Source: Flavobacterium sediminis
GTDB taxonomy: Bacteria; Bacteroidota; Bacteroidia; Flavobacteriales; Flavobacteriaceae
NCBI RefSeq assembly: GCF_003148385.1
Contig: NZ_CP029463.1
Location: 2,108,001-2,172,000, forward strand
DNA: 64,000 bases
Direction of reading: 5' to 3'
Part shown: positions 1-64,000 of the stretch, one piece after another
How the letters are laid out: every line of letters starts with the position of its first letter
How positions within the stretch are numbered: position 1 is the first letter of the stretch
Notes under the pieces: model-generated
What the model was told of the DNA's origin: nothing
What the model saw: only the letters and a program-made list of their open reading frames with translations
Databases searched by the model: none
Program-made: the position numbers and the translations under genes

Positions 1-507
1 GGGGACGGAGCAGCAGCCGTTTTATTACAGTCATCAACGGAAAAAGCCGGTGTAATGGACAGTATTTTAGAAGGCAATGGAGAAGGAATGGAATTTCTAA
101 ATATTGAGGGAGGAGGGTCACGCTATCCGGCTTCAATGGAAACATTACTCTCTAAAAAACATTTTATTAAGCAAGAAGGGAGAGTTGTATTTAGGAATGC
201 TATTGCAAAAATGGTTAAAGTGTGTAGAAATCTGCTTGAACAGAATCAATTAAGTATAAAAGACATTAGTTGGTTTGTACCTCATCAGGCAAATCTTAGG
301 ATTATAGAAGCAGTCGGAAAAGAATTAGGAATAGAAAATGAAAAGATTCTAACAAACGTACAGTATTATGGTAATACAACGGCTGCTACTATACCTTTAT
401 GTCTGTGGGACTATGAAGCTACAATAAAAAAAGGAGACCTTTTATTATTGACAACTTTCGGAGCAGGGTTTACCTGGGGTGCTACTCTTATAAAATGGGA
501 TATTTAG
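1..507 (+). CDS. 3-oxoacyl-ACP synthase III (FabH-like), C-terminal part
   Basis: The reading frame is open from base 1, so the gene begins upstream of the window. The first residues (GDGAAAVLL) match the Gly-rich segment before the last third of FabH-type ketosynthases. Two catalytic positions of the Cys-His-Asn triad are visible: His in VPHQANLRI and Asn in YYGNTTAA. The C-terminus (FGAGFTWGATLIKW) is typical of the family. The Cys would lie outside the window. The family condenses an acyl-CoA with malonyl-ACP. Whether this copy serves primary fatty acid synthesis or a secondary pathway cannot be decided here. A TetR gene follows 29 bases downstream. Confidence 0.9.
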   Translation, partial: GDGAAAVLLQSSTEKAGVMDSILEGNGEGMEFLNIEGGGSRYPASMETLLSKKHFIKQEGRVVFRNAIAKMVKVCRNLLEQNQLSIKDISWFVPHQANLRIIEAVGKELGIENEKILTNVQYYGNTTAATIPLCLWDYEATIKKGDLLLLTTFGAGFTWGATLIKWDI

Positions 508-536
508 ATTATTGATACCCGATAAAAAATGCAATA

Positions 537-1130
537 ATGACCAAGGATGATAAAGCAGAGTATATCCTGCAAGTAGCCAGAGCGTATTTTTGTAAAATAG
601 GGATTCATGTAGTTTCTATGGATGATATTGCTCAAGAGTGTGGTATCTCTAAGAAAACTCTTTATACTCTTTTTGAAAATAAAGCATGTCTGGTATCCAT
701 GATATTGGAGCAGGAACAGGAAATTTTTGAACTAAATCTTGAGAAAATAAATAGTAAAGCTATAAATGCTATTGACGAGTTAATTTCCTTTTTCAAATAT
801 TTAAATGATATCTATATACATATCAATACTGTTTTCATAAACGATCTAAGGAAATACTATAAAGATTCATTTATTAAATTACGGAAAGAGAATGAGCAAT
901 TGGTGGAGCTTTTTTTACAAACAAATATAGAACGAGGTATTAGTGAAGGAGTGTATAAGAATATCGAAAGAAAGGAAAGTGCAATACAGTTATTTATGAA
1001 GATTATGGAATTGTTTTTCTTCGAAAGAGATCAGGAAAAGTTGAGAGGAGGAGATGAGGTAGAATTTTTAGGCAAACTTTTATGCATGTGGTTCTTGAAA
1101 AGAGTTCCAGTTATTCAACAAAATAAGTGA
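537..1130 (+). CDS. TetR/AcrR-family transcriptional regulator
   Basis: 197 residues, usual TetR length. An N-terminal helix-turn-helix is visible at about residues 25-50 (SMDDIAQECGISKKTLYTLF), followed by an all-helical ligand-binding region with no recognisable signature. It follows the FabH-like gene at 29 bases on the same strand, so the two may be co-transcribed and it may control that lipid gene. The ligand is unknown. Confidence 0.88.
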   Translation: MTKDDKAEYILQVARAYFCKIGIHVVSMDDIAQECGISKKTLYTLFENKACLVSMILEQEQEIFELNLEKINSKAINAIDELISFFKYLNDIYIHINTVFINDLRKYYKDSFIKLRKENEQLVELFLQTNIERGISEGVYKNIERKESAIQLFMKIMELFFFERDQEKLRGGDEVEFLGKLLCMWFLKRVPVIQQNK

Positions 1131-1167
1131 ATCACAATGTTAAAGTTTGCCTTTTAGATAAGGAGCA

Positions 1168-1716
1168 TTAGTGTGATTGTAAACACCAATGCAAAATCTT
1201 AGCAATGTTCTTTGCATCGTCTATACCTCTGTGATGAGTTCCTTCCAGAGGCAACCCTAAAATTGCCAAAGCACCATTCATACCTGTTTTTTTATGTAAG
1301 CCTTTAACCTCAGCAAACAATTCTTTTACATTAATATGTTGGCTTCCTAATGGATAAGGGATTTTTCTGGCTTTACACTGGCGCTTAAGCATATTCAGGT
1401 CGTATTGTCCGTAACTGGCCCAGGTATATTGATCCGCCTGATACTCTCGGACTAACATCGCAATAGCTTCTTCAAAAGTTACACCTTCCGTATCTAAAAG
1501 TTCTTGAGTAATAGTGGTCAGTTCAGTACAAAAAGAACTTACTTTCGAACGGGTAGGGCGTACTAATATCCCTTTGTTCTTAGAAATGGTACCACTGGAA
1601 CGATCTAGCTCGCAAATACCGATCTCAATGATCTCATGCACTTCACCGGTAGGGATTTCTCCTTTCCAGCAAGTAGCTTCTAAGTCAATAATTAAAATTT
1701 TATCTGTTGTTTTCAT
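1168..1716 (-). CDS. 3'-5' exonuclease, DEDDh family
   Basis: 182 residues. Exo I is DLEATCW near the N-terminus (Asp11, Glu13), Exo II includes ASYGQYDLN, and Exo III is HHRGIDDAKN near the C-terminus, giving the full DEDDh set. The single compact domain resembles the KapD/ERI1-like RNase T-type exonucleases rather than a polymerase proofreading subunit. The preferred substrate (RNA or DNA 3' ends) cannot be read from sequence. It is convergent with the TetR gene and lies downstream of the slipin terminator. Confidence 0.88.
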   Translation of the reverse strand: MKTTDKILIIDLEATCWKGEIPTGEVHEIIEIGICELDRSSGTISKNKGILVRPTRSKVSSFCTELTTITQELLDTEGVTFEEAIAMLVREYQADQYTWASYGQYDLNMLKRQCKARKIPYPLGSQHINVKELFAEVKGLHKKTGMNGALAILGLPLEGTHHRGIDDAKNIAKILHWCLQSH

Positions 1717-1822
1717 GTTTTGTTTAATCGATCATGCTCTCAATAATTTTCAAGAGAGCTAAAATAATTTTTATAATAGTTTGAAAATCAATTTTTACCT
1801 CTTTCATTTTCTTAGTTTTTTA

Positions 1823-1856
1823 AAAACCTCGAAAATGCTATCTTTTCGAGGTTTTT
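1823..1856 (-). terminator. Rho-independent terminator of the slipin gene
   Basis: A perfect hairpin (AACCTCGAAAA / TTTTCGAGGTT around a 7-base loop) is flanked by A and T runs just past the slipin stop codon. On the minus strand the stem is followed by a T-run. Confidence 0.8.
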
Positions 1857-2954
1857 TTATTTTACAAAAATCTCTTTCAACTGCCCGATGACGTTTCCGC
1901 TTCCTGAAATGGTAATTTCTCCGATACGGTCAGCGATTTTCTCCACATATTCCATTTCTTTCAATTTCCACAACATTTCGTTTTCTTCCATCAATTTAGC
2001 AGTGTTCAATAAACTACGGGTTGCCGCAGTTTCCTCACGTCTCATAATACTGTTAGCCTGTGCTTTTTTCTCGGCCATCAATACCTGATTCATGATCTCT
2101 TTCATTTCGCCCGGTAAGATTACGTCGCGAATTCCGGCATCTGTAATTGCAACACCTAATTCTTTTGCTCTTGCTTGAGTGTCTTCCAAAATAATTTCGG
2201 TAATACGGTCTTTTTTGCTCAACAATTCGTCTAATGTAAATCCACCGACAAAAGCTCTTAAGGCCAACTGCATTAAAACATACAATTGTTTTTCGTAGTC
2301 TTTGTTTTCTACAACAGCCTTCTGAATATCGGTTACTTTGTAATTCACAAAGAAGTTGATACGTAAGGCGGCTTTGTCTTTGGTCAACAATTCTTGTCCT
2401 GATATTTCCATTTGTTTTTGGCGAATATCCACTTTTATTACATCAATTGGAATGGCGTTATTCCAGAAATAGAAAGTTCCGGCAGACAATTCTTTGGCGA
2501 ATGTTCCGTTGATAAACAATAATCCTTTTTCGTAATTGAAGACTTGAAATTTACGGGTGTACATTCGCAATTTGATGTTCTCCAGCAAACTCGTGTTTAT
2601 ATTTTCTTTAATTGCCACTTTAGCCAGGTCCACTTTGATAAATTCATTGGTCAAGTAACCTTTCCAGAATGCGTATCGACCGGTTTGCAAAACTTCTTTG
2701 AACATTCCGTTTGTGAAGTACAAGGCTATTTCAGTATCGCCCACTTCAACGATCTCTAACATAGAAGCTAAGGTTGAATTCTCTAACAAAATGTTCAATT
2801 CCACCGTAGCCACGAAAGACTGCTTCATTTCAAATAATTTCACTTCTTTATTCCCGACGATCCAGAAGTTTCCTTCCTGCAATACGTCGGTCAATTTTCC
2901 TCTTTCAAATACTAAACCTACTTGGTAAGCATTAATAGTAATGTATTTAATCAT
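1857..2954 (-). CDS. Slipin / SPFH (band 7) protein with triplicated N-terminal motif
   Basis: 365 residues. The SPFH core is clear at about residues 180-300 (LTKDKAALRINFFVNYKV, then GVAITDAGIRDVILPGE), followed by a charged, probably helical tail. There is no clear transmembrane anchor. The N-terminal half carries three diverged copies of one motif, near residues 10, 74 and 140: G-L/A-x-F-x-x-G-x-F/L ... L-x-x-G-x-x-x-F-W ... K-V-D. The gene lies downstream of operator A and the 3.3 kb tRNA-like array on the same strand, so it may be read from that promoter. Slipins assemble as oligomeric scaffolds. A link to the RtcB/Rsr regulon is inferred from the shared operator. Confidence 0.88.
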   Translation of the reverse strand: MIKYITINAYQVGLVFERGKLTDVLQEGNFWIVGNKEVKLFEMKQSFVATVELNILLENSTLASMLEIVEVGDTEIALYFTNGMFKEVLQTGRYAFWKGYLTNEFIKVDLAKVAIKENINTSLLENIKLRMYTRKFQVFNYEKGLLFINGTFAKELSAGTFYFWNNAIPIDVIKVDIRQKQMEISGQELLTKDKAALRINFFVNYKVTDIQKAVVENKDYEKQLYVLMQLALRAFVGGFTLDELLSKKDRITEIILEDTQARAKELGVAITDAGIRDVILPGEMKEIMNQVLMAEKKAQANSIMRREETAATRSLLNTAKLMEENEMLWKLKEMEYVEKIADRIGEITISGSGNVIGQLKEIFVK

Positions 2955-3239
2955 GTCTTTATATTTTAATTCTATTGTTTTCTTTTAAAGAAAACTTTCG
3001 GTTTTTATCCTTAACCCAAAACGGAAAAAAGGTTAGTTAACAGAAGCATTCAAATGGTTAACTGTTTTGTTTCATTGGCTTATTATAAACCAGTGATCAC
3101 ACAGAAAAGCAAAAGAACGGTTTTGAAAGCGAAGCCCTTTTCAGGTTTCTTCGTAAGTGTTTCTCAATTTCGAAAAATGTTGAAACAGATAAAAACCAAA
3201 TGTTTTCAATTTTTTGCACCTTTTTTAAGAGTAATGCCT

Positions 3240-3351
3240 CTCTCGTAAAAACAGATTTACAGTCTGCTTTTGGGACTCTACCAACTGAGTTAACGCCTCT
3301 GCAGGCATATCGGAATCGAACCGATGACCACCAAATGGAAAGTTACAAGAA
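3240..3351 (-). ncRNA. Permuted tRNA-like unit (Glu-TTC on reconstruction)
   Basis: In RNA order the 3' half (3342 to 3303) comes first: loop CTTTCCA, stem TTTGG, variable TGGTC, T-arm ATCGG-TTCGATT-CCGAT, acceptor ATGCCT. A 4-base loop follows, then the 5' half (3298 to 3269): acceptor AGGCGT, TA, D-arm ACTC-AGTTGGTA-GAGT, C, stem CCAAA. ATGCCT pairs with AGGCGT, and CCAAA pairs with TTTGG. Rejoined, the halves give a full cloverleaf with anticodon TTC (a one-base register shift would read TCC, Gly). Flanks at 3343-3351 and 3240-3248 pair over 9 bases (two G-U). An extra Tyr-like anticodon hairpin (loop CTGTAAA) sits between the 5' half and the outer helix. Function is inferred. Confidence 0.6.
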
Positions 3352-3440
3352 CCTTAATCTTGCGCGTTTAGCCGCTCCGCCATACTACTTTCGTAGTAGC
3401 AGGATTCGAACCTGCGAAACTAATGGTAGATCGTTTTTTG
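3346..3440 (-). ncRNA. Second tRNA-like unit, acceptor strands linked by a GAAA tetraloop
   Basis: RNA order is type II-like variable region (CTA-CCAT-TAG), T-arm GCAGG-TTCGAAT-CCTGC, then TACTAC-GAAA-GTAGTA, then TG, a Leu-type D-arm (GCG...CGC) and an anticodon arm CAAGA-TTAAGGT-TCTTG. The acceptor 3' strand of one tRNA-like pairs over 6 bases with the 5' strand of the next through a GNRA loop, the same permuted order as its neighbour. The anticodon AAG with G37 is Leu-like. Read as an ordinary tRNA from GTAGTA to the next T-arm, the acceptor stem does not pair fully. The 5' boundary is uncertain. Confidence 0.5.
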
Positions 3441-3473
3441 GAAAACAACCGCAAACCTCCAAGCCAAGTTGCA

Positions 3474-3509
3474 TAATGCTACTTCATACGTTTTACGTAA
3501 AGAGCATTA
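3474..3509 (-). ncRNA. Hairpin at the 5' side of the first tRNA-like array
   Basis: TAATGCT (3503-3509) and AGCATTA (3474-3480) pair perfectly, with an inner stem TACGT-AAA-ACGTA. A Trp-like hairpin (TTGTT-TTCCAAA-AACGA, loop reading CCA) lies just downstream at about 3428-3448. The upstream leader, to the operator at 3651, has no recognisable T-arm. Confidence 0.4.
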
Positions 3510-3650
3510 CATTAGTGCTATACAGAAACACCCAACAGGACTTGCTTGATATTTTTACCCTAATATTGTTATTTCGACGTTAGGAGAAATCTCATAATCT
3601 TTTGTATTCAAAGAACGTTTTCTTTATTACTGAACAAAGATTCAAAACGA

Positions 3651-3673
3651 AGTACGCAGTTATTTTGCGTAGC
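3651..3673 (-). promoter_or_regulatory. Operator A of the RNA-repair regulon
   Basis: Inverted repeat with arms TACGCA and TGCGTA around an AT-rich centre, matching three other sites at 20.3, 21.2 and 22.8 kb. As at those sites, on the minus strand it is followed at a fixed distance by an A-rich stretch and CTTTG. It lies upstream of the 3.3 kb array and slipin, and is most simply their regulatory site. The regulator is inferred to be the WYL protein at 23.4 kb. Confidence 0.65.
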
Positions 3674-3682
3674 AAAAAATAA

Positions 3683-4000
3683 TTATAATCCCATTCGTTT
3701 TTGATGTTCTTTATCTCGTACCTCTATAGCTCCGAAGGGACTTCCTTTAAAATAGCCGATGTTGACAAATCCGTTTTCTTCTGTTATTAAGGATTCTTTT
3801 TTGGTTACGGCTCCAGTATATTTAGAACCATATTGCCCAGTTATTTTTTTCGTTGCCGGATCAACGTCGCCCCATTGTGGTGTTTTACCGTTATAGAGCG
3901 GTTCTACAAAATAGATGATTCCGGTAATTCTTGACTTCATCAAAAATCTTCCTGTTTCATCTGTGTTGGTCAAAAAGCGTTTTACAATGTCTGGTCTCAT
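3683..4000 (-). CDS. Hypothetical protein inside the tRNA-like cluster
   Basis: 105 residues, no signal peptide or membrane segment, no domain I recognise. It is rich in Gly, Lys and aromatic residues (ITGIIYFVEPLYNG, NIGYFKGSPFGAIEV), suggesting a small beta-rich fold. It begins 38 bases past the Phe-type tRNA of the 4 kb cluster and ends 10 bases before operator A, so it sits between two RNA arrays on the same strand and may be co-transcribed with the upstream one. That position makes it a candidate part of the RNA-repair locus. It could also be an unrelated gene. Confidence 0.55.
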   Translation of the reverse strand: MRPDIVKRFLTNTDETGRFLMKSRITGIIYFVEPLYNGKTPQWGDVDPATKKITGQYGSKYTGAVTKKESLITEENGFVNIGYFKGSPFGAIEVRDKEHQKRMGL

Positions 4001-4037
4001 CTTCTTTTGTTTTTAATTAAACTTCAACTTCTTTTAG

Positions 4038-4111
4038 TGGAACAGATTCGAATCGAACGAATACCCCTTGTGCTTCAAACAAGTGTGCAACACCAAGTAC
4101 ACCACTGTTCC
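4038..4111 (-). tRNA. tRNA-Phe (GAA)
   Basis: Complete cloverleaf: acceptor GGAACAG/CTGTTCC, D-stem GTGT/GCAC with GG in the loop, anticodon stem CTTGT/ACAAG with loop TTGAAGC, T-arm ATTCG-TTCGATT-CGAAT, discriminator A. No CCA is encoded. The anticodon loop (G37, C38) is unusual for tRNA-Phe, so a role outside normal decoding is possible. Confidence 0.7.
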
Positions 4112-4117
4112 TTTTGT

Positions 4118-4190
4118 ACAGGAAGAGAGAATTGAATGCTCAAAATTCAGATCCTAAATCTGATGCGTCTGCCTGTTCTGCCATTCCTGC
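4118..4190 (-). tRNA. tRNA-Leu (TAG)-like
   Basis: Acceptor GCAGGAA/TTCCTGT pairs over 7 bases with one G-U. The anticodon stem TCAGA/TCTGA carries loop TTTAGGA (anticodon TAG, G37, as in Leu). Two features are abnormal: the variable region is too short for a class II Leu tRNA, and the T-stem has only its three outer pairs although the loop TTCAATT is canonical. Probably a degenerate or specialised tRNA. Confidence 0.6.
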
Positions 4191-4198
4191 AATTTTGT

Positions 4199-4281
4199 GG
4201 AAGTAATAAGATTTGCACTTATTCAGCATAAAAGCACTTGTTTTACAGACAAGCTCGGCTCTCTGACTCCGACGTACTTCC
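4199..4281 (-). tRNA. tRNA-Tyr (GTA)-like with lost elbow residues
   Basis: All four stems pair perfectly: GGAAGTA/TACTTCC, TCGG/CCGA, CTTGT/ACAAG, ATAAG/CTTAT. The anticodon loop is CTGTAAA and the variable arm is 14 bases, as expected for Tyr. However, the D-loop AGTCAGAGAG has no GG and the T-loop is TGCAAAT rather than TTCAAAT, so the D-loop/T-loop contacts that form the tRNA elbow should be missing. Secondary structure is kept while tertiary contacts are lost. Confidence 0.65.
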
Positions 4282-4418
4282 AAATTGTCTGAGAAGCAGG
4301 ATTGTTTACCTAATTTTATTATTTTTTTAGGTGTTCACGAATGCTTCGCATTTCGAATCTGCAATCTTCTACATCCAAAGAAGACAAGCAACCAATCGTT
4401 ATCTTCCCAGTTATTTAG
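4282..4418 (-). ncRNA. Degenerate tRNA-like remnant between the His and Tyr elements
   Basis: Contains a Ser-like anticodon hairpin (TCTTCT / AGAAGA, loop TTGGATGT, reading GGA) and a T-arm-like hairpin (TTGCA / TGCGA around GATTCGAAA) that overlaps a second hairpin (AATGC-GAA-GCATT). A further hairpin (ACCTAA / TTAGGT) follows. No matching acceptor strands were found. Limits are approximate. Confidence 0.35.
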
Positions 4419-4490
4419 GGTGTTTTCGGGAATCGAACCCTGTTCTTTGAATTCACAGTTCAATGCTTTACCAAATAAGCTAAAAACACC
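4419..4490 (-). tRNA. tRNA-His (GTG)-like
   Basis: Acceptor strands GGTGTTTT and AAAACACC pair over 8 bases, with a C at the 3' end consistent with the His G-1:C73 pair. D-stem GCTT/AAGC with TTGG in the loop, anticodon stem TTGAA/TTCAA, loop CTGTGAA. The T-loop TTCGATT is canonical but only three T-stem pairs form (GGG/CCC). One missing base or real degeneration would explain this. Confidence 0.6.
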
Positions 4491-4496
4491 ATTTGC

Positions 4497-4567
4497 GGCT
4501 TATACGGGAATGGAACCCGTGTTTCCTGAGAGACAGTCAGGTAGGTTAGTTAGTCCCTTAATAAGCC
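4497..4567 (-). tRNA. tRNA-Asp (GTC)-like with lost elbow residues
   Basis: Acceptor GGCTTAT/ATAAGCC, anticodon stem CCTGA/TCAGG with loop CTGTCTC, and T-stem ACGGG/CCCGT all pair perfectly. The D-loop has no GG and the D-stem is only three pairs (AGG/CCT). The T-loop is TTCCATT, with C where a purine is expected at position 57. As in the Tyr-like element, helices are conserved while tertiary contact residues are not. Confidence 0.65.
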
Positions 4568-4590
4568 AGTCCCTTTCTAAAGACTCATGT

Positions 4591-4663
4591 GATCCTGACA
4601 GGGGTCGAACCTGTAACCTTTCGCTTCGTAGGCGAATGCTCTATCCTGTTGAGCTACAGAATC
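4591..4663 (-). tRNA. tRNA-Arg (ACG)
   Basis: Fully canonical: acceptor GATTCTG/CAGGATC (one G-U), D-stem GCTC/GAGC with GG in the loop, anticodon stem TTCGC/GCGAA with loop CTACGAA, T-arm ACAGG-TTCGACC-CCTGT, discriminator A, no encoded CCA. Position 34 A would be edited to inosine. It is the first element of the 4 kb cluster, 13 bases past a terminator. This one could be an ordinary working tRNA. Confidence 0.85.
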
Positions 4664-4675
4664 TTAATTTTAGGC

Positions 4676-4706
4676 ATAAAAAAAGCACCTCTTTTTGAAG
4701 GTGCTC
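4676..4706 (-). terminator. Terminator of the 40-residue peptide gene
   Basis: Stem AGCACCTTC / GAGGTGCT with a T-run on the minus strand, 28 bases past the stop codon of the small ORF and just before the tRNA cluster. Confidence 0.75.
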
Positions 4707-4733
4707 CATAACGATACAATTGTATATAACAAT

Positions 4734-4856
4734 CTATTCCCTATATGGAGGCACCAATTTATAATCACTATAAAACACCGGACGGTAAGATCCTAAAGAA
4801 GTATTTTTTGCTTCAATTGCTATAAGTGTTATATGTTGTTTTAAATCTCGTTTCAT
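4734..4856 (-). CDS. Small hypothetical protein (40 residues)
   Basis: Short ORF from ATG at 4856, starting MKRDLKQHITLIAIEAK and ending in an aromatic/Pro-rich tail (YKLVPPYRE). It has no signal peptide or known domain. It is supported by a promoter (-7 box TATCTTTG at 4937-4944) upstream and a hairpin terminator directly downstream. A second small gene with the same promoter-ORF-terminator layout lies about 500 bases upstream. Function unknown. Confidence 0.5.
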   Translation of the reverse strand: MKRDLKQHITLIAIEAKNTSLGSYRPVFYSDYKLVPPYRE

Positions 4857-4936
4857 TTTTATCAGTATAAGCTTCAGGTTATAAAGTATTCGTTGTACGT
4901 AATGATCTAACTATTTGTTGTTTCAAATTTCTGAGG

Positions 4937-4969
4937 CAAAGATAAGGTCAAAAAAAAGTAACTTCCAAA
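4937..4969 (-). promoter_or_regulatory. Promoter for the 40-residue peptide gene
   Basis: On the minus strand TTTG is followed after 21 bases by TATCTTTG, a perfect TAnnTTTG box of Bacteroidetes. The leader to the ATG is about 75 bases. Confidence 0.6.
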
Positions 4970-5208
4970 TATTTTTTAAAATTATTTCATTGATTATCAA
5001 TTGTTTATGTTGTTTTTAGGCAATAGGTGTCCGATCCGCTTTCGGCAGATTTTTCTGAAGAATTCAAATGGCTGTCTCTCATTTGATTACCTTTCAAGTT
5101 TTATTTCAATTTATGTTTACTGATCATCTGACATTTTTTAATTTTTTTTTCACACTAGGTTTGTTTAAGTGTCATTTTCATACGATTTTTTGTTTTTTTG
5201 GTATAAAA

Positions 5209-5240
5209 AAAAGCGCCCTTTTGACTAAAAGGACGCTTTG
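5209..5240 (-). terminator. Terminator of the 37-residue peptide gene
   Basis: Hairpin AAAGCGTCCTTTT / AAAAGGGCGCTTT followed by Ts on the minus strand, about 30 bases after the stop codon. Confidence 0.75.
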
Positions 5241-5268
5241 AAATAGCTATAGTATTTTAAATCTTGAT

Positions 5269-5382
5269 TTATTTTTTATAGATCTTCACAAAACATCCGG
5301 TAGGTTTAGAAGGGAATTTTACCTCTAAACGATAGTTGCTATCACTTGAAATAGCTTGTATATGTAGGTTTTGTGTTCTCAT
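5269..5382 (-). CDS. Small hypothetical protein (37 residues)
   Basis: ORF from ATG at 5382 (MRTQNLHIQAISSD... ending CFVKIYKK), with no known domain. The -7 box TACCTTTG at 5391-5398 places transcription only a few bases before the ATG, so the message is nearly leaderless. A hairpin terminator follows. Together these make it likely to be a real peptide gene. Both this and its 40-residue neighbour have amphipathic beta-like patterns, but I cannot call them homologous. Confidence 0.5.
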   Translation of the reverse strand: MRTQNLHIQAISSDSNYRLEVKFPSKPTGCFVKIYKK

Positions 5383-5390
5383 TTCGCAGG

Positions 5391-5398
5391 CAAAGGTA
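5391..5398 (-). promoter_or_regulatory. -7 box of the 37-residue peptide gene
   Basis: TACCTTTG on the minus strand matches TAnnTTTG exactly. A -33 element is not clear within the T-rich upstream stretch. Confidence 0.5.
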
Positions 5399-5531
5399 AG
5401 ATTTTTGTTAAAAAAAAGCATATAAGTATCAAAAATTTATGCTTTACGACCTGAAAAAGTAATGAAATATTAGTTATACAGCATAAAAAAGTGCTCTGTA
5501 TAGAGCACTCTCAATTTTTTATCTGTTTACT

Positions 5532-5987
5532 TTATGACCAATGACCGCTACCACCGCCGGTACCTAAAACAGTTGAAACAGATCCGGATTGGAAATGTCC
5601 TAATAAGTTAGAATGCTTGTCAAAAAACAATAAACTAGTATATACAGGAGTACAATTAAATTGAAAACTAACTGTATCCGAATATAATTTATTAATATCG
5701 TCAGTATAAACATCTCCGAACAAAGCTCCTCCTCCGGGTGAAGATACTCCTCCTGCATTTCCGTTAAAGGATTTCCCGTTTTTGATGTTGACCTGAAACT
5801 TCAGATAAAAGATCATGCTGGCTACACTACCATTTGCTCCGTATGAAGAAGTAGTAGCTGTTAAGCCTTTTTTTACAGATGCTATTGCTGCATCGTCCAT
5901 TTTTCCTGCTGTTGCCACATGAAAATCATGTGCAATCATTTCCGGGGTTACTTGCTGCATTTCTGCAGTGCCGTTTTTTTCAGACAT
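5532..5987 (-). CDS. VapA-like (Rhodococcus virulence-associated protein) family protein
   Basis: 151 residues. The C-terminal two thirds resemble the compact beta-barrel of Rhodococcus equi VapA-family proteins: a G-G-x-S-x-P-G-x-G-A-L segment, then LYSDTVSFQFN, FFDKHSNLLGHFQSG and a Gly-rich end (STVLGTGGGSG). The match is from memory of the family. Unlike VapA there is no signal peptide: the N-terminus is polar (MSEKNGTAEMQQVTP), so export would need another route or the protein is cytoplasmic. It is monocistronic with a 185-base gap to the response regulator. Such proteins alter host endolysosomes in R. equi; the role here is unknown. Confidence 0.7.
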   Translation of the reverse strand: MSEKNGTAEMQQVTPEMIAHDFHVATAGKMDDAAIASVKKGLTATTSSYGANGSVASMIFYLKFQVNIKNGKSFNGNAGGVSSPGGGALFGDVYTDDINKLYSDTVSFQFNCTPVYTSLLFFDKHSNLLGHFQSGSVSTVLGTGGGSGHWS

Positions 5988-6171
5988 AACTTAAAATTTA
6001 AAATAGACCTACTCTTTTTGCTTTTCGGTTTCCGCATGAAGTAATTCTATAACAATATTACAACAGAAAAAGAACAGGGAGCAGAGGAGAAAAGCTTGTT
6101 TTGAGATACAGGTATAACTGCTTTATAAACAGGTTGTTTACAGGGGTTGTGTTTATAGGTTGTAGTCGCGG

Positions 6172-6918
6172 TTATTTTAAAGTTCGTATTCTTTTTGTCA
6201 GGTTTTTATATTTTTCACCTAAGGTCACTTTATGGTTTCCGGCTAAGATAACCAAGTTATCAGAAGGAACAATCTCAATGATCTTCTCTGTATTTACAAT
6301 ATAGTTTCGATGTGTCCGGCAAAAAAGAGTATTGTCCAGCATATCGAGGATCTTGGTTAAAGAGATCAGGATAACGAATTTTTCTTTTTCAGTGATAATG
6401 TTGCAGTATTTCTCTTCGACCTCAATATAAATGATATCAGCGATCAATACTTTTTTTAACGATTTACCTTTTTTAATGAATAAGTATTCGGTACTGATCA
6501 CTGTGTCTTCCTCTTCACCCAAAAAAACATCGCTCTGAGCATAGAACTTTTCAATGGCAAGTTCTAGCGCATACAAAAGTTCCAGTTCGTTGAATGGTTT
6601 GAGCAGGTAACTGAACGGGTTTGTCAGTTTGGCGCGTTCAAATGTATGTCGGTCTGTAGAACTGGTCAAAAAGACAAAAGGCTTGGCCGAATTAGGAATA
6701 ACGTTAATCGTTTCGGCAAAGGTGATCCCCTCCGGGATACCGTTTAAGTAAATGTCAATAATAACGATGTCGACTTTGTTGGCATAAAATAAAGCTAAAG
6801 CATCTTTATGGTTAGTAGCCAGGCCTACAACATTGTAACCATTCTCCTTTAATACAGTGATTAAGGCTTCACTTTCAGAAGGAGTATCTTCAACAACCAG
6901 AATATTTATGTTATCCAT
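6172..6918 (-). CDS. LytTR-family response regulator
   Basis: Start chosen at ATG 6918 (MDNINILVVEDTP), which overlaps the kinase stop by 8 bases; an upstream in-frame ATG lies inside the kinase. The receiver domain has acidic residues at 10-11 and phospho-acceptor Asp55 (IIDIYLNG). The C-terminal half, about residues 145-245, is a LytTR DNA-binding domain (CRTHRNYIVNTEKI). It pairs with the overlapping kinase gene. The target genes are not evident. Confidence 0.9.
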   Translation of the reverse strand: MDNINILVVEDTPSESEALITVLKENGYNVVGLATNHKDALALFYANKVDIVIIDIYLNGIPEGITFAETINVIPNSAKPFVFLTSSTDRHTFERAKLTNPFSYLLKPFNELELLYALELAIEKFYAQSDVFLGEEEDTVISTEYLFIKKGKSLKKVLIADIIYIEVEEKYCNIITEKEKFVILISLTKILDMLDNTLFCRTHRNYIVNTEKIIEIVPSDNLVILAGNHKVTLGEKYKNLTKRIRTLK

Positions 6919-8665
6919 CAGACACGGTTTTAGGCAAAGATACAATCATTTTCGTTCCTTTTCCCAATTCACTTTCTATTGTGAATTTTCCTTTGTTCTT
7001 TTTGATCATCGATTTGCAAAGTTGCAGCCCTAATCCGCTACCTATTTTGTCATTGTTTTGCTTCTTTATTAATGAGATATCTTCTTTAAGAAGGTTTTCA
7101 CGGGTGGTGGCATCCATGCCTAAACCGTTGTCTTCAATGATGAGGTCACAGTACATATCGTTTCGACTCCGGGTATAGATGTGAATGTACCCTCCTTCTT
7201 TTGAAAATTTAATGGCATTGTCCATCAAGTTCCTCAAAATGATCTTTAACGATTCCTGATCGGCATAGACCACTTCGCTTCGGGCAACATTATTTTCAAA
7301 CTGAATCTCTTTTTCCTGTAACAGGGATTTGTAATTGAAGCTGATCTGTTCCACTATAAAGAACAAACGCATAGCGGTAATTTCAAAGAATGATTGCTGA
7401 CTTTGTAATAATGCCCAGTGCAACAGGTTGTCCAGTAAATTATAGGTAGAATTGGCTATAGCGCTGTTCTGATGCAGTAGAAAGTCTAATTCATCCAGAT
7501 TTTTAGTCTCTAAGTTCTTTAAAAGTTTGCTGTTACTTGTTTTTAAAGCATTGACAGACGAACGCAGATCGTGGCTAACGATAGAGAAAAGCTTGTCTTT
7601 AGTAGCATTTAATTCGTCTAATTTTTGCTTCTGAGCCAGTATGATCTTATTTGATTTTATTTTTTCAAGATAAAAATAAACTCCGGTGATCAATAAGACT
7701 AAGAGAACAATAGCCGAATACAGAAGCCCGTTCCTTTCAGCAATTTTAATTTTGTTCTCTGCCTGCAAAAGACTCACTTCTTTTTGCTTCTGTTTAACGG
7801 CAAATTGTTTTTCCAGTTGGGCAACTTCCCAGATCTTATTTTGGTCGTTCAAAGAATCTTTCCATTTTTCAAATTCTTTTCTGTACTGAAGCGATTGGAG
7901 AAAATCTTTTCGGTTTTCTTCCACTATAGCCATATTATAGGCTGTAGTATATTTTAGTCTGAAATCTTTTGTCTTTTGAGCGAGTTCATAGGCCTTTATA
8001 AAATAAGGAATTGCCTGATCGTCTTTGTATTGTTCGTAATAAAGATTCGCGATATCGCCGTAGGATCCTATCAGCATAATAGTGTCCTGTTCTTGTTCCT
8101 GTAGTTCGGTGCTGTTAAGCAAATAAGACTCGGCATTAGAAAACTGACCTAAATGAAGGTAACAGATCCCCAGATTGTGTTTTATAGTACTGGCTTTAAT
8201 ACCGTAGAGTTCAGGATTGCTTAATGCTTCCAGTTTTTTAAAATAAGGGATGGCTTTTTCCGATTCGTTGTTCTCTAAAGCTAATTCACCTAAAAGCATG
8301 GTTACCCGTTGGTAAAAAAAGAAACGGTTTGTGATATCGGATAATTCTTTTTGACTTTCTTTGAATAGTTTTTTTTCTTTGAAACTGAAGCCTCTGAAAA
8401 AGTGACAGTAATCGTTGATCGTTTTGTCTGAGCGGTTAGAATTGAGCTGTCTTATGGAATAGACCAGAGTAGAATCCCATTTCTTTTCTAAAAAGAAAGT
8501 ATATGTTTTTTTAAAGTAAGGAGCATCAGATAAAGCCTTGCATTTTTTCTCAATCTCTTTTTCAAAGAGCAGATGCAGTTGTTTTTGAGCTTGCCCTTTA
8601 GCCAAAGGATGGACAACCAGAAAAAAGAGAATAAAAATCCTGAAAAACGTAAGATTCATTCGCAT
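6911..8665 (-). CDS. Membrane histidine kinase with TPR sensor region
   Basis: 584 residues. A signal peptide is followed by a periplasmic helical region with TPR-like repeats (IKHNLGICYLHLGQFSNAES; YGDIANLYYEQYKDDQAIPYF), one transmembrane helix at about 310-330, a HisKA motif (SIVSHDLRSS, His phosphorylation site) and a HATPase with N-box (LMDNAIKF), G1 (EDNGLGM) and G2 (GSGLGLQL). The gene overlaps the LytTR regulator, so they form a two-component system. TPR-type sensors of this kind are common in Bacteroidetes; the ligand is unknown. Confidence 0.9.
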   Translation of the reverse strand: MRMNLTFFRIFILFFLVVHPLAKGQAQKQLHLLFEKEIEKKCKALSDAPYFKKTYTFFLEKKWDSTLVYSIRQLNSNRSDKTINDYCHFFRGFSFKEKKLFKESQKELSDITNRFFFYQRVTMLLGELALENNESEKAIPYFKKLEALSNPELYGIKASTIKHNLGICYLHLGQFSNAESYLLNSTELQEQEQDTIMLIGSYGDIANLYYEQYKDDQAIPYFIKAYELAQKTKDFRLKYTTAYNMAIVEENRKDFLQSLQYRKEFEKWKDSLNDQNKIWEVAQLEKQFAVKQKQKEVSLLQAENKIKIAERNGLLYSAIVLLVLLITGVYFYLEKIKSNKIILAQKQKLDELNATKDKLFSIVSHDLRSSVNALKTSNSKLLKNLETKNLDELDFLLHQNSAIANSTYNLLDNLLHWALLQSQQSFFEITAMRLFFIVEQISFNYKSLLQEKEIQFENNVARSEVVYADQESLKIILRNLMDNAIKFSKEGGYIHIYTRSRNDMYCDLIIEDNGLGMDATTRENLLKEDISLIKKQNNDKIGSGLGLQLCKSMIKKNKGKFTIESELGKGTKMIVSLPKTVSDG

Positions 8666-8727
8666 GCCGGATCAGATTTGGTGCTTTACAAAACGAATCG
8701 GCAAGTTAGCTAAATTTTGTGATAAAA

Positions 8728-8757
8728 AAACAGGCGGTCAAAACGGACCGCCTGTTT
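8728..8757. terminator. Bidirectional hairpin terminator
   Basis: Perfect stem AAACAGGCGGTC / GACCGCCTGTTT around a 5-base loop, 26 bases past the stop codon of the minus-strand hypothetical gene. Confidence 0.75.
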
Positions 8758-8782
8758 AAGCAAAATAAACTCCCTTCTATTA

Positions 8783-9226
8783 TTAAGGTTGTACTGTAGT
8801 TAATGTTCCTCTGGATGTTACCGGATCTTTGTCACATACAAATGTTTCTATCAACTCCGGTTGTTTTTCTAATTTGATTTCAAAATTGATCTGAAACCCG
8901 TAAAAGGTGTCGGTCTCAACTTCAGGACCATAATAGTAAATATAAAATGCTGGCTGATCCCCCGTTGGATTGTCATATCCGACTGTGATTGAGGAAGGCT
9001 CAATGTTCTCTTGTGCAATAAAGATAACGGCACTGACTTGTAACGTGTTTTCTGCGGCAGTATAATAGGCCTGAACTAAAGGAGGAAGTGGTGTTGCCGG
9101 TCTTTTGTTTGTAAAAGTAATAACCGATTGCACTTCTTGTTTAGGGACAATTGCCGGTTTGGCTGTAGAAGGGATGATCTTAGTGTCTTCTCCTTTTAGC
9201 GCAGTAAAGTTTTGATTTGTTTCCAT
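8783..9226 (-). CDS. Hypothetical protein
   Basis: 147 residues, no signal peptide, no membrane segment and no family I recognise. The first 50 residues are Pro/Lys/Thr-rich and probably disordered; the rest is a beta-type pattern with many aromatic residues (AFYIYYYGPEVETDTFYGFQI). It has its own terminator and lies between the kinase and the LamG gene. Length and composition recall the other small orphan proteins in this window (12.4 and 57.7 kb), without clear homology. Confidence 0.6.
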   Translation of the reverse strand: METNQNFTALKGEDTKIIPSTAKPAIVPKQEVQSVITFTNKRPATPLPPLVQAYYTAAENTLQVSAVIFIAQENIEPSSITVGYDNPTGDQPAFYIYYYGPEVETDTFYGFQINFEIKLEKQPELIETFVCDKDPVTSRGTLTTVQP

Positions 9227-9310
9227 GGTGTTTTAATTGATTAATACGTAATTTAAAAAATACAAAAACATTTTTCGTTTAGGTTAAACGAATGCTAAGA
9301 TAGCTTGTTT

Positions 9311-12006
9311 TTATTGTTTTATCACTTTTTGGGTCCATGTTCTTTCATCGGAAATAATACGGAACAGATACAAACCTGACGGCAGATCATGCATGTCAAT
9401 TCTGTTTTGAGTTGTACTCAACTTTTGATCTTTTAATAAACGTCCGTTACTATCGTATATTTCCAATGAAGTGCCAGTAGTTGTTATATGTAACAGATCA
9501 ACTATAATCTCATTACGGAACGGATTAGGATAAATAGTAACCTCTTTACCGTTAGCAGAGAATGTTTCGGTTCCTAAGGTTACAGTGGCTAATGCACTAT
9601 CAGAAGGTATTGTACAGATCGCTGTTCCACCGATAAGAACCCTGAATAAATAGCCGTTAACCATTATCATGTTATTTCCGGAAACCGTTAAGGTATTTGT
9701 TGTAGAACCGGAAACATCAGGATTGGCAAAGTTATCGTTTAAAGCCATCCATGTACTACCTCCATCTGTGCTGACTTCCCATTGATAAGAAGTTGCGCCG
9801 GTCGCTGCAACGGTAAAAGTTAAGCTATCGGTTTCCGTGATAGTCTGATCCTGTGGTTGCGTTGTAACCTGAGGAGCAATTCCTAAAGGAGAGCCTGCCA
9901 ACCAGTTAGAGGTGGCTCCTGTTAAAGCAAAGTTGACCAAGGTTCCGTTGTTTGCGTTTGCTGTAGCATCAGTTACTGTTGTAACAGTAGTATTATCTGC
10001 CTGATCAGAACCCTGATTGAATTTATAGTATGCTAATAAGCCGTTTTCAGTTCCTTGTAGTTCACAGTTCATGAAACCATTTAATTCAGTTTCAGAGCGA
10101 AGTGTGTTCCAGATTCTTAAATCGTCTATGGAGCCGGAAAATCCGTACGTTGAATTGGCTACTGCATCCTGAGGAGTTCCGATATATAAACTGCCGGTAT
10201 TCAAGATAGGATCGCCGGAAGGATGTGTTGAATCTAAAACCCCATTGATGTAAAGACTTACTTCATTATTTACGGAATCATATGTAGCTGCTACATGAGT
10301 AAAAGTTGAAGAAGGAACACTCATAGTACTGGAATAAGTCGTTGAACCGAATCTTAAGACCAGTTTGTCACTTGAAAGAATCCAGAATGAGTATCCGTTA
10401 TTGCTTGCCCAGTTATCTTTTCCGATAATACAATCATCAGTACCGGAGATCGCTCTGTAAATATAAGCTTCAAGAGTAAAATCATTATTGGCAAAATCAA
10501 AGATAGGATTTGCTCCTATAGCTATATAATCATCAGCACCATCAAAATTCAGATGAGTAGCGGGAGATAATACATTTACCACTAATTCCATTCTTTCACT
10601 CTCACAACCGTTGGCATTAGTGGAAGAGACCCAATAAGAAGTAGTTCCTAGAGTTGAAGTATCCGGTATCGGAGCAGTAGCACTTCCTGTTCCTCCTGTA
10701 GCACTTGTATACCATAATAATCCGGTTCCTCCTGTTGTAGCAGTTAAAGCTGTAGCTGTAGCGTTTTGATTATAGACCACAGGCGTTGCAACTGTAGGAG
10801 CAACAGGAACTGTAGATCCGGTTGTTACCGCAGAACCTGCTAACCAATTTGAAGTTGAACCTGTTAAAGCAAAATTAGTCAATGTTCCGTCATATCCATT
10901 TGAAGTGGCATCCGTTAGAGTAGTAACACTTGTATTGTCTGCCTGATCTATTCCTTGATTGAATTGGTAATAAGCTACTAAGCCTGATTCTGTTCCTTGT
11001 AATTCACAGTTCATAGAGCCATTAATTTGTTCAACTGTTCTTGCAGTAGTCCAAACGCGAACTTCATCAATATTTCCTGTGAAAAGCTCTGAACCACTAA
11101 TTCTATTACCAATGTTAAATTGATTTGAAGTGGTTGGTAAACTTACAGAAGCAGCTTGAGAAGCGATTAAAGTTCCATTTGCATAAACATACATATTTGC
11201 TCCATCATAAACTGCAGCAATATGAGTCCATGTATTTAAGGGAACACTAAAAGGAGAATTTAAAAAAGTACCATTTAAAACAAATTGAATGTTGTTGTTA
11301 TTTCTTACACGTAATAATACTTTATGATAAGCTCCATCATAATCTGTAATAATATTATTCCACCCATTTAAAACTGATGGATTAATCCATGCTTCAAATG
11401 TTAAAGCAGTTGCTCCATTTAAAGCAGTAGAGATTGAAGTTCCTAAGTTTACATAATCATTAACTCCGTCAAAATTTAAGTGAGTAGCTGGCGTTGGGAC
11501 ACTAACATAGGTTTTAAACCATAGATCATACGAACTGAAAGAAGAGCCGCTGCCATAATATAATGTTCCGCCGGTAAAAATATCTCCTGATGGTGCCAGC
11601 ATGTTAACACTTCCGGTAATTCCTTCAAATTTTAAAGTATAGGTATTGCCGGCTGTGATATTGATCGTATTAGAGACTGAAATAACATATTCTCCGTCTC
11701 CGGATAGCTTGAAAGTGTAAAGTCCTGAGTACCTGCTACAACTCCTCCGTATCCGTCGCCGTTAATGATTGATAATCGGAAATCACCGGCTGCAAAATTA
11801 TAGTTGCCTAAGTATACATTTACCTGAGCTAAAGTTCCTGTTAAGCCGGCAACAAATGACTGACCTACAGTTTGTCCGGAATTGTTTACCTGAAAACCTC
11901 CGCCTCCGGAGCCGGCAGGTGCATTGGATTGATCCAGTGTTTGTGCATTACTAACCAGTTGAAAAAAGGTTAGGATTAATAAAAGAAAGTAGTTTTTTTG
12001 CTTCAT
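9311..12006 (-). CDS. LamG-repeat surface protein with T9SS sorting domain, frameshifted
   Basis: The upstream part starts at ATG 12006 with a signal peptide (MKQKNYFLLLILTFFQ) and reads in one frame to about 11710, then in another frame to 9311. The second frame continues sensibly through the break (GDGEYVISVSNTINITAG), so this is one gene. Two LamG/concanavalin-like domains, each opening ATHLNFDG, are joined by Gly/Thr-rich linkers; an Ig-like segment follows, then a T9SS C-terminal sorting domain (ANGKEVTIYPNPF ... ending VIKQ). It is expected to be exported by the Gld/Spr machinery encoded at 47-52 kb. The frameshift lies near an A/T run and may be a sequencing error. Confidence 0.75.
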
Positions 12007-12416
12007 AATTCTACTGATTTTAAAATGATAAACGGTTAATAAATATTTCTTAATCGGGTGATTTCTAAAGAAAATCACGTATACAAATGTAGAAGAGGGC
12101 AGAGGGAAATTCTGAAAAAATGGAATGAAAGCAGGGTTTTTGGGGTATGAAACCGTATTTTTTCTGAACGGAAATGTAAGGCTGTTTAAATCGGGAGTTA
12201 GTTGTGCGGATAAAAACTTACAAATGCTGTTTGTTGCCGTATTGGTGGATAAAAAAAGAGTACTCATTCCTTTTTAAAGGATTGCAATTGAGTAGTGTAG
12301 TAGTTTTGGAATATGAATTTTGAAGTGAAACAAAATTTTTCGAATGGAGACCGGAAACCATTTTAAAACGGGGCGTAACCGAAAAGCCAGATGAGTAGGG
12401 ACCAAAAACATCAATT
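12007..12416. other. Intergenic region between divergent genes
   Basis: Contains a -7-like box for the LamG gene on the minus strand (TACATTTG at 12084-12091). Short ORFs here look like chance. No RNA gene or repeat was seen. Confidence 0.4.
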
Positions 12417-12779
12417 ATGAAAAAATATTTTTTAGCTCTTGCAGCCTGTTCGTTGTTCAGCTGTTTCAACACTACTCTAAAAGCGCAAACGGTAACACTT
12501 TCCGATGCTAATGTGGTTACTTGTAATTCAGTTAATGCTGTTTATGTCAGCGGAACATTAAGCGGACGAAAAGGAGTGCCGATAACGGCTTATTCGGTTT
12601 ACCTGATCTACGGACCGAAGAACGAAACAGTTCAGATTGATACGGTTCAGTCAACTGGCGGTCAGTTCAGTTACATCGGATTAGTTCCGGACGGTACAAC
12701 GATCACGGCACCTTATCAGGTTAAGGTAACTACGAACCGTGAGGTGAGTAGTACAGTCGCGGCTTCATCTTGTGAATAG
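12417..12779 (+). CDS. Small secreted protein
   Basis: 120 residues with a signal peptide (MKKYFLALAACSLFS... cleavage near KAQ). The mature part is about 95 residues, Thr/Val-rich with a beta-sandwich-like pattern and two Cys residues (VVTCNS and the C-terminal SSCE) that could form a disulfide. No T9SS sorting domain is visible. It is transcribed away from the LamG gene. Function unknown. Confidence 0.65.
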   Translation: MKKYFLALAACSLFSCFNTTLKAQTVTLSDANVVTCNSVNAVYVSGTLSGRKGVPITAYSVYLIYGPKNETVQIDTVQSTGGQFSYIGLVPDGTTITAPYQVKVTTNREVSSTVAASSCE

Positions 12780-12888
12780 TTTCAGTGTAATGTATAGACC
12801 TTGTTAAGTAATTTAATTCGCGAAACCTGTCCGGAATGTTGGTTAACTTTCATCGGGCAGGTTTTTTTCTATGGAAATGAAGCATGAC

Positions 12889-13419
12889 TTAACTCCGGTA
12901 TTGTTTCAATTCTTTTTCCAATTCTTGTTGAAAGCTGTGGTAGCTTTTTAGTTTTAATGCCAGTTTGGCCTGTTCCGGCAAGCCGTGTTTTTGCATTCCG
13001 TTTCGGGCTTTTCGCTTTAAGAATTCCATAAAAGCGGGAGAAGGTTTCTCGGTTTCCTTAGTATCCTGTTCCAGAAGTGTTGTTAAACGGGATAGTTTCA
13101 AACTTTTTTGATATTTTTCCTTGGACTGTTCCAGTTTTCGTTCCAGTACTTGTCGGTTGAATTGGTTTTCCAATAGTTCTAGCTCCAAGAAAGCAACATA
13201 AGCCTCTTTTTCAAAAGTTTCGTTGGTTGCCGATTGCAAAAGCGCTTCCTGTTTTTGGAGGTCATGGTAGAGCGTAACCAACCGAAGTTTGGCTTTTACA
13301 GGAAGTTCCCGCTGTCCTATTTCAAACATTCCTATTCTGCTTTTAGGGATCTTTAGCAACTGTGCGGCTTCTTCTTGTGTGAGTCCGAGCGCTTCCCGAA
13401 ATTGGCGTGCTTCTTTCAT
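12889..13419 (-). CDS. XRE-family HTH protein
   Basis: 176 residues. The N-terminal HTH (FREALGLTQEEAAQLLKIPKSR) is of the Cro/CI type, and a long charged helical tail, probably coiled coil, follows (about residues 60-130). It lies just downstream of the four-gene AT-rich operon on the same strand but 240 bases away, with more ordinary base composition. It may regulate itself or that operon; nothing in the sequence shows which. Confidence 0.75.
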   Translation of the reverse strand: MKEARQFREALGLTQEEAAQLLKIPKSRIGMFEIGQRELPVKAKLRLVTLYHDLQKQEALLQSATNETFEKEAYVAFLELELLENQFNRQVLERKLEQSKEKYQKSLKLSRLTTLLEQDTKETEKPSPAFMEFLKRKARNGMQKHGLPEQAKLALKLKSYHSFQQELEKELKQYRS

Positions 13420-13656
13420 GATCTGATAAAGGAATCAATTGTGATCTTTATTTATAAAACGATTTTTTAATCACATTATTGTGATTGTTTTGCTATAAAA
13501 GAAAAATAGATTACAAGTTGTTTGAATGAGAACCTGAAAAGTCTTTTTACAAGTGTTTCTTTTTGTTTTTGACCAAAATAGTTTTAAAGAGTATGAGATT
13601 TTTAAATTTGAGAATGCAAACTTTTGGATTCTATTGATTCATAGTAGTTGAGTTTA

Positions 13657-14562
13657 TTATTTTTCAAAAATGACTTCATTTACAATAAATTGAGGAGGAT
13701 CAAAAGGTTCTCTTTCATATTTATTAATATCAAAACCAGAACCAACTCTCCAAATATCAATTTCAGGATAAACTATTGACATCATCATTGCAATGAAAGT
13801 AAAAGGCTTTGGACCTAACGGAGCAATAATAATGTTATAATCATCTTTCAATAAATAATATAATGAAGTTAATTTCCTTTCCAAATATAAGAGATTATCA
13901 AAAGGATAAGTAATAATATTTTTATCTTGCTCTAAGATATTTGAATTATTATCTTTAATAGTTTGAACAAATCTATTGTCTAAAGCTGGGTTTGTATAAA
14001 AAATATAAGTTAATTTTGGATCTAATTGATCAATTATACCTTGTGCCTTATTTTGTTCATAACCCAAACATACAATAAGTGCTTTTGGTTTGTTATTAGG
14101 AATTCTATATTTTCCTGGTAAAGGCTGAATATCTGTATTTGGCTTTGGAGGTAATGGCTCTGAATAAACAGAAGGTGTATAACTAAAAAAAGTCCTAACT
14201 TTTTTGAAATCAATATTAACTTCAGATAAATATAGAATTATTGAATAATACCAAGATTTAGTCATACACGAATAATCAATAAAGATGTTTATTTCATCTT
14301 TTTTAATTGAACTTATTTTTTCTTTTAAAAAACCAACAACTTCGTTATGGTTATTAATTATTAATTCCTCAACTCCTTCAATATTTTCAATTTTTGAGTT
14401 TGGATAATAAAAAGAATATGCTTTAACTATGTCATTGTTTTCTTTAATTTGATTATATGCAGAAAGCTTTCTCCTCTCAATATTATTTGCAAATAAAAAA
14501 ACATCTATAACAATGTCTGATATTTCATTTATGTCAATTTGTTTTCCAAATTTAACTTTCAT
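13657..14562 (-). CDS. Unknown protein, last gene of the putative defence operon
   Basis: 301 residues, no signal peptide or membrane helix. Two alpha/beta segments are suggested: an N-terminal one (IDVFLFANNIERR, then NIFIDYSCMTKSWYYSI) and a C-terminal one (KALIVCLGYEQNKAQ, then YNIIIAPLGPKPFTFIAM) that looks Rossmann-like. A Pro-rich linker at about 130-150 separates them. I do not recognise the family. The gene overlaps the ATPase by 4 bases, so it is translationally coupled and is probably the partner or effector of that ATPase. Confidence 0.65.
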   Translation of the reverse strand: MKVKFGKQIDINEISDIVIDVFLFANNIERRKLSAYNQIKENNDIVKAYSFYYPNSKIENIEGVEELIINNHNEVVGFLKEKISSIKKDEINIFIDYSCMTKSWYYSIILYLSEVNIDFKKVRTFFSYTPSVYSEPLPPKPNTDIQPLPGKYRIPNNKPKALIVCLGYEQNKAQGIIDQLDPKLTYIFYTNPALDNRFVQTIKDNNSNILEQDKNIITYPFDNLLYLERKLTSLYYLLKDDYNIIIAPLGPKPFTFIAMMMSIVYPEIDIWRVGSGFDINKYEREPFDPPQFIVNEVIFEK

Positions 14563-16352
14563 ACTTTTTGATTAAATAGGTTTGGTGAATTATCTATTTC
14601 ACTTGCATTTATTATCGTCTTTAAGCCAATAGAAGAACTTTTTCTAATAGGCAGTCTATACTCAGGATAGTATAAATATGACAACTTAAATTTTTTATTC
14701 TTAACTTCAAAATCAAAACTTTCATCATCAGAATCAATTAAAACAAATGCTCCTTGAAAAATGCCTTTTTCTAAAAGAATTATGTAATCATTTGAATTCT
14801 CTAAATCAAATTTAAATGTTGTACTTGGTTCTGGATAGAATTTTCTCCCTAATACTTGATCTTGAAAATAATTACCAATTTTACTAATAAATTCATTAAT
14901 TGTTAACGAAGAGTCTTCAAGTTTTACTGGAATGTTATTTATAGAATTAATAAAGCGTTTTGAAATATTAATAATTTCATCATACTGAATTGATAAATCT
15001 GTTTTTTCGATTGTAGTTTTTTGCAAAATTGAATTGGTCAAACCAATTAACCATCTAGGGTTTCCTTCACATATTTTTGTTAAAACTTCAATACCACTGA
15101 ATAATTCGACTGCTTTTTTTCTAGTTCTTAACTTTGGTTTATCTGAAGTTAAAATATTTGATTCAATAAAAAAATTCCTAAAATAAACATAGGGTTTAAT
15201 TTTTCTAAAGACCGAATCTTTTTGTAATGTTGCTTTTGGAATTGGATTTTTAGGATCTATGTCTTTAGAAATTAAATAATTTTTAAAAGACTGATCTTTA
15301 GATATAAGTTCTTTAATTTCTTGTATGTAAGGACTATCAAGATTATAGCTTTCATTTACTTTATCATCTAAGTACATATAATTTCCTCCAAAAAATTTTT
15401 TCGAATCTCTTGTATTATGCTTTTCAAATAACAAGGATTCAATTAATTCTTTTGAAAATTTCTCATTTGATCTCAAGTTCCACATTTTTATACAATCAAA
15501 ATCATTACCCACACTTGGAGAATATTCATCTTTAAAAATTTTTTCAATTTCTTTTGGTAAGATTGGACTAGAACTAATTTTATATAAAATCTTTTGATTA
15601 TTTCTACTTCTTAATGATTTGTATAATTTATCTTGTAACCAAGACGGTGCAAATTCTAATTCATCAAAACATAATGCCCACTTTTTTTCACTAGATATAT
15701 TATAAACTCTAATAAATTTATCTATAACTAAAGATAAGGAACTGTCAAAATTTAGATTAAAAAAATCATAGTTTGGTATATCCTGTTCATTATCATAATT
15801 AAAAATTACATCTTGAACTAATTGATTAACAAAGTCTATTCTTTTTAATATAGATTCTTTTACAAATTCTAACTTTGGTATAGTCTTTTCTAATTTCCAA
15901 TTATCAATTAAAAAATTTGATAATTCAATCTCTTTATCTAGATTTTCTTCATTTAATTCATATTGTATTATGTTTAAAAATGTATTGCATAGTGAAATAA
16001 AAACATTACTATTTACAGAAAATTTTGAAATTTTATCAGCAAAATTCCCAAACTTTTTAAGTTGTTCATCGTAAGCTTGTTCTTTTACATCCCAATAGAC
16101 ATCAGTTGAAATGTAAACCGCATAAAAAGGAATATTACTTTTTATGTCATTTGCTTTTTCATGTTTCCAATTATGTAAAGCAGGTAAAGTTAACATTTTC
16201 ATTAAAGTTGTTTTCCCGCAACCTCTAGCTCCTAAAATAATAGAATGTCTGTTTTTAATTAAAGCTTCAAAACTCTCAGAAAAAATAAATTTTTCTGCAA
16301 CCTGCTTAGGTTCAAGATATCTAGCATTATATGTATTGTAAAAATTACTCAT
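14559..16352 (-). CDS. Orc/Cdc6-like AAA ATPase of a putative defence operon
   Basis: 597 residues. Walker A is GARGCGKTTLM near residue 45 and a Walker B-like motif is ALCFDELEFAP near 225. A sensor-like segment (RSRNNQKILYKISSSPI) and a helical region with EGNPRWLIGLTN follow, as in Orc/Cdc6 or STAND-type ATPases. The C-terminal 130 residues have no recognised domain. It overlaps both neighbours by 4 bases. Codons are far more AT-rich than in flanking genes, suggesting horizontal acquisition. Confidence 0.75.
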   Translation of the reverse strand: MSNFYNTYNARYLEPKQVAEKFIFSESFEALIKNRHSIILGARGCGKTTLMKMLTLPALHNWKHEKANDIKSNIPFYAVYISTDVYWDVKEQAYDEQLKKFGNFADKISKFSVNSNVFISLCNTFLNIIQYELNEENLDKEIELSNFLIDNWKLEKTIPKLEFVKESILKRIDFVNQLVQDVIFNYDNEQDIPNYDFFNLNFDSSLSLVIDKFIRVYNISSEKKWALCFDELEFAPSWLQDKLYKSLRSRNNQKILYKISSSPILPKEIEKIFKDEYSPSVGNDFDCIKMWNLRSNEKFSKELIESLLFEKHNTRDSKKFFGGNYMYLDDKVNESYNLDSPYIQEIKELISKDQSFKNYLISKDIDPKNPIPKATLQKDSVFRKIKPYVYFRNFFIESNILTSDKPKLRTRKKAVELFSGIEVLTKICEGNPRWLIGLTNSILQKTTIEKTDLSIQYDEIINISKRFINSINNIPVKLEDSSLTINEFISKIGNYFQDQVLGRKFYPEPSTTFKFDLENSNDYIILLEKGIFQGAFVLIDSDDESFDFEVKNKKFKLSYLYYPEYRLPIRKSSSIGLKTIINASEIDNSPNLFNQKV

Positions 16353-17521
16353 TGTATTTTAAATAACATTTTTGGAAAATTAGAAATATGCGAATCCGGT
16401 TTAAGGCTTTCGTCTAACAATTTGCTTGTTAAATTTTCAATTTCATTAGGTATTAAATATTTGATTTCAGGAACACTATTTTCAATTTCTTCCCATTTAA
16501 TATATAATTTTTCCCCTATTAAAATTTTAATTTTTTTTACCAAACAATCTATTGTCAATTTATTTCCAAAACCTGCATGTGGTGCAAAACCAGTTTGATC
16601 AAAATTTTGAATCCATCCTTGTTTTGAAAAATATGTCCATGAAAAAATTTCACCTTTTACTTCATCTTTTTTTTCAATTTCAATAATATGAAAATAATTT
16701 CTTGAAGATGTCCATTTCAAATTTGTAACAGAAGAAAAACTTCCAGATGCAAAAATTGGTATTCTATAATCAATCTTTGATAAAGGATGGTATCTCAATA
16801 AAGGATGATGCTTGTGTCCATGAATTATTAAATCAAATTTAAACTTACCTAAAACTTCTAATAACTTTTCGGAATTTATTATCTTATCTTCTTCTCCCAA
16901 ATCTAAAACAGAATGATCTATAGGATGATGATGAGTCAAAACAATTTGAATTTTATTATCACTTATTTTAGCCATATGCTCATCAATAAAATTTATCATA
17001 TTCTCATCTATCTCACCACTTTTAGCAGAAACTTTATTATAATGAAAATGACAACTATTAATTACTAGAACTCTAAAATTTTCTCGTTCAACAAAAGCAC
17101 AACCATTTGCCCAAAAATCTCTTCTACTATTTTCATCTCTTAAAGGGAAATTTTTTTTTATTCCTCTAGCATTTTTAAGACTATAACTAGAATAATTATT
17201 ATATGAATCTATATCATGATTTCCAAGAGTTGCAATTACTTCCTCAGAATTAAAAATACTTTGAATTTCTAGTACATAATTCCATCCAGAAATAAAACCT
17301 TGTAAATTAGATTTATTAGTAAAGTCACCTGGACAAATTATAAGATCTACCTTTTCGTCTTTTAAAACACTAGCTAGACTCTCAATTGGGTGGTCATTTT
17401 CTCTCAAAGAATCCGTATATAAATACGTGTCATCCATTATTAAATTATTATCTAACTTAAATTCTTTAGGGTGACAATGTAAATCACTAACTACAGCAAC
17501 TCTTAATTTTCTTTCAATCAT
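16349..17521 (-). CDS. Calcineurin-like metallophosphoesterase of a putative defence operon
   Basis: 390 residues. All metal-binding motifs are present in order: VVSDLHCHP (D, H), CPGDFTN (D), LGNHDIDSY (N, H), LTHHHPI (H) and HGHKHHP (H, H). A 120-residue C-terminal extension without recognisable features follows the catalytic domain. It sits 10 bases after the methylase and overlaps the ATPase by 4 bases. The likely activity is hydrolysis of a phosphodiester in nucleic acid or a nucleotide; the substrate is not known. Confidence 0.85.
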   Translation of the reverse strand: MIERKLRVAVVSDLHCHPKEFKLDNNLIMDDTYLYTDSLRENDHPIESLASVLKDEKVDLIICPGDFTNKSNLQGFISGWNYVLEIQSIFNSEEVIATLGNHDIDSYNNYSSYSLKNARGIKKNFPLRDENSRRDFWANGCAFVERENFRVLVINSCHFHYNKVSAKSGEIDENMINFIDEHMAKISDNKIQIVLTHHHPIDHSVLDLGEEDKIINSEKLLEVLGKFKFDLIIHGHKHHPLLRYHPLSKIDYRIPIFASGSFSSVTNLKWTSSRNYFHIIEIEKKDEVKGEIFSWTYFSKQGWIQNFDQTGFAPHAGFGNKLTIDCLVKKIKILIGEKLYIKWEEIENSVPEIKYLIPNEIENLTSKLLDESLKPDSHISNFPKMLFKIQ

Positions 17522-17531
17522 TAAAATTTAA

Positions 17532-18440
17532 TTAATTATGTACTAAGACAACTTCTTCAACAACCTTATTTGCTATTAAAAGTTCATTTAATTGTTTTTT
17601 GTTTGAATTATTATTAATAAATCTTTTCACTACAACCCTATTAATTTCATAATCTGAATATAATTCGTCGAAAAAATGGTCTTCATTTTCTTTAGTCCTA
17701 ACATCAGAGTTACTCAAAATCCAATTACATTTTTTTAAATCTAATTCTTTGCAAAAATCTCTTAAGCGAATTTGCTCATTATCATTAAAGGTTGTGTGTG
17801 TGTAATTAAAACTAGAAACTTTATTAATTGGTTTATATGGAGGATCTAAATAAAATAAAGTTTGATCATCTACATATTTTAAACATTTATTATAATCACC
17901 ACATAGTATCTTCACTTTTTTCAGCATTTTACTTACATTTAGTATATTTACTTCATCACATATTAATGGTGTAATATAACTTCCTATAGGAACATTAAAA
18001 TTATTATTTTTATTAACCCGATACAATCCATTAAAACAAGTTCTATTAAGGAATATAAAAAGTGCAGCTTGAGTAAGATTGTCTGAGCTTCTCAAATTAA
18101 ACAAAGAACGTTGATTCATATAGAATTCTTTTCTACTATCTTTATCTTTTTCAAACGAATAAAATTTCTCTTGATAAACTTTTAAAATTTCTATTAATTC
18201 ATTTGGAAATTTTTTAATTACTTTATAAGTATTGATTAAATCTGAGTTAATGTCGTTAATTATAATCCTTTCTATGTTTGAATAGTTGTTTAACATCCAA
18301 AATAAAACGGAGCCACCTCCTACAAAAGGCTCAATGTAAGTTATATTTTTATTCTCAAAATTTATAGGTAAGAGCTTCTTAATTTCAGGTAACAATCTAC
18401 TTTTTCCTCCTGCCCATTTCAAAAAAGGTTTTGCTTGCAT
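17532..18440 (-). CDS. Dam-like adenine-N6 DNA methyltransferase (D12 class)
   Basis: 302 residues. The N-terminal KWAGGKSRLLPEI and the SAM-binding EPFVGGGSVLFW match the D12/Dam family, and catalytic motif IV is DPPY (FYLDPPYKP). A target-recognition region lies between. The expected product is m6A, with GATC the usual Dam target, but specificity cannot be read directly. It is first in a four-gene operon and probably marks self DNA for the downstream ATPase/phosphoesterase module. Confidence 0.88.
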   Translation of the reverse strand: MQAKPFLKWAGGKSRLLPEIKKLLPINFENKNITYIEPFVGGGSVLFWMLNNYSNIERIIINDINSDLINTYKVIKKFPNELIEILKVYQEKFYSFEKDKDSRKEFYMNQRSLFNLRSSDNLTQAALFIFLNRTCFNGLYRVNKNNNFNVPIGSYITPLICDEVNILNVSKMLKKVKILCGDYNKCLKYVDDQTLFYLDPPYKPINKVSSFNYTHTTFNDNEQIRLRDFCKELDLKKCNWILSNSDVRTKENEDHFFDELYSDYEINRVVVKRFINNNSNKKQLNELLIANKVVEEVVLVHN

Positions 18441-18791
18441 TATATACTTTTAGCTAATATATCAAATTTAATTAATTTAGAAAAAAATCATTTTCTTCCC
18501 ATTCCACTACTAAAACTATCCATAAACTTTATATTTAAACTTTTATGAAATAAGTTTTCTTCTTTTGAAAAAAAACATTTGTAATATTTTCCTTTCAAAT
18601 TTAACAAAAAACATTTCCAAAAAACAGGTAAAAACACCCTTTTTAAATGAGTTTTTTTAGCAAATAGGGGTTTTGTTCGGTATTTGTTCGGAAAAGCATG
18701 CGAAAAACCTACTAATTACCGAACAAGTACCGAACAAAACCCGAGTAAAACCCTAATAAATAGTCATAGTCGCTATTTAAAGCTTTTTAAT
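18441..18791. other. Gene-free AT-rich boundary of the acquired operon
   Basis: No gene was seen in about 350 bases. It contains the probable promoter region of the methylase operon and a long inverted repeat (18668-18742). The AT-rich character ends at the 3' end of rtcB. Confidence 0.5.
18668..18742. repeat. Long inverted repeat between the defence operon and rtcB
   Basis: Left arm 18668-18691 and right arm 18719-18742 are complementary over 24 positions with one mismatch. Each arm contains TTGTTCGG or GTTCGGTA-type sequence twice. The loop is 27 bases. It could be a terminator for rtcB, an attachment or recombination site of the acquired operon, or a protein-binding site. Confidence 0.7.
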
Positions 18792-20213
18792 TTAATCCTC
18801 TCTACTACCATCATCTGCCATTCGCACCATTTTAGGCGTAAATGTAGCGACTACCTCTACTAAAGCTTCTTGGTTTGCCATCACTTGGTTGATGTCTTTA
18901 TACGCCATAGGCGCTTCGTCCAGTCCGGCACCAATTAAAGTTACGCCATGATCTTTTAAAATGGCTTTCATCTCATTTCGGGTAATGTTCTTAATGGCTT
19001 GTGTTCTGCTCATTTGTCTTCCTGCACCATGTGATGCGGAATGTAAGGCTTCGGTTTCCCCTTTTCCACGAACCAAAAATCCCGGAGCGGTCATACTTCC
19101 CGGAATGATTCCCATCACACCTTCTGCGGCTGGTGTTGCTCCTTTTCGGTGTACGATCACTTCTTCGCCGTTATGGATCTCTTTCCACGCAAAGTTATGG
19201 TGGTTCTCTACTTTGGCTAAAACGGTTGCTCCTAACGCTTTGGCTATTTTGTTATGAATCACTTCATGACAAGCCGAGGCATAATCGCCTGCTAAGTTCA
19301 TAGCCATCCAATATTCCTGACCTAATTCGGTATCCAAACCTAAATAGGCTAAGTTTTTTGCCTTTTCCGGAAGTTTACAGTTTGCTTTGGCCAATTTGGT
19401 ATAATGTCCGGCAATTGTAGCACCAAAACCTCTGGAACCCGAGTGTGTCAACAAAGCGACATATTTTCCTTTCGGGATGTTTAACACGGTATCTTCTTTT
19501 TCAAATTCAATGATGCCAAACTCTACAAAGTGATTTCCGCCACCGGAACTTCCCAATTGCGACCAGGCTTTGTCTTTTAACTCTTGTATGAATTTGCTGT
19601 TCGCAAAGTCTTTACGTTCCAATACCTCATGATCGGCTTTGTATTGTCCGTGAAATCCATGTCCGGCTCCGAATTTAGTATGTGCGACCAATTCTCTTTT
19701 GAATTTGGCTTCGTTCTCGAAATAAAAGAACTCCGGAATATCATACACCGACAACGCCATTCTACACCCGATATCTACCCCAACTCCATAAGGAATGACC
19801 GCATTTTTAGTGGCTAAAACACCGCCTATTGGCAATCCATAGCCTTGATGCGCATCGGGCATTAAAGCTCCGGCAATGGTAACCGGTAATTGCATGGCTA
19901 TTTCCATTTGTTTTCTTGCTCCTTCTTCAATATGGTCTTCACCATACATCACAAAAGATGATGGATTTTCATTTAATGCAATATAATCTTCCGGTTTTTC
20001 ATTAGCTTTTTCAATAATGGCTTGCGCTAAAGCTCCAAATAATGCATGATCTAAAAAATCATCCGGTTGCGCCAAAACCTTTTCATAGTTCTCCAACATT
20101 TGTTCTTTGGTAAAACCGGTTCTCTTACGGTTGCATTTTAAAGCGATTCCTATTAAACTTCCTTCTGCATATCCTAATGCTAATAAATCGTTTCCGTTGA
20201 TTGCTGTGTTCAT
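18792..20213 (-). CDS. rtcB: RtcB RNA-splicing ligase
   Basis: 473 residues from the chosen ATG at 20213 (MNTAINGNDLLALG); a longer ORF start at 20267 falls in the leader after the promoter. Signature segments are all present: GVGVDIGCRM (metal ligands), SSGGGNHFVEFG, LTHSGSRGFG, KVENHHNFAW, HRKGATPA and the C-terminal SASHGAGRQMSR. RtcB seals 2',3'-cyclic phosphate or 3'-phosphate RNA ends to 5'-OH ends using GTP and Mn2+. Operator B lies upstream, and upstream of that is an array of split tRNA-like sequences that are plausible substrates. Confidence 0.95.
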   Translation of the reverse strand: MNTAINGNDLLALGYAEGSLIGIALKCNRKRTGFTKEQMLENYEKVLAQPDDFLDHALFGALAQAIIEKANEKPEDYIALNENPSSFVMYGEDHIEEGARKQMEIAMQLPVTIAGALMPDAHQGYGLPIGGVLATKNAVIPYGVGVDIGCRMALSVYDIPEFFYFENEAKFKRELVAHTKFGAGHGFHGQYKADHEVLERKDFANSKFIQELKDKAWSQLGSSGGGNHFVEFGIIEFEKEDTVLNIPKGKYVALLTHSGSRGFGATIAGHYTKLAKANCKLPEKAKNLAYLGLDTELGQEYWMAMNLAGDYASACHEVIHNKIAKALGATVLAKVENHHNFAWKEIHNGEEVIVHRKGATPAAEGVMGIIPGSMTAPGFLVRGKGETEALHSASHGAGRQMSRTQAIKNITRNEMKAILKDHGVTLIGAGLDEAPMAYKDINQVMANQEALVEVVATFTPKMVRMADDGSRED

Positions 20214-20310
20214 AATCCTAAATTTAATTCGTTTTTTTTGCAAGCCCAATGTATTCCCCCGACACATTGGGCATACTGCCCTTTGTTTGATGCAACAAAG
20301 GTTTTACCTA

Positions 20311-20333
20311 AGTACGCAATTATTTTACGTTAG
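20311..20333 (-). promoter_or_regulatory. Operator B, upstream of rtcB
   Basis: Palindrome with arms TACGCAA and TTACGT around an AT centre. On the minus strand it is followed by TAGGTAAAACCTTTG, close to the arrangement after operators A and C. It lies about 100 bases before the rtcB ATG, and 22 bases after the last tRNA-like element. Confidence 0.7.
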
Positions 20334-20354
20334 ACTGTTTTTTTTATTATTTTG

Positions 20355-20547
20355 TGACCTTAATGAGACTCGAACTCATATTCCCTCTCGGGCATTACGG
20401 CTGTAAATACGCTTCCCTACTTTTCCTTACAATTTCGGTGCATCTGTAAACTCTACCCATTAGTCCGCGCAGGTCTAATCGGAATATCCGTAAACTCAAT
20501 GGTAAGTAATATTTTGCCACCGGCTTTTCCTTTTAAGCTACAAGGTC
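20355..20547 (-). ncRNA. Interrupted tRNA-like element (array unit vi)
   Basis: The acceptor strands GACCTTG (20541-20547) and TAAGGTC (20356-20362) pair over 7 bases, the D-arm GCTT-AAAAGGAA-AAGC and the T-arm ATGAG-TTCGAGT-CTCAT are intact, and a class II variable arm (CCC-GAGA-GGG) is visible. Between the D-arm and the variable arm lie about 120 bases instead of a 17-base anticodon arm. The insert contains complementary segments (CTTACCATT / AATTGTAAG, one mismatch) and the repeated word GAGTTTAC. It looks like a tRNA with an intron-like insertion. The exact anticodon could not be fixed. Confidence 0.5.
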
Positions 20548-20576
20548 ATTTTTTATTTTAAAAGAGGTAATATTTA

Positions 20577-20625
20577 GGAATGGTTTAAAATTCTTTGGAC
20601 GAAGGAACCATTTCCTGACGACACT
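20577..20625 (-). ncRNA. Short helix-bounded unit iv of the tRNA-like array
   Basis: TGTCGT is followed by helix strand GGAAATGG, then TTCCTTCG, about 16 bases, and the matching strand CCATTCC (one bulge). It shares the TGTCGT-helix-nTnCTTCG layout with four other units but encloses no complete tRNA arm. Confidence 0.4.
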
Positions 20626-20646
20626 CTTTTTTTAAGAGCAATTATC

Positions 20647-20711
20647 TATAAGTGATCTTTTAGGACTCGAACCTAATTACATCAACCAACGAAGTAACAC
20701 TTATAAACGGC
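20647..20711 (-). ncRNA. tRNA-like unit v with complete T-arm
   Basis: Outer helix TATAAGTG / CACTTATA (8 bp) encloses TTACTTCG and a perfect T-arm (TTAGG-TTCGAGT-CCTAA). No D-arm lies inside. The upstream word is GCCGT instead of GTCGT. This looks like a 3' tRNA half bounded by the common flanking helix. Confidence 0.45.
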
Positions 20712-20738
20712 ATCTTATATATGAAAAAGTAATAAATG

Positions 20739-20790
20739 GCAAGAGTAGCGTTAGATTTTAAGTCGAAGTAGCTCTTGCACACGACATTTT
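20739..20790 (-). ncRNA. Short helix-bounded unit iii of the tRNA-like array
   Basis: TGTCGT, helix GCAAGAG / CTCTTGC (7 bp), then CTACTTCG and a Leu-type anticodon-loop sequence (CTTAAAA, reading TAA). Only about 26 bases are enclosed, so the unit could encode just an anticodon loop segment. Confidence 0.4.
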
Positions 20791-20816
20791 CCATTATTGT
20801 TAAAAGAAGTAAAGGC

Positions 20817-20940
20817 GATAAAAGTGTATATAATAAGCGGGGCTTGTCTTTGCCAGAGTCGAACTGGATAGCCTTGCCGGTTTTACGACTTCGCTATTCC
20901 TCCCCTAAAATGAGACGAAGGAACTTTTATCTACGACATT
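20817..20940 (-). ncRNA. tRNA-like unit ii of the array
   Basis: Outer helix GATAAAAG (20924-20931) / CTTTTATC (20817-20824), 8 bp, preceded by TGTCGTA and followed inside by TTCCTTCG. Inside are GGGG...CCCC acceptor-like ends, a hairpin ATAGC...GCTAT with an inner GTCG/CGGC stem, and a T-arm CCAG-TTCGACT-CTGG (20853-20867). A full cloverleaf could not be reconstructed. A Lys-like loop ATTTTAG near the start is possible. Confidence 0.45.
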
Positions 20941-20969
20941 CTTTTATAATTCTAAACAAGGTAAAAGGC

Positions 20970-21097
20970 AATAAGTGACTAATCGTGCTCTACCACTGAG
21001 CTACTCTCCCGTATAAATTGATATGGATTTGTGGAAGAGACGGGATTCGAACCCGCGACCTCGTCGTTAAAAGCGAAGTAGCACTTATCTACGACAC
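20970..21097 (-). ncRNA. Permuted split tRNA-Lys (TTT), array unit i
   Basis: RNA order: flank GTGTCGTA-GATAAGTG-CTACT; 3' half (21076 to 21033) TCG, loop CTTTTAA, CGACG, AGGTC, T-arm GCGGG-TTCGAAT-CCCGT, acceptor CTCTTCC; 22-base spacer; 5' half (21010 to 20984) acceptor GGGAGAG, TA, D-arm GCTC-AGTGGTA-GAGC, A, CG; flank ATTAGT-CACTTATT. The acceptor pairs over 7 bases (one G-U). Joining ...CG to TCG... completes the anticodon stem CGTCG/CGACG, so the ligated product is a fully canonical tRNA-Lys with GG in the D-loop. The flanks pair over 8 bases (GATAAGTG/CACTTATT), bringing the two ends together. rtcB lies downstream. Confidence 0.7.
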
Positions 21098-21150
21098 TTG
21101 TTTGTATTTTTAATTTATCAATGAACGAATTGTTTTGCAAAGGTTTTAAA

Positions 21151-21177
21151 CTACTGCGTAATTATTTTACGCAGTAG
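21151..21177 (-). promoter_or_regulatory. Operator C, upstream of the 21 kb tRNA-like array
   Basis: The most perfect palindrome of the set: arms CTACTGCGTAA and TTACGCAGTAG around an AT centre. On the minus strand AAAACCTTTG follows, as at operator B. It lies 54 bases before the first array unit and 3 bases before the rsr stop codon, so it should drive the array. It could also act as a weak hairpin at the end of rsr. Confidence 0.75.
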
Positions 21178-21180
21178 TTT

Positions 21181-22698
21181 TTATAGCTTAATCTGATTGA
21201 TATATTCCAGAGCATTGTTTTGGTTTTCCAAAGCATGCAAGATATCAAATACTTTATCTGACCAACCTGCGATCAGATGCACATCATTTCGTCGAATATC
21301 AAGTGGTGTATTTCCATGACCTGCCAGATCAAACAAATACAGTTTAGCACTTGGAGCTATCTTTTTATAACGATTCCATGAATCTGCAAATGAATGATGC
21401 GTTGCATTGCTGTTCCATAGCTGTACATCTGTAAATAACATTACTTTATCTACTATTTCATTTCTTCGGATTAGGTCTTCTATCACTAAATAACCATTAG
21501 TGGAATAACCTACCTCACCTTCTCGTCTGTAAAAAATATCAATGTTAGACAAGATGCCGGCTTTAGGCATACTGATGGATTTCCAAGTATCTCCGAACAT
21601 ACCGCTGATTACATTTTTACATCGACTCTGCATTAACATTCCTAACATCAGACCTATGTCATAAAGCAATACTTTACTTTTTGAAGAGATCGGATATTGC
21701 ATAGAACCGGAAACGTCGCAAGCGATCACTACCGAGGTATTACTGTCAAACCCTTTAATATTAGCCGCACTAACCTTAACCGCTTGTTCTAAAGCTTCTA
21801 AAACAACAGAGGTATGACCCGAGTAGATTGTTTTAACTTCTCGATAAGCAGCTAAAAAACGGAACGGCAATTGTTTTGAAGCGGCAACAGCTTTTTCATT
21901 TGCAAGGTAATGACACACTTTTTCGATATGAGCACCCGAAACTTTAGCTTCTAAAATATTTCTCAGATTGCGTAGCAGAGCCATATAGCCTACTTTATTG
22001 CTATCGATCAGTTCTTCCCATTTTTGAGTAACTGCTCTTAATCTTTCGGCTTCAGTACGGAAACGTTGTTGCCCTAATTGCGACAATTCTGTTTCCCAAG
22101 TATAAGGCGTTGGTAACGTATCCGAAGCGATCTTGTTAAAGATCAACTGCTGTGCCTCATCTTTAGCTTTAGGATGTGTTAAAAACAAAGCGTCTTTCAA
22201 CGAAACCCGCCCTTTACGGTTGTACTTTGCAAATTGATATTCATCAAATCGATTGAATGAAGTAGCCACACCTTTCTGGAGCTGTTTAGACAAACGATTT
22301 AGTCTTTTTGTTCCGGTTCTTGCATTAGCCATCTGATAATAAGCCAGTAACTCGGTGATCTCATCAGCACGTTGAATAACTTGGACGATCATTTTGCTGA
22401 TTAAAGAATCTCCCGAATAAATTTTAGCTAATTCTACAACCAATACTAACGGAACAGAACGCAGATGCATTTCATTACGGGCATATATTGCAAGTTTAGC
22501 AACAAAAAACGGATTACACTTTTGAATCAAACCTTTAATTCTTTTCAAACGCTCAGAGTCTTTTTCATAAAATGAAGTGCTTAGACTCGTAGTTACTACA
22601 GCAGAATACAATTCATATTCAGGATTCAACTGAAAAGCCGTTGAGTGTTCGTAATTAACGGTTTTGTTTTTCTGTCTTGTTAAAAAATTAAATTTCAT
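21181..22698 (-). CDS. rsr: Ro60-like TROVE-domain protein (Rsr)
   Basis: 505 residues, normal for bacterial Ro orthologues. The N-terminal two thirds are helical HEAT-like TROVE repeats; the C-terminal part is a von Willebrand A-like domain with a MIDAS motif (ACDVSGSMQYP, about residue 330) and the metal-site segment LFTDVQLW. Ro proteins form rings that bind the ends of misfolded RNAs and Y RNAs, which in bacteria can mimic tRNA. The gene lies between operators D and C and next to rtcB, the pairing known from bacterial RNA-repair operons. Confidence 0.93.
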   Translation of the reverse strand: MKFNFLTRQKNKTVNYEHSTAFQLNPEYELYSAVVTTSLSTSFYEKDSERLKRIKGLIQKCNPFFVAKLAIYARNEMHLRSVPLVLVVELAKIYSGDSLISKMIVQVIQRADEITELLAYYQMANARTGTKRLNRLSKQLQKGVATSFNRFDEYQFAKYNRKGRVSLKDALFLTHPKAKDEAQQLIFNKIASDTLPTPYTWETELSQLGQQRFRTEAERLRAVTQKWEELIDSNKVGYMALLRNLRNILEAKVSGAHIEKVCHYLANEKAVAASKQLPFRFLAAYREVKTIYSGHTSVVLEALEQAVKVSAANIKGFDSNTSVVIACDVSGSMQYPISSKSKVLLYDIGLMLGMLMQSRCKNVISGMFGDTWKSISMPKAGILSNIDIFYRREGEVGYSTNGYLVIEDLIRRNEIVDKVMLFTDVQLWNSNATHHSFADSWNRYKKIAPSAKLYLFDLAGHGNTPLDIRRNDVHLIAGWSDKVFDILHALENQNNALEYINQIKL

Positions 22699-22765
22699 CT
22701 TTTTTCGGTTTTAAAAATTAAACACTGATAGTTGTTTGATTTCAACAAGGCAAAGATTCAAAACA

Positions 22766-22790
22766 TACTGCGCAATTATTTTGCGCAGTA
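22766..22790. promoter_or_regulatory. Operator D in the divergent rsr / HD-WYL promoter
   Basis: Near-perfect palindrome: arms TACTGCGCAA and TTGCGCAGTA, AT centre. It lies 68 bases before the rsr ATG and 35 bases before the HD gene ATG, so one site can control both directions. It contains the -33 element of the HD-WYL promoter. Confidence 0.75.
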
Positions 22791-22810
22791 CTAAAAGAAT
22801 TGTATTTTTG
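22779..22810 (+). promoter_or_regulatory. HD-WYL promoter overlapping operator D
   Basis: TTTTG at 22779-22783, a 19-base spacer and TATTTTTG at 22803-22810 give a full Bacteroidetes promoter. The -33 element lies inside the palindrome, so a bound regulator would block it. On the opposite strand no good -33 element is seen at the same place, which fits activation of rsr. Confidence 0.65.
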
Positions 22811-22824
22811 AAAAAATAACGGGT

Positions 22825-23436
22825 ATGGATCTTCGGGAAATATTTACGCAATTAGCTGTAAGGATAGGTTTTACTTCTGTGGAAATAAAGGGCTTGTGGA
22901 ATGATTTAGAAAAAGCATATACAGCTAAATCCAGGCAGTATCATAACCTGACCCATTTAGAAGAAATGATCGAGGCGTTTGAAAATGATCGGGCGCACTT
23001 GCAACATCCTGACGAAGTGTTGTTTGCTATTTTTTTTCATGATTTCATCTATAAAACCACTCGTAAGGACAACGAATTGCAAAGTGCGGAGTATGCCGTT
23101 TCTCTATTGCAACCGCAGCATCATATGAACAAAACACTGGTTTTTGATATGATTGTTGCTACGCAACATCACCAACATAACGAAGAAGAGGATATTAACT
23201 GGCTGATTGATTTCGATCTGAAAATACTGTCGAAAAGTTGGGAAGATTATCAAGTGTATTGCGGTCAAATTCGAAAAGAATATAAAATATATCCTGATAT
23301 TTTGTATAAACCGGGACGCAAAAAAGCTTTGGAACATTTTCTGGAGCATGAATTCATTTACCAAACGGAAACTTTCCGAAATCGATACGAACAACAAGCG
23401 AGAACAAACATTCAAAAAGAAATTAATCTATTGTAA
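22825..23436 (+). CDS. HD-domain phosphohydrolase-like protein
   Basis: 203 residues. The metal-binding pattern is H-N-L-T-H near residue 41, then FFHDFIY with the HD pair near 74 and a later TQHHQHN segment; this matches the COG4339-type predicted HD hydrolases. It precedes the WYL gene by 2 bases, so the two are certainly co-transcribed. In the RNA-repair context a phosphatase acting on RNA ends or a nucleotide signal is plausible but unproven. Confidence 0.85.
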   Translation: MDLREIFTQLAVRIGFTSVEIKGLWNDLEKAYTAKSRQYHNLTHLEEMIEAFENDRAHLQHPDEVLFAIFFHDFIYKTTRKDNELQSAEYAVSLLQPQHHMNKTLVFDMIVATQHHQHNEEEDINWLIDFDLKILSKSWEDYQVYCGQIRKEYKIYPDILYKPGRKKALEHFLEHEFIYQTETFRNRYEQQARTNIQKEINLL

Positions 23437-23438
23437 AC

Positions 23439-24473
23439 ATGGCTCAAAATAAAAACGCATTGATTCGCTATAAAACCATTGACAAATGTTTGCAGAACCA
23501 ATACCGTCAATGGACATTGGAGGATTTGATCGAGGCTTGTAATGAGGCTCTATACGAATATGAGGGCAAACAAAATCCGGTGAGTAAGCGTACCGTACAA
23601 TTGGATATCCAGATGATGCGTAGCGAGAAACTGGGCTATAACGCTCCTATTGAAGTGTATGATAAAAAATTCTACCGCTATGCTGATGAAGAATATACGA
23701 TAACCGATATTCCGTTGACGGAAACGGATATCAATGTGCTGACGGAAACGGTTTCGATGTTGAAACAGTTTAAGGATTTTTCGCTTTTTGCAGATGTTTC
23801 GGATATTTTACAACGTTTGGAGGATAAAATCTATGCGGAAAAGTCCGATAGTAAGCCGATAATTCATCTGGAAAAGAATGAGAAACTGAAAGGCTTACAT
23901 TTTTTAGATACGATCTATCAGGCGATTGTTAAAAAGGTTGTTTTGGTGATCACCTATAAGTCGTTCAAATCAAGAGAAGAAAGAACATTTCGCTTTTATC
24001 CGTTGGTGCTGAAAGAATACAACAACCGTTGGTTCCTGATAGGGAAGCGGACCATGAAGCAACCGGTGGTCAATTTAGCTTTGGACAGGATCATAGCGAT
24101 CGATTATGATTTTCAGGCCGAGTTCATCCAAGTCGATTTTGATGCGGAGGCTTTTTACAGGAACGTAATTGGGGTTACGGTCAATACGGGATTACAACCT
24201 AAGGCGATCCGCTTGTGGATTGACGCATATAATGCGCCTTATGTGTTGACTAAACCTTTGCACCATACACAGCGGGTATTACAGCAAAATGAAGACGGCA
24301 GCATTATTGTTAACCTGTTCTTGATCGAGAATTATGAATTAGAACGAGTACTGTTAGGCTTCGGGGATGGGGTAGAGGTACTGAAACCGGAACGCTTGCG
24401 AAAGACCATCCGTCAGAAACTGGAAAGTGCTTTGAAGCGCTATGAAGACGAAAATCTGTTGCCGGAGAAATAA
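23439..24473 (+). CDS. WYL-domain transcriptional regulator
   Basis: 344 residues. A winged HTH region occupies about residues 1-80 (KRTVQLDIQMMRSEKLGYNAPI), and the WYL domain includes YNNRWFLIGKR at about 189-199. A C-terminal WCX-like region follows (ERVLLGFGDGVEVLKP). WYL regulators sense nucleic acid or nucleotide ligands. Its own promoter carries operator D, and three other copies stand before rtcB and the two RNA arrays, so it is the best candidate regulator of that regulon. Confidence 0.9.
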   Translation: MAQNKNALIRYKTIDKCLQNQYRQWTLEDLIEACNEALYEYEGKQNPVSKRTVQLDIQMMRSEKLGYNAPIEVYDKKFYRYADEEYTITDIPLTETDINVLTETVSMLKQFKDFSLFADVSDILQRLEDKIYAEKSDSKPIIHLEKNEKLKGLHFLDTIYQAIVKKVVLVITYKSFKSREERTFRFYPLVLKEYNNRWFLIGKRTMKQPVVNLALDRIIAIDYDFQAEFIQVDFDAEAFYRNVIGVTVNTGLQPKAIRLWIDAYNAPYVLTKPLHHTQRVLQQNEDGSIIVNLFLIENYELERVLLGFGDGVEVLKPERLRKTIRQKLESALKRYEDENLLPEK

Positions 24474-24478
24474 AAAAA

Positions 24479-24602
24479 GAGGCTGTTTCAAAAGTATTTT
24501 GTTATCAATCTGAACTGGTTTCAGATTCTACAAATTGAATATCGGTCTTTTTAGATTCTGAAATACTTAAAATGACAGATATTTTACTTTTGAAACAGCC
24601 TC
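24479..24602. repeat. Palindromic repeat with 18-bp perfect arms (MITE-like)
   Basis: Arms 24479-24496 and 24585-24602 are perfect inverted repeats beginning GAGGCTGTTTCAAAAG. An inner hairpin (AATCTGAA / TTCAGATT) lies in the 88-base centre. Ends of this form resemble terminal repeats of some Bacteroidetes insertion sequences. It sits between the convergent WYL and pnp genes and may also terminate both. Confidence 0.7.
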
Positions 24603-24628
24603 TCGGGTATTTGAATTAACGGATTAAA

Positions 24629-26797
24629 TTAACCTTTAGGATCTTCTTTTTTCTTTTCAATTGGTTTTTTGTCTTCTCTTGGAGGACGAGGTAAAAGTAC
24701 TTTTCTTGAAACTTTAGGTTTTTTCGTTTTCGGATCCAAACCTAAATATTTAACTTCCAGTTCATCACCTTCTTTTAAGATATCGCTAACTTTTTCAACG
24801 CGTTTCCAGTCCAGCTCAGATACGTGAAGTAAACTGTCTTTTCCCGGAACGAATTCAACGACAGCACCGAAATCTAAGATCTTAGTAACTTTTACTTTGT
24901 AAATCTCTCCTTCAACAGGAGCAAAGATCTGATTCTGGATCGATTTTATAGCTTTATCCATTCCGTCCTGATCAGTACCTAAGATCTCAATAATACCGAA
25001 ATCTCCTTCTTCGTTAATAACGATAGTGGTTTTAGTATCGGCTTGTAATGCCTGAATGTTTTTACCACCCGGACCGATAACTGCACCGATATAGTCTTTC
25101 GGAATATCAAATTTGATGATTTTAGGAGCTTTAGGCTTAACCGTAGTGTTAGGTTGTGCAAGAGTATCAGTGATCTTACCTAAGATATGCATACGTCCGT
25201 CTTTAGCCTGAGCTAAGGCTTGCTCCATAATGTCATATCGCAATCCTTCGATCTTAATATCCATCTGACATGCCGTGATACCGTCAGCAGTTCCTGTTAC
25301 TTTAAAGTCCATGTCTCCTAAGTGATCTTCATCTCCTAAGATGTCAGACAATACGGCAAATTTATCACCGTCAGTAATTAAGCCCATAGCAATACCTGAA
25401 ACCGGTTTTGCGATCTGTACTCCGGCATCCATTAAAGCTAATGTTCCGGAACAAACCGTTGCCATTGACGAGGAACCGTTTGATTCCAATACTTCAGAAA
25501 CCACACGGATCGTATAAGGACAATCAGCAGGGATCATGTTCTTAAGAGCACGTTGTGCTAAATTTCCGTGACCTACTTCTCTACGGGAAGTTCCTCTCAA
25601 AGGTTTTGCTTCACCGGTTGAGAACGGAGGGAAATTATAGTGTAAATAGAATTTTTCTTCACCTTGTTCAGATGGCAGGTCAATAACATTAGCTTCTCTT
25701 GAAGTACCTAATGTTACAGTAGCTAAAGCCTGAGTTTCTCCACGTGTAAAGATTGCCGAACCGTGTGCAGAAGGCAAATAATCTACTTCGCACCAGATCG
25801 GGCGTATCTCAGTAGTTTTTCTTCCGTCTAAACGAATTCCTTTTTCAAGGATCACATTACGTACGGCTTCTTTCTGAACTTTGTAGTTATATTTAGCAAC
25901 CAATTCTGCTAAGTTTTCATTTTCGGCGTATTCTTCTTCCGTATACAAAACAACAACTTCTTCTTTTACAGCAGCAAATTTTTCACCGCGTTCTTGTTTT
26001 GAAGAGGCTTCCTGAGCAATTGCATAGTATTTGTCATAAGCAGCTGCTTTCACTTTTGCTTTTACAGCTTCATCTTCCGCTTCGCCTTCATACTCTCTGT
26101 AAGCAGGAGTACCTATCGCTGCTCTTAATTTTTCCTGAGCTTCGATCTGACCTTTGATCGCTTCGTGTGCAAATTTGATCGCTTCGATCATTTCGGCTTC
26201 AGAGATCTCTTTCATTTCGCCTTCTACCATACATACAGAATCTTTAGAAGCACCGATCATCATATCGATGTCTGATTGCTCTAATTCTTCGCGATTAGGA
26301 TTAATGATCAATTGACCGTTAACTCTACCTACACGAACTTCTGAAATAAGATTGTAGAAAGGAATGTCTGAAACAGCTAATGCGGCTGATGCAGCTAAAC
26401 CGGCTAAAGCATCCGGCATCACATTTTCGTCATGAGACATCAATTGGATCATAACTTGTGTTTCGGCATGGTAATCATCCGGAAATAACGGACGTAATAC
26501 ACGGTCTACTAAACGCATGGTTAGGATCTCCTGGTCGCTTGGGCGTGCTTCTCTTTTGAAGAAACCGCCTGGGAAACGACCTGCTGCGGCAAATTTTTCT
26601 CTGTAGTCTACAGTCAACGGTAGAAAATCTACTCCCGGATTGGCCGTACGGGCAGAAACTGCAGTTGCAAGTAGCATGGCATCGCCCATACGAACCACGA
26701 CAGAACCGTCTGCTTGTTTGGCTAGTTTACCTGTTTCGATAGTGATGGTTCTTCCATCACCCAAATCGATAATTTCTTGGGTTACTTTAGGAATCAT
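24629..26797 (-). CDS. pnp: Polyribonucleotide nucleotidyltransferase (PNPase)
   Basis: 722 residues, usual length. Two RNase PH domains flank a helical linker, followed by a KH domain ([15 protein letters not shown], about 575) and an S1 domain ([14 protein letters not shown], about 645). The short Lys/Pro-rich tail is typical. PNPase degrades RNA from the 3' end using phosphate. It follows rpsO at 139 bases, the usual rpsO-pnp order. Confidence 0.97.
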
Positions 26798-26908
26798 AAA
26801 TTGTAATTCTTAATTAAACAAAGGGTTTAGTTGTGTTGTTGCGTGTTGTTGTTAGTTGTTTGAAACCCAATGAAAAACCAAACTTTTTTCTGTCTTTATT
26901 TGTAAACA

Positions 26909-26932
26909 AAAAGGGGCGCAGAGCCCCTTATG
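26909..26932 (-). terminator. Terminator after rpsO
   Basis: GC-rich hairpin AAGGGGC / GCCCCTT with a T-run on the minus strand, directly after the rpsO stop codon; it would attenuate transcription into pnp. Confidence 0.7.
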
Positions 26933-26936
26933 TTGA

Positions 26937-27206
26937 TTATTTTCTGATTTTTAATTCTTTGATAATCTCACGATATCTGTTGATATCTTTTTTCTTTAAG
27001 TAGTCTAAAAGACTTCTTCTTTTACCTACTAATTTTACTAGCGAACGCTCAGTGTTGTAATCGTGACGATTTTTCTTTAAGTGTTCTGTTAAGTGGTTGA
27101 TTCTGAAAGTGAATAAAGCGATTTGCCCTTCAGCAGAACCTGTGTTTTCAGCTTTTCCTCCGTGTTTTGCGAAGATATCAGCTTTTACTTCTTTAGTTAA
27201 ATACAT
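26937..27206 (-). CDS. rpsO: 30S ribosomal protein S15
   Basis: 89 residues, full length. The family core is visible (TGSAEGQIALFTFRINHLTEHL; LVGKRRSLLDYLKKKD). S15 binds 16S rRNA early in 30S assembly. It lies upstream of pnp on the same strand. Confidence 0.97.
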   Translation of the reverse strand: MYLTKEVKADIFAKHGGKAENTGSAEGQIALFTFRINHLTEHLKKNRHDYNTERSLVKLVGKRRSLLDYLKKKDINRYREIIKELKIRK

Positions 27207-27294
27207 GCCAATATTAGTTAATGATTTTTATGTACAATTGAGATGATCTCAATTCGGGTGCAAAGATAAACTTATTTTTCTATAAAACAAATAC

Positions 27295-27750
27295 TTACTC
27301 AAATAATTGGGCAACTTGTTCATTTACAAATTCTAAGAATCTTTCGTCCTGATCCGTAAAAGGATCAATAACATGAGAATCAATGTCTATTTGTCCGATG
27401 TTAACGCCGTTTACAAAAAGAGGTACTACAATTTCAGACTTTACCGTTAGGCTACAAGCTATATAGTTGTCTTGTGCTTTAACATCAGGAACTACAAAAT
27501 TCCGGTTCGATTCGGCAACTTGTCCGCAGATCCCTTTTCCGAACGGGATTACAGTATGATCGGTAGGAGCGCCCACATAAGGACCTAAGTGCAATGTTTT
27601 AGTCTCTTGTTGTGCAAAGTAAAAACCGACCCAATTGTAGTAAGGAATAGTATCGTGTAAGTACTGACAAATTTTCAATAGTTTTTTATCCTTGTTTCCT
27701 TCTTCGGTAATGATCTTTGTTATTTCCGGTTTTAAAGTTTCAAAATCCAT
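27295..27750 (-). CDS. GAF-domain free methionine-R-sulfoxide reductase-like protein
   Basis: 151 residues, a single GAF domain. The family Cys positions are visible in GKGICGQVAES and YIACSLTVKSE, together with YNWVGFYF near the N-terminus. fRMsr enzymes reduce free Met-R-sulfoxide using these Cys residues. Divergent from xrtF. Confidence 0.85.
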   Translation of the reverse strand: MDFETLKPEITKIITEEGNKDKKLLKICQYLHDTIPYYNWVGFYFAQQETKTLHLGPYVGAPTDHTVIPFGKGICGQVAESNRNFVVPDVKAQDNYIACSLTVKSEIVVPLFVNGVNIGQIDIDSHVIDPFTDQDERFLEFVNEQVAQLFE

Positions 27751-27819
27751 GTAAACAATTTTTTTGCAAAATTATTTATAATGAAGTAAGGAAAATATAT
27801 ATTTTTGTTAAAAAAATCG

Positions 27820-28377
27820 GTGAAGACACTTTTAGTCCAATACAAACCCTTCTTTCTTTTTTTAATCAGGTTTTTAGTTTTTTACTTTGTCTGTACCTTC
27901 GTGTACAAAATGTATCTTAATCAATATAATCCGGATTTGAATGAAGTAGATGGTATTTCTCAGGTCGTTGCAGAACAAACAGGTCATGTTTTGAACCTAT
28001 TCGGGCATAATGCCGAAATTGTGAAACATGAAAACGAACCTTCTGTAAAAATACTATATAAAGGTGTCTATGTTTCCAGGATTATAGAAGGGTGTAATGC
28101 AATAAGTATAATTATTTTATTTGCTGCATTTGTTTTTGCTTTTTCAAGTGGTTTCAAACGTACTTTTTTGTTTATTGTTTCAGGGGCCGTATTAATTTAT
28201 ATACTCAATATAATCAGAATAGTACTTTTGACGTTAGCCTTGTATTATAAACCCGAATATGAACGCATATTGCACGGAACTGTTTTTCCGTTGTTTATTT
28301 ACGGAGCGGTTTTTCTGTTATGGGTGTTTTGGGTGACAAAAGTTTCGGGGTATGCCAAAAGAAATATTACTGAGTAA
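27820..28377 (+). CDS. xrtF: Exosortase family protein XrtF
   Basis: Start chosen at GTG 27820 (MKTLLVQYKPFF), because a TTG start at 27805 would fall inside the promoter -7 box TATTTTTG (27800-27807). About 185 residues with several membrane helices. Catalytic residues of exosortases are visible: Cys in EGCNAISI, Arg in LNIIRI, His in LHGTVFP. Exosortases are membrane transpeptidases that process C-terminal sorting signals. The downstream gene overlaps by 26 bases. Confidence 0.88.
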   Translation: MKTLLVQYKPFFLFLIRFLVFYFVCTFVYKMYLNQYNPDLNEVDGISQVVAEQTGHVLNLFGHNAEIVKHENEPSVKILYKGVYVSRIIEGCNAISIIILFAAFVFAFSSGFKRTFLFIVSGAVLIYILNIIRIVLLTLALYYKPEYERILHGTVFPLFIYGAVFLLWVFWVTKVSGYAKRNITE

Positions 28378-28789
28378 GAAAAATATAGCAGGTATTACAG
28401 GTCTTCTTTTACTCTTAGTAGGAGTAAGGGTGTTTGAAGATGCCCTTTTCTATGATCCATTCATTAACTTCTTTAAAACCGAATTTCAGCATCAGCGTTT
28501 ACCTGATTTTGATGCGGTGCAGTTGTTTTTAGGGCTGTTGTTCCGCTATTCAGTAAACACTGTCCTTTCTTTAGGTATCCTGTGTCTTTTGTTCAGACAA
28601 AAACAAATCCTTGTGGTTTCTTTCTGGATGTATGTTTTATTTTTTATTTTGTTGAGTATAGCTTTCTTCTGGCTTCTTCGATATGATCCGGATTATATGA
28701 TGTTGTTTTACGTAAGAAGGTTTTTGATCCAACCTTTATTTCTTGTTTTGTTCATTCCGGCGTTTTATTATCAGAAATTTGCAAAATAA
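28352..28789 (+). CDS. Exosortase F-associated membrane protein
   Basis: 145 residues with about four hydrophobic segments. It overlaps the end of xrtF by 26 bases in another frame; this pairing is the normal arrangement in Flavobacteriaceae. Function within the XrtF system is unknown. Confidence 0.8.
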   Translation: MPKEILLSKKNIAGITGLLLLLVGVRVFEDALFYDPFINFFKTEFQHQRLPDFDAVQLFLGLLFRYSVNTVLSLGILCLLFRQKQILVVSFWMYVLFFILLSIAFFWLLRYDPDYMMLFYVRRFLIQPLFLVLFIPAFYYQKFAK

Positions 28790-28819
28790 TTTGTACATTA
28801 GGATTTCTATTCGCACGTA

Positions 28820-29650
28820 ATGAAAATCAAAAAATATTCCGGAGAGGAAGTCCAGTTTGATCAGGAAAAACTGATCCGTTCCTTAATGGCATCCGGAACA
28901 ACCAGAGAGATAGCTTTAGAAGTGATCAACGAGATCACGCCTAAATTGTATGAGGGCATTTCGTCCCGAAAAATTTTCAGATTGGCCTTTCAACGATTAA
29001 AGAACAGATCAAAAGCTACTGCAGCCCGTTACAATTTAAAATCGGGAATAAAGGCTTTGGGACCTGCAGGGTTTTATTTTGAAAAGTTCATTGCCCGTAT
29101 ATTCGAATTAGAAGGATATCAGGCACGAACCAATGTTTTTGTGGAAGGGCGTTGTATTTCGCATGAATTGGATGTGGTGATAAAGAATGGCAACCATGTA
29201 GCTATGGCGGAATGTAAATTCCATAGCAATCAGGAGATAAAGACCGATGTTAAGGTGCCGATGTATATTTTGTCGAGATTCAATGATGTGAACCAAAAGA
29301 GGTATGATTTTTTTTCGGGAGGAAGTGATATGATCTCAAAATGCTGGTTGGTGACCAATAATAAGTTCACAACAGATGCACTCGACTTTGCAAATTGTGT
29401 CGGTTTGTCCTTAATGAGTTGGGATTATCCGGAAGGGGAAAGCCTTCGGGACAGGATCAATAAATTTAATGTATACCCTATAACATGTTTGACTACATTG
29501 ACGATGGCGGAAAAAGAGATCCTGCTCATGCAGGATGTGTTGACGGTGTATGATCTGATGCATTTCGGGAAGGCTTTTTCTGTTTTGAAGTTAAGTCAAA
29601 GCCGAATGAAAAATGTCAAACAAGAATGTACTCAACTTTTAAATCGTTAG
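28820..29650 (+). CDS. ATP-cone and restriction endonuclease-like domain protein
   Basis: 276 residues. The N-terminus is an ATP-cone (KIKKYSGEEVQFDQEKL, about 1-90), as in NrdR and ribonucleotide reductases. About residues 95-200 form a PD-(D/E)xK nuclease-like domain with HELDVVI and MAECKFH (E-x-K). This could couple nucleotide sensing to nuclease activity. The beta-CASP gene follows after 3 bases. Confidence 0.8.
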   Translation: MKIKKYSGEEVQFDQEKLIRSLMASGTTREIALEVINEITPKLYEGISSRKIFRLAFQRLKNRSKATAARYNLKSGIKALGPAGFYFEKFIARIFELEGYQARTNVFVEGRCISHELDVVIKNGNHVAMAECKFHSNQEIKTDVKVPMYILSRFNDVNQKRYDFFSGGSDMISKCWLVTNNKFTTDALDFANCVGLSLMSWDYPEGESLRDRINKFNVYPITCLTTLTMAEKEILLMQDVLTVYDLMHFGKAFSVLKLSQSRMKNVKQECTQLLNR

Positions 29651-29653
29651 CAG

Positions 29654-31009
29654 ATGAAGATTCATTTTTTAGGCGGAGCCGGATCGGTTACCGGATCCAA
29701 AACAGTATTGGAAACAGAAGAACTCAATGTGTTGATTGATTGTGGTTTGTTTCAGGGATTGAAGAATCTAAGGGAGCTCAATTGGGAGCCTTTGCCTTTT
29801 TTGCCGGAAACTATTGATTGTGTTATTTTAACACATGGGCATTTAGATCATTGTGGTTGGTTACCGCTATTAGTCAGACAAGGGTTTAAAGGAAAGATCT
29901 ATTGTACATTACCTACAAAAGGAATTACGAAACTGATCTTGTGGGATAGTGCCAAGATTCAGGAAGAAGAAGCTGAAAAGGCGAATAAGGAACATTATTC
30001 AAAGCATGATCCCGCTAAACCGCTTTATACGGTAGAAGAGGCCGAAAAGGTATTTCCGATGCTAAAGGTTGTAGATCCGAATGAAGAAGTTTACTTGTCA
30101 GATTCCGTATATTTTGAATTTTTCTATGCATCACACATTTTAGGAGCTTGTTCAGTTTCTCTGACTGCTGAAGGGAAAACATTTGTCTTTTCCGGGGATG
30201 TAGGACAAGACGATGATGTGCTGCTATTTCCACCTGTAAAACCTAAAAAGGCTGATTATGTTTTTCTGGAAAGCACTTACGGAAATCGTTTGCATCCTAA
30301 AACAGATCCTATGTTTGATCTGGAATTGATTATCAATAATACGTATCATAAGAAAGGAAATGTTGTTATTCCGAGTTTTGCAGTCGAACGGGTACAAACA
30401 ATGATGTATTTGCTCTGGCAATTGAAAAAACAAGGAAGAATTCCTGATATTCCGTACATTATTGATACTCCGATGGGGATTGACGTATTGCAACTGTTCA
30501 TTGATAATAGAAAATGGCACAAACTGAATCAGGAAGAATGTGTGGAAATGTGCAGAATGTTTACATTGATCTCTGATTACAAAGATACGATTGAAACAAT
30601 ATATGATGATCGTTCTAAAGTGGTTATTGCTGCCAGCGGAATGGTTACCGGCGGCAGAGTGTTGTCTTACCTGGAACGCTATATAAAAAGACCGGAAACT
30701 ACAGTTGCTTTAGTGGGGTATCAGGCAGAGGGAACCAGAGGCCGAAAATTACTGGAAGGAGCTAAGGAAATAAAAATGTATGGTAAATATTATCCGGTTG
30801 AGGCAACAGTTCTTTCTGTTGAAGGTTTGTCGGCTCATGGAGATCAGGCAGATCTGTTGAATTGGCTTTCTGATCTGGAAGAAAAACCGGAAACGCTTTT
30901 TTTGGTTCATGGCGAAAATGAAGCTGCTGATGAATTAAGGGTAAAAGTAGAAGAGCATTATGGTTTTCATGTAGTTGTTCCGAGTAGAGGGCAAGTGATT
31001 GAAATTTGA
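29654..31009 (+). CDS. Beta-CASP metallo-beta-lactamase fold RNA nuclease-like protein
   Basis: 451 residues. Metal motifs are LTHGHLDHCGWLP (HxHxDH), SGDVGQDDD, and the C-terminal SAHGDQAD with FLVHGENEA (motif C), and the central insertion is of beta-CASP type. The family includes CPSF-73-like RNA endonucleases. It is co-transcribed with the ATP-cone/nuclease-like gene, so the pair may act together on nucleic acid. Confidence 0.88.
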   Translation: MKIHFLGGAGSVTGSKTVLETEELNVLIDCGLFQGLKNLRELNWEPLPFLPETIDCVILTHGHLDHCGWLPLLVRQGFKGKIYCTLPTKGITKLILWDSAKIQEEEAEKANKEHYSKHDPAKPLYTVEEAEKVFPMLKVVDPNEEVYLSDSVYFEFFYASHILGACSVSLTAEGKTFVFSGDVGQDDDVLLFPPVKPKKADYVFLESTYGNRLHPKTDPMFDLELIINNTYHKKGNVVIPSFAVERVQTMMYLLWQLKKQGRIPDIPYIIDTPMGIDVLQLFIDNRKWHKLNQEECVEMCRMFTLISDYKDTIETIYDDRSKVVIAASGMVTGGRVLSYLERYIKRPETTVALVGYQAEGTRGRKLLEGAKEIKMYGKYYPVEATVLSVEGLSAHGDQADLLNWLSDLEEKPETLFLVHGENEAADELRVKVEEHYGFHVVVPSRGQVIEI

Positions 31010-31051
31010 TTTTTTGTAAAGTAGCAATAAAAAAATAAGTACTTTTGCCGG

Positions 31052-31465
31052 ATGAGGCTAAAAAAAGTAATAAGTGCAGTTTTATTGTTTCTGATCCTGT
31101 TCTCTAATTTAGGGTTAGCTGTAAATGTACATTATTGCCATAATAAAATGGCTTCGGTCTCTTTGGGGTATCAGGTTGAAGAAGCTTGTGTGATAGAGGA
31201 AAAAGACTGTTGTGCAGCTCAAAAAGATCATGAAGACTGTTGTTCAGATTCAGTTGTAAAAGCAGAGAATGAAACAGCTACTGTTTTAGCCCGGTCTCAT
31301 CAATCGGAATTATCGTTTTTTGTTCTTTCAACTGTTTGTATTCCCGATTTTTTCTCTGTTGCAGAAACGATTGTTCAACAAAAGTGGTTCTGTTTTTACT
31401 GTGATTCCATGCACCACCGCTTTATAAGTTGTATTGTCAATACCTTTTTTATGTCTGAGTTTTAA
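31052..31465 (+). CDS. HYC_CC_PP-type small exported protein
   Basis: 137 residues with an N-terminal signal segment. The motifs HYCHNKMASVSLG and DCCAAQKDHEDCC match the Bacteroidetes HYC_CC_PP family, with a Cys-rich metal-binding look. It precedes a TonB-dependent receptor and an HMA protein in one strand-uniform cluster, suggesting transition-metal handling. Confidence 0.8.
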   Translation: MRLKKVISAVLLFLILFSNLGLAVNVHYCHNKMASVSLGYQVEEACVIEEKDCCAAQKDHEDCCSDSVVKAENETATVLARSHQSELSFFVLSTVCIPDFFSVAETIVQQKWFCFYCDSMHHRFISCIVNTFFMSEF

Positions 31466-31514
31466 TGTTATTCGTTTTTAAAAATTCTTAACTAACATTA
31501 AAACATGATTCTTT

Positions 31515-33752
31515 ATGTACAAAAATATCTTGTTTTTGTTACTGCTTATTTCAGTATCCGGTTGGTCACAGACTGAAATTAAAGGAAAAGTAGTAGACGA
31601 AAATAACCAACCCCTTTTAGGAGCCAATGTATTTTGGTTTAATACGTCGGTAGGTGTTACTACTGATACAGAAGGGAGCTTTACGCTTAAAAGAGTAAGT
31701 GAAACACAAGATCTGGTAGTGAGCTATATCGGGTTTCAAACTCAAAAAGTTGCGGTTACAACTGACTTTGTAACTGTCGTTTTAAAAGAAATGACCAATT
31801 TAGAGGAAGTAACGGTTTCCAAAATTAAAAAGACAACAGAACATTCATATCTTCAAGCAGTCAATATGCAAACTATGGGGCATAAGGAACTGCTGAAAGC
31901 GGCTTGTTGTAATTTGTCGGAGAGTTTTAGCACTAATCCGTCAATCGATGTTAATTTTTCTGATGCAGTAACCGGAAACAGACAGATCAGGATGTTGGGA
32001 TTAACCAGTCCGTATATTGTAATAGCGGAAGAAAACATACCTTCTGTTCGTGGTGCATCACAGGCGTACGGATTGTCTTTTATTCCGGGAACCTGGGTGG
32101 AAAGTATCCAGATTACCAAAGGAGCGGGTAGCGTTAGTAATGGTTATGAAAGTATTTCCGGTCAGATTAATTATGAACTGCTTAAACCTGCAACCGACAT
32201 TCCTTTTTTCTTAAATGCCTATGGAGCAATGGGCGGACGCTTTGAATTGAATACTCATTTCAATCAAAAGTATTCAGAAAAGTTAAGTTCCAGTTTGTTT
32301 ATTCATGGTAATACCCGCCAAATCAAAAATGATAAAAATAATGACGGATTTTTAGACAACCCGATTGGGAAACAGATTAATATTTTAAATCGGTGGCAAT
32401 TCCACGATACTGAAAAAGGATGGGTTAGTTTTCTGAATGTTCGTTATATGAAAGATGAAAAACAAGCCGGTCAGCTCACATTTGATCCGGATATTGACAG
32501 ATTAACGGTTAGTGCATGGGGAAGTGAGGTAAATACTGAAAAAATAGAGATAGCTAACAAAACAGGTTATGTTTTTAAAGAGATGCCGTATCAAAGTTTT
32601 GGTTTTCAGAATTCATTTCAATCCCATAAACAAGATTCTTATTTTGGTTTAAACCGATATAATATTCATCAGCAAAGTTATTATTCTAATCTATTGTTCA
32701 GTTCCATTATAAACAATACTAAAAATAAGTTTACTACCGGAGTTAATTTTACGTATGATGCTTATAAAGAGGGTGTAGCTGTTAATTTTACTGAAGATTT
32801 TTCCAGAATTGACAATTCAGCGGGAGTATTCTTTGAATATACATTCGATAATTTAGATAATTTCAGCGCAGTTGCCGGAATTCGGGTCGATAATCACAAT
32901 CGGTTGGGGACTTTCATAACACCGCGTTTGCACATCCGTTATAACCCATGGAAAGATGCAGTAATAAGAGTTTCTGCAGGAAGAGGTAAAAGAGCAGCTA
33001 ATATTTTTGCAGAGAACCAACAACTTTTTGCTTCTTCAAGAGCTTTCGGTATTTTAAACGCCAATGGTAAATTATATGGTTTAGATCCTGAAATTGCATG
33101 GAACTATGGTTTAAGCATTATCCAGTCCTTTACCTTTTTAGGTATGGATTCTGAACTGGTTGTGGATTACTACCGGACTGATTTTGAAAATCAGGTCGTG
33201 GTAGATGTGGATTATAGTCCGCAATACGTTCTGTTTCATAATTTAGAAGGAAAAAGCTTTGCTAATTCTTTTCAGGCGGAATGGAGTGTAACTCCGTTCA
33301 CTCATTTCAATATTAAAATGGCCTATAAATATTATGATGTACAAAGTCAATATCTGACAGGACAAAAACAAAAGCCACTACAGGCCAAGCATCGTTTTTT
33401 TGCTAATGTAGCTTATGAGACGCATATTAAGGAAAAAGGAAAACAGTGGAAGTTCGATGTGACCTATAACTGGCTTGGAAAGCAACGTTTGCCTGCTACA
33501 GTATCTAATCCGCAAGAATATCGTTTAGGAGTGTATGCTCCGGATTTTGCAGTTATAAATGCTCAGATTACCCGAACTTTTTCAAGTACTTTTGAAATGT
33601 ATGTGGGAGGTGAAAATATTGGAAATTACAAACAAAATAATGCCATAGTGGCGGCAAATGATCCTTTTGGGTCATATTTTGACAGTAGTATGATCTACGG
33701 GCCTGTTTTCGGGCAAATGTATTATGCAGGATTGCGATTTAAAATTAAATAA
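31515..33752 (+). CDS. TonB-dependent receptor, probably metal-related
   Basis: 745 residues. A signal peptide is followed by a carboxypeptidase-regulatory-like domain (KGKVVDENNQPLLGAN), a plug with a CC pair (LLKAACCNLSESF) and a long beta-barrel ending in an aromatic residue pattern (YAGLRFKIK). The plug CC and the flanking Cys-rich genes suggest a copper or similar metal complex as ligand, by inference. Confidence 0.9.
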   Translation: MYKNILFLLLLISVSGWSQTEIKGKVVDENNQPLLGANVFWFNTSVGVTTDTEGSFTLKRVSETQDLVVSYIGFQTQKVAVTTDFVTVVLKEMTNLEEVTVSKIKKTTEHSYLQAVNMQTMGHKELLKAACCNLSESFSTNPSIDVNFSDAVTGNRQIRMLGLTSPYIVIAEENIPSVRGASQAYGLSFIPGTWVESIQITKGAGSVSNGYESISGQINYELLKPATDIPFFLNAYGAMGGRFELNTHFNQKYSEKLSSSLFIHGNTRQIKNDKNNDGFLDNPIGKQINILNRWQFHDTEKGWVSFLNVRYMKDEKQAGQLTFDPDIDRLTVSAWGSEVNTEKIEIANKTGYVFKEMPYQSFGFQNSFQSHKQDSYFGLNRYNIHQQSYYSNLLFSSIINNTKNKFTTGVNFTYDAYKEGVAVNFTEDFSRIDNSAGVFFEYTFDNLDNFSAVAGIRVDNHNRLGTFITPRLHIRYNPWKDAVIRVSAGRGKRAANIFAENQQLFASSRAFGILNANGKLYGLDPEIAWNYGLSIIQSFTFLGMDSELVVDYYRTDFENQVVVDVDYSPQYVLFHNLEGKSFANSFQAEWSVTPFTHFNIKMAYKYYDVQSQYLTGQKQKPLQAKHRFFANVAYETHIKEKGKQWKFDVTYNWLGKQRLPATVSNPQEYRLGVYAPDFAVINAQITRTFSSTFEMYVGGENIGNYKQNNAIVAANDPFGSYFDSSMIYGPVFGQMYYAGLRFKIK

Positions 33753-33772
33753 ATTTCAAAATTATAGTAGAT

Positions 33773-34117
33773 ATGAAAAAAGTAATGTTAGTATTCTTTT
33801 TAAGTTTTTTGGCATCTACAGGAATGATGGGGCAAGAAAAGAAAAGTAAGAATAAACAAGTTGAATTTAAAGTTAACGGGAATTGTGAAATGTGTAAAAA
33901 ACGTATAGAAAAGGCTGCTTTTTCTGTTAAAGGAGTAAAAAGTGCACAGTGGCATGTTGATCATCACGATATTCATCTGATTATTGATGAAAATAAATGT
34001 TCAGTTGAAGAAGTACAACAAGCAATTGCTAAAGCCGGTCACGATACTGAAAACTTTAAAGCTAGTAATGAAGATTACGAGCGTTTGCATTCTTGTTGTC
34101 AATACGAACGATTGTAA
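33773..34117 (+). CDS. Heavy-metal-associated (HMA) domain protein
   Basis: 114 residues: signal peptide, then a ferredoxin-like HMA domain with the metal-binding CxxC (NGNCEMCKKRIEKA). The C-terminus has a further CC. It lies 20 bases after the receptor and probably carries the metal in the periplasm. Confidence 0.88.
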   Translation: MKKVMLVFFLSFLASTGMMGQEKKSKNKQVEFKVNGNCEMCKKRIEKAAFSVKGVKSAQWHVDHHDIHLIIDENKCSVEEVQQAIAKAGHDTENFKASNEDYERLHSCCQYERL

Positions 34118-34122
34118 AAAAA

Positions 34123-34155
34123 TAAAACCGATTAGATTTCTAATCGGTTTTTTAT
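34123..34155. terminator. Bidirectional terminator
   Basis: Hairpin AAACCGATTAGA / TCTAATCGGTTT with flanking A and T runs between convergent genes. Confidence 0.8.
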
Positions 34156-34156
34156 T

Positions 34157-36490
34157 TTAGAGCTTAACAGGAAGTACTTCATGGAAAAAATTACCGGAAC
34201 CGTCAAGACCTTGTATGTCGAGATAGAATTCTTTTAGATCAAAATGAGGAAAAGAAAATTCAAATTCACCTGTTTCATTGGTGTAAATGTTATTTTTCCA
34301 ATCAACTACACCGTATTTTTTAAATGAATCATGGTCGTAATCTTGGTACTCAATGTTTTTGAAGGGAATATCTTTTTGAAACCCTTTTTTGATCTGAATT
34401 TTACTTGATTTAATTGTTGGGTTTGAGTCTTTGTCATAAGTTATTCGGGTGTAAATGCGTATGCTTCCATTAGAGCCGTTCATGCCTTCACCAAATCCTG
34501 TTCTGTTAATATAAATCTCATCTACCTGTCTTAATGACATGCCTAAAAGTAAACTGAAATCAGTTATAGGAGTATTGTCTAAATAAACAATTGGGGTTCG
34601 GGATCCTAAAACTGATTTGGACGCTCTGGCATTGATAATAACATTTATTCCTGATACACTGACATCGAATCCGTTAAATGATATAAAAGATAAGACATCA
34701 TTGTATGTTTGCCTGTCTGTTTCATTTATTTTGAATGCTCGGGCATAATTATTCTGGTATCTTGTATTTCCGTAGATAAGCTTCTCTTTTTTTTCTGAAA
34801 CTAATTGTATACTATCCAGTTCAATTATTTTTCCTGTTTTAGGAAATAGATTAACATATTCATCCTGCTTTTTCTCATAGAAAGTACTTTGACAGGAGTT
34901 TTTCTTTATAAGAACAGGTTTTAAAAACTTACTGTTGTTATTCTTTAAAGTAGTAACTACGCTGAGCTTTTTTAAATTAGTATTGTTCTTTAAAAGAGAA
35001 AAATGACAATAAACGGAATCTTCTAATAGTAAGTTTTTAAAATAGAACGAGTTGTCGGTTTCTATGTTGGTTCCTAAATTAAGACTTCCTTGAGTGTATA
35101 GTTTTAATTGTAGTTTTTCTTTATTCGGGATATTTTGGTTTATTTTTCCGGTAATATCAATACCGAATTCATAATCGTATTTCTGTACAATAGTGTCGTT
35201 CAGTATTGAATTCCAATTGTATTTCGATTTACAGCCCATCAAATAGAGGTCGAGTTCGTATTGTTTTTTTCGATCAAAATTTTCGAAATAATAATGTGTA
35301 TTATTTAATTTTTCTTTAGTTACATTCTCAAAGGCTAAATGATTAATGATAGAATTTTGGCTTATATTGGAGTTAGGAAGAATACTGATGCTCATAATCC
35401 CGATATTATTCTTCAACAATCCTTTTACTCTTATACTGTCGTTGTTTTTAACAGCATTTCGGATTTCAATTTTGTTTGGATCTTTTTTTATAAAGATCAA
35501 TCTTTCAGCGATGGATTCATTTTTTGAGTTTAATAATCTTAAAGTATTTAACCCGTTAAAGAATTCTTTTTGTTCGAGGAAAAAATCTTTTTTGGTCAGG
35601 TTGTCAAAACGGATGTCTAAGAACTTTATAGAATCATATTTTTCTATGATAAGTTTTAAATTTTCTTCTTTTATTTTAGTTAAGGTATTGGCATTGGTTT
35701 TTAAAGTAAGCAATACATTATCTTGTTTGATAAAGGTGAGTGCCGATAAATTAACGCCTTCAATAGTCACAGGAGGTAAATCATGTGAAAAAGTTTGGTT
35801 AGCAACACTTGTTTTTATGGAGTAAGTTGTGTTTTTAGTATTGAGTAAATCAAATTTCCCGTATCCTTCTTGATTTGTATAAAAGCTTGTAATGGTATTG
35901 CCGGAATCGTCTGTAACATCGGCGGAAAGTTTGACTCCTTTGTTTTGGCAGTCTGTTATTTTGACAACAACTGTATTATCACTTTCAAATAATAGTTTTC
36001 CTCCTTCGGGAGTTATTTCAAAATTAAGATGTTCCGGTTCAGAATGAAGATCGAGAGGTGTGTCTTCAATGTTGATTATTTCAAACTCTTCAATGGTAGA
36101 TTCATCTTCAATGAAGTTGTTCATGTAATTGGTATAAATATGCAGAAAGTATTTTCCTGAAGGGAGGCTTTTATCTAATTTAATTTGCCCTGAAGTAATC
36201 CCGTTTGAAGCATAGAAAAGTTGGTTTTTTATTTCGTTTTTATCTTGATTATAAAGAGAGATATAAACATTGGTGGTTAAAGGATTCAATTTGTTAGTCT
36301 TTTTGTCTAAAATATAGCCTTTAAACCATACAGTTTCATTAGAAAAATAAGTGTTCTTGTTGAGGTGTAAATAAATATTTTCTCTGTCAAGTTTGAAATA
36401 GTTCTGAAATTTACGGTCAACTTCGTTGATATTCTGGGCCTTTAAAGCTATTGATAGTAAGAGGGTTAATAGAAAAAATTTTCGAAACAT
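34157..36490 (-). CDS. Large exported protein with MG2-like and TonB-plug-like domains
   Basis: 777 residues with a signal peptide (MFRKFFLLTLLLSIALKAQ). The first part resembles the macroglobulin MG2-type domains of Bacteroidetes surface proteins (ENIYLHLNKNTYFSNETVWFK is cut here to its core: LHLNKNTYFSNETVW). Near residues 630-680 a plug-like segment is present (TPIVYLDNTPI; VDEIYINRTGFGEG). No barrel follows. The substrate is unknown; it could help display or import a polymer. Confidence 0.75.
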   Translation of the reverse strand: MFRKFFLLTLLLSIALKAQNINEVDRKFQNYFKLDRENIYLHLNKNTYFSNETVWFKGYILDKKTNKLNPLTTNVYISLYNQDKNEIKNQLFYASNGITSGQIKLDKSLPSGKYFLHIYTNYMNNFIEDESTIEEFEIINIEDTPLDLHSEPEHLNFEITPEGGKLLFESDNTVVVKITDCQNKGVKLSADVTDDSGNTITSFYTNQEGYGKFDLLNTKNTTYSIKTSVANQTFSHDLPPVTIEGVNLSALTFIKQDNVLLTLKTNANTLTKIKEENLKLIIEKYDSIKFLDIRFDNLTKKDFFLEQKEFFNGLNTLRLLNSKNESIAERLIFIKKDPNKIEIRNAVKNNDSIRVKGLLKNNIGIMSISILPNSNISQNSIINHLAFENVTKEKLNNTHYYFENFDRKKQYELDLYLMGCKSKYNWNSILNDTIVQKYDYEFGIDITGKINQNIPNKEKLQLKLYTQGSLNLGTNIETDNSFYFKNLLLEDSVYCHFSLLKNNTNLKKLSVVTTLKNNNSKFLKPVLIKKNSCQSTFYEKKQDEYVNLFPKTGKIIELDSIQLVSEKKEKLIYGNTRYQNNYARAFKINETDRQTYNDVLSFISFNGFDVSVSGINVIINARASKSVLGSRTPIVYLDNTPITDFSLLLGMSLRQVDEIYINRTGFGEGMNGSNGSIRIYTRITYDKDSNPTIKSSKIQIKKGFQKDIPFKNIEYQDYDHDSFKKYGVVDWKNNIYTNETGEFEFSFPHFDLKEFYLDIQGLDGSGNFFHEVLPVKL

Positions 36491-36553
36491 ATTCCTGTTT
36501 TTTTCAAATGTAGGAAAAATACAAACAGGTTAAATTCTTTTTTAGTCAAATGC

Positions 36554-36585
36554 AAAAAAAGCTGCCCGAATTGACAGGCAGCTTT
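36554..36585 (-). terminator. Terminator of groEL
   Basis: Hairpin AAAAGCTGCC / GGCAGCTTTT around a short loop, about 30 bases past the groEL stop codon. Confidence 0.8.
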
Positions 36586-36615
36586 TAATTTGTTCTGGTA
36601 AGAAGAAGGATGTTA

Positions 36616-38262
<1,647 letters not shown>

Positions 38263-38288
38263 TTAAGGTTTAAAAGTTGTTTGTTTTT

Positions 38289-38564
38289 TTATAAGATAGC
38301 GTAAATTTCATCTTCACGCATGATCAGGTAATCTTTACCTTCGTACTTGAACTCGGTACCTGAATATTTGCCATAAAGTACAGTGTCGCCTACTTTAACG
38401 GTCATCGTGTGGTCTTTTTTACCGTTACCTACGGCAACTACAGTTCCTTTTTGAGGTTTTTCTTTTGCAGTGTCAGGAATAATGATCCCTGAAGCCGTTG
38501 TAGTTTCTGCAGCCATTGGCTCAATTACTACGCGATCTGAAATAGGTTTAATGTTTAATGACAT
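38289..38564 (-). CDS. groES: 10 kDa co-chaperonin GroES
   Basis: 91 residues. The mobile loop ([19 protein letters not shown]) and the C-terminal [12 protein letters not shown] are typical. First gene of the groESL operon; no CIRCE element was seen upstream. Confidence 0.98.
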
Positions 38565-38657
38565 AATTTATCTAGTTTTTTAATGTTAAATTTTACGGTC
38601 AAAATCTTTTCAGAAATTATGCCAAATGCTTTTCCTGACATTTTTGCTGAAAATAAA

Positions 38658-38686
38658 AATGCCAGCACTGACAGGCTGGCATTTTA
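38658..38686 (-). terminator. Terminator after secG
   Basis: Hairpin AATGCCAGC / GCTGGCATT with a T-run on the minus strand, downstream of secG. Confidence 0.75.
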
Positions 38687-38708
38687 ATGATAGTATTTTT
38701 TACAGCAA

Positions 38709-39062
38709 TTATTTTGCAGCGTCCTCTGTTGCAGCAGGAGCTTGTTCAATAGCTTGTTGTTGAGCTTCCGGAGTAGCCGGGATTTCAGTTTGAGGAATAG
38801 TCACTTCGTCATCTCCTAATACTTTTGAACCTGAAGCACTGTTGTTAAATGCTATTGAAGATAATAAGATCAATGCAATTAAGATCCCTCCTAAGGTCCA
38901 GGTACTTTTGTCTAAAAAGTCAGTTGTTTTCTGAACACCACCTAATTGTTGAGAACCTCCGAATGTAGAAGATAATCCGCCTCCTTTAGGGTTTTGAACC
39001 ATAATGGCTAAAATCAATAAAAAACAAACAATTGTGATTGCAATTAAAAATCCTGTAAACAT
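38709..39062 (-). CDS. secG: Preprotein translocase subunit SecG
   Basis: 117 residues with two membrane helices and the conserved VQNPKGGGLSSTFGG loop. The Ala/Glu/Gln-rich tail after the second helix is usual in Bacteroidetes. It follows the TPR gene by 2 bases and is last in the lptE-secG run. Confidence 0.93.
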   Translation of the reverse strand: MFTGFLIAITIVCFLLILAIMVQNPKGGGLSSTFGGSQQLGGVQKTTDFLDKSTWTLGGILIALILLSSIAFNNSASGSKVLGDDEVTIPQTEIPATPEAQQQAIEQAPAATEDAAK

Positions 39063-39064
39063 AA

Positions 39065-39930
39065 TTAGTTATTATTATTTTGTTGTAATTTTTTTATACT
39101 ATTAATTCGGTCTGCAAAGAAACTACTTTTTTCTGGATATTTCAAAATTAAAATTTCATAAGCTTGTATGGCACGTTGATATTTTTTTTGTTCTAAGTAT
39201 ATCTGCGCCAATGTTTCGGTCATCAAATGTGTAGGTTCTTCAAGGCTTTTGCTGATATTTACGGCGTTGGACTGGCTTTCTTTTGAAGGAACTATTTTAG
39301 GGTTTGTTTCAATAAATTTATCGATCAAATCGAATTTTTTGTTTCGTTCACTGTCAATTTCAGGCTCTTTTTCAGTTTCATTTCTTTCAATAGGAGCAAT
39401 TCTGGTAAGCTGGAGCCATTCGTTAAAAGAGTGTTTTTCACTTGAATTGAAGTTGAAAGGTTTGCCTATTTCTAATAGCTCTTCCGGAGAAGCTTCTGTA
39501 TTTTCATTCGGTGCAACATCCGTTTTTAAAGCATGCTCAGTAATCGGGGTTTCTATTTCTTCTGCTTGTGGAATGTCGGTCTGACTTTTCGGGTTTCCGA
39601 AAGGTTTTCGGGAGCTATCCATTCACTTTCCGTAACATCAATCTCTTCAAGAGCCGTTTGTTGTTCTTCGATATGTTGTTTTTGAAGTGTATGAAAACCG
39701 TCAGAAGTAATGAAATGAAATAAGATACTTCTATCCGTTGTATAAGCGGCTGCTTTTTTCAGTTCATAATTGTATCTGAAGCTCTGATTGTTGTAAAGCC
39801 CTTTTATATATAAGGCTCTGGCTGCCTGAAAGTACGGAAATTGTTGTAAAACGGATTCTAATGATGCGGTTTGTACATCATTAATAGCTTCTGGCTTGTT
39901 TAATAGATATGTTAAATCGTTAGTGTTCAA
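39065..39930 (-). CDS. TPR-containing protein, frameshifted in this sequence
   Basis: Two overlapping reading frames (39553-39930 and 39065-39622) encode what is one protein in related genomes. The first part has NKPEAINDV and FPYFQAARALYIKGLYN; the second ends with a TPR (LAQIYLEQKKYQRAIQAYEI). Adding one base to the T-run at 39605-39608 (A on the coding strand) gives the continuous reading APEKPFGNPKSQTD. The disruption is therefore probably a homopolymer error. It lies between lptE and secG. Confidence 0.75.
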
Positions 39931-39942
39931 TAGAATTTGATT

Positions 39943-40455
39943 TTACCATTTTGCTAAGGAAGCGTTGAAAATATCTTGTGTGATCCGTTCGTAAATTTCG
40001 TCTAAAGCCGTTGTTAACCTACTTCCTACCATTTGTTCGGAAGCCGGGTAATCATGATAGAATGAAAACCGTTTTTCAAAATCATCATCTTCGTGTTTTT
40101 TATTGGTAAAACGAACCAAAACACTTATAGTTAAACGGTTTTGAGCAGCAAGCTGGTCTGCCGTTGCTGACATAGGGGAAATGCGGTATTCTACAATTTC
40201 TCCTTCATATACTAAATCTCCGTCGTGATTTACTAAATTCAGGTTCGTCTGGTTCTGGATCAGATCCTGCAGACGAAGTGTGAATGTTCTTTCAATTCCG
40301 GGTTCGATCAGATCAGCTGAATTCTGAAAATAATTGACCTGAAATGTTTCGGCGTCGATTTTACCTGTTCCGGTAAGATTATAGTTTACACTACATCCTG
40401 TAAACAGCAGGGTGATACTAAGGATTAAAAAACTGTATTTTAGCTTTGAGATCAT
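39943..40455 (-). CDS. lptE: LPS-assembly lipoprotein LptE
   Basis: 170 residues. A signal peptide ends in a lipobox (LLFTGCSVNYN), and the rest fits the LptE family (GIERTFTLRLQDLI; TTALDEIYERITQDIF). LptE plugs the LptD barrel to deliver LPS to the outer leaflet. Its position after the sigma-54 activator gene (1-base gap) is conserved in Flavobacteriaceae. Confidence 0.88.
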   Translation of the reverse strand: MISKLKYSFLILSITLLFTGCSVNYNLTGTGKIDAETFQVNYFQNSADLIEPGIERTFTLRLQDLIQNQTNLNLVNHDGDLVYEGEIVEYRISPMSATADQLAAQNRLTISVLVRFTNKKHEDDDFEKRFSFYHDYPASEQMVGSRLTTALDEIYERITQDIFNASLAKW

Positions 40456-40456
40456 T

Positions 40457-41725
40457 TTATAAATCGTATTGTTTAATTTTTCGGTATAATGTCCTTTCAG
40501 AGATTCCGAGTTCGTCAGCGGCTGCTTTTCGTTTGCCTTTGTTCCGTTCCAGAGCTTTTTTGATCAATTCGATCTCTTTGGCCTCTAAACTTAAGGTTTC
40601 TTCCTCAATGGCATCTTCAAAAATATATTGGTCATCATCAAAGTCTTCGTGGCGGTATCCTTCCGGAGCAAGGACATTGTTCTCTTTTACAGGAATAATT
40701 TCCGTTTCCGGCTGTTGTTCAAAAATAATGTCCTCTTCTTTTTGACCGTAAATGCGTTGGATCAGGTTTTTATTGTTTTCCTGAACTTTAGCACTTCCGT
40801 TCTGCATGAGTTCCAAAGTTAATTTTTTCAGGTCATTCAGGTCGGCTTTCATATCAAAAAGTACTTTGTACAAAATTTCCCTTTCGTTACTGAAGTCACT
40901 TTCCGATTTGGTATTGTTTACAATTGAAGGAAGATTGTTTCCTTCAGCAGGGAGATACGCTTGTAAAGTAGCTGCGGAAATATCGCGGTTGGTTTCCAAA
41001 ACGGAAATCTGTTCGGCAATATTTCTCAGTTGACGAATGTTTCCGCTCCAGCGGTAGCGGATCAGGTATTGTATAGCTTCTTCCGAAAGCCGAATAGTTG
41101 GCATTTTATATTTTTGAGCAAAATCAGCGGCAAATTTCCGAAACAGGATGTGAATATCATCTTTGCGCTCACGCAAGGGAGGTAAGTGGATTTCCACGGT
41201 ACTTAAACGATAATATAAGTCTTCGCGGAATTTGCCTTTGGAAATAGCTTCTTGCATATTTACATTAGTGGCAGCCACAATACGAACATTGGTTTTCTGT
41301 ACTTGTGAAGATCCCACTTTGATAAATTCGCCGTTTTCTAAAACGCGCAGCAAACGAACCTGAGTGGTTAAGGGTAATTCTCCCACTTCATCTAAGAAAA
41401 TAGTTCCGCCGTCTGCGACTTCAAAATAACCTTCACGAGTGGAAGTAGCTCCGGTAAATGAACCTTTTTCATGACCGAAAAGCTCACTGTCAATAGTTCC
41501 TTCCGGAATAGCGCCACAGTTTACAGCAATGTATTTGCCGTGTTTTCGGTGCGAAAGTGCATGAATTATTTTGGGAATACTTTCTTTACCAACACCACTT
41601 TCACCGGTAACCAAAACAGAAATATCTGTTGGTGCTACTTGAATGGCTTTTTCAAGTGCACGATTTAATTTCGGATCGTTACCAATGATTTCGAAGCGTT
41701 GTTTTATATTTTGAATGCTCTCCAT
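40457..41725 (-). CDS. Sigma-54-dependent transcriptional activator
   Basis: Start chosen at ATG 41725 (MESIQNIKQRFEIIG). About 422 residues: an AAA+ domain with Walker A GESGVGKE, the sigma-54 contact GSFTGAT and Walker B GGTIFLDEVGEL, an acidic linker, and a C-terminal Fis-type HTH (RKAAADELGISERTLYRKI). It has no receiver domain, so control is not by a simple two-component route. Its targets are not evident. Confidence 0.92.
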   Translation of the reverse strand: MESIQNIKQRFEIIGNDPKLNRALEKAIQVAPTDISVLVTGESGVGKESIPKIIHALSHRKHGKYIAVNCGAIPEGTIDSELFGHEKGSFTGATSTREGYFEVADGGTIFLDEVGELPLTTQVRLLRVLENGEFIKVGSSQVQKTNVRIVAATNVNMQEAISKGKFREDLYYRLSTVEIHLPPLRERKDDIHILFRKFAADFAQKYKMPTIRLSEEAIQYLIRYRWSGNIRQLRNIAEQISVLETNRDISAATLQAYLPAEGNNLPSIVNNTKSESDFSNEREILYKVLFDMKADLNDLKKLTLELMQNGSAKVQENNKNLIQRIYGQKEEDIIFEQQPETEIIPVKENNVLAPEGYRHEDFDDDQYIFEDAIEEETLSLEAKEIELIKKALERNKGKRKAAADELGISERTLYRKIKQYDL

Positions 41726-41814
41726 TTTTTTAAGTCTGAAAGTCAAAAGTCAAAAGTTTTAAACTCAAAAAAGAATTTCTTTCGACTTTAAAACTTTAAT
41801 CTTTCAACTAAATA

Positions 41815-43263
41815 TTATTGCATTTTTTCAGAATACCCGATGGCTTCACCGATTAATGTAGCGGTTGTACAATCTGAAATTTTAACCATTACAAAATCAC
41901 CCGGTTTATACTCTTCTTTTGGGAAAACCACGACTGTATTTTGAGAGTTCCTGCCGCTCCAATGTTTGTCGGAACGTTTGGAGTCTTTTTCAACTAAAAC
42001 TTCAACGGTTTGCCCTACAAATCGCTGAGTTCTTTCTAAAGCAATGCGTTGTTGTAAATCTATAATCTCATTTAAACGACGTTTTTTAACTTCTTCAGGT
42101 ACATCATCTTCCATTTTTCTTGCGGCTAAAGTTCCCGGTCGTTCTGAGTAGGCAAACATAAATCCGAAATCGTATCTTACGTGTTCCATTAAAGACAAGG
42201 TATCTTGATGATCTTCTTCAGTTTCGGTCGGGAATCCGGCGATCATATCCTGAGATAAAGAAATATCCGGGATCAATTCATAAATTTTATCAACCAAAGC
42301 CATATATTCTTCACGAGTATGCTGGCGGTTCATTTCTTTTAAGATACGAGTGCTTCCTGATTGAACCGGTAAGTGGATGTATTTACATATATTATGGTGT
42401 TTCGCCATCACTTCAATAACTTCCACGTGCATATCCTGCGGATTAGATGTTGAAAAACGGAAACGCATTTTAGGAAACTGAGAGGCGCATTGGTCTAATA
42501 ATTGCGCAAAATCAACTGCCGTAGCTTTTTGTATTTCGCTTGCTTTGTCAAAATCTTTTTTTAGACCTCCGCCATACCATAAATAGCTGTCGACATTTTG
42601 CCCTAGCAGTGTGATCTCTTTGAATCCTCTGTTCCAAAGATCCTGAATTTCCTCTACTATACTTTGCGGATCTCGGCTACGTTCTCTTCCTCGTGTGAAC
42701 GGAACCACACAAAAAGTACACATGTTGTCGCATCCGCGGGTAATAGATACAAAGGCAGATACTCCGTTGCTGCTTAAACGTACCGGTTGAACGTCTCCGT
42801 AAGTTTCTTCTTTTGAAAGGATTACATTGATGGCGTCACGACCTTCTTCCACTTCTTTTAGAAGGTTCGGAATATCTTTGTAGGCATCGGGACCTACCAC
42901 CATGTCCACGATCTTTTCTTCTTCAAGGAATTTGTCTTTTAAACGTTCTGCCATACAACCGAGAACCCCTACTTTCATGGATGGGTTGATCTTTTTAACG
43001 GCATTATATTGTTCCAGACGTTTACGAACGGTTTGTTCTGCTTTATCTCTGATCGAACAAGTGTTTACTAAAACTAAATCGGCTTCTTCAAGGTTTTGAG
43101 TAGTATTATAGCCTTCGTTAGCCAAGATAGAGGCAACGATTTCACTATCCGAAAAATTCATTTGACAACCATAACTTTCTATGAAAAGTTTTTTAGCATT
43201 GCCTTCCTTTTGTTCTTTAACAAGGCTTGTTCCTTGTTTGTTTTCTTCAATAATCTTTTCCAT
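41815..43263 (-). CDS. miaB: tRNA methylthiotransferase MiaB
   Basis: 482 residues. Order: MTTase domain with three Cys (YGCQMN, NTCSIRDKA, LGCMAER), radical SAM CxxxCxxC (CDNMCTFC), and a C-terminal TRAM domain. MiaB adds methylthio to i6A37 of tRNAs reading UNN codons. Housekeeping; not part of the RNA-repair locus despite the tRNA link. Confidence 0.97.
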   Translation of the reverse strand: MEKIIEENKQGTSLVKEQKEGNAKKLFIESYGCQMNFSDSEIVASILANEGYNTTQNLEEADLVLVNTCSIRDKAEQTVRKRLEQYNAVKKINPSMKVGVLGCMAERLKDKFLEEEKIVDMVVGPDAYKDIPNLLKEVEEGRDAINVILSKEETYGDVQPVRLSSNGVSAFVSITRGCDNMCTFCVVPFTRGRERSRDPQSIVEEIQDLWNRGFKEITLLGQNVDSYLWYGGGLKKDFDKASEIQKATAVDFAQLLDQCASQFPKMRFRFSTSNPQDMHVEVIEVMAKHHNICKYIHLPVQSGSTRILKEMNRQHTREEYMALVDKIYELIPDISLSQDMIAGFPTETEEDHQDTLSLMEHVRYDFGFMFAYSERPGTLAARKMEDDVPEEVKKRRLNEIIDLQQRIALERTQRFVGQTVEVLVEKDSKRSDKHWSGRNSQNTVVVFPKEEYKPGDFVMVKISDCTTATLIGEAIGYSEKMQ

Positions 43264-43393
43264 TTATAAAAATCCCAAAACGTTTAATGGGCAAAGATAA
43301 TACTAAATTCTATAATATGACATCTTGTCATATTATCTTTAACGATTTATTTGTTATAAAAACGACAATAGCCGAAAAATTTAAAAAAAACTT

Positions 43394-43402
43394 ATACTTT
43401 TG
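43394..43402 (+). promoter_or_regulatory. -7 box of topA
   Basis: TACTTTTG fits TAnnTTTG, about 20 bases before the chosen ATG at 43422. Confidence 0.5.
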
Positions 43403-43421
43403 CCTCAAACAAAAATTGGAC

Positions 43422-45907
43422 ATGGCAAAGAATTTAGTAATAGTAGAGTCACCCGCTAAAGCAAAAACTATCGAAAAATTTCTAGGAAAAGAGTTTCAGG
43501 TAGAATCGAGTTTTGGTCATATAGCAGATCTGCCTTCAAAGGAGATCGGCGTGGACGTAGCGCATGATTTTAAACCTAAATATGAAGTTTCCGGCGATAA
43601 AAAGTCGTTAGTAAAAAAGCTTAAGGATTTAGCTAAATCAGCAGAGATTGTTTGGTTAGCTTCCGATGAAGATCGCGAGGGAGAAGCTATTTCTTGGCAT
43701 TTGGCAGAAGAATTGAAATTGAAGCCGGAAAAGACTAAACGTATTGTATTTCATGAGATTACTAAGTCTGCCATTCAAAAAGCAATTGAAAACCCGAGAG
43801 GGATCGATTATAATTTAGTAAATGCGCAACAGGCCCGAAGAGTTTTAGACCGTTTAGTAGGGTATGAATTGTCGCCTGTATTGTGGAAAAAAGTCAAGGG
43901 AGGACTTTCTGCCGGACGGGTACAGTCGGTTTCTGTTCGTTTGATAGTAGAGCGTGAACGTGAAATCCAAAATTTCAATGCAGAAGCTTCTTATAGTGTT
44001 GTGGCAGAATTTGCAAATGAAGCCGGGAAAACCTTTAAAGCGCGTTTACCGAAGAACTTCAGATCAAAAGCAGAAGCAGAAACTTTCTTAAAACAAAATA
44101 TTGGCTCTGCTTATAAGGTAAGCGATCTGGAAACTAAACCAACCAAAAAATCTCCGGCAGCCCCGTTTACAACGTCTACTTTACAACAGGAGGCTGCGCG
44201 TAAGTTGTATTTGCCGGTAGGGATTACCATGCAAATTGCTCAAAGGTTGTATGAAGCAGGGTTGATTACTTATATGAGAACAGATAGTGTAAATCTTTCT
44301 CAGGAGGCTATGGAAGCAGCAAAAGCGGAAATAGAAAGTTACTATGGTAAGGAATTTTCCCAACCGCGCAATTTTGCGACGAAGTCAAAAGGAGCGCAGG
44401 AAGCGCACGAGGCCATTCGTCCTACAGATATGAGTCGTCATACAGTAAATTTAGACAGAGATCAGGCTCGATTATATGATTTGATATGGAAAAGAACATT
44501 GGCTTCTCAAATGAGCGATGCGCAATTGGAAAGAACAAATGTAAAAATAGAAGCAACCGGTCATAAAGAATATTTTGCTGCCAGTGGAGAGGTGATCAAA
44601 TTTGAAGGGTTCTTAAAAGTGTATTTAGAAGGGCATGATGACGATGAAGAAGAACAGGAAGGAATGCTTCCGGCTTTAAAAGTAGGAGAGAAACTGGCGA
44701 ATCATACTATTGTCGCAACAGAGCGCTTTTCACGTCCGCCAAGTCGATATACAGAAGCGTCATTGGTTAAGAAATTAGAGGAATTAGGGATTGGGCGACC
44801 GTCGACCTATGCGCCGACAATTTCAACAATTATTGCGCGTAATTATGTAGAAAAAGGTTCTAATGAAGGAGTGGAGCGAAAATATAACCAGTTAACATTG
44901 ATAGGTACAGATATGGTTTCTAAGGTCTTGACGGAAACGACGGGATCTGATAAAGGAAAATTGGTGCCGACAGATATCGGGATGATCGTAAATGATTTTT
45001 TGGTGGCCAATTTTGAAACGATATTAGATTATAACTTTACAGCAAAAGTGGAACAGGACTTTGATGAGATTGCTGAAGGAAAAGAAGATTGGGTGCAGAT
45101 GATGAAAGATTTTTACAGTCATTTCCATCCGAATGTAGTGGATGTGGAGAAAAATGCTGACAGAGAGACCGGAGAGCGTATTTTAGGGGTTCATCCGGAA
45201 AGCGGCAAACAAGTTTCGGTTCGATTAGGTAAATTCGGACCAATGGCTCAGATAGGAGATGCTGAAGATGAAAACAAACAATTTGCAAGTTTGTTACCGG
45301 AGCAGAATATCGGAACTATTACTTTGGATGAGGCGCTTACGTTGTTTTTGTTGCCGAAATCATTAGGAACGTATGACGGGGAGGAAGTAGAAGTGAATAA
45401 TGGTCGTTTCGGGCCTTATGTCCGATTCGGGAAAACATTTATTTCTTTGCCGAAGGGGAAGAACCGTTGGATGTAACATTAGAAAGAGCTGCTGAGCTGA
45501 TAGAAGAAAAAAAGCAGGCAGACGCTCCTATTGCTACTTACGAAGGAAAACCGGTTCAAAAAGGAGTTGGTCGTTTCGGACCGTTCATTAAGTGGGACGG
45601 AATGTTTATCAATGTCAGTAAAAAATATAATTTCGACAAGTTGAGTCAGGAAGATATAATAGAGCTTATTCAAGATAAAATACAAAAAGAAAAAGATAAA
45701 TTAATTCACGATTGGCCGGAAGAAGGAATCCGTGTAGAAAAAGCACGTTGGGGACGTTCGGTTATTTTAAAGGGGAAAACAAAGGTAGAATTAGGGAAAG
45801 AAGTGGATGCGGAAAAGTTAACCTTAGAGGAGGTAAAAGAATTGATTGAAAAGAAAGCACCGGCTAAAAAAACAGCATCTAAAAAAGCAACAGCTAAAAA
45901 GAAATAG
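43422..45907 (+). CDS. topA: DNA topoisomerase I, frameshifted in this sequence
   Basis: Start at ATG 43422 (MAKNLVIVESPAKAKT). TOPRIM domain at the N-terminus, SDEDREGEAISWH acidic cluster, catalytic Tyr in LITYMRTDS, C-terminal repeats and a Lys/Ala tail. The frame ends at 45476 and continues from 45467 in another frame. Adding one G to the run at 45455-45458 restores the reading PKGEEPLDVTLE. topA is normally essential, so the break is very likely a sequencing error. Together the parts give the usual length of about 830 residues. Confidence 0.93.
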
Positions 45908-45909
45908 GT

Positions 45910-47058
45910 ATGGTGTTTGATTTTTTGCGACCTGTAAGTGATGAGTTTTTAAATTTTGTAGAAACCTTATCGCCTCAAACATTAGGGAAAAAGACTCTTT
46001 TTAATACAGAAGCAGAGTTTCCGGATTTAGAGGGGGTTCAAGTAGCTTTGGTTACGGTGAACGAGTACAGGGGGATGGTAGAAGCAAATACGGATATAGA
46101 TTTTACGACATTCAGAAAGTATTTTTATGGTCTTTTTCCGGGGAATTGGTCTCTGGTATTGGCTGATCTGGGAACAATTTCTCCCGGAGATTCTATTGAA
46201 GATACTTATTTTTTAGTACGATCGGTTTGTGAAGATCTTTTACGGCAGAGAATAATTCCTATAGTGATAGGAGGTTCGCAGGATTTAACCTATGCGGTTT
46301 ACCGTTCATTCGATGCTTTAGAGCAAATGGTAAATTTGGTTACAGTGGATAGTAAGTTTGATTTTGCGAAAGAGAATAATCCGGTTGCTAATTCGTATCT
46401 TTCACGAATTATAGTTGAAGAGCCTAATAATTTGTTTAATTATGCTAATGTAGGATATCAGACTTATCTCAATTCGCAGGAGGAGATCGATTTAATTGAG
46501 AAGTTGTATTTTGAAGCTTACAGGTTAGGACAGGTATCCAATACGATCAGTATCGCTGAACCGGTTTTCAGAGATGCGGATTTAGTAAGTGTGGATATGT
46601 TCTCTGTTCAGTCTTCTTTTTCGGGTAATTTCAACCATTTTAATCCGAATGGTTTTGACGGAAAGGAAATATGTGCTTTAATAAGGTATGCGGGAATTAG
46701 TGATAAAGTTTCAACTTTAGGTATTTTTAATTTTAATAATTCAACAAAAGAAGTATCTTTGGTGGCACAAATCCTGTGGTACTTCTTGGAGGGCTTCGCA
46801 TTGAGGTCGGGAGAATATCCTTTCGGAACAAAAGAGAATTATTTTAAATATATTGTTCCGATTGATGATGAAGAATTGATTTTTTACAAGAGTGACAGAA
46901 CGGGTAGATGGTGGATAGAAATACCATTTATTTCAGATGTAGATAATAAAATAAAGAAAAATACGTTATTACCTTGCTCGCATGAAGATTATTTAGCGGC
47001 TTGTGAGCAGGAAATACCGGAACGGTGGTGGAAAGCACAACGGCGTAATTTGTTATAA
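45910..47058 (+). CDS. Formimidoylglutamase-type arginase-fold protein with altered metal sites
   Basis: 382 residues, following topA by 2 bases. The arginase fold is recognisable (IPIVIGGSQDLTYA; NLVTVDSKFDF; DLVSVDMFSVQ), but at these three places the usual metal-ligand motifs (GGDHS-, DAHxD- and DxDxxD-like) are changed: no His after GG, Ser-Lys in place of Ala-His, and Met-Phe-Ser for the acidic pair. The manganese site is therefore doubtful. It could be inactive or use different chemistry. The same neighbour is usual before gldK in Flavobacterium, from memory. Confidence 0.75.
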   Translation: MVFDFLRPVSDEFLNFVETLSPQTLGKKTLFNTEAEFPDLEGVQVALVTVNEYRGMVEANTDIDFTTFRKYFYGLFPGNWSLVLADLGTISPGDSIEDTYFLVRSVCEDLLRQRIIPIVIGGSQDLTYAVYRSFDALEQMVNLVTVDSKFDFAKENNPVANSYLSRIIVEEPNNLFNYANVGYQTYLNSQEEIDLIEKLYFEAYRLGQVSNTISIAEPVFRDADLVSVDMFSVQSSFSGNFNHFNPNGFDGKEICALIRYAGISDKVSTLGIFNFNNSTKEVSLVAQILWYFLEGFALRSGEYPFGTKENYFKYIVPIDDEELIFYKSDRTGRWWIEIPFISDVDNKIKKNTLLPCSHEDYLAACEQEIPERWWKAQRRNLL

Positions 47059-47204
47059 ACTACCCTTGAAATGAATATTTTATGCAAGGAATTCATGGCA
47101 TTTAAGATTTTTTTAAGGTTTTTTTCGAAAAATATTGTTTTTTTCAAAATTATTGAATAGGTTTACGCCCTTAAAAAGTAAAAATATTTTTAACCCAAAT
47201 TTAT

Positions 47205-48592
47205 ATGAAGAAGTTAGTTGCATTTTCAGCAATCTTGTCATTGTTTATCAGCTGTGGTAAGGGCGATAGAGGTGAATTAGTTGGTGCAAAAAGTAAAAAA
47301 TGGCATCCTGAAAAACCATACGGAATGACTTTAGTTCCTGGCGGAGCTTTTATTATGGGTAAATCAGACGATGATTTAGCCAATATACAAGACGCTCCGA
47401 CAAAGACTGTAACTGTTCGTTCGTTTTACATGGATGAAACTGAGATTACAAATGCAGAGTATCGTCAATTTGTTAGTTGGGTAAAAGACTCTATTATTAG
47501 AACAAGACTTGCTATTCTTGCAGACGAAGTAGGTGGTGGTTCTGGTGACGGAGGAAACGGAAAAGCGACAGGTAGTATCGGAGACTATGCTTTTGCCGAT
47601 GCGAATGTGGAAGAAATGTCGCCTTACGATAAGTATATGTATGAGAATTACTATAGCTTAGGAACAGACGATGATATGTATGCGGGTAGAAAATTGAATC
47701 ATAAAGCGAAATTGATCGACGATCCTCAAAAATATCCGGATGAGTATTATGTTGAAGTTATGGATTCTATGTACTTACCAGAATCAGAATCGTATAACGG
47801 ATTAAAAACAATTGATGTTTCTAAATTACAGTTCAGATATAAAGAAGTAGATTGGAATAAAGCGGTTAAAAAGAAAGGAAGAAAAGGTTTGTATAGCGAA
47901 AATCCTCCGATCGAGATTTATCCTGATACTACAGTTTGGATTAAAGATTTTGCTTATTCTTATAATGAGCCTATGCATAATGATTATTTCTGGCATGCTG
48001 CTTACGATGAATATCCTGTAGTAGGAGTGTCATGGAATCAGGCAAAAGCATTTTGTGCATGGAGAACTTTATATAAAAATTCATACATCAAAAAGAAAAA
48101 AGGAAGAGATCAGGTTAACTCTTTCCGTTTGCCAACAGAGGCAGAATGGGAATATGCTGCCAGAGGTGGTGTAGAGTCAGGAACTTTCCCTTGGGGTGGT
48201 CCTTATGCTAAAAATGACAGAGGTTGTTTTATGGCTAACTTCAAGCCGAATAGAGGGATTATGCTGCTGACGGTGCATTGTATACTGTTGAGGCTAAATC
48301 TTACGAGCCAAACGACTTCAACTTGTACAATATGGCAGGTAACGTTGCAGAATGGACGCAATCTTCTTACGACCCGGGATCTTATGAGTTTGTATCTACA
48401 ATGAATCCGAATGTTCCGGATCAAAAAAATCAGAGAAAAGTTGTTAGAGGAGGTTCTTGGAAAGATGTTGGATACTTCTTGCAAGTAGGTACTCGTGACT
48501 TTGAATATGCAGATTCTGCTCGTAGTTACATCGGTTTCAGAACGGTTCAGGATTACATGGGTACGGCAGCAACGGGAACAAGACCAAAATAA
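47205..48592 (+). CDS. gldK: Gliding motility / T9SS lipoprotein GldK, frameshifted in this sequence
   Basis: Signal peptide with lipobox (LSLFISCGKGD) and a formylglycine-generating-enzyme-like domain (MTLVPGGAFIMGKS; FRLPTEAEWEYAARGG; GNVAEWTQSS). The frame shifts at the G-run near 48255-48257; adding one G gives PNRGDYAADGALYTVEA and joins it to the frame ending at 48592. GldK forms an outer-membrane ring of the T9SS with GldN. The core role and the single-base fix point to a sequencing error. Confidence 0.93.
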
Positions 48593-48654
48593 TAAACACT
48601 AATATTTAACCAATTTTAATTATAATTAACTTAACTAACTAAAAATTATTTATT

Positions 48655-49287
48655 ATGGCAATTTTAAGTAAAAAAGCAATGGGATTCCTTTACGGAATGG
48701 GAGCGGCAGTAGTAATCGTTGGAGCGTTGTTCAAATTGATGCACTGGCCTGGTGCTGGACCTATGCTTATTGTAGGGTTGTTAACTGAGGCGTTCATCTT
48801 CGCTTTATCAGCTTTCGAGCCTGTAGAAAAAGAATTAGACTGGTCTTTAGTTTATCCTGAATTGGCAGGTGGACAACCAAAAGAAAAAGGGAAAAAAGCT
48901 GAAAATCCAGCTGAAGCACAAGGATTATTGTCTCAAAAATTAGACAGCTTATTAAAAGATGCTAAAATTGACGGAGCTTTAATGGAAAGCTTAGGAAACA
49001 GTATCAAAAACTTTGAAGGTGCAGCTAAAAATATTGCTCCTACTGTTGATGCAATCGCTTCTCAAAAGAAATATGCTGATGAGATGGTAAGTGCTGCTAA
49101 AAACTTAGAAACTTTAAATAGTTTATATCAATCTCAATTAGACAGTGCACAGAAAAATGCTGCTGCTAATGAAGAAATCGCTGAAAATGCTGCTAAATTA
49201 AAAGAGCAAATGCAATCAATGACTTCTAATATTGCTTCATTGAATGCTGTTTACGGAGGTATGCTTTCTGCTATGAGTAATAGATAA
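48655..49287 (+). CDS. gldL: T9SS inner-membrane motor protein GldL
   Basis: 210 residues. Two N-terminal membrane helices (MGFLYGMGAAVVIVGALFKL and the segment after MHWPGAGP) are followed by a cytoplasmic coiled-coil tail. GldL and GldM form the proton-driven motor of T9SS and gliding. Between gldK and gldM as in all Flavobacterium genomes. Confidence 0.95.
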   Translation: MAILSKKAMGFLYGMGAAVVIVGALFKLMHWPGAGPMLIVGLLTEAFIFALSAFEPVEKELDWSLVYPELAGGQPKEKGKKAENPAEAQGLLSQKLDSLLKDAKIDGALMESLGNSIKNFEGAAKNIAPTVDAIASQKKYADEMVSAAKNLETLNSLYQSQLDSAQKNAAANEEIAENAAKLKEQMQSMTSNIASLNAVYGGMLSAMSNR

Positions 49288-49351
49288 TTTTTTAAGATTA
49301 TCATTTATTCAACTTAATTTATAACAATCAAAAAGACAAAATTATTAAGAA

Positions 49352-50905
49352 ATGGCAGGAGGAAAATTAACCCCTAGACAGAAGATGATTAACCTGATGT
49401 ACTTGGTTTTCATCGCGATGCTAGCTTTAAATATGTCGAAAGAGGTTTTGACCGCTTTCGGTTTGATGAATGAAAAATTTGATACAGCTAACGTTAACCA
49501 AAAAGATTATAACTCTAAGTTATTAGGAGCTTTAGATACTAAAGCGAGTGATGACCCTACTCGTTTCGGTGAATCAAAAAGAAAAGCAGATCAAATTGCT
49601 AAAGTTTCAAATGAATTTTATGATTTCTTAGGAAAAACTAAAGCTTCAATCGAAGCTGGTTTTGAAAAAGAAGAAGATGGAAAATTACCTTATGAAGCTA
49701 TGGATAAGTCTACAATTGATGAACTATGGTTCTCTGGTGACGGATATTCAGCTGAAGGTAAGAAAATTATTGATGCTTTTGACAAATATAGAAACGGAAT
49801 TAAATCTGTTTTAGGTGAAGGCGCTACTTATCAGCCTATTGTTAAAGAATTGGAAACTAAATTTAACACAAGTGATGTTAAAGATGGTGAAGGAGTAAAC
49901 AAAAAATATTTGGATTATCACTTCAAAGGATTCCCTGCAATTGCAACAATCGCTAAATTAAGTGCTTTACAAAATGATGTTAAAACATTAGAAGCAGGTG
50001 TTTATAATGTATTTATGGGTAATACTTTAAAAGAAGCAGCTTCTTTTAAAAACTATAATGCAATTGTAATTCCTGAAAAATCTGCTTTTTTCGCTGGTGA
50101 GCAATTTAAAGGTAAAGTTGTTTTAGGTCGTTACGACAAATCAACTGTTCCTACTAAAGTTGTAGTTAACGGTGGAGAAGTTGACTTGGCTAATTCATTA
50201 CAAGACGGTCAGGTTATGTTAGGGTTCAATGCAGGAAATGTTGGTGAGCATGATATTACTGGTAAATTCACATTCATGGAAGAAGGAAAACCGGTTGATA
50301 TCGATATTAAAGGAAACTATGTAGTAGTTCCTAAACCGAATTCAGCTACAATTTCTGCTGACAAAATGAATGTTGTTTACCGTGGTGTTGTTAACCCGAT
50401 GACTATTTCATTTGCAGGTATCTCTGACGATAAAGTTTCAGCTAGTGCACCTGGTTTATCTAAAGGTTCTAAAGTTGGGCAATATAATATGAGTCCAGGA
50501 CAAGGTAGAGAAGTTACAATCAATGTTACTGGTAAATTACCTGACGGACAAGGGGTTTCTGATAAGAAAACATTCAGAATTAAAGATATTCCTGCTCCTC
50601 AAGGTAAAATCAGAAGAGAAGTTGCAGCTAAAGGTCCTAAATCAAGTTTAGAGGTATCAACTGTTACAGCTGAATTGGATGACTTTGATTTTGAATTGAA
50701 TGTTAATGTTGTTGGGTTCAATATTAAAGTTCCGGGACAACCTACAATCGTTGTTTCAGGAAACAAAATGGACGGAAGAGCAAAAGCGGCTATTTCAAAA
50801 GCTAGTAGAGGTGATGTAATTATCATTTCTGAAATTAAAACAAAATTACAAGGAAGTTCAATCATGTTGAAGAAAACTGCACCTTGTACATTTGAAATAC
50901 AATAA
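49352..50905 (+). CDS. gldM: T9SS motor protein GldM
   Basis: 517 residues. One N-terminal membrane helix (MINLMYLVFIAMLALNM) and a long periplasmic part of beta-rich domains that spans to the GldK/GldN ring. Full family length. Confidence 0.95.
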   Translation: MAGGKLTPRQKMINLMYLVFIAMLALNMSKEVLTAFGLMNEKFDTANVNQKDYNSKLLGALDTKASDDPTRFGESKRKADQIAKVSNEFYDFLGKTKASIEAGFEKEEDGKLPYEAMDKSTIDELWFSGDGYSAEGKKIIDAFDKYRNGIKSVLGEGATYQPIVKELETKFNTSDVKDGEGVNKKYLDYHFKGFPAIATIAKLSALQNDVKTLEAGVYNVFMGNTLKEAASFKNYNAIVIPEKSAFFAGEQFKGKVVLGRYDKSTVPTKVVVNGGEVDLANSLQDGQVMLGFNAGNVGEHDITGKFTFMEEGKPVDIDIKGNYVVVPKPNSATISADKMNVVYRGVVNPMTISFAGISDDKVSASAPGLSKGSKVGQYNMSPGQGREVTINVTGKLPDGQGVSDKKTFRIKDIPAPQGKIRREVAAKGPKSSLEVSTVTAELDDFDFELNVNVVGFNIKVPGQPTIVVSGNKMDGRAKAAISKASRGDVIIISEIKTKLQGSSIMLKKTAPCTFEIQ

Positions 50906-50942
50906 TTTTAAGTTTATAGTTTAAACTCTAAAAGGAAATAAA

Positions 50943-51836
50943 ATGAATTGGAGAAAAGTTATTTTAGTTGCAGCATTAGGTTTAAGTTCTACTTTAACAT
51001 TTGCGCAATCTAATTTATTAAATGCAAAGACTCCTGACCAAATCGGGAAGAAAACAGAAGCTGAATTAGTAGCTGATAATGATAAGCCACTACCTTACGG
51101 ATACGTAATGGATAGAGATGTATTGATGGGTAAGAGAATTTGGGAGATTATTGACCTTGATGAAAGAGTGAATTTTCCTTATTACTTTCCTGTTGAAGGT
51201 GAAATCATGAAAACAAAGGAAAGACAACCTTTGTACAATGTCTTGATTAATGCTATTAAAGACGGTAAAATCACTGAAGTCTATGACTCAAGTTATTTTA
51301 CGGATAAAAAATCATTAAAAGATATTGAGGCTTCTTTAGTATATATAGATACTACTGATGCCGGTCGTGAATATTTTAATGCCGGTGAAGCTATTCCTGA
51401 AGAGTTCATTACAAAAACTCAGATCGAAGCTTACCACGTAGACTCTTATAAAGTTGTTGGTTACTGGTATTTTGATAAACGTCAAGGAGAATTAAAATAC
51501 CGTATGTTAGGTATTTGTCCGGTTGTTCCTGATGTTTATACAATGAATAACGACGAAAAAGATTATATCGAATTATTCTGGGTTTATTTCCCGGCAGTAA
51601 GAGATATTTTGCATGAAGCAAAAGCATTTAATGACAGAAACTCTGCAATGCCTTTCTCTTTTGATCACTTGTTGAATGCAAGACGTTTTAGTTCGGTTAT
51701 TTACTTAGAAGAGAACGTTTATGGTGATCGTGAAATTAAAGATTACATGCAGGAAAATGCTCAGATGCAATTGTTAGAAGCGGACAGAATCAAAGAAAAG
51801 ATCCGAGATTTCGAACAAGATATGTGGAATTATTAA
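50943..51836 (+). CDS. gldN: T9SS ring protein GldN
   Basis: 297 residues with a signal peptide (MNWRKVILVAALGLSS... AQ). The motif MGKRIWEIIDLDERVN and SSVIYLEENVYGDREI match GldN. It completes the gldKLMN operon. Confidence 0.95.
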   Translation: MNWRKVILVAALGLSSTLTFAQSNLLNAKTPDQIGKKTEAELVADNDKPLPYGYVMDRDVLMGKRIWEIIDLDERVNFPYYFPVEGEIMKTKERQPLYNVLINAIKDGKITEVYDSSYFTDKKSLKDIEASLVYIDTTDAGREYFNAGEAIPEEFITKTQIEAYHVDSYKVVGYWYFDKRQGELKYRMLGICPVVPDVYTMNNDEKDYIELFWVYFPAVRDILHEAKAFNDRNSAMPFSFDHLLNARRFSSVIYLEENVYGDREIKDYMQENAQMQLLEADRIKEKIRDFEQDMWNY

Positions 51837-51901
51837 TATAATTTTTCTCCAATTTAATTTTAAAACTCCTATCTATGATGGGAGTTTTTTATTTTTGTAG
51901 T

Positions 51902-52957
51902 ATGGTAGATTATTTAATTGTAGGTTCGGGATTAGCCGGTGTTTGTTTTGCTGAATTTGCGTTGCAAAACGGTAAAACTATTTTAGTTTTTGAGAATGAT
52001 TCGCAGCCTTCTTCAATGGTAGCCGGAGGCTTGTATAATCCTGTTGTTTTGAAGCGTTTTAGCGAGATATGGAAGGCTCAGGAACAATTGGATATAGCTT
52101 CAGTATTTTACCCGAGATTAGAGCAAAAACTGGGTGTTACTTTTGATTTTCCGATGCCTATTTTAAGGAAATTCGCTTCTATTGAAGAGCAAAATAATTG
52201 GTTTGTAGCTGCCGATAAACCTAAATTGTCAGCCTTTTTGAATCCTAAGGTATTGCATTATGATTATAATTATTGTCCGGCACCTTATGGCTTCGGAGAG
52301 GTATTGCATTCGGGTTATTTAGATATTCAGAAAATGGTGTTGAGCTACAGAGAATATTTAAAGGAAAGAGAATTTTTGGTAAACGATTCCTTTGCATACG
52401 ACAGCCTAGAAATAAATAATGAATTTGTTTCTTATAAAGAGTATAAAGCTAAACATATTGTTTTTGCTGAAGGTTTCGGTTTACATCAGAACCCTTATTT
52501 TAATGATTTGCCATTAGATGGTACAAAAGGTGAGTTGCTACATATAAAAGCGCCGGAGTTACAACTAAAAGAAATTATTAAATCGGGCGTCTTTATTTTG
52601 CCTGTTGGGAATGAAATCTATAAAGTGGGAGCAACCTACAACTGGAGTGATAAAACGAATTTACCGACAAAAGAAGGCAAAGAAGAGCTGTTGGAAAAGT
52701 TAAATGAACTGATTACCTGTGAATATGAAGTAGTGGAACATTTAGCTGGGGTTCGCCCGACGGTTAAAGATAGAAGACCGCTGGTGGGAACACATTACCA
52801 ATATAATAACGTGCATCTGTTGAATGGTCTTGGTACACGAGGAGTAATGCTAGGACCTTTCTTAGCTCAGAGTTTACTCCGACATATTGAAGAAGGACTC
52901 CCTTTGGATAAGGAAATTAACATTGAAAGGTATTATAAAAAAAGAGCTAAATCTTAG
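51902..52957 (+). CDS. FAD-dependent oxidoreductase
   Basis: About 351 residues from ATG 51902 (MVDYLIVGSGLAG); a longer start at 51875 would place the promoter box TATTTTTG inside the coding region. The N-terminal GxGxxG dinucleotide fold and a C-terminal GLGTRGVMLGPFLAQ segment match the DadA/glycine-oxidase-like family. The substrate is probably an amine or amino acid, not provable here. Confidence 0.85.
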   Translation: MVDYLIVGSGLAGVCFAEFALQNGKTILVFENDSQPSSMVAGGLYNPVVLKRFSEIWKAQEQLDIASVFYPRLEQKLGVTFDFPMPILRKFASIEEQNNWFVAADKPKLSAFLNPKVLHYDYNYCPAPYGFGEVLHSGYLDIQKMVLSYREYLKEREFLVNDSFAYDSLEINNEFVSYKEYKAKHIVFAEGFGLHQNPYFNDLPLDGTKGELLHIKAPELQLKEIIKSGVFILPVGNEIYKVGATYNWSDKTNLPTKEGKEELLEKLNELITCEYEVVEHLAGVRPTVKDRRPLVGTHYQYNNVHLLNGLGTRGVMLGPFLAQSLLRHIEEGLPLDKEINIERYYKKRAKS

Positions 52958-52970
52958 CTCTTTTTTCGTT
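52938..52970. terminator. Bidirectional terminator between convergent genes
   Basis: AAAAAGAGCTAA / TTAGCTCTTTTT hairpin overlapping the ends of both genes. Confidence 0.75.
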
Positions 52971-53360
52971 TAGATGTTTTTTCCAGTCTTTATCATAATT
53001 GATAAAAAAGTTGATCCATATACTTCTTGAAAGCCTCATGATTACCGGCATAAAAACAACCAATGTTCCTATGATGGCGATAAAAGCTGTTTTCAGGTTT
53101 GTTCCGATAAAAACATAAGAAATAATGAATGCAGCCACACTAAAAGCAATTCCCAAAGCATAACTCACATACATGGCACCATAAAAAAATGAAGGCTCAA
53201 TTTGATATTTTGTATGGCAGTGACTGCAAGTTTCATGCATTTTATATATCTTGCTGATATGATAAGGATTGGGATCCTCATACATACTCTCTTCGTTGCA
53301 TTTAGGACAAGTTCCTGTTAAAATGCTATAGAGTTTCGATCCTTTTTTTAACATTTGCAA
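52947..53360 (-). CDS. DUF983 zinc-ribbon membrane protein
   Basis: 137 residues. Two CxxC pairs (GTCPKCNEE and ETCSHCHTK) form a zinc ribbon before two membrane helices, the DUF983 layout. Function unknown. Confidence 0.88.
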   Translation of the reverse strand: MQMLKKGSKLYSILTGTCPKCNEESMYEDPNPYHISKIYKMHETCSHCHTKYQIEPSFFYGAMYVSYALGIAFSVAAFIISYVFIGTNLKTAFIAIIGTLVVFMPVIMRLSRSIWINFFINYDKDWKKHLNEKRAKI

Positions 53361-53424
53361 AAAATTTATACAAAGATACTACAACTTGTATGCATATCTG
53401 TAACAATTGTAACAAAAAATAACA

Positions 53425-55344
53425 ATGCTGAATATACATAATTTATCGGTTTCATTTGGAGGTACTTACCTTTTTGAAGAAGTGACTTTTCGTTTAGGTT
53501 CAGGAGACCGGGTGGGACTCGTAGGGAAGAACGGTGCAGGAAAATCAACCATGTTGAAGATTTTATCCGGTGATATGAAACCCGATTCCGGAACAATTGC
53601 CACTGAAAAAGAAGTCAAGATAGGTTTCTTACGTCAGGATATAGATTTTGAAAGAGGGCGCACGGTTCTTCAAGAGGCTTATCAGGCATTTGAAGAGATT
53701 ATAAGGGCAGAATTACGCATTGATGACATCAACCATCAGTTGGCTAACAGAACGGACTATGAAAGCGAAATATATCATAATTTGATTGATGAGTTAAGTG
53801 AAGTAACGCATCAATACGAAATATTAGGAGGGTATCATTACAAAGGTGAAACCGAGAAAGTACTATTGGGCTTAGGGTTCAAAAGAGAAGAATTCAATAA
53901 TCCTACCGAGTCTTTTTCCGGCGGATGGCGAATGCGTATTGAACTGGCAAAGCTCTTGTTGCAAAGTAATGATGTTTTACTGCTGGATGAGCCGACCAAC
54001 CACCTGGATATTGAAAGTATCATCTGGTTGGAGAGTTTCTTAAAGAATTTTCCGGGAGTGGTTGTTATTGTTTCCCATGATAAGATGTTTCTGGATAATG
54101 TGACCAACAGAACGATAGAGATATCATTGGGTAAAATTTATGATTATAATAAGCCGTATTCAAAATATCTGATAGCCCGAAAAGAACAACGGGAAATCCA
54201 ATTGGCAGCATCTAAAAATCAAGCAAAGAAAATTGAAGAAACAGAAAAACTGATAGAAAAGTTCAGATACAAAGCTTCTAAGGCATCCATGGCGCAATCA
54301 TTGATCAAAAAACTGGAAAAGGTTGAGCGAATTGAAGTGGATGAAGACGATAATTCAGTGATGTCGATCACTTTTCCGATCTCGGTTACTCCCGGTAAGG
54401 TAGTAGTAGAAGCGGAACATGTTTCTAAAGCTTTCGGTGATAAAAAAGTGCTTTCGGATATTTCTCTCTTAGTAGAACGCGGAAATAAAATTGCTTTTGT
54501 CGGTCAAAACGGTCAGGGAAAATCAACTTTTATAAAAGCTATTGTTGATGAATTTCCTTATGAAGGAACGATAAAGTTGGGGCACAATGTACAATTGGGG
54601 TATTTTGCTCAAAATCAGGCAGAATATTTAGATGGCGAAAAAACACTATTGGACACGATGTTGGATGCTGCAAATGATGCAAATCGTTCTAAAGTCAGAG
54701 ATATGTTAGGTGCTTTTTTGTTCAGAGGAGACGATGTTGAGAAAAAGGTAAAAGTACTGTCGGGAGGAGAACGCAATCGTTTAGCACTTTGTAAATTGCT
54801 TTTACGGCCTATTAATGTGTTGTTGATGGATGAGCCTACCAACCATTTAGATATTAAGTCTAAGAATGTTTTGAAAGCAGCTTTACGCGATTTTGAAGGT
54901 ACATTGTTAATTGTTTCGCACGATCGTGATTTTTTACAAGGATTGACCAATACAGTTTATGAATTTAAAGACCAGAAAATAAAAGAATATTTGGGAGATA
55001 TCAATTTCTTTTTAGAGCAGCGAAACGCCCAGAATATGCGTGAAATTGAAAAAAGTGATGAAGCTGTTTCTTCCGCAAAACAGACAGTGCAACAAGAAAA
55101 GAAAAGTCTTTCTTATGAAGAGCAAAAGAAACAAAAATCATTGCAGAACAAATTGAGCAAAATTGAAAGCCAGATCAATCAGCTTGAAAAAGCAATTCAA
55201 AAAGATGATGAAGAGCTAGCCGTGAACTATGAAAAATTGATGCAGGATAGTTCCTTTTTTGCTGCATACGAACAGAAAAAGAAAGATTTAGACCAATTGA
55301 TGGAAAACTGGGAAATGGTTCAAATGGAGATCGATGCTATCTAA
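53425..55344 (+). CDS. ABC-F family ATPase
   Basis: 639 residues, no membrane segment. Two ABC domains: Walker A VGKNGAGKSTM and VGQNGQGKSTF, signatures SFSGGWRMRIEL and LSGGERNRLAL, Walker B LLDEPTNHLD and LMDEPTNHLD. A charged coiled-coil tail follows. ABC-F proteins act on the ribosome; this one is of the Uup/Ytk6p-like type. Confidence 0.93.
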   Translation: MLNIHNLSVSFGGTYLFEEVTFRLGSGDRVGLVGKNGAGKSTMLKILSGDMKPDSGTIATEKEVKIGFLRQDIDFERGRTVLQEAYQAFEEIIRAELRIDDINHQLANRTDYESEIYHNLIDELSEVTHQYEILGGYHYKGETEKVLLGLGFKREEFNNPTESFSGGWRMRIELAKLLLQSNDVLLLDEPTNHLDIESIIWLESFLKNFPGVVVIVSHDKMFLDNVTNRTIEISLGKIYDYNKPYSKYLIARKEQREIQLAASKNQAKKIEETEKLIEKFRYKASKASMAQSLIKKLEKVERIEVDEDDNSVMSITFPISVTPGKVVVEAEHVSKAFGDKKVLSDISLLVERGNKIAFVGQNGQGKSTFIKAIVDEFPYEGTIKLGHNVQLGYFAQNQAEYLDGEKTLLDTMLDAANDANRSKVRDMLGAFLFRGDDVEKKVKVLSGGERNRLALCKLLLRPINVLLMDEPTNHLDIKSKNVLKAALRDFEGTLLIVSHDRDFLQGLTNTVYEFKDQKIKEYLGDINFFLEQRNAQNMREIEKSDEAVSSAKQTVQQEKKSLSYEEQKKQKSLQNKLSKIESQINQLEKAIQKDDEELAVNYEKLMQDSSFFAAYEQKKKDLDQLMENWEMVQMEIDAI

Positions 55345-55350
55345 AACGGG

Positions 55351-56523
55351 TTATTTAAAAGGATGTCGTTCTTGCCACGAAACGTCTGGTTCAAGTCGAG
55401 TAAACAAGGGTTCAATAAAACGATTGATTAGTGAATTGGTGTGAAAAATAAATCCGGACATTTTAATGGCTTGAGCTCCTATGGAACTTTTGATCTCTAA
55501 TGCCGTTCGTCCGAAAATGATTTTCTTAAAGCCGTTTTCAATTCCGAATTCGGTCATGTTATAAAGCATGTTCAAGTATAAAAGTTTCTCTTTCTGGATT
55601 TTTTCGTCATACCCCAGAAAGTACGTTTCTAAAGTTTCATCATTCAGCAATAATGAATGAAAACCAATCAGAACTCCGTCTTTATAATAGCCACAGATTC
55701 TGAAGCGGTTGCCGCATTGTTTTTTAAAAGTGGAAAAATGATTCTCAGCTAAAAAGAACGTATTGAACGGTGCATTTAAAGCAACGTAATGATACAATTC
55801 ATACAGTCGGTCTTCTTCTGCTAAAACATCTTCTAAAGAAAGCTCTTTTATAGTGATTCCTTCAAATTTCTTTCGGGCTCTTTTATATTGATCCCGGTAT
55901 TTTTTGATAAGGGCACTGGTGTAATCATTCATGCTTTTCCAGTTTGGATGTATCATGAGAACCATATTGGGTTGCGCTGAAAATTCATAGATGGATCTAA
56001 AATCGTGTTTTTTTAACTCTGACGAACAGTCATTGTAAAAATCTTTAAAACTGACCAGATGTATCTTAATCCCTTTTTCTTTAAAATAGGTGATTAAGGC
56101 TTCAGCACATTCAACCATTAAACGGCTGATTTCTTGAAAACCGATTGTTTTGTTAAAGGTATATCCGTTTTGTCCGGTAATCATATTGTTGCCTAAGAAA
56201 AGGACATGAGAGGCGAAATTTTTAAAAACAAAATTCCGAATACTGGTTTTTAAGCAATGATCCCGTTCTCCGAAAGACTCCAGTTTATTTAGGTCTAAAT
56301 ACTGGGCTAATGCCGTTCCTATTAGTGTTTCTTTTTCAAAAATACCAATAAAGAAACACTCCATATTTACAGGTGCTGATTCTTGCAGGACCTGTAAATA
56401 AGGAGTTTGTAAAAAATGATTATAATGCGAAACTTGATCCCAATTTTCTGGTAGATCGTTTACATTCTGAAATATAGTAAAAGTGATATTTTTCAAATTG
56501 AAATGTACTGATAAGTGAACCAA
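55351..56523 (-). CDS. FemAB/GNAT-like acyltransferase
   Basis: 390 residues, soluble. The C-terminal part has GNAT/FemAB-like segments (YYKDGVLIGFHSLLLND; KIIFGRTALEIKSSIGA). Proteins of this type transfer acyl or aminoacyl groups; the substrate here is unknown. Adjacent to the DUF1761 gene on the same strand (0-base gap), so the two are an operon. Confidence 0.75.
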   Translation of the reverse strand: MVHLSVHFNLKNITFTIFQNVNDLPENWDQVSHYNHFLQTPYLQVLQESAPVNMECFFIGIFEKETLIGTALAQYLDLNKLESFGERDHCLKTSIRNFVFKNFASHVLFLGNNMITGQNGYTFNKTIGFQEISRLMVECAEALITYFKEKGIKIHLVSFKDFYNDCSSELKKHDFRSIYEFSAQPNMVLMIHPNWKSMNDYTSALIKKYRDQYKRARKKFEGITIKELSLEDVLAEEDRLYELYHYVALNAPFNTFFLAENHFSTFKKQCGNRFRICGYYKDGVLIGFHSLLLNDETLETYFLGYDEKIQKEKLLYLNMLYNMTEFGIENGFKKIIFGRTALEIKSSIGAQAIKMSGFIFHTNSLINRFIEPLFTRLEPDVSWQERHPFK

Positions 56524-57000
56524 TTAGTGCCAGCCGCAGATAATGGCTCCCATTATAGTAAGAGAAACGATCCAATAACCACTTGTAATTAAGATGTATT
56601 TCCATGATTTTTGTTCAAACAAGCTGTTAACTGCCGTAATCGGGAGTACAAAAAATAAGCCTAAAATAAAGCCATGTAATGCACCGTGTTTGAAGGAAAG
56701 AAAACGTTCTCCGTGAACTTGCATGAAGGCAAGGTAAGCTTCATCAGTAACATTTCCTCCTGAAGCTTGCAAAGCACCGATCTGGTGGATGACAAATGTG
56801 GGTAACATGAAAGCGATCATGATCGAAAAAAGCAATGTAAGTCCGAAGATCTTGATCATGTTGCCTTGTTTCGCTTTTTCTTCCGTTATACCGGATTCCT
56901 GCATCCAGATAGTTCCGAAAACTTTAGGATTATACCAAATAAAACCCACTACAAAGGTAGAAAGTGCTGCTACAATTACAGCAATAGGATTGAATAACAT
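56524..57000 (-). CDS. DUF1761 membrane protein
   Basis: 158 residues with four membrane helices. The start (NPIAVIVAALSTFVVGFIWY) and EESGITEEKAK-like segment (QESGITEEKAKQG) match DUF1761. Function unknown. Confidence 0.85.
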   Translation of the reverse strand: MLFNPIAVIVAALSTFVVGFIWYNPKVFGTIWMQESGITEEKAKQGNMIKIFGLTLLFSIMIAFMLPTFVIHQIGALQASGGNVTDEAYLAFMQVHGERFLSFKHGALHGFILGLFFVLPITAVNSLFEQKSWKYILITSGYWIVSLTIMGAIICGWH

Positions 57001-57242
57001 AAGCGTTTAGTTTTTGGTTAGTAAACCAAAGGTAATGAAAAAAAGAAAATGAATGACAAAGTGGCAAATAGTGCTTTTTGACGAAGAAATACCGAATATT
57101 AGGTATAAAAATACCCAAAACTAAGTATTGTCCGTATTAGTGGGAGCAGGTAACTTTGGAAAAGACAAAATGGAATAATGAGGTTAATTTGGTAGGGGTA
57201 TTTAGTTAATTAAATTTTTCATTTTGAAAGCAAGTTAAAAAA

Positions 57243-57698
57243 GTGATGAGCAACATAGTGAAACTCTTACGATTCAGGTTAAGCTATCCGAAAATTGTAT
57301 TATCGATTTTCGGGCAGGCTCATTACTTTTTAATTGCTATTTTTCTTTTTAAGCACGATCTGATAGATGAATTAGATAGTCCGCTTCTTTTGGATTTCGA
57401 TTTTTATTTCATATTATTGTTAAGCGTTTTATTTTCTATAACATGGTTTTTAATGAATATTAGTTTAACGACAGTGCTGTTATTTTTATCTCACGACAAA
57501 AAGTACGAAGATGGTTCTGCTATTTTTATTAATACCATGTTTTATTCTATAGCATATTTGACAATTTCTTTGGTTCTTAACTATTTTATGGGGTTAGGGT
57601 TTAAACATTTTGTTGTTTTGGCTTATTCTTTTTTGGCGCTAAAAATCGTGTGGAATGTGCTAAAAGGAAAATTTAAAATTACTAATAACAAATCTTAA
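57243..57698 (+). CDS. Hypothetical membrane protein
   Basis: 151 residues with about four hydrophobic segments, basic N-terminus, no recognised family. It opens a co-directional run ending at the two-component pair. Confidence 0.6.
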   Translation: MMSNIVKLLRFRLSYPKIVLSIFGQAHYFLIAIFLFKHDLIDELDSPLLLDFDFYFILLLSVLFSITWFLMNISLTTVLLFLSHDKKYEDGSAIFINTMFYSIAYLTISLVLNYFMGLGFKHFVVLAYSFLALKIVWNVLKGKFKITNNKS

Positions 57699-57709
57699 AT
57701 AATTAAACT

Positions 57710-58021
57710 ATGGCTATTAATCCAAATTGTGGGGAAGTTATCTCCATTGATGCAGCAAAGAAATTAATTAATGCATTCAAAGTGAAGTATCCGAATGAAA
57801 TTCAATGTTCGTTCGTAGGAATTGAAAAGGTAAATTTGATATTAAATCAGGAAGGATGTATGGGAATTCGTCTTTATAATGGTTATGATGAAGATCTGGA
57901 ACGATTTTCTCCCGTTTTAATCGGAGTGGACGCAGAAGGTAATGATATGACGGCTGTAATTATTGATAGAACAGCACCATGTCCACCGGATTGTGATACT
58001 AATAGTTTATTAAATAATTAG
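57710..58021 (+). CDS. Hypothetical small cytoplasmic protein
   Basis: 103 residues, 11 bases after the membrane protein. Alpha/beta pattern with Cys residues (QEGCMG; APCPPDCDTN) and no signal peptide. No family recognised. Confidence 0.6.
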   Translation: MAINPNCGEVISIDAAKKLINAFKVKYPNEIQCSFVGIEKVNLILNQEGCMGIRLYNGYDEDLERFSPVLIGVDAEGNDMTAVIIDRTAPCPPDCDTNSLLNN

Positions 58022-58030
58022 AGTTTCGTT

Positions 58031-58681
58031 TTGTCGCCATTAAATATTCTAGCTAATATCTCTTATGTATTTGGAGTATCTTTATTACTCACTTATATGT
58101 ATAATCATAAAAAGGTAAACCGGGAAACGGTTTACCTTTTACCGTTTTTAGTATTAACATTTGCAGTTAGTATTTTTGACCCTCTGAATCAAAAATATTT
58201 CAGGATTTCTACAACTATATGGTATCGTTTTTATTGTCTTATTGAATTTTTTACTGTTTTATATTTTTATTATAAATTATTGGATAATAAAAAGATAGCG
58301 TATTTTTTCGGTATTTTGTATTTTTTGGTTTATGCTTATCTGCTCAAAGACTTTTCTTTTGATCAAAAGGTATATGACGATATGCCAATTAATATGATAA
58401 TGGTATTGATGGTGGTAACATTGAGCGTTCAATGGTTTGTAGAGGTCTTTAAGAAAATGGACGAATCTCCTTTGTATGATCGCCCGGTATTTTATTATAT
58501 TTCAGTCTTTCTGGTTTTCTATTGCGGAACTTTTTTGGTCCTCTTAATGGCTGATTATTTACGACAGGAAAAATTAGGTATCACCAGTTTTTGGGTGATT
58601 ATTGCGTTATTGAATGTTATAACAAAAATTGTCTTACTTGTGGTTATTTTAAAATCGCGCTCGAAAAAAACACTAAAGTGA
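58031..58681 (+). CDS. Hypothetical multi-pass membrane protein
   Basis: 216 residues from a TTG codon 9 bases after the previous gene (a later ATG is also possible). About six or seven membrane helices, no soluble domain. It lies before the NarL-type kinase and may be its membrane sensor partner; this is inferred from position only. Confidence 0.6.
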   Translation: MSPLNILANISYVFGVSLLLTYMYNHKKVNRETVYLLPFLVLTFAVSIFDPLNQKYFRISTTIWYRFYCLIEFFTVLYFYYKLLDNKKIAYFFGILYFLVYAYLLKDFSFDQKVYDDMPINMIMVLMVVTLSVQWFVEVFKKMDESPLYDRPVFYYISVFLVFYCGTFLVLLMADYLRQEKLGITSFWVIIALLNVITKIVLLVVILKSRSKKTLK

Positions 58682-58793
58682 GTTGAAAATTTAGCAACTT
58701 TTGTAATTTTGATGCCTAAATAAGAGTCAAATGATACAATATTTGCCCGAATAGCGGCTAATATGAGCATTGTTCTGATTAAAAGATGTATAG

Positions 58794-59555
58794 GTGGATT
58801 ATTCAAGTCAAGTTGGGAGTTTAATCATAATAGGAACCGGACTAATTGTAATTCTGGTTTTTGTTCTATTGTTTTTGGCCGTTTTTTACCAGACGAATTT
58901 ACTAAAGATAAAGAGAAAAGAAGCTGAGTTGCTTTTGAAAACCTCTTTGGAAAGTGAAAAAAAAGAGCGCCAACGTATAGCTGCGGATATTCATGATGGA
59001 GTTTCCGGTGATTTAAACGCAGTACGGAACTTTATTGCTATTTTACTCCGAACAGAAACAGATGATGGAAAAAAGCAAATGTTCTCTGAGATTAAAGGAG
59101 GAGTAGAAGCTGCATTAGAGAATACACGTTTGGTCTCTTATAAATTGATGCCGCCTTTACTGGAAAAAGCCGGCTTTCAGCCTGCATTTAAAGATTATCT
59201 CGATCGTATTAATACCAGTGCAGAAGCCATTTTTACTTTAACCGATAACGGTTCAGGATATCAGATACCTGCAGAGCAAGCGTATGAATTGTTCAGAATA
59301 CTTCAGGAGTTTACTTCTAATATGATGAAATACGGAAAGGTAACGTCTTGTTCTTTTATTTTCAGCGATTCGCCGGAACACTATCAAATCGAGATACAGG
59401 ACAATGGTATTCCTTTTAATTTCAAAGAGCAATATGCTATATCTAAAGGAGCCGGATTGAAAAATATCAGCTCACGAATTAAAGTTATTGAAGCAGATTT
59501 TGAACAAATTCCCGTAGAAAAGGGGAATAAATTTGTAATTTCGGTAAAAAAATAA
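58794..59555 (+). CDS. NarL-type sensor histidine kinase
   Basis: 253 residues. One N-terminal membrane helix, a HisKA_3 domain (RQRIAADIHDGVSGDL, phospho-His) and a degenerate-end HATPase (RILQEFTSNMMKYG; IQDNGIPFNF). There is almost no periplasmic sensor, so the signal probably comes from a partner. The regulator follows after 3 bases. Confidence 0.9.
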   Translation: MDYSSQVGSLIIIGTGLIVILVFVLLFLAVFYQTNLLKIKRKEAELLLKTSLESEKKERQRIAADIHDGVSGDLNAVRNFIAILLRTETDDGKKQMFSEIKGGVEAALENTRLVSYKLMPPLLEKAGFQPAFKDYLDRINTSAEAIFTLTDNGSGYQIPAEQAYELFRILQEFTSNMMKYGKVTSCSFIFSDSPEHYQIEIQDNGIPFNFKEQYAISKGAGLKNISSRIKVIEADFEQIPVEKGNKFVISVKK

Positions 59556-59558
59556 GAA

Positions 59559-60221
59559 ATGCGTATTGCTATTGTTGACGATCATCAACTATTTCGAAAA
59601 AGCTTAGCCTATCTGGTAGATTCCTTTCAGGATGTGGATGTTGTTTTGCAAGCAGGCAATGGAAAGGAATTTTTAGAACAAATAGATTCCGTACCGATCG
59701 ATTTGGTTCTACTGGATATACAAATGCCGGAGCTCGATGGCTTTCAGACTTGTAAAGTGCTACGGAAAGAATATCCGGATATGTTCATTCTGATCATATC
59801 CCAATTAACAACTAAGGAAAGTGTTCACAAAGTTATGGAACTGGGCGCCCACGGATTTTTTACTAAAAATTCAGATCCTAATCAGTTGGAACAGGCTATA
59901 AATAGTATAAAGGAAAAAGGATATTATTTCGGAAATGAGCTGGGAACTGTTTTGCGTGAGGCTCTTTTATGGGAAAAGAAAGCCAACCAATCTACGACAC
60001 ATTATGAAGATGCGATACAGCTTACATCCAGAGAAATAGAAATCATAAAATTAGCATCCCGGGAATTGAGCAGTAAAGAGATGGGAAAAATATTGAATAT
60101 AGCCTCAACTACAGTTGATACACACCGCAAACATATTATCGGGAAAACCAATTCTAAAAATATTGTAGGAGCCGTTATTTATGCGTTAAAGCGAAATTTA
60201 ATTCAGTTAGATGATATCTGA
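59559..60221 (+). CDS. LuxR/NarL-type response regulator
   Basis: 220 residues. The receiver has DDHQLFRKS and phospho-Asp in LVLLDIQMPELDG; the C-terminus is a LuxR HTH (LTSREIEIIKLASREL; ASTTVDTHRKHI). Partner of the preceding kinase. Confidence 0.93.
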   Translation: MRIAIVDDHQLFRKSLAYLVDSFQDVDVVLQAGNGKEFLEQIDSVPIDLVLLDIQMPELDGFQTCKVLRKEYPDMFILIISQLTTKESVHKVMELGAHGFFTKNSDPNQLEQAINSIKEKGYYFGNELGTVLREALLWEKKANQSTTHYEDAIQLTSREIEIIKLASRELSSKEMGKILNIASTTVDTHRKHIIGKTNSKNIVGAVIYALKRNLIQLDDI

Positions 60222-61084
60222 TGATTAATAAAACATATATTTTTTTTCTTTTTCTGAGTTTTGGCTGTTGTTTTTTAGGATCATGTCAAAAAGAACCGAC
60301 AACTTTGGAAACAGTGGCTTCATTTCCTAAAGAATTAAAAGAATTATCCGGAATAATAGAGATAGAAAATAAGCTCTATTTGGTAGAAGATAGCAATAAT
60401 GAAGCCGTTATCTGGGTATTTCATACTGACGGAACGCTCTCCGGAAAGATAGAAGTGAAAGGATTTGAGAACAGAGACTGGGAAGCTTTAACAAGAGATG
60501 AGGAAGGAAATCTTTACATTGGCGATTTTGGTAACAATGACAGTGATCGGAAAGACCTCCGGATTTTAAAGATCAATAAAAAAGAGTTGAACCGGAATGA
60601 AGTAGTACCAAGTCAGGTCACAACATTCAACTACCCGGAACAAAAACATTTTCCTCCAAAAAAAAAGAAGAAAAGCTTTGATGCAGAAGCATTTATCGTA
60701 AAAGGAGATGTTTTCTGGCTTTTTACTAAAAACAAGAATGGCATTTCTCATGTCTATCAAATTCCTAACCGACCGGGAAATTTTAAGGCTATCTTAACGG
60801 ATACATTGGCACTATCGGTGAAAGACAAACCGGTTATGGTTACAGATGCGGCATTCAATACAAGAACACAGACATTGGTTCTATTAGGGCATTCAGTGCT
60901 TTTTACAATGCAGTTAAAAACAGACCGATTTCCGTCTGAAGCTGTTACTTCGACTGTAAAACTAAATACTTCACAAAAAGAAGGCATTTGTTTCGGAAGC
61001 AACGAAACCCTTTTTATGGTTGATGAACGTGTGAAAAAGAAAGGCGGGAATTTGTATCGGTTAAAACTAAAAGCCGAACCCTAA
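60221..61084 (+). CDS. Lipoprotein of beta-propeller type
   Basis: 287 residues with a lipobox (CFLGSCQKEP). The mature part contains repeated strand motifs (ELSGIIEIENKLYLVEDSNN; YIGDFGNND), resembling SdiA-regulated-type beta-propellers. It starts at the last base of the regulator stop codon and overlaps the end of the convergent minus gene by 18 bases. Confidence 0.7.
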   Translation: MINKTYIFFLFLSFGCCFLGSCQKEPTTLETVASFPKELKELSGIIEIENKLYLVEDSNNEAVIWVFHTDGTLSGKIEVKGFENRDWEALTRDEEGNLYIGDFGNNDSDRKDLRILKINKKELNRNEVVPSQVTTFNYPEQKHFPPKKKKKSFDAEAFIVKGDVFWLFTKNKNGISHVYQIPNRPGNFKAILTDTLALSVKDKPVMVTDAAFNTRTQTLVLLGHSVLFTMQLKTDRFPSEAVTSTVKLNTSQKEGICFGSNETLFMVDERVKKKGGNLYRLKLKAEP

Positions 61085-64000
61085 ACCAAAGGCAATTCTG
61101 TTGCCGTCTTCACTATTGAAAAAGGTCAATCGGGCTGTAACAGCATCTAATCCGCTCAACCAAACACCACCTCCCAACGATTGATGCCATTTATCTGAAT
61201 CTTCGCCGTCTAGCCAAACCCTTCCGTAATCATATCCGGCTAAGATACCATATTGCATCGGGACGATACTTTTAATGCGACCAATGTTCCAGCGGAGATC
61301 TGAACTCTGGAAATAAGCAGCATCACCCAGAAAACGTTGATTCCTGAAACCTCTCAGATCATAATCACCGCCCAAAGTAGCTCCTTGATAAAATTCATAG
61401 GTATTGTTGAATATTTTTTTAACCTTTAATAAAGTCGCCAAAACTACTTTTTTATCAGCGGTTAGTTTATGGCTGAATCCAAGATGACTTTCAAGGTACG
61501 TGAAGTTTCGTTTGATGTCTGACAAATTAGTTTTCCATTCCGTTGAAAAGGCAAACGTAATGCCTAATCCTGGGTTCGCTTTACTATCATAATTTTCAAA
61601 GGCATATTTAAAGCCTGCTCCGGCAAATTGTTGGTATTCAAAAACCCTCGGGTTTATCTCTGTAGAAACATTGATGAAACGATCGGTTATACCTTCTACT
61701 TCAATGTTTTCTATGAATGGCGTAAAACTTATTTCGTTTCCTGTCTTTTCTATCCGTTTAAAGCTTGGAGCTATTTTGAAGGTTTGGATCTTAACGCGAT
61801 TATAGTTCATACCAAAGATGTCGTCAAAGTTTTTGGTTTCGTTTCCGTAACCGAAATAATTAATGCTGAAATTTGGTGTCGTATAATGGGCATTAATTTC
61901 AACGTTCCAGTTTCCTAAAAGCTGAGTAAAGATGCTGTTATAGAATAGCTCAAATCCTTCTGTTGCAAAATAGTAGTTTCCTTTGAATGAGTGTTTTGAA
62001 GTGAAAGGATCTGTTTTGAATCCTTGATACGTGTAAGATAACCCTACTCCCAGTTTAATACCGTCATCAGGGTTGTATCCTATAGAAGGCAAGCCCATAA
62101 AAGCACTATATTTTGAAGTTTTTTTATAATGGTATTCATTTAGGTCATAATCATCTTTAAAATGAACGGTGGCATTCCCGGAATTAAGTAAAGTGTTGTT
62201 CTTTGATCTGTAATCATAGATCACTACTTTTTTACCGTTCTCAATATCATAAGTGTCATTATTCTGTCCGCCGATCAGGCGAATCTTTATCGGATGTTTT
62301 TCCGTTCCGTTTACTTTAAAAATATCGTCATCATCTAAACCGTAAATCCAGATTTCACAGGTTTCTGAGGCAGAATAAGTTCTGCTGAACTCTTTTTCTA
62401 TTCCTGTTTTTTTGATACGGTTGATCGTTACCTTCGTTTGTTCATTAGGTAAACGTTCAATAATGAATTCATCTTTTTTATCGGTTCCGGTTAAAATGAT
62501 CCGTTTGTGCAAGAAGTGATAATATTTTTCGGCATAAGCTGCTAGTTTATCGCGTCTCAACTTCAGTTTTGCAATAATTTCCTGAGTAGTGCCGTCATGA
62601 TTAATTTCTTTTGGCAGTTGTTCAAAAGTACTATCAATTACCTTATCAGTAAGGTGATCGGCAATAAATTGAGCTTCCTTTTTCCAGTCTTCTGCATCTG
62701 CTTTTCGGATAAAGGCTATGTCCAGATTGTGTCCTGCAAAGTTAAACCATTTTTCATCTGGGAAACGGCTCTTAAAATCACTGATATGCCGGGCAGCCGG
62801 AATCTTGAGAATCAGGCTTAGCAAGTTACCGTCGACCTTTACAAAAGCCTGGTCCCTGTCTCTGGGAATAGGTTTAAAGAGTACCTGATCTTCGGTTTTA
62901 TAAACAGACCAGCGCCATTGATCGGCATGTCTGTCCCAATCACCGATCAACATATCAAATAGACGGGCTCTTATAAAAGAAGATTCATCTACCTGATATT
63001 TTTCATCTTTTCGGATCTTTTCTAATACATCAGTCGTACTGATAATGTCATCCGGTTTACCAAAGCTCTTTTCGTCACGATGCTCCTCTGTCGGGCGTTC
63101 CTCAACCAGATACAAGGTATTGCCATAGGTTTCATTGTACTGTTTTAGTGCTTTTTGTTTCGGAATATAGAACAGTCTCGGATTGGTGTGAAATACACCT
63201 ACAGCATCTGCCAGATCACCGATAATAAAAGGGGTAAAAGGATGTGCTGTAGTATAAAAGTCAAAAATAAAACGTTCGGTAATCGTGTTTTTGAATTCCT
63301 GTTCCACATTCTGATCCTTAAAAGCAACAGTCTGTAAAAAGCGAGTAGCACTTTTTTGCAGTGCTCTCATAACATATTCTTTGCCGGTAGTTGTATCTTT
63401 TAACCGGAGTGACATTGATTGGTGTCCCCCTCCGGCAATATCCGTTTCCAGTCCGCCGTATAATGTGTCCAGAGAAGCAACAGGAGCTTCAACGGCTAAT
63501 CCGTAATATTCCCTGAAATGATGTCCCCATAAGAAAGAGTAGAACTTACTTTTTTCGGTCCATTCTTTAGGGTAAATTGAGGCAGAAACGGTTGGTGGTA
63601 AAGGATTTGAATCTGTAAAAGCGGTTTCATCTTTACTGTTTGGTTCCATAATTTTCAGAGCGATCAATTCTTGCAGATCGGTATTATCCGTTCCGTAAAA
63701 GCGATTAATCACAGTACCGTCCTGATAAACCTTCATGATGGCAAAACCATTTCCGCCATACGTAAAATCATCTTTTCCTGTTGCCTTTGCCGCTTCTTTT
63801 TTTGAACCGGCACCGCTGATGATTTGTTTGATACCTTCCTTCTCAATGTATTGCAGGTTATGATCGTGACCGGAAACGACTATAATATTGTCTAAGTTTT
63901 GGATCATAGGTTTAAGCCTTTTAATAAAGGCAGCATATTGTTTGTTTTGAAGATCCTGCGGACTGGCTCCTGTGGTTTTTCGCAATAGATTAATAAAAGA
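61067..64000 (-). CDS. Metallophosphoesterase fused to BamA-like surface-antigen domain, partial
   Basis: The frame is open to the window edge, so the true start is outside. The visible N-terminal end is the last part of a calcineurin-like phosphoesterase (VVSGHDHNLQYI). A long middle region follows (GDWDRHADQWRWS), then a beta-barrel of surface-antigen type (GATLGGDYDLRGFRNQRF; AFGLGFGF at the end). Such fusions are common in Bacteroidetes outer membranes. Function unknown. Confidence 0.85.
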   Translation of the reverse strand, partial: SFINLLRKTTGASPQDLQNKQYAAFIKRLKPMIQNLDNIIVVSGHDHNLQYIEKEGIKQIISGAGSKKEAAKATGKDDFTYGGNGFAIMKVYQDGTVINRFYGTDNTDLQELIALKIMEPNSKDETAFTDSNPLPPTVSASIYPKEWTEKSKFYSFLWGHHFREYYGLAVEAPVASLDTLYGGLETDIAGGGHQSMSLRLKDTTTGKEYVMRALQKSATRFLQTVAFKDQNVEQEFKNTITERFIFDFYTTAHPFTPFIIGDLADAVGVFHTNPRLFYIPKQKALKQYNETYGNTLYLVEERPTEEHRDEKSFGKPDDIISTTDVLEKIRKDEKYQVDESSFIRARLFDMLIGDWDRHADQWRWSVYKTEDQVLFKPIPRDRDQAFVKVDGNLLSLILKIPAARHISDFKSRFPDEKWFNFAGHNLDIAFIRKADAEDWKKEAQFIADHLTDKVIDSTFEQLPKEINHDGTTQEIIAKLKLRRDKLAAYAEKYYHFLHKRIILTGTDKKDEFIIERLPNEQTKVTINRIKKTGIEKEFSRTYSASETCEIWIYGLDDDDIFKVNGTEKHPIKIRLIGGQNNDTYDIENGKKVVIYDYRSKNNTLLNSGNATVHFKDDYDLNEYHYKKTSKYSAFMGLPSIGYNPDDGIKLGVGLSYTYQGFKTDPFTSKHSFKGNYYFATEGFELFYNSIFTQLLGNWNVEINAHYTTPNFSINYFGYGNETKNFDDIFGMNYNRVKIQTFKIAPSFKRIEKTGNEISFTPFIENIEVEGITDRFINVSTEINPRVFEYQQFAGAGFKYAFENYDSKANPGLGITFAFSTEWKTNLSDIKRNFTYLESHLGFSHKLTADKKVVLATLLKVKKIFNNTYEFYQGATLGGDYDLRGFRNQRFLGDAAYFQSSDLRWNIGRIKSIVPMQYGILAGYDYGRVWLDGEDSDKWHQSLGGGVWLSGLDAVTARLTFFNSEDGNRIAFGLGFGF

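What the first reader, a model, noticed from the sequence alone, without database searches (positions are those of the whole stretch)
20970..21097. Permuted, split tRNA-Lys gene beside an RNA ligase
The 3' half precedes the 5' half. Their acceptor strands pair over 7 bases across a 22-base spacer, and the flanks pair over 8 bases. Joining ...CG to TCG... completes the anticodon stem and gives a canonical tRNA-Lys(TTT). Permuted tRNA genes are established in some archaea and red algae; I know of no bacterial example. RtcB, encoded just downstream, joins exactly such ends.
Basis: partly seen in the sequence, partly recalled or inferred. Interest (0 to 1): 0.92.

Follow-up and report, generated by a model that had tools for sequence, protein, structure and literature searches.

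The report
Ro60-linked Y RNA mimicking whole tRNA
The supposed inside-out lysine tRNA gene is most likely a bacterial Y RNA, a small RNA encoded beside the Ro60 protein that imitates a tRNA; unusually, this one and many relatives seem to imitate the tRNA's anticodon loop too, with different loops in different species.

Summary
The permuted tRNA shape is real: minus strand 20953-21103, the only strict module in the window and in 0 of 3000 shuffles. It is not a tRNA-Lys gene. It is a YrlA-type bacterial Y RNA. It lies between a Ro60/TROVE gene and rtcB, is the first of five Y units, and has a conserved basal stem around a permuted T-acceptor-D module. Y-core units of this kind occur in the window and 69 of 80 named Ro60 loci. 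A model of it reaches 65 bits in 16 of 296 phylum genomes, all among the 24 with TROVE. The genome has two ordinary tRNA-Lys(TTT) genes; the 'anticodon' varies among relatives (eight triplets).

The surprise is the anticodon arm. In 35 of 105 distinct units a 7-nt loop closes on a stem whose 5' strand is interrupted by the Y stem. Position 33 is T in all 19 distinct loops, and 7 of the 19 equal genuine anticodon loops (shuffle P about 0.002). So it is a Y RNA that appears to mimic a whole, nicked cloverleaf: a new variant of a known kind. RtcB splicing is unsupported; decoy or docking functions are inferred.

The parts
20953..21103 (-). Whole YrlA-type Y RNA: basal stem plus permuted tRNA-like module
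   Evidence: Model R1 153.3 bits (model built including it); Rfam YrlA 35.5 bits over 20962-21091; alignment A1
21097..21103 (-). Basal stem P1, 5' strand AAACAAG
   Evidence: Pairs with 20954-20960; compensatory changes in A1
20954..20960 (-). Basal stem P1, 3' strand CTTGTTT
21089..21096 (-). Conserved Y-core motif TGTCGTAG, proposed Ro60-binding side
   Evidence: TG.CGT invariant in the 26 rows of A1; shared with variations by the other Y units of the array; Ro60 binding inferred
21082..21088 (-). Upper Y stem P2, 5' strand ATAAGTG
   Evidence: Compensatory changes
20971..20977 (-). Upper Y stem P2, 3' strand CACTTAT
21074..21079 (-). ACTTCG, end of the Y-core motif; its TCG doubles as nt 29-31 of the nicked anticodon stem
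   Evidence: TACTTCG invariant in the 26 rows of A1; CTTCG in all five Y units of the array
21067..21073 (-). Anticodon-like loop CTTTTAA
   Evidence: Identical to the loop of the genome's tRNA-Lys(TTT); variable among relatives, T33 constant in hairpin units
21062..21066 (-). 3' strand of the anticodon-like stem, CGACG (nt 39-43)
   Evidence: 27:43 paired in 99 of 102 and 28:42 in 101 of 102 distinct units; shuffle maxima 63 and 80
21040..21056 (-). T arm
21033..21039 (-). Acceptor stem, 3' strand CTCTTCC
21011..21032 (-). 22-nt acceptor spacer (loop); 0-28 nt in the 114 Y-core units, 8 nt commonest
21004..21010 (-). Acceptor stem, 5' strand GGGAGAG
20987..21001 (-). D arm GCTCAGTGGTAGAGC
20984..20985 (-). 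nt 27-28 (CG), 5' start of the anticodon stem, followed by the Y stem
   Evidence: Covaries with 42-43
20801..20945 (-). Y RNA unit 2 (Y stem plus a different T-arm-containing domain)
   Evidence: R1 29.9 bits; Y motif
20721..20793 (-). Y RNA unit 3 (minimal stem-loop)
   Evidence: R1 29.3 bits; Y motif
20630..20719 (-). Y RNA unit 4 (Y stem plus T-arm only)
   Evidence: R1 35.5 bits; Y motif
20559..20629 (-). Y RNA unit 5 (minimal stem-loop)
   Evidence: R1 22.2 bits; Y motif
21181..22698 (-). Ro60/TROVE protein gene (rsr-like), 505 aa
   Evidence: PF05731 E 4.1e-30
18792..20267 (-). RtcB RNA ligase gene, 491 aa
   Evidence: PF01139 E 1.2e-81

Best explanation
A YrlA-type bacterial Y RNA of about 150 nt, encoded between Ro60 and RtcB as the first of five Y RNA units. 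Its two ends form a basal stem carrying the conserved core that I infer binds Ro60. Its middle is a circularly permuted tRNA cloverleaf: T arm, acceptor arm closed by a spacer loop, D arm, and an anticodon arm whose 5' strand is interrupted between nt 28 and 29 by the Ro60-binding stem. Shown by sequence: the architecture, its linkage to Ro60, covariation of the Y stem and of pairs 27:43 and 28:42, and, in about a third of the units, a 7-nt loop with constant T33. That the local hairpin 29-31/39-41 really forms is supported but less certain. Inferred from the YrlA literature: the RNA stays unspliced, binds Ro60, and its tRNA-like module is a docking site for tRNA-binding proteins (modifying enzymes; PNPase in the reviewed RYPER model). 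The anticodon-like loop, absent from the description of YrlA that I could read, would extend that mimicry to proteins that read the anticodon arm.
For: Between Ro60 and RtcB. Rfam YrlA match end to end. Y-core units in the window and 69 of 80 named Ro60 loci. R1 at 65 bits or more, a threshold set after seeing the list: 16 of 296 genomes, all 16 among the 24 TROVE genomes and within about 2.5 kb of the TROVE match. Basal stems P1 and P2: 6 of 15 pairs have compensatory changes. 27:43 and 28:42 paired in 99 and 101 of 102 distinct units against shuffle maxima of 63 and 80. Bridge to curated YrlA: two L166 units exceed Rfam's cut-off (73.2 and 73.0 bits), and two L164 units (62.8 and 59.4 bits) carry GCA-7nt-TGC hairpins at the same position as the window's. 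Anticodon arm: 7-nt loops 35 of 105 against 0-4 for each other size tried; T33 in 19 of 19 distinct hairpin loops against 21 of 48 elsewhere.
Against: The window's own score is below Rfam's YrlA cut-off, and the YrlA model also rings on tandem tRNA genes at about 30 bits. The L166 units above the cut-off lack the 7-nt hairpin. T, acceptor and D pairing was a selection criterion of my scanner, and A1 holds 26 of 43 units selected for the full arm. The hairpin evidence weakens without the TCG/CGA units: full triples 8 against shuffle mean 2.7 and maximum 9, though paired cells are 115 against maximum 104. The window's minimum-energy fold does not form it: it pairs that TCG with nt 27-29 (CGA) instead, an alternative possible in 16 of the 35 hairpin units and 5 of the other 70. 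Folding of the single sequence is not remarkable (z -1.98). Seventy of 105 units fail my hairpin criterion; 26 of these have 2 of the 3 pairs. No expression, Ro60-binding or processing data.
Confidence: 0.88

Rival explanations
1. A true permuted tRNA-Lys gene: the transcript is cut at CG| and |TCG, the ends are sealed by RtcB into a circle, and RNase P and tRNase Z open the acceptor to give tRNA-Lys(UUU).
For: Perfect 5-bp stem and a loop identical to tRNA-Lys; rtcB on the same strand; RtcB in 35 of 35 genomes carrying the arm without rtcB nearby; the acceptor is followed by AC rather than CCA, as after other tRNA genes of this genome (CCA found for 4 of 36 compared).
Against: The anticodon varies; position 37 is a pyrimidine in 5 of 19 distinct loops, including the two commonest, against 4 of 80 loops parsed from ARAGORN tRNAs; two canonical tRNA-Lys genes; the body resembles Val and Gly more than Lys; no splicing endonuclease family; no bulge-helix-bulge by inspection; the flanks are a conserved Y stem; 70 of 105 related units do not form the full arm.
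Confidence: 0.03
2. A decoy or sensor of anticodon nucleases: the Y RNA presents a copy of a vulnerable anticodon arm, is cut in place of or alongside the real tRNA, and RtcB repairs it or the cut reports damage.
For: 7 of 19 distinct loops equal real anticodon loops (P 0.0022); T33 constant; linkage to RtcB (28 of 80 Ro60 loci have rtcB in the roughly 4 kb fetched downstream); Hughes et al. 2020 (PMC7790460, passages read) suggest that the YrlA tRNA-like domain might be a competitive inhibitor of an anticodon nuclease and report that it is not itself a substrate.
Against: I did not search for a nuclease and none is known here; in Salmonella YrlA is reported not to be cleaved; 12 of 19 distinct loops do not equal a real loop in the set, and the commonest Chryseobacterium loops differ at position 37.
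Confidence: 0.15
3. The anticodon-like loop is a relic or a by-product: the module descends from a tRNA, and TCG-loop-CGA persists because CTTCG is part of the Ro60 motif or pairs with nt 27-29 instead.
For: CTTCG occurs in all five Y units of the array; 24 of 35 hairpins share the one stem CG|TCG / CGACG; the window's minimum-energy fold uses TCG with nt 27-29.
Against: Alternative triples GCA/TGC, CGC/GCG and CGA/TCG keep the 7-nt loop and T33; nt 27-28 vary (AA, GG, GA, CA and others) together with 42-43 while TCG stays, which does not fit TCG pairing with 27-29 in general.
Confidence: 0.25

Closest known systems
YrlA bacterial Y RNAs (Rfam RF02553; Chen et al. 2014 and Wang et al. 2018, cited in PMC8394870, not read by me)
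   Same: Encoded next to Ro60 (often with RtcB); basal stem; tRNA-like module with T, acceptor and D arms in that permuted order (Rfam alignment); units above Rfam's cut-off occur in the same phylum (L166).
   Different: Scores below Rfam's cut-off; 22-nt acceptor loop where the Rfam consensus has about 3 nt; a 7-nt anticodon-like hairpin inserted where the Rfam consensus has none; different Y-core sequence (TGYCGTAG / TACTTCG).
Salmonella rsr-yrlBA-rtcBA RNA repair operon (PMC7790460, passages read)
   Same: Ro60 homologue, Y RNAs and RtcB together.
   Different: Among 12 proteins of the window scanned no RtcA or RtcR family was matched; five Y units; rtcB was not found downstream in 52 of 80 related Ro60 loci (L118 and L124 of these end soon after Ro60).
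Permuted tRNA genes of archaea and algae (PMC4033280, passages read)
   Same: 3' part precedes 5' part, acceptor closed by a spacer.
   Different: No bulge-helix-bulge seen, no splicing endonuclease family found, variable anticodon, ends pair as a conserved Y stem.
Permuted tmRNA (Rfam RF04321)
   Same: T arm, spacer and acceptor 5' strand in that order; weak match, 23.4 bits.
   Different: Score far below the cut-off of 47; tag frame and pseudoknots were not examined.

Membership tests
YrlA-type bacterial Y RNA | Encoded beside a Ro60/TROVE gene | tested here: met
   PF05731 adjacent; the 16 genomes with R1 at 65 bits or more all carry TROVE nearby
YrlA-type bacterial Y RNA | Long stem formed by the 5' and 3' ends | tested here: met
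   P1 and P2 with compensatory changes
YrlA-type bacterial Y RNA | tRNA-like module with T, acceptor and D arms | tested here: met
YrlA-type bacterial Y RNA | Rfam RF02553 gathering score (69 bits) | tested here: not met
   35.5 bits; none at gathering in 12 related loci; relatives in L166 reach 73. I therefore file it as a YrlA-type variant, not as a member of the curated Rfam family
YrlA-type bacterial Y RNA | Binds Ro60 | not testable with these tools
   Needs immunoprecipitation or binding assay
YrlA-type bacterial Y RNA | tRNA-type modifications (D, pseudouridine) | not testable with these tools
   Needs RNA analysis
Permuted tRNA gene | 3' half upstream of 5' half with pairing acceptor strands | tested here: met
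Permuted tRNA gene | Bulge-helix-bulge at the termini | tested here: not met
   By inspection of sequence and fold: the termini continue into the Y stem, with no two 3-nt bulges around a 4-bp helix
Permuted tRNA gene | tRNA-splicing endonuclease in the genome | tested here: not met
   PF01974: 0 of 1; rings in 4 of 14 control genomes, all archaeal
Permuted tRNA gene | Conserved decoding identity | tested here: not met
   Eight anticodon triplets in 43 units; joined product closest to tRNA-Val
Permuted tRNA gene | Ligated or circular tRNA product | not testable with these tools
   No RNA data

The most novel reading that the evidence does not exclude
Bacteroidota carry Y RNAs that mimic a complete tRNA cloverleaf, anticodon loop included, with the Ro60-binding arm built into a break of the anticodon stem; lineages swap the loop to copy different real tRNAs, making the RNA a Ro60-bound decoy or damage sensor for anticodon nucleases within an RtcB repair pathway.
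Probability: 0.2. Interest if true: 0.78.

Novelty: new variant of a known kind. Interest (0 to 1): 0.5.

Why it matters
It turns an apparent first bacterial permuted tRNA gene into a known class, and so saves a wrong claim. It also suggests that tRNA mimicry by Y RNAs can include the anticodon arm, in a form that changes identity among species. What Y RNAs and Ro60 do beside RtcB is open: Hughes et al. (PMC7790460, passage read) state that they did not address it. A copied anticodon loop points to testable partners, namely enzymes that read or cut anticodon arms. The window's Y RNA and those of 12 related loci are not found by Rfam at its YrlA cut-off, so they are probably missed in annotation, and in one of 16 related loci (L076) ARAGORN even calls part of it a tRNA-Glu.

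Tried and rejected
Rejected: (1) tRNA-Lys gene, see rival 1. (2) Permuted tmRNA: only 23.4 of 47 bits. (3) The Rfam YrlA hit as proof by itself: the model also rings on tandem tRNA genes (120 of 149 family genomes have some match at E<=1, none above cut-off, and 11 of 14 control genomes ring), so I relied on context, the Y stem and R1. R1 too matches tandem tRNAs (228 of 296 genomes at E<=0.001; the 64.4-bit hit L165 reads as two tandem tRNA-Lys genes), hence the 65-bit line, which I set after seeing the list. (4) That RtcB is missing where the RNA lacks rtcB as a neighbour: false, RtcB is in 35 of 35 such genomes. (5) The 5' half as an ordinary tRNA: Rfam tRNA hits of 29.5-32 bits in L076, L114 and L142 overlap the Y RNA; the one shown residue by residue, L076, has unpaired positions in the acceptor. 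(6) A sigma-70 promoter for the array: one site found, on the other strand, against 2.8 expected; this scan does not suit Bacteroidota promoters (recalled).

Counts and rows dropped: the named loci are the best 80 of 478 that encode a Ro60 relative. The Y-core filter removed 21 of 135 candidates; most read as tandem tRNA-like genes, but at least L092 7830 and L099 6374 look like Y units that my motif spelling missed. A1 took 26 of the 43 full-arm units; I left out 17, chosen by eye as near-duplicates of kept Chryseobacterium rows. Distinct hairpin units number 39 of 102 and 35 of 105 because motif filters, loci and the key for duplicates differ. The tRNA comparison used 36 of 48 ARAGORN tRNAs (mostly duplicate copies, and the window's four, left out). 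The tRNA loop dictionary comes from loci at hand, not from whole genomes.

Full report
Observation. Read on the minus strand, 21103 to 20953 gives 5'-AAACAAG TGTCGTAG ATAAGTG CTACTTCG CTTTTAA CGACG AGGTC, then a T arm, an acceptor 3' strand, a 22-nt spacer, the acceptor 5' strand, a D arm, ACG, ATTAGT, CACTTAT and, near the end, CTTGTTT. A strict permuted T-acceptor-D module occurs once in the window and in 0 of 3000 shuffles of the 913-nt intergenic region. ARAGORN finds four tRNAs in the window, none here.

Surroundings. The upstream gene on the same strand is a TROVE/Ro60 protein and the downstream one RtcB. Ro60 plus Y RNA plus RtcB is a known arrangement: PMC7790460 (passages read) describes the Salmonella rsr-yrlBA-rtcBA operon, and PMC8394870 (passages read) describes YrlA as a modular RNA with a basal stem that tethers the Ro60 homologue Rsr and a tRNA-like domain resembling the D, T and acceptor arms. 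Rfam's YrlA model matches 20962-21091 from its first to its last position, at 35.5 bits (cut-off 69). That score alone is weak, because the model also rings between tandem tRNA genes.

Relatives. The Ro60 protein brought 80 named loci (the best 80 of 478), mainly Flavobacterium, Chryseobacterium and Pedobacter. In 28 of the 80 an RtcB gene was found in the roughly 4 kb fetched downstream. A scan of 82 sequences (window, L062 and the 80) gave 135 permuted T-acceptor-D candidates, 114 of them with the Y-core motif, in the window and 69 of the 80 named loci. An alignment of 26 of the 43 units that form the full arm shows basal stems P1 and P2, T, acceptor and D arms with 98.7% of cells paired and 15 pairs with two-sided changes; slid versions pair in 41-56% of cells. 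T, acceptor, D and the anticodon arm were selection criteria, so the independent evidence is P1 and P2 (6 of their 15 pairs have two-sided changes) and, in the 102 distinct units of the whole set, 27:43 (99 paired, shuffle maximum 63) and 28:42 (101 paired, shuffle maximum 80).

Linkage to Ro60. A covariance model from that alignment (R1) searched in 296 phylum genomes gives full-length hits of at least 65 bits in 16 genomes. All 16 are among the 24 genomes with a TROVE gene, within about 2.5 kb of the TROVE match. The line of 65 bits was drawn after seeing the list; below it, hits from tandem tRNA genes come in. R1 also detects the four other Y units of the window's array. In L166, next to a weak TROVE match (24.4 bits with its neighbours), two units exceed Rfam's YrlA cut-off (73.2 and 73.0 bits); these two lack the 7-nt hairpin. 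Two units of L164 (62.8 and 59.4 bits) have the classical YrlA motif and carry hairpins GCA-CUGUUAA-UGC and GCA-CUACGGA-UGC inserted at the place where the window has its anticodon-like hairpin. This ties the window's RNA to YrlA.

Against a tRNA-Lys gene. The genome has two canonical tRNA-Lys(TTT) genes. Compared with 36 of the genome's 48 ARAGORN tRNAs, the joined product is closest to tRNA-Val (78%) and Gly (76%); tRNA-Lys reaches 65% and is outside the best 12. No tRNA-splicing endonuclease (PF01974) is found, while four archaeal controls ring. PMC4033280 (passages read) lists permuted tRNAs for archaea and algae and none for bacteria, with a bulge-helix-bulge at the termini, which I do not see here. 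On the other side, RtcB is present in all 35 genomes that have the arm but no rtcB nearby, so RtcB's role cannot be excluded by absence.

The anticodon arm. Across 105 distinct units, stems of three pairs stacked on 28:42 occur with a 7-nt loop in 35 units and with loops of 4, 5, 6, 8, 9, 10 or 11 nt in 4, 0, 2, 2, 1, 1 and 1. Four stem triples are seen, with several 27-28 partners: TCG/CGA 27, GCA/TGC 4, CGA/TCG 3 and CGC/GCG 1. Shuffling 3' triples gives 11.5 on average, maximum 21; without the TCG/CGA units the full triples are 8 against mean 2.7 and maximum 9, which is weak, while paired cells are 115 against maximum 104. T33 was not a criterion, yet it is T in 19 of 19 distinct hairpin loops, against 21 of 48 in units without the hairpin. 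Seven of the 19 loops equal anticodon loops of tRNAs found by ARAGORN in the loci at hand (Met CAT, Lys CTT, Asp GTC, Asn GTT, Glu TTC, Lys TTT, Pro TGG); column shuffles give 2.84 on average, P 0.0022 (with the window genome's tRNAs alone 5 of 19, P 0.0024). Position 37 is a pyrimidine in 5 of 19, against 4 of 80 loops in that ARAGORN set, which argues against decoding. Against the hairpin: the window's minimum-energy fold pairs the TCG with nt 27-29 instead, which 16 of the 35 hairpin units and 5 of the other 70 could do; the general covariation of 27-28 with 42-43, while TCG stays put, speaks for the cloverleaf pairing. In the units without the hairpin the cis stem is often longer (runs of 4 or more in 35 of 63), that is, the anticodon stem runs on into the Y stem.

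Mechanism. Shown: a Ro60-linked RNA gene with a Y stem and a permuted tRNA-like module, and sequence evidence for a nicked, complete cloverleaf in about a third of the units. Inferred: it stays unspliced; Ro60 binds the Y core; the cloverleaf attracts tRNA-binding proteins, as described for YrlA (DusA, TruB and PNPase in PMC8394870). The copied anticodon loop suggests a partner that reads anticodon arms. A decoy or sensor for anticodon nucleases fits the RtcB setting, and PMC7790460 raises competitive inhibition as a possibility while reporting that the YrlA domain is not a substrate of the nuclease in Salmonella. I give the decoy reading 0.15 to 0.2.

Novelty. Y RNAs with tRNA-like modules are known (Chen 2014 and Wang 2018 as cited in PMC8394870; neither was held). 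I found no mention of an anticodon-like arm in YrlA in the held library (searches; listings, and passages of PMC7790460, PMC8394870, PMC7824862 and PMC9569102), but the two key papers were not readable, so this is provisional. Verdict: new variant of a known kind.

Noticed in passing
window 20355-20562, minus strand; also L063:6956, L067:3863, L127:3025, L130:3286, L144, L145, L147: A conserved RNA-like stretch of about 195 nt just upstream of rtcB: tRNA-like acceptor GACCTTG/TAAGGTC, D arm and T arm, with a conserved insert of about 120 nt in place of the anticodon arm. No Rfam match. DNA matches in 6 of 296 phylum genomes (the window's own included), the weakest only 24 nt; none in the phage or plasmid collections. 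Single-sequence fold unremarkable (z -0.35).
   Followed up: partly
window 20559-20945, minus strand: Four further Y RNA units with different inserts (one with a GGGG...T-arm...CCCC domain, one with only a T arm, two minimal hairpins), suggesting modular Y RNA diversification.
   Followed up: partly
window 3220-4720, minus strand: A second array of odd or degenerate tRNA-like genes (ARAGORN: Phe, Leu, His, Arg; Rfam one more; further pieces at 3250-3417 ring in R1) next to an SPFH/Band_7 gene (1857-2954) and near an RNase_T-type exonuclease gene (1168-1716); other genes for these four tRNAs (Phe-gaa, Leu-tag, His-gtg, Arg-acg) exist elsewhere in the genome.
   Followed up: no
L092:1421-1560, L109, L116, L127, L130, L141 (and an ordinary-looking cluster of nine tRNAs in L086:2-1290): Tandem, apparently degenerate tRNA-like genes upstream of Ro60 in Chryseobacterium loci, with little room for an anticodon arm. 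In L127 ARAGORN finds none and Rfam two weak ones (38.3 and 30.6 bits).
   Followed up: no
window 13657-18440, minus strand: Downstream of rtcB on the same strand: an adenine methyltransferase, a calcineurin-like phosphoesterase, an ORC-CDC6-like ATPase and a CARF-type protein (PADLOC CARF6, E 2.8e-131), a cassette that looks defence- or signal-related.
   Followed up: partly
L076:5605-5673: ARAGORN calls part of the Y RNA of this Flavobacterium a tRNA-Glu, and Rfam's tRNA model scores it 32 bits: a likely source of misannotation.
   Followed up: partly
window 5532-5987, minus strand: Small protein matching Pfam R_equi_Vir (PF05526, E 7e-38) in what appears to be a flavobacterial genome.
   Followed up: no
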